A DNA stretch of 32,619 bases from Tissierellia bacterium (GTDB taxonomy: Bacteria; Bacillota; Clostridia; Tissierellales; Tissierellaceae): contig JAAYNS010000007.1 in assembly GCA_012520755.1 (NCBI GenBank), positions 1-32,619 on the forward strand, written 5' to 3'. A model generated the notes under the pieces. The model searched no databases, was not told the origin of the DNA, and worked only from the letters and a program-made list of their open reading frames with translations. This document shows positions 1 through 32,619 of the stretch, in pieces; positions within the stretch are counted from its first letter, which is position 1, and every line of letters begins with the position of its first letter. The position numbers were made by a program, and so were the translations under genes.

Positions 1-4
1 CTTA

Positions 5-1267
5 TTAATTTCTTTCATATACAACTTTCCCATTTTTTATAACCTTTTCTGTATGATTTATTCCAAAATGATAAATCATATAGTCTAAGTTTGGTGCATC
101 AAAAATTGCAATGTCAGCTTTCTTTCCAATTTCTAGCGAACCAACTTCTTTTTCTAAACCTAAAGCAGCAGCTGCATTTATTGTTACTCCAACTATTACT
201 TCTTCTGGCATCATTCTTAAAGTCAGTGAAGCCAATGTCATCATTAGTTGAAGGTTTTCACTTGGACAGCTACCAGGATTATAATCAGTAGATATTGCAA
301 CCGGGACATTTTCTTCAATCATTTTTCGTGCTCTGGCAGCAGTTCCCTTTTGTAGATTAAAACTTGTTCCTGGTAATAATACAGCTATAACTCCTTTTTC
401 CGCCATATCTTTTATACCTTGATCACTAGCAGCTATTAAATGTTCTGCTGATATACAACCTACTTCTGCGGCCAATTCAGCACCACCTAGAGATACTATC
501 TCATCTGCATGAACTTTTGGTATTAGTCTATTTGTTTTAGCTGCATTTAGTATTCTCCTAGACTGATCTACAGTAAACACCCCTTCCTCACAGAAAACGT
601 CACAGAACTTTGCTAGTTTATTTTCTGCAATATATGGAATCATATCATCAATTAGTTTATCAACAAACAAGTCAGGATTATCTTTGTATTCATCTGGGAT
701 TGCATGTGCACCCATGAAGGTTGAAATCAAATCAACTGGATGATTTTTGTTTAATAAATTTGCAACTTCTATTTGTTTAAGTTCAGTATTAAAGCTACCA
801 ATACCATAACCAGATTTCGCTTCTACAGTTGTTACACCAAAGCTAAGCATTATATTTAAACTTTTCTCCGCTTTTTGATATAGCTCATCCAGTGTTGCAT
901 TTTCAGTTGCCTTTGCTGTAGAATGGATACCCCCACCAGCTGATAAGATTTCAAGATAATCTTTTCCTTTTAACTTCATAGACAGCTCATTTTCTCTACT
1001 GCCACCATGAATTAAATGCGTATGAGGATCAATTAGTCCAGGTGTAACAGTTTTCCCCTTGCCATTTAATATGATTGTATTATTATCAGTTTTTATATTA
1101 TTTGGCAAACCGCCCTCTCCAACATAAATTATTTTATCGTTATTAACGGCTATTATTCCATTCTTGATTAGCCCGATTTCACTTTGTTGTGAACCTGCCC
1201 TAGCTTTGTTTTCTCCCTTAATTGTTATTAAATTTTCAATATTTTCAATTACCAACGTAGCTTTCAA
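5..1267 (-). CDS. hutI: Imidazolonepropionase
   Basis: 420 aa amidohydrolase; motifs TPGLIDPHTHLIHGGSRENE, SGYGIGS, DVFCEEGVF, HADEI, STDYNPGSCPS typical of HutI. TTG start preceded by AAGGAAGGTGA. Confidence 0.95.
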   Translation of the reverse strand: MKATLVIENIENLITIKGENKARAGSQQSEIGLIKNGIIAVNNDKIIYVGEGGLPNNIKTDNNTIILNGKGKTVTPGLIDPHTHLIHGGSRENELSMKLKGKDYLEILSAGGGIHSTAKATENATLDELYQKAEKSLNIMLSFGVTTVEAKSGYGIGSFNTELKQIEVANLLNKNHPVDLISTFMGAHAIPDEYKDNPDLFVDKLIDDMIPYIAENKLAKFCDVFCEEGVFTVDQSRRILNAAKTNRLIPKVHADEIVSLGGAELAAEVGCISAEHLIAASDQGIKDMAEKGVIAVLLPGTSFNLQKGTAARARKMIEENVPVAISTDYNPGSCPSENLQLMMTLASLTLRMMPEEVIVGVTINAAAALGLEKEVGSLEIGKKADIAIFDAPNLDYMIYHFGINHTEKVIKNGKVVYERN

Positions 1268-1429
1268 TTTGTCACCTTCCTTCGGTTATTGTAGTATTAT
1301 CTAATATTTCTTTAAATCTATAATCAAATAGATACTTCTAAATCCTGACTAATATTAGACTAGTAATAAATTGAATCATTTGATAGTAGTTAATCCTCAA
1401 TTATCGCAATATAATTCATTAAATTATAT

Positions 1430-1446
1430 TGCAATAACTGTGCCAA
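1430..1446 (-). promoter_or_regulatory. Sigma-54 (-24/-12) promoter upstream of hutI
   Basis: Minus strand TTGGCACAGTTATTGCA, an exact GG-N10-GC element matching the TTGGCACN5TTGCA consensus. Confidence 0.88.
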
Positions 1447-1511
1447 CTTCTTAAATTAATAAAGCAGCCATTAATCAGGATATCGTTTTCAAATGTACAA
1501 ATGTTAAAAAG

Positions 1512-1538
1512 CCAAGTGTTTGTTTTTCAAACACTTGG
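1512..1538 (-). terminator. Perfect 11-bp hairpin after the sigma-54 activator gene; terminator and/or activator-binding dyad
   Basis: CCAAGTGTTTG-TTTTT-CAAACACTTGG on + strand; minus strand is followed by CTTTTTAAC. Confidence 0.7.
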
Positions 1539-1600
1539 TTCACCAATGGGCTATTTTGTACTTATTCAAATTCAAACACTTTGTTGCATTTTCAAACACT
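1526..1600. repeat. Three direct copies of TTCAAACACT (1526-1535, 1571-1580, 1591-1600)
   Basis: Exact 10-bp matches; two are spaced exactly 20 bp apart and the third is one arm of the 1512-1538 dyad. Confidence 0.85.
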
Positions 1601-3301
1601 CTAATCCCTGTTGATATTTAATTTTCTCATTCTGTAAATTAAACTTTGTCTTGTAACGCCTAATTCATTTGCAGTTCTAGTCACATTCCATTTATTCTTA
1701 TCCAAACTTTTTACAATAATTTTATTTTCAATCTTCCCTAAAATTTCCTCTAATGATTCGTTAGCTTCCTTAAGCTTTATATTAATATTATTATTTGAAA
1801 CCATGGCATCCAATATATAAGACGGTATATTACTTGGATCCAAAAATCTATCATTGTCATTGGTCCTAACCATAATATTTTCGATAAAATGTTCTAGTTC
1901 TCTTATATTTCCAGGCCAATCATAGTTTTCCATCATTTCTTTAAGTTCATCAGTTATGCTTACTACATTTTTACCCATGGAAAGATTAAATTTCGAAATA
2001 TAATATTCGGTAAACTCAAACAAGTCATTACCTCTATCCTTTAACGGAGGTATATATAAGTTATAACCTGATATTCTATAAAATAAGTCCTGTCTTAATT
2101 TTCCTTCTTCTATTAACATTAGAGGATCTTCATTCATGGCACTTATGATTCTACATTTAACAGGATAGTTTTCTTTTCCCCCTACCCTTCTGATTGTTCT
2201 TTCTTGAAGTACTCTTAGTAATTTTGCTTGCATATTAATTGGCATTGAATTTAATTCGTCCAGAAAAATAGTTCCTTCTCCTGCTTCTTCAAAAAGTCCA
2301 GAAGAATCAATAGCACCAGTATATGCACCTTTTACAGAACCAAATAATATACTCTCAAGCAAATTCTCAGGAATAGCAGAACAATTAATGCCAATAAAGG
2401 GTTCAATACTTCTTTTGCCAAAGTTATGAATACTTTGAGCAAATACCTCTTTCCCAGTTCCTGTATCACCTACTAGAAGTATACTATTATCTAGCCATGA
2501 TATCGCTTCAGCTTCTTTGATTAAAGTTTTCATGACTTTACTAGAACCTATTATGTCTGAAAAATTAAATCTAGTACCATTTTTATATAATTTGTCATCA
2601 TTATCATCTGCTTTATTATACTGCCTTCGTAATTCAACAAATTCAGTTAATAAACTTTGTAACTTAGTCTCATCCTTACTTATTGAGTAAACTCCAATTA
2701 TATCATCATCAACTCTTATTGGATGAGTACTATATGATTTATATATGGGTTTGCCTTTATTATAAGCATGAGCCTTGTATTTGTTAATTATTGGTATTCC
2801 GCTTTTTAATACTTGCATATGCTCTGATTTGTTTCTATCATTATATCCATAAGCATCCCATATATATTTACCAATCATATCCTTGGCATCATATTTTTCT
2901 AATTCTTCCATAGCATGATTATAAATAACAACTTTTCCATCCTTATCAGTCAGCAAAACACCATCATAAAGATTATCCATTATTTCATCTAAACATATAG
3001 ACCTAGTAGTTGGCTCATTATAATCGCCAATTAAATCAAGAACTATAATAATAATTTCCTGTTCTTTTAAAAATATTTTTGACAAATAGTAAATATTCTC
3101 ATTTACTAGTATCTTTTCTCTTTTATTAGAAAGAACTGTTTTTAAATCTGTATTTAGGATGATTGCAGCATTATCTGTATCAATAGGATTAAATAATTCT
3201 TCAATCTCATTACTCAGCCATAATATCTTTCCTGTCTTATCAATTAAGATTGAATATGGTTTAAAATGATGTATTATTTCACCAACTAATTGTATATCCA
3301 A
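1601..3301 (-). CDS. PAS-domain sigma-54-dependent transcriptional activator (RocR-like)
   Basis: AAA+ motifs GDTGTGKE, GSVKGAYTGA, GEGTIFLDELNSMP, RQDLFYRI, WPGNIREL, plus C-terminal Fis-type HTH (NVTRTANELGVTRQSLIYRMRKL). The track start is 3316; GGAGG lies inside it, so a TTG start near 3301 fits better. Confidence 0.93.
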   Translation of the reverse strand: MDIQLVGEIIHHFKPYSILIDKTGKILWLSNEIEELFNPIDTDNAAIILNTDLKTVLSNKREKILVNENIYYLSKIFLKEQEIIIIVLDLIGDYNEPTTRSICLDEIMDNLYDGVLLTDKDGKVVIYNHAMEELEKYDAKDMIGKYIWDAYGYNDRNKSEHMQVLKSGIPIINKYKAHAYNKGKPIYKSYSTHPIRVDDDIIGVYSISKDETKLQSLLTEFVELRRQYNKADDNDDKLYKNGTRFNFSDIIGSSKVMKTLIKEAEAISWLDNSILLVGDTGTGKEVFAQSIHNFGKRSIEPFIGINCSAIPENLLESILFGSVKGAYTGAIDSSGLFEEAGEGTIFLDELNSMPINMQAKLLRVLQERTIRRVGGKENYPVKCRIISAMNEDPLMLIEEGKLRQDLFYRISGYNLYIPPLKDRGNDLFEFTEYYISKFNLSMGKNVVSITDELKEMMENYDWPGNIRELEHFIENIMVRTNDNDRFLDPSNIPSYILDAMVSNNNINIKLKEANESLEEILGKIENKIIVKSLDKNKWNVTRTANELGVTRQSLIYRMRKLNINRD

Positions 3302-3332
3302 ATACAACACCTCCACTAAGGCTGATTAAGTT

Positions 3333-3692
3333 CTATTCATTAATCTCTGTGTTTTCGTTGTTTTTAGGTATTCTAGCACCAGTCCTTATTTCCCAGTGTA
3401 AGACAATAGACAATGCAACTCTCAAAATTGCTACAGAGGCCAAAACAATAAACTCATCTAGTGATTTAATTAATACTGTTTTTGCTAATTCAGCAGCTAA
3501 TTTGAACTCTAAACTCAAAATCATTGCCTTTGCTAAATCTATAGCTATATCGTCATAACCATAATTGAACTTACTACTCAATAATTTAACAAGTCCTCTA
3601 AAAGCAGAAATGGTTATAATTATAATCCCTATAAAATCTAACGAGCTACTAATATAAGGAATAATAATTTCCAAAAATTTCTCAATGACCAT
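3333..3692 (-). CDS. DUF1622 family membrane protein
   Basis: 119 aa, about three hydrophobic helices, LHWEIRTGARIP C-terminal motif characteristic of DUF1622; RBS gaaggag. Confidence 0.8.
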   Translation of the reverse strand: MVIEKFLEIIIPYISSSLDFIGIIIITISAFRGLVKLLSSKFNYGYDDIAIDLAKAMILSLEFKLAAELAKTVLIKSLDEFIVLASVAILRVALSIVLHWEIRTGARIPKNNENTEINE

Positions 3693-3727
3693 TAGTTTAA
3701 CTCCTTCGTTAACTATATTTTATTAAA

Positions 3728-3756
3728 ATTTTATCATATATGATAATCATTGTAAA
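3728..3756 (-). promoter_or_regulatory. Sigma-A promoter for DUF1622 gene with palindrome across spacer and -10
   Basis: Minus strand TTTACA-N17-TAAAAT; perfect palindrome TTATCATATATGATAA at 3731-3746. Confidence 0.65.
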
Positions 3757-3762
3757 ACCCAC

Positions 3763-4326
3763 CTACTCAAATCTACCCCATTTCATCTCTTCACCATTCT
3801 TGTCAAACTTTTTTCTCTTAGCCGTAATTTCTTCAATTTCTATCTTATATATATTTGTTTTTTCTAACCCAGCACAAATAGCCATATTAAAATAATCCAT
3901 CATTTTTGGGGTGTATTTTTGACATATAAGTCTCATACCTTTAAGCCTTTCTTCTTTATCCTTAACTAATTTAATCTTTCCTTTTACAATAGCTGATTCA
4001 AATTCGGTTGTAAAAACACTACTAGTAAGCAAGCTTTCTTTAGATTCTTTTTGTAAAATTTCATCTAATTCTTCCTTAGTATAAATTTCTGGAACACTTA
4101 CTTGTCCCACAAAAACAACGCTGACATCTGAAATTTTTTCGAATATGCTAACCTTTTCTCCTTCTTTGGCAGAATGAAAATATAATATATTTTCATCTCT
4201 AGCTATGGAAAGTGGAATGCCATGAGGTTCCTTTTCTCCACTAATCATTGATACAATTCCATAGCTAGAATTATCTATGACTTGTAAAGCAAAATCCTTA
4301 CCCATTTCTCTATCTTTCCTTCTCAC
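3763..4326 (-). CDS. Pyridoxamine 5'-phosphate oxidase family protein (NimA-like flavin-binding)
   Basis: YGIVSMISGEKEPHGIPLSIARDENILYFHSAKEGEK pattern of the PPOX/Nim split-barrel family. GTG start at 4326 after AGGAGGGGAG fits better than the upstream track start at 4359. Confidence 0.82.
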   Translation of the reverse strand: MRRKDREMGKDFALQVIDNSSYGIVSMISGEKEPHGIPLSIARDENILYFHSAKEGEKVSIFEKISDVSVVFVGQVSVPEIYTKEELDEILQKESKESLLTSSVFTTEFESAIVKGKIKLVKDKEERLKGMRLICQKYTPKMMDYFNMAICAGLEKTNIYKIEIEEITAKRKKFDKNGEEMKWGRFE

Positions 4327-4383
4327 AAACTCCCCTCCTAAAAGAATAATTATAATCAAGTATTTGAAAAATGTCTTTTATCA

Positions 4384-7300
4384 CTATAGTGAGTCAAATA
4401 AGCTTAGTTGATTGCTCTCTGGAAGTCCTTCTAGACAATTAAACTGTCTTAGAGAATCCACCCCAACATTTCCAAGCTTTGCACGATTTTTTAAATCTTC
4501 TATAGATGTAAAAGGTTCCTCTCGCGCTGCCCTGTATAACCCTTCTGCAGCAACATTCCCCATTCCAGGTATACTGTTGAAGGGTGGTCTTAACATACCA
4601 TCTTCTATCTTAAACTCTGTAGCATGAGATTTATAAATATCTATTGGGAGAAATTGGTATCCCCTTTCGTACATTTCTAATACAAGCTCCAAATCATCAT
4701 ATAAATCCTTATCCTTTTGAGTTGCATCATTTCCTAGCATACCAATATCTTTAAGTTTTTCTTTAACCATTTCCTTACCAAAAATCATATACTCAGCATC
4801 AAAAGCCTTTGATCTAATTGTAAAAAACGCCGCATAATATGCTAAAGGATAGTGTACCTTAAACCATGCTATTCTAAATGACATCATAACATAGGCCGCT
4901 GCATGCGCTTTCGGAAACATATACTTTATCTTCCTACATGAGTTTATGTACCACTCAGGCACATCGTGTTTTCTCATAATATCCTCTAGTTCAGGCCATT
5001 TTGGATCCTTTAGTGATTTACCTTTTCTTACTAGTTCCATAATTTTGAAAGCTGTATCTGGCGGTAATCCTTTTCTTATTAAATAAACCATTATGTCATC
5101 CCTTGTACATACAGCTTCACTTATGCTATTTACAACTTTATTGTCTATTAATTCCTTAGCGTTACCTATCCATACATCAGTACCATGTGAAAGGCCAGAT
5201 ATACATATTAAGTCTCCAAAGGTCTTAGGCATTGTATCTAGTAACATACTTCTTACAAATCTTGTCCCAAACTCAGGCACTCCAAATGTTCCTACTTTAG
5301 AATTTATCTGTTCTGGTGTGACTCCCAAAGCTTCAGTAGATGAAAATATTGACATTGTATCTTTATCATCTAATGGTATAGATTTAGGATCTACTCCCGT
5401 AATATCTTGTAGCATTTTTATCATTGTAGGGTCATCATGACCAAGTATATCTAACTTCAACAGATTCTGTTCTATTGAATGATAATCAAAATGGGTAGTG
5501 ATAATATCTGAATTCGGATCATCAGCTGGGTGTTGGACTGGACAAAACTCATATATCTCACGACCTTTTGGAACAACAATTATGCCTCCAGGATGTTGGC
5601 CTGAAGTCCTCTTTATTCCAGTACAGCCTTTTAGTAACCTATTGATTTCTGCCTTATTTATAGGAATATTTCTCTCCTCATAATATTTCTTAACATATCC
5701 GAAGGCTGTCTTATCAGCCACCGTACCTATAGTCCCAGCTTTAAATGTTGTCCCTTTCCCAAAAATTACTTCTGTGTACTTATGAGCTTTAGCTTGATAT
5801 TCTCCTGAGAAATTCAAGTCAATATCTGGCTCCTTATCTCCACTGAAGCCTAAAAAGGTTTCAAATGGTATATCTATTCCATCCTTTTCTAATTGCTCAT
5901 CACAAACCGGACATTTTTTATTGGGTAAATCGAAACCAATCTTAATATTATAATCTTCAAAATCTGAATATTTACATTTTGGACATCTATAATGTGCTGG
6001 TAGTGCGTTTACTTCTGTAATCCCCATCATATATGCAACAACTGATGACCCTACAGATCCTCTTGAACCTACTAAATATCCATCTTCATTTGATTTCCAT
6101 ACTAATTTTTGTGCAATTATATACATCACTGAGAAACCATTTTTTATTATAGAATCTAGTTCAATTTCTAACCTCTTCTCTAATATCTCAGGTAAAGGGT
6201 CTCCATATAGTTCTATAGCTCTTTCATAAGTAATATCCTTAATAGCTTGTTCACAACCTTCTATATGGGGGGTAGCTTTTTCTGATGAAATAGGACTTAT
6301 TTGCTGACACATGCTTGAAATTAGATTAGTATTAGTTACAACTACCTCATATGCTTTTTCTTCTCCTAAGTATGAAAATTCTTCAAGCATTTCTTCAGTA
6401 GTCCTTAAATACAAGGGTGCTTGCTCATCTGCATCACTGTAACCTTGACCCGCTTGTAGTATACGTCGATATATTTCATCTTGAGGATCTAAAAAGTGTA
6501 CATCGCAAGTAGCAACAACAGGTTTATTTAACTTTTCACCTAATCTCACGATTTTTCTATTAATATCTCTAAGAGATTCTCTATCTTCTATTCTCCCGGA
6601 TTTAACAAGGTATTCATTGTTATCTATAGGCTGTATTTCTAAATAGTCATAGTCTTTAGCAATACTTTCTACTTCTTCATCTGACCTTCCTAATAATATT
6701 GCTTGATACAATTCTCCATCACTACAAGCGCTACCTAAAATTAAGCCTTCCGAATATTTTTTATAAATACTTTTTAAAATACGGGGTCTCTTGTAAAAAT
6801 AATCTACATGTGAGAGAGAAATAAGTTTATATAAATTTCTAAGACCTGTATAGTTCTTAGCTAAAATAATTGCATGATAAGTGTTTAGTTTTTTATACTC
6901 TTCTTTTTTAGATTCTTCATTTGAGCTATATAAGCCTATATCATTTAAATAATAGGCTCCTCTTTCTTTAAGGATTTCAAGCATAATATTAAATATTTTT
7001 ACAGTTGTATTAACGTCATCTAAAGCTCTATGAGCTACTTCAACTATTATGCCTAATTGTTTAGCAATCCTGCCTAACTTGTAGCTTTTGAATTCAGGAA
7101 ACAATTCTTTGGCTAATGATAAGGTATCAATATAGGTATAATCAAATTCATATCCTAAAACTCTTGCATTGTGTTTTAAAAAGTTAATATCAAATGAAGC
7201 ATTATGAGCAACTAATACACAGTTATCTATAAATTGCAAGATCTTTGGAAATACAGACTCAATTGTTTCAGCATCTGCTACCATACCATCTGTTATGCCA

Positions 7301-8715
7301 GTAAGTTCAACTACATTTGCTGGAATTGGTTTTTCAGGATTAACGAAACAACTAAATTCATCTATTACATTTCCATCTTTGATTTTCATAATTCCAATTT
7401 CAGTGATTTTTTCTGTAACTGGAGTTAATCCTGTTGTTTCTAAGTCTAAGACACAGTAAGTAGTATCAATAGTCTGTCCTTTATCATTTATTACAGATGA
7501 TTGCTTATCAACTGCTAAATATGCTTCTACTCCATAGATAACTTTCATGTGTGGATTATCTTTACCTAGTAAATTGTGTGCTTCTGGGAAAGCTTGTACT
7601 ACTCCATGATCAGTAATAGCAATGGAGTTCATACCCCAATCCATTGCTCTATTTATAAGCTCTGCAGCACTTGAAACCGCATCCATCTGACTCATTTTAG
7701 TATGCATATGTAACTCTACTCGTTTATTTTTAGCATTATCATGTCTTTGGACTTTTTTTATTCCACTTGTTTCTACAATAGTATTGGCTATAATTTCTGT
7801 TTCATTTGAATAGTTACTATAACTAGCATTGCCCACAATTCTAACACCTTTGGCATTGTTTAGCCTTGCTAATACGTCAATACCTTGCTCTGGTTTAAGA
7901 AAAGATTTACATGTAATAGAATTAGTGCCATCAAAGACATCAAAAGATACTAAAATTTTACCACTACGTAATTCCCTTGAATCAACATTCGTAATATCTC
8001 CTTCTATAGCAACTTTTCCCTCATCAGGAGATATATCTGATATCTTTAAGATAGCTTCTTTTATATTAGAGCTTCTTCCTAATATTAAATCATCCGAATT
8101 TTTCCCATTTGAGCTATTCTGGGTGTTCTCCTTTGAATTTGCTAATCTTCGAGATAAGTTATTTTCTTCCTTTTGCTTTTCTTGATCTTTTATTATTTGA
8201 ATTTCTTTTGCTTGCATATCATCCATTAGCTTTTCAATTTCCTCGTCGCCTACATCGTCAAAAAAAACTATATTATAAGAACTACCGTATATGTTCTCAA
8301 TACACTTACCTATCTCTTTATCATAATTATTAGATTTTAAATAGTTTGAAATTGTATTTTTAAACTTGAACTTGATATCTTCATTTGATACTTCAAACAA
8401 ACAATTATTTAATGTGGCTCTTAAAACAGGAAAACTATCTGATAATAAATCTATAATATCTGGCATTTCTTCAGTAATTGGTTTCTTAACAGTGCCTTCA
8501 CTATATTTTACAGTAATAAAAGAGTCCTCCAAGGCAAATCTTTTCTTTACATATTTATTTAGTATTATAATTTGCTTTATTTCTATATAATCATTTGAAG
8601 TAATTTTCATATTAAGGGTTTTTGTTTCTTTATCTACAACTACCCCCTCCACAAAAGCCTCATTTAAATTGCTTTTTGAATTTAGTTCTGTGAAAATGTC
8701 TTTAATTCTTTTCAT
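4384..8715 (-). CDS. polC: DNA polymerase III subunit alpha, Gram-positive PolC type
   Basis: 1443 aa; PHP domain (VELHMHTKMSQMDAV), embedded DEDDh exonuclease (YCVLDLETTGLTP), polymerase core (GSRGSVGSSVVAYM, EPDIDLNFSGEYQ). Confidence 0.98.
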   Translation of the reverse strand: MKRIKDIFTELNSKSNLNEAFVEGVVVDKETKTLNMKITSNDYIEIKQIIILNKYVKKRFALEDSFITVKYSEGTVKKPITEEMPDIIDLLSDSFPVLRATLNNCLFEVSNEDIKFKFKNTISNYLKSNNYDKEIGKCIENIYGSSYNIVFFDDVGDEEIEKLMDDMQAKEIQIIKDQEKQKEENNLSRRLANSKENTQNSSNGKNSDDLILGRSSNIKEAILKISDISPDEGKVAIEGDITNVDSRELRSGKILVSFDVFDGTNSITCKSFLKPEQGIDVLARLNNAKGVRIVGNASYSNYSNETEIIANTIVETSGIKKVQRHDNAKNKRVELHMHTKMSQMDAVSSAAELINRAMDWGMNSIAITDHGVVQAFPEAHNLLGKDNPHMKVIYGVEAYLAVDKQSSVINDKGQTIDTTYCVLDLETTGLTPVTEKITEIGIMKIKDGNVIDEFSCFVNPEKPIPANVVELTGITDGMVADAETIESVFPKILQFIDNCVLVAHNASFDINFLKHNARVLGYEFDYTYIDTLSLAKELFPEFKSYKLGRIAKQLGIIVEVAHRALDDVNTTVKIFNIMLEILKERGAYYLNDIGLYSSNEESKKEEYKKLNTYHAIILAKNYTGLRNLYKLISLSHVDYFYKRPRILKSIYKKYSEGLILGSACSDGELYQAILLGRSDEEVESIAKDYDYLEIQPIDNNEYLVKSGRIEDRESLRDINRKIVRLGEKLNKPVVATCDVHFLDPQDEIYRRILQAGQGYSDADEQAPLYLRTTEEMLEEFSYLGEEKAYEVVVTNTNLISSMCQQISPISSEKATPHIEGCEQAIKDITYERAIELYGDPLPEILEKRLEIELDSIIKNGFSVMYIIAQKLVWKSNEDGYLVGSRGSVGSSVVAYMMGITEVNALPAHYRCPKCKYSDFEDYNIKIGFDLPNKKCPVCDEQLEKDGIDIPFETFLGFSGDKEPDIDLNFSGEYQAKAHKYTEVIFGKGTTFKAGTIGTVADKTAFGYVKKYYEERNIPINKAEINRLLKGCTGIKRTSGQHPGGIIVVPKGREIYEFCPVQHPADDPNSDIITTHFDYHSIEQNLLKLDILGHDDPTMIKMLQDITGVDPKSIPLDDKDTMSIFSSTEALGVTPEQINSKVGTFGVPEFGTRFVRSMLLDTMPKTFGDLICISGLSHGTDVWIGNAKELIDNKVVNSISEAVCTRDDIMVYLIRKGLPPDTAFKIMELVRKGKSLKDPKWPELEDIMRKHDVPEWYINSCRKIKYMFPKAHAAAYVMMSFRIAWFKVHYPLAYYAAFFTIRSKAFDAEYMIFGKEMVKEKLKDIGMLGNDATQKDKDLYDDLELVLEMYERGYQFLPIDIYKSHATEFKIEDGMLRPPFNSIPGMGNVAAEGLYRAAREEPFTSIEDLKNRAKLGNVGVDSLRQFNCLEGLPESNQLSLFDSL

Positions 8716-8746
8716 ATCTTAAAACCCTCTTATCATATACTTTTCT

Positions 8747-10087
8747 TCATTTTCTATACACATAATGTAGTATGCCTATAATAAAACCTAAGGCTGCCAA
8801 GGATGTCCAACCAAAACCATAGTCAAATAACGGTAAATAGGCATCGGCATAAGTTAATATTGGTTTAATAGCTTTATACTCCTTTATAGGTTCTGGTAAT
8901 GCGTTTATGAAATCAAACATGGCAGGAACTATTGTGAACCCAATAGTCCATTTGTAAATTATTTCATTCTTCTTTATTATTGGAGCCATCAAAGATAATA
9001 TTATCAAAACTATTGCTAAAGGGTAAGAGAACATTAGCACTGGAATTGATAGTTGTATTATTTTATTTAGCCCGAAATTAGCAATAACAAATGACACTAT
9101 TGTAAATAGTATTGCATAATTTCTATAAGATAATGATTTTGGAAATAATACAACAAACATTTCTGAACATGAAGTAATAAGGCCAATAGCAGTTTTTAGA
9201 CAAGCAACTGTTACTATTGCTGCTAATAAAATCTGTCCAAATAAACCAAAGTAATAATTACTTGCCATAGATAGTATTAGTCCGCCATTAGAAGCAGGGC
9301 TTAAACTACCTAAACTAGTTGAACCTAAATATGCTAGGGAAGCATAAATAACTGCCATTCCTATACTTGCAACAACGCTAGACTTCATTGTTTCTTTAGC
9401 AATTGATTTGGGGTTTGATATTCCTAGTTTTCCAATGTTTGATACTATAACTATAGCAAATGCCAACCCAGCTAAAGCATCCATAGTATTATATCCATCT
9501 AAGATTCCAGTAGTGAAAGATCTACTAATATAGTTTCCTTGTGGTGCAAAATCACTTGCATTTCCCATAGGCTTTATAAAACAAACAATCAATAAAATTG
9601 ATAATAGTATTACAAATGTTGGATTAAGATATCTACCTATCCAATCTATTATTCTTCCTGGTCTCAATGAATAGTAAAGTGTGAATATAAAGAATAACAA
9701 AGAAAAAACAAATAATCCTATACTATAATATTCAGTACTAATAAATGGATGGATCCCTACTTCAAATGCTACTGTTGCAGTACGTGGTATTGCAAACAAT
9801 GGGCCTATTGTCAAATATAACAAACAAGTAAAAAACACTGCATAAGCAGAACTTACAGGTTTTGCCATATCGTATAAGTTTTCACTTCTAGAAATACCTG
9901 ATGCAACAACTCCTAGCATTGGTAATCCGACACCAGTTATTAAGAAGCCAATTGTGGCTCTTATGTAATTGCTTCCAGCTGCTTGCCCCATTTGAACTGG
10001 AAAAATAATATTACCTGCTCCAAAAAACAATCCAAAAAGTAGTGAACCTATCAAAATATTTTGTTTAAGCGTTAGTTTTTCTTCCAT
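8747..10087 (-). CDS. brnQ: Branched-chain amino acid transport system carrier protein
   Basis: 446 aa, about 12 TM; GLFFGAGNIIFPVQMGQAAG N-terminal signature of BrnQ/LIVCS. Confidence 0.95.
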   Translation of the reverse strand: MEEKLTLKQNILIGSLLFGLFFGAGNIIFPVQMGQAAGSNYIRATIGFLITGVGLPMLGVVASGISRSENLYDMAKPVSSAYAVFFTCLLYLTIGPLFAIPRTATVAFEVGIHPFISTEYYSIGLFVFSLLFFIFTLYYSLRPGRIIDWIGRYLNPTFVILLSILLIVCFIKPMGNASDFAPQGNYISRSFTTGILDGYNTMDALAGLAFAIVIVSNIGKLGISNPKSIAKETMKSSVVASIGMAVIYASLAYLGSTSLGSLSPASNGGLILSMASNYYFGLFGQILLAAIVTVACLKTAIGLITSCSEMFVVLFPKSLSYRNYAILFTIVSFVIANFGLNKIIQLSIPVLMFSYPLAIVLIILSLMAPIIKKNEIIYKWTIGFTIVPAMFDFINALPEPIKEYKAIKPILTYADAYLPLFDYGFGWTSLAALGFIIGILHYVYRK

Positions 10088-10219
10088 TTTTTGTATCTCC
10101 TATATCTTTTTTTATTAATGCCCTCTTATTATACAATAAAATCCTTATTAATAGTGCTATTTCTGAAATTTTCTGTTAGAATATATTAATGGCAACTGAT
10201 CAATAAAGGAGAAATCAAT

Positions 10220-11149
10220 ATGAGTTTAATAAAAGGAGAAATATTTTTAACTTTAACTGCTATTATTTGGGGGACATCATTTGTATCCCAAAAACTAGGA
10301 ATGGATTATCTAGAACCATTTACTTTTGGTGCTGCTAGATTTTTATTAGGAGCCCTAATACTAATTCCAATAATTATTTATTTAGATAAGAAAGAAAAAA
10401 CTAATGACAATAAAGCTGAAACAAAATCTAATTACAAAAATAAAGATTTAGTAATAGCTGGCTTGATTTGTGGCGTTGCATTATTTTGTGGTGCTTCCTT
10501 ACAACAAATAGGGCTTATTTATACATCAGCTGGAAAATCAGCTTTCTTAACTACCTTATATATAGTGTTAATCCCTATTTTTGGCCTCTTCTTGAAAGAA
10601 AGGATTAATGGTCAAATCTGGATAAGCGTTATTCTTGCTACTATAGGTTTATACTTTTTAAGTATTAATGAAAATTTCACTATGAGAAAAGGAGATGCTA
10701 TAGTATTACTTGCTACTGTTTTCTGGGCAATTCAAATTATTGTGGTTGGTAAGTACGCATCAAGAGTTAATAGTTTAAAACTATCTGTCTTCCAATTTGT
10801 AGTCGCAGGTATATTATCAATCATTTCTGCTTTAATATTTGAAGAGCCAAATCTTAAGACTATTATAGATTGCGCAGGCCCAATATTATATACAGGAATA
10901 ATGGTAGTTGGAGTGGCTTATACTCTTCAAATTATAGGTCAGAAAACTACACCACCAACTACTGCTTCCATAATTATGAGTACGGAGTCAATTTTCGCAG
11001 CAATAAGTGGAGCACTTTTTTTAAATGAAATCATGTCATTAAGAGAGTTGTTTGGAAGTATTTTAATGTTTGCTGCAGTTATCCTAACACAAGTAAAATT
11101 TCCTGAAAGAGAAATTAGAGACGTCAAAGAAGTTAATGAAGTTAATTAA
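10220..11149 (+). CDS. EamA/DMT superfamily transporter
   Basis: 309 aa, two EamA repeats (LTAIIWGTSFVSQKLG; FWAIQIIVVGKYA; SIIMSTESIFAAISGALFLNE). Confidence 0.93.
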   Translation: MSLIKGEIFLTLTAIIWGTSFVSQKLGMDYLEPFTFGAARFLLGALILIPIIIYLDKKEKTNDNKAETKSNYKNKDLVIAGLICGVALFCGASLQQIGLIYTSAGKSAFLTTLYIVLIPIFGLFLKERINGQIWISVILATIGLYFLSINENFTMRKGDAIVLLATVFWAIQIIVVGKYASRVNSLKLSVFQFVVAGILSIISALIFEEPNLKTIIDCAGPILYTGIMVVGVAYTLQIIGQKTTPPTTASIIMSTESIFAAISGALFLNEIMSLRELFGSILMFAAVILTQVKFPEREIRDVKEVNEVN

Positions 11150-11197
11150 GATAGTTTTACCTACATTTCTGCTTGTTTAGAATAATTAACCCAAAAT

Positions 11198-11238
11198 AAA
11201 ATAGGTAGCTCAGAGTAAAAGTCTAAACTACCTATTTT
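11198..11238. terminator. Bidirectional terminator between EamA and SAM-transferase genes
   Basis: AAAATAGGTAG ... CTACCTATTTT (11-bp arms) between convergent genes. Confidence 0.8.
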
Positions 11239-11244
11239 GTCTTA

Positions 11245-12210
11245 TTATTTACTTATACTTACTACCCATTCAAAACCAGAGTATACGCCATATTCTTCTG
11301 AAAAATTGCCCATATTTATGGCAAATGCAGCCTTAAGCTCTGAGTTCATATATATTAGGTCCTTACCTTCTTCTACATCTCCAAAGGTATTTACATAAGG
11401 AATCTTCTTTTCATAGACTACTTGATCTTCATAAGTAATTTTTACTGTCAATTCATCTCCAATTTTCACTCCATATTCCTCGAATAATTCTCTTGGAATA
11501 CTAGTCCACATGTTTCCATATGGTTGATCAATTACAGTCATAATTCCATGTATTGCATCATCTTTTATTTCTGGTTTTTGATAATCTATAGTCACTACTT
11601 CTTTCGGTAGTTCTTTACCTACCTCTTCAAAGGTTATGGCACCTGATGCAAGCCTTGCTCCAGTATATGCATATACATCTCTTCCATGAAATGTATAGGA
11701 CTTTTCAGAGTCTTTTAATCTATTTACAGCTTCATCTATCTCTCTAATTTCTGCTATTCCATACTTTTCAGCAACTAATGTAAGTGTACCATTATCTGGT
11801 GTTACAAAATATTGGCCAGCTTCTGTTTTTAATACTACAGACTTTCTATCTGTCCCTACCCCTGGATCGATAACCGATACGAACACTGTTCCCTCTGGCC
11901 AATATTCAGCAACTCCACTTAACCAGTATGCACCTTCCCAAATGTTATACGGTTCAATTTCATGAGTTAGATCAAACATCTTCAGTTTCGGGTTTACTCC
12001 AAAAGCTACACCTTTCATTGATGCAACAGCATCATTTTTTACCCCAAAATCAGTCTGAAAAACTAATGCCGAAGTATCAACACTTAATCTTGTTTCTTTT
12101 ACTGCAGGTTCTGCTTCTGCAAAACTTGAACATAAAGTCGGAGTCATTATAAACGATAGTGTCAATAAGAATACTACAAGCAAACTAAGTAAATTCTTTT
12201 TACCTCTCAT
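11245..12210 (-). CDS. Exported SAM hydroxide adenosyltransferase family protein (DUF62 / SAM_adeno_trans)
   Basis: LVFQTDFGVKNDAVASMKGVAFGVNP, VIDPGVGT, YFVTPDNGTLT, FHGRDVYAYTGARLASG motifs. N-terminal MRGKKNLLSLLVVFLLTLSFIMTPTLCSSFAEAE signal peptide. ATG 12210 preceded by aggagg. Confidence 0.88.
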   Translation of the reverse strand: MRGKKNLLSLLVVFLLTLSFIMTPTLCSSFAEAEPAVKETRLSVDTSALVFQTDFGVKNDAVASMKGVAFGVNPKLKMFDLTHEIEPYNIWEGAYWLSGVAEYWPEGTVFVSVIDPGVGTDRKSVVLKTEAGQYFVTPDNGTLTLVAEKYGIAEIREIDEAVNRLKDSEKSYTFHGRDVYAYTGARLASGAITFEEVGKELPKEVVTIDYQKPEIKDDAIHGIMTVIDQPYGNMWTSIPRELFEEYGVKIGDELTVKITYEDQVVYEKKIPYVNTFGDVEEGKDLIYMNSELKAAFAINMGNFSEEYGVYSGFEWVVSISK

Positions 12211-12317
12211 ATCAAATCCTCCTAAAGTATATTTTATATAATTATAGCACAAGATTTCTATTTAAGGTAAATGTTACCAAATATTATTAAAGACATCCTA
12301 TTAATTTAATACCTTTA

Positions 12318-12346
12318 TTGACTTGTCAATATTTAAGGTATAACAT
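12318..12346 (+). promoter_or_regulatory. Sigma-A promoter for the small Cys protein gene
   Basis: TTGACT-N17-TAACAT, overlapped by an imperfect dyad at 12309-12341. Confidence 0.65.
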
Positions 12347-12381
12347 AATTATAAACTAATATTATAACTTGGAGGTTGAAA

Positions 12382-12564
12382 ATGAAAAGCAAGACAAACT
12401 GTGATAATTGTGTATATTATGATTTTGATGATGAACTTGATTATTATGTATGTATGATGAAGTTAGACCAAGATGAAATGGAGCAATTCATGAATTATAG
12501 ATTTGATAATTGTCCATACTTTAAACTTTATGACGAATATAAAACCGTAAAAAAGCAAAACTAG
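12382..12564 (+). CDS. Small Cys-containing conserved protein (DUF6472-like)
   Basis: CDNCVYYDFDDELDYYVCMMKLDQDEMEQFM...NCPYFKLYDEYKTVKKQN pattern common in Clostridia; ggagg 6 nt before ATG 12382 (track start is an upstream TTG). Confidence 0.75.
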   Translation: MKSKTNCDNCVYYDFDDELDYYVCMMKLDQDEMEQFMNYRFDNCPYFKLYDEYKTVKKQN

Positions 12565-12728
12565 CATGTTCTTTGGTCATTACTTTTTGATTACCTTTAA
12601 TTACAGCTATCTTGTCCATGGACTTCACAAAAGCAAATTCCTTGTCAATTTGCTAGCTTTTGTTTTCATTTTTTATAATCACCGGCCTTCACCGACTAGT
12701 TTACACTCATGCTGAGCGAACTATAATA

Positions 12729-12757
12729 AAAGCCCGGCTACTAAGTAGCTAGGCTTT
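12729..12757 (-). terminator. Terminator of the 168-aa hypothetical gene
   Basis: Minus strand AAAGCC-ta-GCTAC-TTA-GTAGC-CGGGCTTTTATT hairpin plus T tract. Confidence 0.75.
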
Positions 12758-12772
12758 ACTTTAAAAATCTAA

Positions 12773-13279
12773 TTATTCTTTATCATTTTCAATATCATTT
12801 TCAACTTTATTGTTTCTATAGATAAATACTCTTGTTCCGTCACCCAATTCCGATTCTTCTATTTCTTCCCCATTAATAAATGCAGTTCCATCACCATTTA
12901 CTTGAATATCCAAATTTTGTCCACCTGCTGCTACCCTATATTGATTTGCAACTTCGTTTAAGGGAATGGCATCATAATCAAATGAGTCTATTATCGGTAC
13001 AACAACAATTACACTAACTTGTGTTGCATCTATTACAGAACTATTAGATTGTGCTCCAGTATTAATGTCGCCCCCCTCTACTCTATTGTTTTTTAAAGTT
13101 TGTTCATTCTCTTGTTCTACAGAAATTGTATTGGAGTTATCTATAATAAAAGTTTTACTAATAGGATTTTTGAAACATTTTTTTCTACTTGGAAATAGAC
13201 ACCTTCCTAGGGACTGCATACTAATAAAGTTTTCGTCTTCTGTTTCTGTTACCCAATAAATATTACGTGGTTTACACAT
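12773..13279 (-). CDS. Hypothetical protein, no family recognised
   Basis: 168 aa ORF with good RBS (aaggagt), upstream intergenic space and its own downstream terminator hairpin; Cys/Arg-rich N-terminus then polar linker and VSVIVVVPIID segment. Confidence 0.65.
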   Translation of the reverse strand: MCKPRNIYWVTETEDENFISMQSLGRCLFPSRKKCFKNPISKTFIIDNSNTISVEQENEQTLKNNRVEGGDINTGAQSNSSVIDATQVSVIVVVPIIDSFDYDAIPLNEVANQYRVAAGGQNLDIQVNGDGTAFINGEEIEESELGDGTRVFIYRNNKVENDIENDKE

Positions 13280-13471
13280 AAAAATACTCCTTTCTTGTAT
13301 TTTTAGTTTCGCATAGATTTGCTCAACATATTTATCTTATTGTTTAGCAAGATATACACTATAACTCATAAGTTGGTTAATATTTAAATTTTCTTATCAA
13401 GTTTTAATATATAAAACTCTTATAATATAATATGAAATGTATAAATTTAAGTGAAAGATATTATTACATAA

Positions 13472-13506
13472 AAAAACTACTTATTTTATATAAATAAGTA
13501 GTTTTT
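13472..13506 (-). terminator. Terminator of prsA-like gene
   Basis: AAAAACTACTTATTT / AAATAAGTAGTTTTT 15-bp arms, 5-nt loop. Confidence 0.85.
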
Positions 13507-13530
13507 CAAAATATTGGTTAGCTTTTTTTC

Positions 13531-14445
13531 TTAATCTGCTTTTTCTTGATTTATTGACTTTGGATCTGAAATCTCGCCAGTTATATTGTTAACAATTTTA
13601 TACTCTCCTAGCTTTTCTGTATACCATTGGCTATATGCATCATTTATTTTTGATTGAAACAATGCATCTTCTACATCTTTTATTTTATCTTCAAATACAG
13701 CTTCTTCTCCTTCATTATAATCATCTAATTTAATTATATGAAAACCAAAGTTTGTCTCTACAGGTTCACTTATCTCATTTATTTCCATTGAAAATACAGC
13801 TTCTTCAAAAGGTGCAACCATTTGTCCTCTTCCAAAGTAACCTAAGTCTCCACCATTTTCACTATTTGACAAATCTTTTGAATACTCTTTTGCTAATTTA
13901 GCAAAATCTTCACCATCATTTAGCTTAGATTTTACTTCATCAGCTATTTCTTTAGTTTCTACAAGGATATGACTTGCTTTGACCTGCTCTGGTTGATCAA
14001 ATGATACCTTATTACTTTCAAAGTACTCTTTCTTTTCTTCGTCAGTTATTTCAATATATGGAGCTAACAACTTTTTTAGCTTTATATTAGTCTCCGTATC
14101 ATTCTTTATATCATCATAACTATAACCAACATAAGTAAGGAAATTCTTAAACTCTTCTTCTCCACCATAATATTCTTCCATTTCAGTTAGTTCAGCTTCT
14201 ATTTCCTCATCAGTTACTTCTATATTTAGTTTTTTTACTTCTAGTTCCATAATCTTTTCAGCAATTAATGCATTCAGAACTTGTTGACCATTTTGAGCTA
14301 CTAATTGATCATAATATTCATCTTTAGTAATCTTTTCATCGTTAACTCTTGCTACTACAACTTCTTGTGAACAGCCTATAAGACTAATTGCCAATATTGT
14401 AATAACTCCAACAATTAGTAGACTTTTTATAAATTTTGATTTCAT
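13531..14445 (-). CDS. prsA: Peptidylprolyl isomerase lipoprotein, PrsA/parvulin type
   Basis: Lipobox (ISLIGCSQE), SurA_N-like region, rotamase motif VKASHILVETKEIADEVKSKL...FAKLAKEYSKDLSNSENGGDLGYFGRGQMVAPFEEAVF...VETNFGFHIIKL. Confidence 0.92.
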   Translation of the reverse strand: MKSKFIKSLLIVGVITILAISLIGCSQEVVVARVNDEKITKDEYYDQLVAQNGQQVLNALIAEKIMELEVKKLNIEVTDEEIEAELTEMEEYYGGEEEFKNFLTYVGYSYDDIKNDTETNIKLKKLLAPYIEITDEEKKEYFESNKVSFDQPEQVKASHILVETKEIADEVKSKLNDGEDFAKLAKEYSKDLSNSENGGDLGYFGRGQMVAPFEEAVFSMEINEISEPVETNFGFHIIKLDDYNEGEEAVFEDKIKDVEDALFQSKINDAYSQWYTEKLGEYKIVNNITGEISDPKSINQEKAD

Positions 14446-14554
14446 TAAGTACCCCTCTCTTATTATCAATAGTTACTATTCATTATTACATATTATAATG
14501 AACTAAATATGTTAATTTAATGATTATTAAGTGAAAAAAGATAGGCATAATAAA

Positions 14555-14585
14555 ATGGCTATCGGATTTTCTCTCTAATAGCCAT
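14555..14585 (-). terminator. Terminator of the oxidoreductase-GntR operon
   Basis: ATGGCTAT / ATAGCCAT arms followed on minus strand by TTTATTA. Confidence 0.65.
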
Positions 14586-14625
14586 ATTACCATAGATTTA
14601 TCTTTCCTACAATATTTAGTAAGAA

Positions 14626-15252
14626 TTAGTTTTCATTTTCTAAGAATTCTTTAACTGCATCATAGACTTTTTCATCACCTATTACTAACAATACATCCTC
14701 TAATTCAAAGGTATTATAAGGGCCCGGTGAAAGAATAGTTTCATTGTTTCTTCTAATTCCTACTATAGTGCCACCAGTGTGTTGCCAAAAGTTCACATGA
14801 CCTATAGATTGACCAATAAAAGTACACTTTTCGGTGACTTCTATTTCATATGGAGTAATTGCTGTAGTATTGCTATACCTACTTGAATAATCTATGATTT
14901 TATCTATAGTTAATAAGATTTCTTGTCCTAATTGATATTTTTGTTCAAGCAAAGATTGTAAGGTAGCTTTATAAGAAGCAACACTCTCAATATTTTTGAA
15001 TTTATTTATATACTTAAAAGCTTTATCTTTTGATAAAACTTTAATACCGCTGCCCCTATATGACTTAACTACATCTACGTCTTCTAAGAGTTTAATTGCT
15101 CTTCTAACCGTTTCAGGAGATACATTATACATTCCAGCTAATGTTGATCTTCCATGAATTCTATCTCCTTCTTTATAATCTTCCTTGTATATCATATTAG
15201 CAATATCTAGTGCAATTTCCTCATATTTTGACATTAAACTCTTATCATACAT
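14626..15252 (-). CDS. GntR-family regulator with RCK_C/TrkA_C domain (BusR-like)
   Basis: N-terminal GntR wHTH (GDRIHGRSTLAGMYNVSPETVRRAIKLLED); C-terminal RCK_C (EVTEKCTFIGQSIGHVNFWQHTGGTIVGIRRNNETILSPGPYNTFELEDVLLVIG). Confidence 0.88.
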   Translation of the reverse strand: MYDKSLMSKYEEIALDIANMIYKEDYKEGDRIHGRSTLAGMYNVSPETVRRAIKLLEDVDVVKSYRGSGIKVLSKDKAFKYINKFKNIESVASYKATLQSLLEQKYQLGQEILLTIDKIIDYSSRYSNTTAITPYEIEVTEKCTFIGQSIGHVNFWQHTGGTIVGIRRNNETILSPGPYNTFELEDVLLVIGDEKVYDAVKEFLENEN

Positions 15253-15300
15253 CTATTACACTCCCTAATATTATGATAGATATATATTAACACTAAATAG

Positions 15301-16968
15301 TTAAATTAACAAATCTAGCCTTTGGACTATTTCATCTCCACTTAAGGGCCGACCATCATATTTTAATATTCTGTCAGTACATTTCAAATCTGTAAATTCT
15401 TTAATTAGGCTTTCAAGTTGACCAGTAGAATTATGTTCTATATCTATTATCCTTTTTGCATTTCTACCTAATTCATTTAGTTTATTTGTAGGGAATGGCC
15501 AAATATCGCCATATATTAGTGCTCCTATGGAAAGGCCTTTTTCATTTAATCTATTAACTGCTTCTTTAACAGCCCCATATGTTGCCCCCCAACAAACTAT
15601 TAGGTTTTCAGGACTATCTGAACCTATAAACCAAGGCTCTTGAATTTCTTCTTTTAAACTATCTATTTTTCTAGCCCTTTTATCAACCATTTTTACCCTG
15701 TTATCAGCATCTTCGTCAATATTCCCATATTCATTATGCTCATGACTATCTACTAAGACTACTTGCCCTTTGATTTGGCCTGGTATTAATCTTGGGGATA
15801 TACCATTTTCTGTAAATTTGTATCTCTTATATCTTTCCTCAGTCACATCTGATTCTGTAGCTAAATGTCGTTCTATAGTAATCTTGCTGAAGTCAAAAGG
15901 TTCGTGTGTAATATTATAATTAGTCAAATACTCCTCAGTCATTAGGAGTACAGGAATTTGATATTTGTCTGCTAAATTAAATGCCCTTGCTGTTTGATAA
16001 AATGCATCTTCAGGTGACCTTAATGCTATTACCATCCTAAGGAATTCCCCATGTCCTGCATGTATCATAAATCTGAGATCTGCTTGCTCTGTTCTAGTTG
16101 CAAAGCCTGTTGCAGGACCTGTTCTTTGGGCATTAAACACTACTATTGGAGTCTCTATTATCCCCGCAAGACTCAAGGCTTCAACCATAAGAGCAAAACC
16201 ACCCCCTGATGAACCAGTCATTGCCCTTACACCAGCATATGATGCACCTAATGCCATGTTTAACGCTCCTACTTCGTCTTCAATTTGATCAACTACTATT
16301 CTCATTTCATTTGCATGTTTGGCAATATATGTCATTACACTTGAAGAAGGTGTCATAGGATAACCACAATAATACTTACATCCTGCAGCAATAGCTCCTA
16401 AAGCTAGTGCTTGATTACCGTTAATTAATATATTATTGTCTTCTCTTTTATCTATATTATATTTTCGCTCAAGTAATTCATAGCCTCTTTCTAAAGCTTG
16501 TCTATTAACTTCAAATATCTTTGGTGCAAGTTCATCTTCTAGTACTTTCTTACCAAGCTCTAAAGGCAAGCCCAAATAGTTTAATATTGCTCCTAGTCCT
16601 ACAGAAGAAGCCACCTTATCATTGTTTAAACTCTTAGCTGTTTCAACAAGGGGTAAATATATATAATCTTCATCCGTTGAAATATTCTTATCTAATATCA
16701 CTACTCCATCTTCTTTTAATCTATCTTTATGAAATTCTACAGATTCCTGATTAAAGGCATAAATCATATCTAGCTTTGTTGAGTAACTTGTAACAGGCTT
16801 ATCAGAAAATCTTATCTGCATAAAATTGTGACCGCCTCTTACCATTGACATAAAATTTTTATAAGTAAATACATGATACCCATATCTTTTTATTATTCTT
16901 TCTAGAAGGCCAACAGTTGTATCAATTCCTTGTCCAGCTGCTCCACCTATTAGTATTGTATAGTCCAA
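15301..16968 (-). CDS. 2-oxoacid:acceptor (ferredoxin) oxidoreductase subunit alpha (fused gamma-alpha)
   Basis: N-terminal gamma domain (IGGAAGQGIDTTVGLLERI) plus alpha domain (GNQALALGAIAAGCKYYCGYPMTPSSSVM, SSGGGFALMVEALSLAG). Confidence 0.94.
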   Translation of the reverse strand: MDYTILIGGAAGQGIDTTVGLLERIIKRYGYHVFTYKNFMSMVRGGHNFMQIRFSDKPVTSYSTKLDMIYAFNQESVEFHKDRLKEDGVVILDKNISTDEDYIYLPLVETAKSLNNDKVASSVGLGAILNYLGLPLELGKKVLEDELAPKIFEVNRQALERGYELLERKYNIDKREDNNILINGNQALALGAIAAGCKYYCGYPMTPSSSVMTYIAKHANEMRIVVDQIEDEVGALNMALGASYAGVRAMTGSSGGGFALMVEALSLAGIIETPIVVFNAQRTGPATGFATRTEQADLRFMIHAGHGEFLRMVIALRSPEDAFYQTARAFNLADKYQIPVLLMTEEYLTNYNITHEPFDFSKITIERHLATESDVTEERYKRYKFTENGISPRLIPGQIKGQVVLVDSHEHNEYGNIDEDADNRVKMVDKRARKIDSLKEEIQEPWFIGSDSPENLIVCWGATYGAVKEAVNRLNEKGLSIGALIYGDIWPFPTNKLNELGRNAKRIIDIEHNSTGQLESLIKEFTDLKCTDRILKYDGRPLSGDEIVQRLDLLI

Positions 16969-16987
16969 TCTTTTTCACCTACCCTTT

Positions 16988-17836
16988 TTAATAAAATTCC
17001 TTCATATATTTTTCAGCATCCATTGGATTAAGCTCAGCATCGACTAATGGCTCACCATTTTTTATAAAGTCAAAACTATCATCATAGGTGTCTTTTTCTA
17101 CTTTGTATAAAATCCCCAGTGGTATGCCATCATCCCACTCTAATGCTTTCTTGTAGGCATTCTCATAATCAGTATAATCATAATAATCCGGTAGATAGTA
17201 GGTATGATCCTTATACCACCTAAAAGTGTTTATTTTATTCCAAACAACACATGGTTGAAATATATCTAGATGTGCATATCCATTATAAGTAATAGCTTCT
17301 TTCATAAGATTTACAAGATGTGCTTTATCACCGGAAAACCCTCGTGCAACAAATCCAGCACCCATAGTTAGTGATAGGGCTAGAGGTTTAACTGGCTCTA
17401 ATTTTACTCCATCAAATTGTAATGTGGTTTTTTGTCCTCTAGCTGTTGTTGGTGACCCCTGCCCTTTGGTAAGTCCATAAATTTGATTATCATGTACAAA
17501 ATGGGCAATATTAACATTTCTTCTAATGGCATGAATGAAATGATTACCACCTTCACCATATGTATCTCCATCGCCTGATTCAACTATAACAGTTAGTTCT
17601 TTATTTGCTAATTTTACGCCTATTCCTGGAGGTAATGCTCTACCATGTAGACCATTAAAGCCATTTGCTCCAATATAATGTGGCATCTTTGCTGCTTGAC
17701 CTATACCCGTTACTATCACCGCATTATGTGGTTCAATATCTAATTCTTCCAGGGCTTGTTTTAAAGCATCTCTTATCATGTAATTACCACAACCTGGACA
17801 CCAGGTTGGATTATAAAGCTTGTATTCACAAGTCAT
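16988..17836 (-). CDS. 2-oxoacid:ferredoxin oxidoreductase subunit beta (TPP-binding)
   Basis: PTWCPGCGNYMIRDALKQAL, GIGQAAKMPHYIG, HGRALPPGIGVKLAN, VESGDGDTYGEGGNHFIHAIRRN TPP motif. ATG 17836 has better RBS spacing than 17842. Confidence 0.94.
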   Translation of the reverse strand: MTCEYKLYNPTWCPGCGNYMIRDALKQALEELDIEPHNAVIVTGIGQAAKMPHYIGANGFNGLHGRALPPGIGVKLANKELTVIVESGDGDTYGEGGNHFIHAIRRNVNIAHFVHDNQIYGLTKGQGSPTTARGQKTTLQFDGVKLEPVKPLALSLTMGAGFVARGFSGDKAHLVNLMKEAITYNGYAHLDIFQPCVVWNKINTFRWYKDHTYYLPDYYDYTDYENAYKKALEWDDGIPLGILYKVEKDTYDDSFDFIKNGEPLVDAELNPMDAEKYMKEFY

Positions 17837-17935
17837 AATCATGCCTCCTTAATTCTTATATTAATAAGACTATACCCATTTATATGCAAAACTATTGGAT
17901 TTGCAAAAAGTTTCTTAATATATTCTTTATAGACC

Positions 17936-19054
17936 TTATTTTTGATTTTTCGCCCCACTAATAGACTTTCTTCTGAATAAAAAAATCATACAAGTAATTA
18001 AGGGAATAATTATTATATAAATTACAAAAATGATTGCTAAATAGTTATTTAGGTCATTCCTAGTCCCAACAACTGGTCTCATCACTGTTATCCCAATTGA
18101 TACAATCCAAACAATAGTACTGACAATAAACAAGCATAGTTTATCATCTTCTCCTTTATTAAATATATCTCTGAGAATTTTCGTAGCTAAGTATAAAAGA
18201 ATATTTATTCTAAAAGTAATTGTTAATAACCACATCACAACAAAAACAGCTGCAATTCTTTCTACTATTCTTGCCAGATTTATTAATCTAACATATATTA
18301 GGAAAGGAAAAAGTGAATGTCTTGCATATTCTATTCCTAAAGCTCCTTGGGTTATAATTATAACAATGTTGAGTATTATCATATTAGTAATAAGACTACC
18401 AAAAAAAACCCTAGTCGAAATATTTTTATTTTTAAGTTCTGGCACCAACATTGCTATTATAATAATATCATTATACAAAGTGCTTAAGATTAATGCCCCT
18501 TTATTTATATCATTTATTGTACTATCTGAAAGTATAGGTAAGAACAATGAAAAGTCAACATTATTTATACCTAATACTATTAATACAAATAAAATAGAAT
18601 ATATAACTGGAATCAATAGATCCACTGATCTGAGAATAACTATTACACCTCTAGATGTCATGTAGATGCATACCATTAGCATAAGGGTTGTAATTAGATA
18701 ATTTGATGATTCTGGAAGAATAGAAGTGGTAACCAACTCAGTTTGTAAAATTATAGCATCAATTGTTAATATAATAAAATATATTAAGTAAAGAACACCC
18801 ATTAATCTACTTAAAGGTCTCCCATAAATACTTGTTACAAATCCTTTAACTGTGTCCTTATTAATTCTATTAGCTAAAAAAAGTATAGGCATAGATGATA
18901 TTGCAATATATAGGCATGCAACTATTACCATTACCCATTGGTCTTGATTATGTGGTGGTACATGCAATGCAAGAATACTAGATATTGAAAAAGAAAGCCT
19001 GGCAACTATCAGGAGTCCAAATAATTGTCTAGTTGGTATTTTTTCATTTTGCAT
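17936..19054 (-). CDS. Spore germination receptor subunit B (GerAB/ArcD/ProY family)
   Basis: About 10 TM transporter-like protein directly following gerAC and gerAA homologues; overlaps gerAC 3' end by 11 nt from the preferred ATG at 19054. Confidence 0.9.
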   Translation of the reverse strand: MQNEKIPTRQLFGLLIVARLSFSISSILALHVPPHNQDQWVMVIVACLYIAISSMPILFLANRINKDTVKGFVTSIYGRPLSRLMGVLYLIYFIILTIDAIILQTELVTTSILPESSNYLITTLMLMVCIYMTSRGVIVILRSVDLLIPVIYSILFVLIVLGINNVDFSLFLPILSDSTINDINKGALILSTLYNDIIIIAMLVPELKNKNISTRVFFGSLITNMIILNIVIIITQGALGIEYARHSLFPFLIYVRLINLARIVERIAAVFVVMWLLTITFRINILLYLATKILRDIFNKGEDDKLCLFIVSTIVWIVSIGITVMRPVVGTRNDLNNYLAIIFVIYIIIIPLITCMIFLFRRKSISGAKNQK

Positions 19055-20285
19055 TATTTTCACCTTTTTCAACATTTGTCGGCATATCTAATAAACCTGT
19101 TCTAACTATATATGTTTCAACATTTATATCATAACTAATTTCAGTGAATATACTCTCCCAGTCATTTGATATTTCTTTCCACTCTTTTGGATATTTACTA
19201 TGAAATAAAGTATCTATTCCAAAGGTATCAACTTTCAGGTCTTTTTGTGCTTTATCCATTGTTTTTCTAATTATATCTTTTATTCTATTGGAACAAGCTT
19301 CCTCAGTTGCCTTTAATACATTTAAATATCTCAAATCAAGTCCTTTTGAATCTTCTCCAATGACTCCTCTTAATTTAACATCAATAATCAAATTTGGCTT
19401 TCCATCTTTTATTTCTAAAGTATTTTTTGTTTTACTATCTTTAATTTCTAAGACTGTATATTTACCTTTTGTAGCTGCATATTTATTGTCATTATCTACA
19501 AGCTGGTCGGGTACTTCAAACTCAATAATACTATTCTTAATCTCATCAACTAAAAAATTAAAGCCTATCATTTCTTCACCCGAATAATATCCTATCAATG
19601 AATCTTTATAAAAGACAGCACCCCCTTCAACATCAAGGACATCTCTGTGATTTAACCCTTTAAGAGTGTCTTCTGGATTTATGATTCTTTTTTCTTTTAC
19701 TTGAACTACTCCTAAAACAGGTGTTTTTCTTTGATAAAAATACTTAATATATTCACTAATATTTAGGCTCCTTGTTTTTGATGTGTATTTGTGATTTCTT
19801 ATTAATTGTTCTAAGTACATACCAAATGTAGAACTTAAACCTTCATTAATACCCATAACCTCATAAGCTTTTGCATCCTTTGCGACTAACATAAAAGTAG
19901 ACTCTCTCGGTTCATTATCATATAAAAAAAAGTTTATATACTGTCCAATACCACGTTTGGCCAACTCTTCACCGAAAATTATAATTTCATTATGAGAATA
20001 CAATAATTTTCTATCAAAGGTTAAGGTAGCATTTCTAATTGCTTCAAATATTGTATCTCCCTCATGTTGGGTATATAAAGCAGAAGAACCTTTATCATTT
20101 TTTTGCCCAGAAGCATCAGTAGGAACTATAACTTCATTTGTAAGCAATACTTTTTCACCCACGAGGTCTATACCTGTGACAGTAACAATAGCTAATTGAC
20201 TTATTTCTATATAGCCCACACATGAAGCCAATATAATAGAAGATATTAATATTATTAATAAGTAAACTCCTTTTTTTCCTAACAT
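19044..20285 (-). CDS. Spore germination receptor subunit C lipoprotein (Ger(x)C family)
   Basis: Lipobox (SSIILASCVGYIEI), ELAIVTVTGIDL-type N-terminus, SHNEIIIFGEELAKRGIGQYINFFLYDNEPRESTFMLVAK motif. Confidence 0.94.
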   Translation of the reverse strand: MLGKKGVYLLIILISSIILASCVGYIEISQLAIVTVTGIDLVGEKVLLTNEVIVPTDASGQKNDKGSSALYTQHEGDTIFEAIRNATLTFDRKLLYSHNEIIIFGEELAKRGIGQYINFFLYDNEPRESTFMLVAKDAKAYEVMGINEGLSSTFGMYLEQLIRNHKYTSKTRSLNISEYIKYFYQRKTPVLGVVQVKEKRIINPEDTLKGLNHRDVLDVEGGAVFYKDSLIGYYSGEEMIGFNFLVDEIKNSIIEFEVPDQLVDNDNKYAATKGKYTVLEIKDSKTKNTLEIKDGKPNLIIDVKLRGVIGEDSKGLDLRYLNVLKATEEACSNRIKDIIRKTMDKAQKDLKVDTFGIDTLFHSKYPKEWKEISNDWESIFTEISYDINVETYIVRTGLLDMPTNVEKGENNAK

Positions 20286-20289
20286 TTTA

Positions 20290-21714
20290 TTAATTCCTTT
20301 TTCTTGAATTTGGCTCTGAAATATACTTAGGTCTGTGATTCATTTTCTTTATTGTTTCTCTCCTTAAAAAGTCCTGCATTGCTTCTTTATCATAAGGTGC
20401 TATTGGAAATAAGTATGGAACACCAAAAGATTTTATACTAAGCAAATGAAATGCACTTATTGCAAAACCTGCAAATATGCCAAACAAGCCAAATAAACCA
20501 CCCAGTATAATAAATAGTATCCTATATATTACTATTATTTCCCTAAAATGTGGTATGACAAATTCTGCAATACCCGCTGCAGATACTATAATTACCATAA
20601 CCGCACTTACTAAACCTGCTTCAACAGCTGCCTGACCTATTACTAATCCACCAATAAGGGTTACAGTCTGACCTACATTTTTAGGCATTCTTAATCCTGC
20701 TTCTTTTATTATTTCATAAAACAATATCATAATTAACGCTTCTAAAAGGCTTGGAAATGGTACATCTTCCCTTTGGCCAGCTAAAGTAATTAACAATTGT
20801 GTAGGAACCATCTCATGATGAAAATTAGCTATAGCAATATAACTGCCAACTAGAAGAATACTTATAAAAAATGACAAATATCTAATAACTCTAAGAAAAG
20901 ACGAATACTTAGGTTTTGAGTAGTAATCTTCTGGATCCATTAAGTCTTCAATAAAAATTTTAGGCACGGTTGCCACGCTAGGTGAACCGTCACAGATAAT
21001 ACCTATTCTTCCTTCTAAGATTTTACCAGCTAACACATCTGGTTTTTCTGTATGATAAACCGTCCGAACTAAGCTGCTCGGTGAATCATCTATATATTCC
21101 TCTATATAACTAGTATCTAAAACTGCATCTGTTTTTATCTTACTCAATCTTGCTTTTAATTCTTCGAGTATTTCTTTGTTTACGATTCCTTTTATATATA
21201 CAATGCATACTTGAGTATTTGTCATTTCTCCTAATGTAAATTGTTCAAAGATTAGATTATGATTCCTAATTTTTCGTCTAATAAGTGACTTGTTTACATA
21301 TATATCCTCTACAAATGATTCTTTTGGCCCTCTAATAACTTGCTCTACAGTCGATTCTGCAACAGATCTTTTATCATATCTACACATATTCATGGCATAG
21401 GCTGTGTCTATACCGTCAATATAAACTACAACACTTCCATCTACTATTTCTTTAATTGATTCATTTATACTAAATATCTCTTGAATTTCTGACACATAAA
21501 TTGATGATTCTATATCATACGCTGATACTAAATTATTTTTCATAGGTTTTATTACAAATTCATTTAAAGCCTTTTTATCTATTAAAGCATTAATATACAC
21601 TAATAATACTTCTGTATCTCCCAATGTATCAAATTGATATAATATTAAATCATCCGAATTATTAAATTTTTCTTTGATGATAGCTTTGTTTTCCATTATA
21701 TTTTTTGAAATCAT
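20290..21714 (-). CDS. Spore germination receptor subunit A (GerA family)
   Basis: VIRGPKESFVEDIYVNKSLIRRKIRN, GRIGIICDGSPSVATVPKIFIEDLMDPEDYYSKP, LRMPKNVGQTVTLIGGLVIGQAAVEAGLVS motifs. ATG 21714 after gggga preferred to the 21759 track start. Confidence 0.95.
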   Translation of the reverse strand: MISKNIMENKAIIKEKFNNSDDLILYQFDTLGDTEVLLVYINALIDKKALNEFVIKPMKNNLVSAYDIESSIYVSEIQEIFSINESIKEIVDGSVVVYIDGIDTAYAMNMCRYDKRSVAESTVEQVIRGPKESFVEDIYVNKSLIRRKIRNHNLIFEQFTLGEMTNTQVCIVYIKGIVNKEILEELKARLSKIKTDAVLDTSYIEEYIDDSPSSLVRTVYHTEKPDVLAGKILEGRIGIICDGSPSVATVPKIFIEDLMDPEDYYSKPKYSSFLRVIRYLSFFISILLVGSYIAIANFHHEMVPTQLLITLAGQREDVPFPSLLEALIMILFYEIIKEAGLRMPKNVGQTVTLIGGLVIGQAAVEAGLVSAVMVIIVSAAGIAEFVIPHFREIIVIYRILFIILGGLFGLFGIFAGFAISAFHLLSIKSFGVPYLFPIAPYDKEAMQDFLRRETIKKMNHRPKYISEPNSRKRN

Positions 21715-21840
21715 ACTATCTCCCCTATATAGGTTACTAATACATATTAGCATTACCAATTATTTTATTTTATATTACAAACTGTTATACCTATTCTTTC
21801 TTGGATATAATTAATATAAGAACATATAAGGGTGAGTAAA

Positions 21841-22533
21841 ATGAATTATAATATTTTGGTTGTAGAAGATGAAAAAAACATTCTTGATATAATTAGTCTG
21901 TATTTAGAAAAAGAAAATTATAATGTTTATAAGGCTATGGATGGAGAAGAAGCTTTAGCTATTTATAGAAATAAGGAAATCCATCTTATTATATTGGACT
22001 TGATGATACCTAAGATTTCAGGAGAAAAAGTATGTAAAACAATACGTAAAAAGTCTAATGTTCCTATAATAATCCTTACTGCAAAAGATGATGAGGATAG
22101 TAAAATAGATGGCCTAGATTCTGGTGCAGATGATTATGTAACAAAACCGTTTAGTAATAGGGAGCTTATGAGTAGAGTAAATGCTTTATTGAGAAGGAGC
22201 TACAAGAATAATTACAAATCATCGAATTCTGACCTTAGTTTTGATAATGGTAGATTAAAAATCAATTTAGAGAAAATGATTGTAAAAAAGGATGATGGAA
22301 TTATTGATTTGACGGCAAATGAATTTAAGATACTTTCTGTTTTTATAAATAATCCGGGAAATATTCTTTCAAGAGAGCAACTGATAGAATCAGCTTTTGG
22401 TTATGAATATGAAGCATATGATAGGACTATAGATTCACATATTAAAAATATAAGACAGAAGCTTGAGGATAATCCTAAAACTCCTGTCTATATTGTGACC
22501 GTTTATGGTATTGGATACAAATTCAATAATTAG
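21841..22533 (+). CDS. OmpR/PhoB-family response regulator
   Basis: Receiver (ILVVEDEKNILDIISLYLEKE...LDLMIPKISG...ILTAKDDEDSKIDGLDSGADDYVTKPF) and Trans_reg_C wHTH. Confidence 0.96.
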   Translation: MNYNILVVEDEKNILDIISLYLEKENYNVYKAMDGEEALAIYRNKEIHLIILDLMIPKISGEKVCKTIRKKSNVPIIILTAKDDEDSKIDGLDSGADDYVTKPFSNRELMSRVNALLRRSYKNNYKSSNSDLSFDNGRLKINLEKMIVKKDDGIIDLTANEFKILSVFINNPGNILSREQLIESAFGYEYEAYDRTIDSHIKNIRQKLEDNPKTPVYIVTVYGIGYKFNN

Positions 22534-22835
22534 GGTCTTCTACCATGACACCTACCATAACCATAACCCATACCACGGCCATATCTGTTAAATCTTTGGA
22601 AATCATTTTTTTCATGGAATTCTTCCATATAATCAAAGTGTTCTGACCAACTATTGTATTCATCTTGACTAATGTCTCCATTATCAAGAGCATCTTCAAG
22701 GCCTTCTCTTCTATAATCCATTCTCTCTTTATGCCAATCAAATAATCTACTGTCTTCTGTACTCTCAGCTAATACGAATATTGATCCAGCTCCTAAGGTC
22801 AATACTAATGCTAATATAAAAACTATTTTTTTCAT
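22530..22835 (-). CDS. Small secreted protein, DUF2680-like, Gly/Tyr/Arg/His-rich C-terminus
   Basis: 101 aa with signal peptide MKKIVFILALVLTLGAGSIFVLAE, helical acidic core, tail NRYGRGMGYGYGRCHGRRP; RBS aaaggag; located between RR and HK on the opposite strand. Confidence 0.82.
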   Translation of the reverse strand: MKKIVFILALVLTLGAGSIFVLAESTEDSRLFDWHKERMDYRREGLEDALDNGDISQDEYNSWSEHFDYMEEFHEKNDFQRFNRYGRGMGYGYGRCHGRRP

Positions 22836-22943
22836 TGTTTTACTCCTTTCATCTTTTCATATTATTTATTAATTATATAATAATAATGAATTATGGAGGA
22901 ATTATGGAGAACTTATATCAAATAAATACACTTGAGGTGAATT

Positions 22944-24332
22944 ATGAATTTATTCAGAAAAATAATTTTAAGTTTTATTTTGACCATCCTTGTATCTATA
23001 ACAATTATTTCTATTACATCCAATATTATGATAAATAATAGATTTAAAAATTATCTTGAAGAAGAACAACAGATTAAGTTTGATAAGATTTATGAAGAAA
23101 TTAACAACTATTATATAGACGAAAATCTCAGTTTAAATCAAATGAATTTAATGCACTATTCAATGGCAGAAGATATAGATCTAACCATAAAAGATACTGA
23201 AGAAAACATTATCTACACTACTAAAAATAGTCCTAAGAATGGTATGGGCCGTATGCACATGGGCAGAAATAGTATGCATGCTAATAAATATGGACTGGGA
23301 AACTATGTAGAAAAACTATATCCTTTAGTCTATGATAGCAATGCTGTCGGCAGCCTTACTATTGGTTATATAGATAATTCTTATATTACCGATGGTGCTG
23401 TGATATTTCTAGATACTATGACCCAATCATTATCAATTTCTGGATTGTTTGCAATAGCTATAGGTATAATAATCAGTCTAGTACTATCAAACAGCTTAAC
23501 TAAACCCCTAATGGTCATTACCGAAACAGCTAATAAAATACGCCATGGCGATTTAAAGGCTAAATCTAATGTCTGCACAAATACAAAAGAAATAATTGAA
23601 TTATCAAACACAATTAATTATTTGAGTAATACTCTTTCTGACCAAGATAAAATTAGAAAACAGTATGCTTCTGATATTTCACATGAACTTCGAACTCCAT
23701 TAACTACATTAAAATCTCATTTAGAAGCTATGTTAGACAAGGTATTGGAACCAAGTGATGAACATTTAGAGATATTGATGACTGAAATAAATAGGCTATC
23801 AAAACTAATAGATGACTTAAAAGATTCCTTTGTGAAGGAAGAGTACTCAATGGATTTGAATTTGATAGAAGTTGATATTACAGAAGAATTAATGTCAATT
23901 ATTAAAACTTATGAACCACTTTATGAAGAAAAAGGCTTTTCCATAGAATTTAATTTTAAAGAAGATATTTTAATTCTAATTGATATTGATAGATTTAAAC
24001 AAATTATGAACAATTTATTATCAAATTCCTTAAGGTATTTAAACAAAGACGGAAAAGTAATTGTTGACCTATTGAGAAATGATGATAGTATACTTTTAAG
24101 TGTATCAGATAATGGTATTGGGATAAAAGCTAATGATTTACCTTATGTATTTAATAGGTTTTTTAGAGTTGATACATCTAGAAATAAGTCTACAGGCGGA
24201 ACTGGATTAGGCTTACCAATAGTCAAATCAATTGTAGAAGCCCATAATGGTAGTATCACAATTAATAGTGAATATGGGAAAGGTACTAATATTACTATTA
24301 AACTACCTATCACAAAAAAGAATCATCTGTAA
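22944..24332 (+). CDS. Sensor histidine kinase (HAMP, HisKA, HATPase_c)
   Basis: Two TM segments flanking an extracytoplasmic region with MGRMHMGRNSMH; H-box SDISHELRTPLTTLKSHLEAM, N/G boxes (NNLLSNSLRYL, VSDNGIGI, STGGTGLGLPIVKSI). RBS gaggtga. Confidence 0.96.
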   Translation: MNLFRKIILSFILTILVSITIISITSNIMINNRFKNYLEEEQQIKFDKIYEEINNYYIDENLSLNQMNLMHYSMAEDIDLTIKDTEENIIYTTKNSPKNGMGRMHMGRNSMHANKYGLGNYVEKLYPLVYDSNAVGSLTIGYIDNSYITDGAVIFLDTMTQSLSISGLFAIAIGIIISLVLSNSLTKPLMVITETANKIRHGDLKAKSNVCTNTKEIIELSNTINYLSNTLSDQDKIRKQYASDISHELRTPLTTLKSHLEAMLDKVLEPSDEHLEILMTEINRLSKLIDDLKDSFVKEEYSMDLNLIEVDITEELMSIIKTYEPLYEEKGFSIEFNFKEDILILIDIDRFKQIMNNLLSNSLRYLNKDGKVIVDLLRNDDSILLSVSDNGIGIKANDLPYVFNRFFRVDTSRNKSTGGTGLGLPIVKSIVEAHNGSITINSEYGKGTNITIKLPITKKNHL

Positions 24333-24356
24333 TTAACAACTACAGATGATTCTTTT
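24316..24356. terminator. Bidirectional terminator between HK and cysE, overlapping the HK stop
   Basis: AAAAGAATCATCTGTA-attaacaac-TACAGATGATTCTTTT, 16-bp perfect arms. Confidence 0.9.
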
Positions 24357-24899
24357 CTATATTGCATAAATATATGCTATTGCTTTCTTATATATTATTC
24401 TAGCTGGTGCACCTACTGCTGTTGTTCCAGCTGGCACATCATCCAAGACTACAGAGTTTGCACCAACTTTGGCACCTTCTCCTATAGTAATAGGACCTAG
24501 GATTTTCGCTCCAGCACCAATAATTACATTATCTTCAATTGTTGGATGCCTCTTTTCCCCTTTGTCTCCACCTATTCCACCTAGGGTTACTCCATGAAAT
24601 AATGTTACATCATCTCCAATTTCAGCAGTTTCACCTATAACGATACCCATACCATGATCTATAAATAGGTTTTTGCCTATTTTGGCTCCAGGATGGATTT
24701 CTATTCCTGTAACTTTTCTTGCATGTTGAGAAATCATTCTAGCACGAAATAGCTTGCCTTTCAAATATAATTTGTGAGATATTCTATGGTAGACTATTGC
24801 TTTTAAACCTGGTGAAGAAAAAATCGCCTCCACTAAATTCTTTGCAGCTGGATCTTTTTCCAAAATAACTTTACCTTGTTCTATAATAAATTTTAACAC
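24357..24899 (-). CDS. cysE: Serine O-acetyltransferase
   Basis: [41 protein letters not shown] hexapeptide-repeat signature; next to cysK; GTG start. Confidence 0.95.
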
Positions 24900-24911
24900 A
24901 CTACCACACTC

Positions 24912-25826
24912 CTACTCCTGAGCAAATAATACTGTTGATAAATATCTCTCTCCTGTATCTGGTAATATTGCTACTACTGTTTTTCCCTTACCTAGTCTTT
25001 TAGCAATTTGAACTGCTGCTGCATAATTTGCTCCTGATGACATACCGGATAATATTCCTTCATCTTTGCCTAATTTTCTAGCATATTCATATGCTGTCTC
25101 ATCGTCCATATCAATAATTTCATCTACTACATCAGACTTATATATATCTGGAATAAAGTTTGCACCTAGACCTTGAATTCCATGTCCAGATGGTGCTCCA
25201 CCACTAAGAACTGGTGATTTAGATGGTTGTACTGCTACAGTTAAAATATCTTTGTTATGTTCTTTTAATATTTTACCCACTCCACTTATAGTACCACCTG
25301 TACCTACCCCAGCTACAAATGCGTCAATTTTTCCCTCTGTATCATCTAATATTTCTATTGCTGTTGTTTCTAAATGTGATAAAACATTTGCTTCATTAGA
25401 AAATTGACCAGTCATGAAATATTTATTTTCCTTTGCAAGTTCCTTTGCTTTATCAACAGAACCTTGCATTCCAGCCTTTCCTTCAGTCAAAACTAGTTCT
25501 GCACCATACGCTGTCATGATTCTTCTTCTTTCAACACTCATCGTATCTGGCATTACGATTATTACTCTATAACCTCTCGCTGCACCTATCATTGATAAAG
25601 CTATACCCATATTTCCACTTGTTGCTTCAATAATTGTGTCCCCTTCTTTTAAAATACCCTTCTTTTCAGCATCTAAAATCATGTAGTATGCTGGCCTATC
25701 TTTAACACTACCACCAGGATTAAAACTCTCTAATTTAACTAAAATTTCTGCCATGTTTTCATCTGTATGATTAATCCTCACCAATGGTGTACGTCCAATT
25801 GTATCTGTTATATTTTTATATATCAT
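24912..25826 (-). CDS. cysK: Cysteine synthase A
   Basis: ITDTIGRTPLVRIN, ESFNPGGSVKDRPA (PLP lysine), EATSGNMGIALSM, GVGTGGTISGVGKIL, GILSGMSSGANY. ATG 25826 after aggaggat; track start 25886 lies inside the T-box terminator. Confidence 0.96.
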   Translation of the reverse strand: MIYKNITDTIGRTPLVRINHTDENMAEILVKLESFNPGGSVKDRPAYYMILDAEKKGILKEGDTIIEATSGNMGIALSMIGAARGYRVIIVMPDTMSVERRRIMTAYGAELVLTEGKAGMQGSVDKAKELAKENKYFMTGQFSNEANVLSHLETTAIEILDDTEGKIDAFVAGVGTGGTISGVGKILKEHNKDILTVAVQPSKSPVLSGGAPSGHGIQGLGANFIPDIYKSDVVDEIIDMDDETAYEYARKLGKDEGILSGMSSGANYAAAVQIAKRLGKGKTVVAILPDTGERYLSTVLFAQE

Positions 25827-25839
25827 AAAAATCCTCCTT

Positions 25840-26075
25840 AAAATAAAATTACCTCTTGCCAATGTATATATCATATACAGAGGCAAAAGGTTATATTCGC
25901 GGTTCCACTCTGTTTAGGACAAATGTCCCAACTCAATTCAAGTACTACATACTCTAGTTCTATAACGGGAACTACCGTGTAAATCTACTAAAATTTCGAT
26001 TTAAAGCTCATTGATGCACTTCTATTATTTCCATATAGATTCCTTCCACCAATGGAATCCTCTCTTTAATATTTC
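25840..26075 (-). promoter_or_regulatory. T-box riboswitch, tRNA-Cys specific, controlling cysK-cysE
   Basis: Minus strand: stem I TTAAAG (26069-26064) / CTTTAA (26006-26001) with AGAGAGGA; specifier TGC at 26018-26016 (GAAG-TGC-ATCAATGAGC); T-box AGAGTGGAACCGCG at 25911-25898; terminator hairpin CCTTTTGCCTCTGTATAT/ATATACATTGGCAAGAGG at 25890-25852 followed by TAATTTTATTTT. Confidence 0.95.
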
Positions 26076-26177
26076 TATAATATACTTTATCAATTCATAG
26101 CTATTTACTATAGATTAACTAATACATAGTATTATACTAGGAATTATTAAATAAATCAATACCCTTTTATAAATATT

Positions 26178-27467
26178 TTATCTTTTTATTAAATCTTTTG
26201 CATATTTTTCTGTCAGATACTTTATCTTCTCTATATCTAAAGTTTTAATTTCTCTTTTTTCCATAATTATTTTTCCATCGATTATTACAGTATCAACATC
26301 ACTGCCCTGTACGCTGTAAGTTAATGCTGATATTATATTATGCTTTGGATATAAATGTGGTTTGTCAAAATCAATTAAAATTATATCTGCTTTTTTACCT
26401 ACTTCAATGGTCCCAACTTCATCTACTATATCTAAAGCCATTGCTCCATTCACAGTTGCCATTTTCAATGCATCAAAAGATGATACACTTACTGCATCTA
26501 AATTCACAGCTTTATTAACTATGGAAGCTAGTTTTATTTCTTCAAACATGTTTAGACTATTATTACTTGAAGCACCATCTGTTCCTAAAGCAACTCTTAT
26601 TCCTTTTTTTAACATTTTATCAACCGGAGAAAATCCACTAGCTAATTTAAAATTACTAACTGGATTATTAACTGGAAATACATTCTTTTCATACATTATA
26701 TCTATATCTTCATCATTAACATGAACACAATGGGCAGCTATTGTATGATAATCAAAAAGTCCTAAATCATTTAAATGTTGTACTGGTGTTTTACCATGTT
26801 GACGTATACTATCTTCAACTTCTTTTTTAGTTTCTGATACATGAATATGTATACCTGTATTCAATTCATTGGCTAAGTTCATTAGCTTCAATAAGAATCC
26901 ATCACCACATGTATATGGTGCATGAGGTGCTACCATAATTTTTATTCGGCCATTGCCTTTATTATGCCAATTATTATATAGGACTCGTGTCTCATCTATT
27001 TTCCCTTCTGGATTTACTTTATCTTCAGTTGTTCCTCTTGTAAGTACTGCTCTCATACCAGATTCTTCTGTTGCTTTACCAACGCCTTCCATGTCTACAT
27101 ACATATCACAAAAAGCTGTTGTACCGGATTGAATCATCTCTACCATACTAAGAAGAGTTCCCCAATATATGTCTTCGCCTGTCATCTTTGCTTCAATTGG
27201 CCAAATCTTTTTTTGTAGCCAATCAAATAAAGGTAAATCATCCGCATAATTTCTAAGTAAAGACATTCCCATATGAGTATGTGCATTTACTAAGCCAGGC
27301 ATAGCCAATTTATTCTTGCCATCTATTACTCTATCAACATCAATATCATCTTTTAATTCACCTATGTGGTCTATCCTGTCTCCATTTATATATATATTTG
27401 TGTTCTTTACTAGATCTCTTTCTCCATCCATAGATAAAAGATCAATATTTTTAATTAATATACTCAT
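26178..27467 (-). CDS. mtaD: Amidohydrolase, 5-methylthioadenosine/S-adenosylhomocysteine deaminase family
   Basis: [70 protein letters not shown] motifs. Confidence 0.92.
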
Positions 27468-27624
27468 GATTTTCCTCCTCTAATTTATTATTAACTGTTT
27501 AGTATTAAACCTATATTAGTTCCTTAATATGTTTAAAGTCTCAATACACTCGATACCTATTATTTCCTTAATAACACTATATCATTTCATCTAATATCCT
27601 TCCAGTACATATAACAAATTTTTC

Positions 27625-27653
27625 TTTACAAATCCCTAGTGATTTGGTATGAT
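27625..27653 (+). promoter_or_regulatory. Sigma-A promoter of rpsD
   Basis: TTTACA (27625-27630) - 17 bp - TATGAT (27648-27653). Confidence 0.75.
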
Positions 27654-27704
27654 ATACTTCGGCTTAATATTATCGCGGCTAATATATTATGGAGATGATA
27701 TTAA

Positions 27705-28304
27705 ATGGCTAAAATGATGGGACCGAGATTTAAAGAATCTAGAAGGTTAGGACTAAATGTATGTGGTCACCCAATGGCAATGAATAGAGCAAGTAAAGGA
27801 ACGAGTAGAGCTGATAAAAAGCTATCTGATTATGGACAGCAATTATTAGAAAAGCAAAGACTTAGAGCTTATTATGGTGTTATGGAAAAACAATTTCTTA
27901 GATATGTTAGGATGGCAAAAAAATCCACCGACCAAACTGGTCATGCTCTAATTAAAATTTTAGAATCAAGACTTGATAACTTGGTCTACAGAATAGGGTT
28001 TGCTTCATCCATAAGGCAAGCAAGACAAATGGTTGTTCATGGACATATATTGATTAATGGAAAGAAAGTAAATATACCTTCCTATCTTTGTGATATAGGA
28101 GATACTATTACTTTAAAAGATTCTTCTAGACAAGTTGAACTATTTAAGGAAAATTTTCATAATGCAATGCTTAACAGTCTACCTTATATAGAAAAAGATG
28201 AAGTAAATTTCTCAGGTAAATTTATTAGACTTCCAGAACGACAAGAAATTCCAATAGAAATAGAAGATCAATTAGTAGTAGAATATTATTCAAAAGCACT
28301 TTAG
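27705..28304 (+). CDS. rpsD: 30S ribosomal protein S4 (Cys-poor form, stand-alone gene)
   Basis: [27 protein letters not shown] and S4 RNA-binding domain [42 protein letters not shown]. Confidence 0.96.
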
Positions 28305-28314
28305 ACATTAATCT

Positions 28315-28346
28315 GGCGGTAGTTATTATAACTACCGCCAATTTTT
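28315..28346 (+). terminator. rpsD terminator
   Basis: GGCGGTAGTTA-TTA-TAACTACCGCC (11-bp perfect) followed by AATTTTTAT. Confidence 0.9.
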
Positions 28347-28368
28347 ATGACCATTTGACACTGTCAAC

Positions 28369-30036
28369 CTACTCTAGTTCCCTAAACTGTTTGTCTATTA
28401 ATGTCTTTAATACATTAAAGAGAATGACCATTGAAATAGTTAATATAGCACTGACTAATAAATAAATTATCCAGATATCAATACTATTAAACATAAATCT
28501 AACTAATAGAAATATCCCGCCACCATAAAGCAAAGCAACACCCATACCGATTAATACATTTAAATTCTGCTTGATGGCTACTTGAGGACTAGACCAGTTT
28601 AACATGGGTCTAAGTATATCTATTATCATTCCAAATTGTGTCAATACTATACCTGAAAGTAATCCTATGACTATAATTAAAGCTAAACTAAAGAAGTTTA
28701 ACTTAATAATAAAAAACATACTTACTAACAATGTAATAATTCCAGTTAATTGTATTACTACTGATGCCAACACTCTTCCATAGATTTGATCCTTAGCTTT
28801 TATAGGCAGAGTTCTTTGAATCCAAAGGTTTTTTCCTTCTCTAGAAAATGTTGTGCTACCTACAGAATTCATGATTCCAAAAAAGGCAACTACACCTATT
28901 AAAACCAAGGTAACAATATCCGTATTACTATAAATAATCTCATTAAAAGGCTCCATAGATGGATCACCTATACTCAAGCTCATAACTAATATAATTGGTA
29001 CTAATACAACTCCACCAACAGTATTTAACAAGTAAATTGGAGTTTTAAAAAGCATTTTTAGCTCCTTTTTGGCAATAGAAATATAGGCTTTATTCTCAAT
29101 GTATAGTTCATCTAAGTCCTTTTTTTTGCCTTTTCCCTTAGAGGCAGTTACTTCTATATTTCCTATTAAGCCATCAAAAAACAATTTTTCTGATAAAAAG
29201 CTCATCAAAATAAATCCTGCTAGACCAATACCTACGAACATAATTAGATTGGTAAGACCACTTAATTCATCAAAATTAGTCAATGCAAAAGTTCCCCATA
29301 TACTTGGTGGAAATACTAAGCCGAGATTTCTAGCCAGTAAATTTGCATCTCTAGCAATATTGTAATAAAAGTCTTCCCCTTCTAATATTGCTTGCTGTGA
29401 TATTTTCTGAATCAGTAACTGCACATAAACTATGGCTACAAGTAATAGGACAGCAGTTATAGTTCTTACAAAATCTCTTTTCCCTTTAATATTTGTATAT
29501 TTCATTAGTATCATAATAATTATAGATGCCAAAACCAATGGTAAAATAGGTAGGGTAATAAACGCTACAATTGCGTATATCCAATACAGTATTTTAGCAC
29601 TTTCCTTTATTCCATATATGATTACAAATGGCAGAAATATTGGCAGAGATGTAAAATATTCACTCACCATTAAACTTATAAATTTCGAAGTCAAAATATG
29701 GGAAGGTTTTATAGGTAATGGCAAGAGTTGATTTAGATCATTAGAAAAATAGTATTTACTCATAACATACATTAGTCCAAAGAAAAATATTATTAGTTGG
29801 GAAGCTAAAAAGCCCATCAATAAAAAATATGATTCCTGTCCAATTTCCTTAAATACATCATAAAAATCAAATAACACATTTACAATTACAATATATGTTG
29901 GAAGTAAAGAAAGCATGGCTATGCCAAATACAACAATTTGCCATCTTTGCTTTTTTGCTTTTAGGCCATAAATTATGGAAGATAATCCAAATGTTATGTT
30001 TAAATCTGTTTTTATTAGTGAAATCAGCTTATTCAT
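28369..30036 (-). CDS. ABC exporter permease (putative ABC_export / ABC-2 like)
   Basis: 555 aa polytopic membrane protein, start overlapping the end of an adjacent ABC ATPase gene by 8 nt. Confidence 0.85.
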   Translation of the reverse strand: MNKLISLIKTDLNITFGLSSIIYGLKAKKQRWQIVVFGIAMLSLLPTYIVIVNVLFDFYDVFKEIGQESYFLLMGFLASQLIIFFFGLMYVMSKYYFSNDLNQLLPLPIKPSHILTSKFISLMVSEYFTSLPIFLPFVIIYGIKESAKILYWIYAIVAFITLPILPLVLASIIIMILMKYTNIKGKRDFVRTITAVLLLVAIVYVQLLIQKISQQAILEGEDFYYNIARDANLLARNLGLVFPPSIWGTFALTNFDELSGLTNLIMFVGIGLAGFILMSFLSEKLFFDGLIGNIEVTASKGKGKKKDLDELYIENKAYISIAKKELKMLFKTPIYLLNTVGGVVLVPIILVMSLSIGDPSMEPFNEIIYSNTDIVTLVLIGVVAFFGIMNSVGSTTFSREGKNLWIQRTLPIKAKDQIYGRVLASVVIQLTGIITLLVSMFFIIKLNFFSLALIIVIGLLSGIVLTQFGMIIDILRPMLNWSSPQVAIKQNLNVLIGMGVALLYGGGIFLLVRFMFNSIDIWIIYLLVSAILTISMVILFNVLKTLIDKQFRELE

Positions 30037-30757
30037 TATCAGTCAGCTCCAAAAATATTTTCTCTAATGATTGTTTTTCTTTAGCATCATCTCTTAGCTG
30101 ATCTATCCTTCCATGAGCTATTATTTTCCCATTGTTGATAATTGCTATTCTGTCACACAATTTTTCAGCTACTTCCAAGACATGAGTTGAGAAAAATACA
30201 GTTTTTCCTTCATCACACATTTTTCGCATTATTTCTTTTAGATTAAAAGAAGATTTTGGATCAAGTCCTACCATAGGCTCATCTAATATAAATAAATTCA
30301 TCTCATTGAGAAGTGCAGATGTAAGTACCAACTTTTGTTTCATTCCATGAGAATAACTACTTATTATATCCCCTAAAGAATCTTTTATATTGAAAAGACT
30401 TGTATAGTATTCGATTTTTTCTTTTCTTTCTTCTTTAGAAATGCCATACATATCAGCTATAAAATTCAAATATTCTATCCCATTTAATCTGTCATATATT
30501 TCTGGATTGTCAGGCACATAACTAATCATGGATTTAGCCATAAGAGAATTATCCCATACATTTACTCCATCTAATACAATTTCTCCTTCATCTGGCTTTA
30601 ATAGACCTACTATCATTTTTATTGTAGTAGTTTTACCAGCCCCATTGGGGCCTAAAAAACCAAAAATCTCCCCAGATTTTATTTCTAAATTTACATTGTC
30701 AACAGCTTTTATCTGACCTTTATTATATGATTTTGTTATTCCTCTTAAACTTAACAT
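30029..30757 (-). CDS. ABC transporter ATP-binding protein
   Basis: Walker A GPNGAGKTT, signature SYSHGMKQKL, Walker B LFILDEP, H-loop STHVLE. ATG 30757 after aggagtg preferred. Confidence 0.96.
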   Translation of the reverse strand: MLSLRGITKSYNKGQIKAVDNVNLEIKSGEIFGFLGPNGAGKTTTIKMIVGLLKPDEGEIVLDGVNVWDNSLMAKSMISYVPDNPEIYDRLNGIEYLNFIADMYGISKEERKEKIEYYTSLFNIKDSLGDIISSYSHGMKQKLVLTSALLNEMNLFILDEPMVGLDPKSSFNLKEIMRKMCDEGKTVFFSTHVLEVAEKLCDRIAIINNGKIIAHGRIDQLRDDAKEKQSLEKIFLELTDNE

Positions 30758-30837
30758 GTTTTCACTCCTAAACTTCAAATTGTATTGAATATTATTATAC
30801 CCTTATATTTAAAAAGCCGAAAGTATATTAATTGAAA

Positions 30838-30888
30838 AAAAGAAATCTGCATCTAGTACCAATACTTGATACTAAACGCAGATTAATA
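30838..30888 (-). terminator. ald terminator
   Basis: Minus strand AATCTGCGTTTAGTATC...GGTACTAGATGCAGATTTCTTTTTTT. Confidence 0.85.
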
Positions 30889-30892
30889 TTTA

Positions 30893-32020
30893 TTAATTCA
30901 CTATTTCTTCAAGAGAAGTGTACTCCATTTCAAATGTATCTGCAATTGGTTTGTATACCACTTTGCCTTCAGCTACATTAGCACCTTTAGCTAAAGCTAT
31001 ATCATCTTTGAGTGCTTGCTTCCAGCCTTTATTCGCAATTTTAATAGCATAGTTTAATGTTACATTTGTAAGAGCCAATGTTGCCGTTTGTGGTACCGCT
31101 CCCGGTATATTTGCTACTGCATAATGAATTACATCATGTTTAATAAAGATAGGATCATCATGCGATGTTGCCTTACCTACAGTTGTTTCCACACTTCCAC
31201 CTTGATCTATTGCAACATCAACTATTACTGATCCTGGTTTCATTTGTTTTATTATTTCTTCTGTAACTAATTTAGGAGCTTTTGAGCCTGGGATTAGTAC
31301 ACAACTTACTACTATGTCAGCAGATTTACACGCCTCTGTAATATTATGGCTATTAGAATATAATGTTTCAATTTTCCCCATAAATACTTCATTTAAATAA
31401 CGTAGTCTATCGACAACTACATCAAGCACTGTTACTCTACAACCTAGTCCTACAGCTCTTCTTACCGCAGCTGTTCCTACTATTCCCGCCCCAATTACTA
31501 CTATATGAGCTGGTGGAACACCTGTAACGCCATCAATTAGGATACCCTTTCCACCAAATGTTTTTTCTAAATATATTGCCCCTTCTTGTATAGCCATTCT
31601 ACCTGCAATTTCACTCATTGGTGTAAGTAATGGTAATGATTTATCTGGATTTTGTACTGTTTCATATGCTATAGCAATTACTCCAGCATCCAATAATGCC
31701 TTGGTTAACCTTTCTTCAGCTGCTAAATGGAGATAAGCGAAGAGTATTAAATCTTTTTTGAAATACTTATATTCTGATTCTAATGGTTCTTTTACTTTCA
31801 TTATCATATCTGCTTGCTTCCATACTTCTGCAGCATCAGTAATTACTTCTGCACCATGTTTTCTATACTCATCATCTTTGAAACCTGAACCTATTCCTGC
31901 ATTTGCTTCAACAAGTACTTTATGCCCATTTCTTATAAGCTCACTTACCCCTGGTGGAGTTAAAGCTACTCTATTTTCTTGTGGTTTTATCTCTTTAGGC
32001 ACTCCAATAATCATATCCAT
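30893..32020 (-). CDS. ald: Alanine dehydrogenase
   Basis: [95 protein letters not shown]. Confidence 0.97.
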
Positions 32021-32219
32021 CTCTCCTCCTATTAATGTTAATTACATTTTTTTATATACAGTTCAAAATTCCTGTAAGCTCTTTAGTATTTTTGCTAAGA
32101 TATTTTTATTCTAACACAAATATCATTTCATTTTTAGCTTATTTTTATATTTTTAAGATAATATTAATTTGTTTAAAAAATTCAAAAATATAATATTTAA
32201 CAGTTATAACTATACTATA

Positions 32220-32247
32220 TAAAAAAATCCTGGTTGCCCAGGATTTT
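32220..32247 (-). terminator. Terminator of the small hydrophobic protein gene
   Basis: Minus strand AATCCTGG-GCAA-CCAGGATT TTTTTATA. Confidence 0.85.
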
Positions 32248-32257
32248 AAACTAATAA

Positions 32258-32482
32258 TTAGAAGAATCCGTCTCCACTAAAAATGATTACCAGTAATAGG
32301 AAGAAGAATAATAGTGAAGAATCATTATCACAATCTCCAATACCGCCAAAACTACCACAATTAGTGAAAAGCAATACTAGTATTAAGAAGAAAAATAATA
32401 ATGAATCGTCTAGGTCATCAAATCCACCAAATATTCCACGTCTTCTTCTACATTCCCTGTTTAAACTTAAATCTTCAGACAT
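32258..32482 (-). CDS. Small hydrophobic protein with internally duplicated DSLLFFFLLLVIIF segment (putative spore-associated)
   Basis: 74 aa, strong RBS (aaaggagg), own terminator at 32220-32247; two copies of FGG..D..DDSLLFFFLxLVxxF. Confidence 0.75.
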   Translation of the reverse strand: MSEDLSLNRECRRRRGIFGGFDDLDDSLLFFFLILVLLFTNCGSFGGIGDCDNDSSLLFFFLLLVIIFSGDGFF

Positions 32483-32558
32483 AATAATCCTCCTTTAATT
32501 TTTTACTCAATACATATTATGAAAGATTATCATTTATTGTTACCATCTTCCCCATACA

Positions 32559-32619
32559 ATGAAAGGAGGATTATTATTAGTTTATAATCCTGATACAGAT
32601 AATGATTTTACTTTAATAC
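32559..32619 (+). CDS. Possible truncated ORF running off the right edge (MKGGLLLVYNPDTDNDFTLI...)
   Basis: Open from ATG 32559 to the window end; the only Shine-Dalgarno-like sequence is inside the ORF, so the start is doubtful. Confidence 0.25.
   Translation, partial: MKGGLLLVYNPDTDNDFTLI

Follow-up and report, generated by a model that had tools for sequence, protein, structure and literature searches.

The locus analysed here probably encodes an extracytoplasmic two-component system of the Cu(I)/Ag(I) type, the main output of which, in this genome, would be a secreted metal-binding protein with a helical-hairpin fold. The signal is most likely Cu(I), or Ag(I), and we infer this identity, for the signal and for the ligand of the secreted protein alike, from gene neighbours in relatives and from the residues of the proteins. 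The parts are of known kinds; what is new is a dedicated secreted DUF2680 partner, a matching sensor loop and a regulon of one gene. Together with a precise predicted binding site and a testable ligand, this provides an evidence-based role for the DUF2680/YckD group, and it suggests that anaerobic Gram-positive bacteria, in addition to the cytoplasmic CsoR system, have a means of sensing copper outside the membrane. Extracytoplasmic copper sensing is a layer usually described for Gram-negative bacteria.

Organization and conservation of the cassette

The cassette is located in a stretch of 32,619 nucleotides (the whole of the DNA analysed, here called the window) from a draft genome (1.92 Mb, 209 contigs) of a spore-former related to Tissierella. 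It comprises a response regulator gene on the forward strand (RR, 21832..22533), a gene for a secreted protein of 101 aa on the reverse strand (SP, 22530..22835) and a membrane histidine kinase gene on the forward strand (HK, 22944..24332). All frames are open in an ORF check of the window, and open frames and domain matches together confirm this gene order as read in the first-pass annotation. RR contains Response_reg (2.7e-31) and Trans_reg_C (1.1e-26) domains, and the combination of a receiver, a winged-helix Trans_reg_C domain and a predicted direct-repeat site at the -35 position places it in the OmpR/PhoB family; its orthologues in SP-carrying relatives share 57-75% identity, and the ATG at 21841, behind AAGGGTGAG, is a likelier start than 21832. 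HK is predicted to have two transmembrane helices around a PAS-like sensor, along with HAMP, HisKA (3e-13) and HATPase_c (1.2e-29) domains. RR and SP converge on overlapping stop codons. HK and SP point away from each other, and the gap of 108 bp between their starts (22836..22943) thus holds divergent promoters.

Synteny of the three genes, proposed earlier as a check, holds in relatives: the order with SP on the opposite strand between RR and HK is kept in G002, a genome of the same genus, and across many Tissierellaceae. Elsewhere SP is divergent, upstream of an intact RR-HK or HK-RR pair, or an orphan. SP, HK and RR are all absent together from two further genomes of the same genus (G001 and G003) at the thresholds used, with a weak DUF2680-like match only in G003. 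All but one of the 37 genomes that have a strong SP encode a kinase of the same sensor type. Two genomes, G010 and G023, have the orthologous RR (65-66% identity) on another contig and an unrelated regulator beside SP-HK; SP-HK and the repeat site described below stayed together.

The secreted protein as a diverged DUF2680 relative

The small gene is borne out as real by open frames, conserved motifs and homologues in 21 of 60 relatives. Across the order, homologues were found in 79 of 249 genomes at a loose threshold, approximately 37 of them strong. An alignment-based scan of genome contigs with SP recovered, among named species, Tissierella praeacuta, T. simiarum, T. pigra and T. creatinophila. 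An AlphaFold2 model of SP predicts a signal peptide (approximately residues 1-23), a confident helical hairpin (28-51/57-76) and a disordered tail rich in Arg, Gly and Tyr that includes Cys and His. Three residues are invariant (M70, H74 and N77, the first two forming a Met-x3-His motif), and a Cys in the tail is present in nearly all members. The C-terminal tail NRYGRGMGYGYGRCHGRRP and the Met/His-rich kinase stretch MGRMHMGRNSMH singled out in the first-pass annotation are both present. SP had also been described as rich in His, Met and Tyr, of which only the Tyr part stands: the 78 residues of the mature protein include 6 Y but only 3 M and 4 H, and are richer in Arg (10 R) and Gly (8 G).

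The window SP itself matched no Pfam family, DUF2680 included. In contrast, 14 of 20 SP relatives match DUF2680 (PF10925, represented by YckD of Bacillus subtilis), several above 25 bits and the best at 7.2e-7, and more distant homologues beside a kinase of the same type or a Cu-type ATPase do so at 9.7e-9 and 6.8e-11. Since both groups match PF10925, SP is best described, from sequence, as a diverged relative of DUF2680/YckD, an uncharacterised group. A PDB sequence search with the SP profile gave chance matches only, and the fold comparison with the PDB gave generic helix hairpins, nothing being found at E <= 0.001. In the literature searched, which left most subscription journals outside, neither a function for DUF2680 nor a description of an RR-HK pair with a secreted DUF2680 protein was found.

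As a small exported helical protein under a two-component system, judged in silico by its signal peptide, hairpin and RR-type site, SP may work like CpxP, Spy and ZraP. Unlike these, it is a single hairpin of 101 aa, and neither LTXXQ nor Metal_resist was among the matches listed for 20 SP members (best 25 of 37 families); the analogy drawn earlier, the core of which would be physical feedback of SP on the kinase, is thus not one of family membership by sequence.

Variants of the protein were seen in relatives. One SP has a duplicated hairpin and the same repeat upstream (L242:1450-1956). Met-rich secreted proteins not recognised as DUF2680 lie beside loop-bearing kinases at L146:4698-5015 and L148:3964-4395, with repeats scoring 23.6 and 20.4, and could possibly substitute for SP.

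The kinase sensor and its Met/His-rich loop

In the AlphaFold2 model, the PAS-like sensor domain of HK sits between the two membrane helices and carries a Met/His-rich loop, KNSPKNGMGRMHMGRNSMHANKYGLG (residues 94-119; 23223..23300, forward strand), which is placed between the second and third strands and predicted to be disordered at residues 96-118. A fold search with the sensor placed WalK at the top and also returned other PAS-like sensors, among them CusS with silver (5ku5; E 0.016, probability 1.00, TM 0.30), a weak, lower-ranked match between folds that is suggestive but not specific.

The loop was expected from the first-pass annotation to co-vary with SP, and it does: a loop with at least five Met+His was found in 30/30 SP-linked kinases vs 11/27 other kinases of the same type (Fisher p 2e-7), the remaining 16 of which fall below five. 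The direct repeat was likewise found within 5 kb of 36/41 loop-bearing kinases vs 4/16 loop-less ones, and many SP-less kinases of the same type are without both loop and repeat. The labels for loop, SP and repeat are clustered on the kinase tree (at least 8 changes needed), so the kinases cannot be counted as independent cases and the p values make the association look stronger than it is. The sequence of the loop is highly variable among kinases.

A direct repeat upstream of the secreted protein gene

Upstream of the SP genes, a tandem direct repeat with a period of 11 bp (consensus TCTTCATAWTTCCTTCAYAWTT) ends 6-7 bp before TATAAT. In the window, this predicted RR-binding site (TCTCCATAATT-CCTCCATAATT, 22889..22910, reverse strand) lies over the SP -35 position, 6 bp upstream of a -10-like TATTAT (22877-22882, reverse strand). 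A position over -35 is the classical one for activator sites of the OmpR/PhoB type. A candidate HK promoter, TTTTCA-N16-TATAAT (22854-22881, forward strand), was also seen, its score alone not being above chance.

The repeat precedes 38 of the 40 SP genes used for motif building, orphans included. It was also found at a minimum of 9 among 15 SP loci from other families that had been kept out of the matrix. The window site scores 31.2 (30.7 in leave-one-out), whereas 8,000 shuffles of upstream regions reach 19.8 at most, and it is the sole site with 0-1 mismatches in the 1.92-Mb host genome. With one mismatch allowed, the pattern occurs 78 times in the 37 SP genomes vs 17 times in the control, and the strict 22-mer gave seven matches in 249 genomes, all at SP/RR loci, vs none in the control. 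In four genomes with an orphan SP (G035, G197, G034 and G050), both SP and the distant two-component operon carry the repeat. The earlier claim that SP is a target of RR is therefore strongly supported as a prediction, by a putative site that lies over -35, is unique in the genome and is common to orphan SP genes and distant kinase operons. As the sole strong site in the host genome is that of SP, SP would be the main output of the system. In many relatives a copy of the repeat faces RR or its operon, which would amount to autoregulation, and in L024 a second copy with a TATAAT faces HK. A larger regulon in the host genome was considered and rejected, as the seven two-mismatch sites found besides the SP site equal the seven of a reversed-pattern control.

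Other small genes were seen with the same repeat. Three loci encode a membrane peptide of 50-59 aa (MCHGFGFYNYPG...) between SP and RR with the repeat upstream (L133:3986-4165, L135:3999-4151 and L142:3801-3953); the two tested had no Pfam match. Small Met/Gly-rich membrane proteins of the SHOCT type recur as repeat-controlled genes (L065, L146, L168, L169, L226 and L227).

Copper-related neighbours and known systems

Copper genes adjoin the system in several relatives; none adjoins it within the window and none is in the predicted regulon of the host genome. CopA-CopZ-CsoR adjoins SP in L238, and L241 has the run Cu-type ATPase-DUF2680-SHOCT-RR-HK. A motif-driven SHOCT gene lies beside a copper-translocating ATPase in L226 (626 bits), a motif-driven secreted protein is found near a Csp-like DUF326 protein in L215, and proteins of this DUF326/Csp-like kind adjoin the repeat, SP or a sister kinase in both L215 and L165. 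HMA-DsbD fusion proteins are encoded beside sister kinases in L146, L157 and L237; loop-less related kinases also lie beside HMA-DsbD or CcdA genes (L147, L149 and L157), so the agreement between such neighbours and the loop is imperfect. General clustering of detoxification genes can also bring copper and SP genes together. Taken together, the neighbours in relatives suggest copper as the signal. The first-pass annotation had left the choice between metal (Cu, Zn or Ag) and envelope stress; neighbourhoods and the regulon in relatives favour Cu/Ag, and zinc or generic envelope stress less so. The host genome has a CsoR-CopA-CopZ locus on another contig, and the absence of the repeat there suggests a division of labour, with cytoplasmic copper handled by CsoR-CopA-CopZ and copper outside by RR, HK and SP.

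As in CusRS of Escherichia coli and the CopS/CopR families TIGR01386/TIGR01387, a membrane kinase with a modelled PAS-like extracytoplasmic sensor is paired with an OmpR-type regulator. Both proteins score below the family cut-offs (HK 193.4 < 292.55 bits for TIGR01386; RR 149.8 < 279.2 bits for TIGR01387). The output of Gram-negative CusRS is RND efflux, which, unlike in E. coli, is not seen here. In Corynebacterium glutamicum, CopRS is a Gram-positive two-component system for extracellular copper with a single genomic CopR site, a direct repeat of period 11 (TGAAGATTTnnTGAAGATTT) located 266-285 bp upstream of the cg3286 start site; CopR, a tested copper regulator, acts on a divergently encoded secreted protein of unknown function, and its output includes a multicopper oxidase, a CopB ATPase and TlpA (PMC3140484). 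The system described here shares with CopRS the single genomic site, the 11-bp period and a TGAAG core (other-strand family consensus TGAAGGAATTATGAAGA; window TGGAGGAATTATGGAGA), but differs in that the predicted output is SP alone and that the site lies over -35. As PhoB-type sites resemble one another, the likeness of the two could have arisen by convergence.

Proposed mechanism and alternative explanations

In the mechanism that we propose, metal would be bound outside the membrane by the Met/His-rich loop of the PAS-like sensor, and HK would, as is standard for the family, phosphorylate the OmpR-type RR. The phosphorylated RR would then bind the 11-bp-period repeat found over the SP -35 position and activate SP. 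The product, which is predicted to be exported and to form a helical hairpin, has the invariant Met-x3-His and a tail of Cys, His, Met, Arg and Gly; it may bind or buffer metal outside the membrane and/or protect envelope proteins. In the weakest step, it might close a negative feedback loop, either because less free metal is left or because it contacts the sensor; copper in the cytoplasm would be handled separately by the CsoR-CopA-CopZ locus. Direct inhibition of HK by SP is speculative. The SP tail and the HK loop are alike in composition, both being rich in Met, His, Arg and Gly, and this would suit shared metal ligands or direct contact alike. SP is perhaps a metal sink or envelope protector only, with no effect on HK beyond lowering metal; this is a sub-case of the proposed mechanism rather than an exclusive alternative, and it fits the persistence of SP as an orphan far from the kinase. 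A wider generalisation can be put forward only tentatively: DUF2680 would be the Gram-positive counterpart of CpxP/ZraP, a widespread secreted family of single-hairpin Cu(I)-binding proteins that are controlled by a dedicated class of two-component systems with a Met/His loop and that switch HK off by docking on its matching loop.

The same parts could be read as a Gram-positive Cpx-type system, in which HK responds to misfolded or damaged material in the envelope, SP inhibits HK in the manner of a chaperone and the loop serves to dock SP instead of binding metal. A small exported hairpin with its own dedicated two-component system would suit such a role, as would the co-occurrence of loop and SP in all linked cases, their similar composition and the lack of a metal transporter adjoining the locus in the window. 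We nonetheless regard envelope stress as an unlikely signal: copper genes are recurrent neighbours of SP, of the repeat and of sister kinases; among the repeat sites examined, none is notable for a protease, chaperone or cell-wall gene; and several loop-bearing kinases have no adjacent SP (L166 and L170). A metal signal other than copper or silver, such as zinc, nickel or a further soft metal, is less probable still, even though the histidines of the loop and SP suit zinc and one motif locus (L210) is near arsenic-type genes. Loops rich in Met typically bind Cu(I)/Ag(I), and the neighbours are a Cu-type ATPase, CopZ, a CsoR-type regulator and Csp-like proteins; the site also weakly resembles the C. 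glutamicum CopR site (PMC3140484) in period and in the TGAAG half-site core. Finally, the split layout could itself be the device, with RR and HK forming a noncontiguous operon antisense to SP, transcription of which would shut off RR/HK expression. In the window, where the two stop codons overlap, a search of the RR-SP junction gave no terminator, so that read-through from RR to HK antisense to SP is possible. However, most relatives with the same layout, Tissierella included, have a strong hairpin usable on both strands between RR and SP, HK has its own repeat and TATAAT in L024, and SP lies outside the RR-HK pair in many relatives, so the layout is not essential. Given the hairpins and the movable position of SP, such an operon was rejected as the main explanation, and we consider it improbable that it operates at all; the hairpins and the HK-facing repeat indicate that the split layout is probably a tolerated arrangement and not the mechanism.

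Flanking genes

Ger spore-germination genes (17936-21759) and cysE-cysK (24357-25886) flank the cassette. In Tissierella these blocks trade sides around it, strands unchanged, and several SP loci are without them, and a functional tie between the cassette and the ger and cys genes was therefore rejected. A PADLOC scan gave no match. A T-box leader (25876-26107, reverse strand; RF00230, 129 bits) is located upstream of the cysK-cysE pair.
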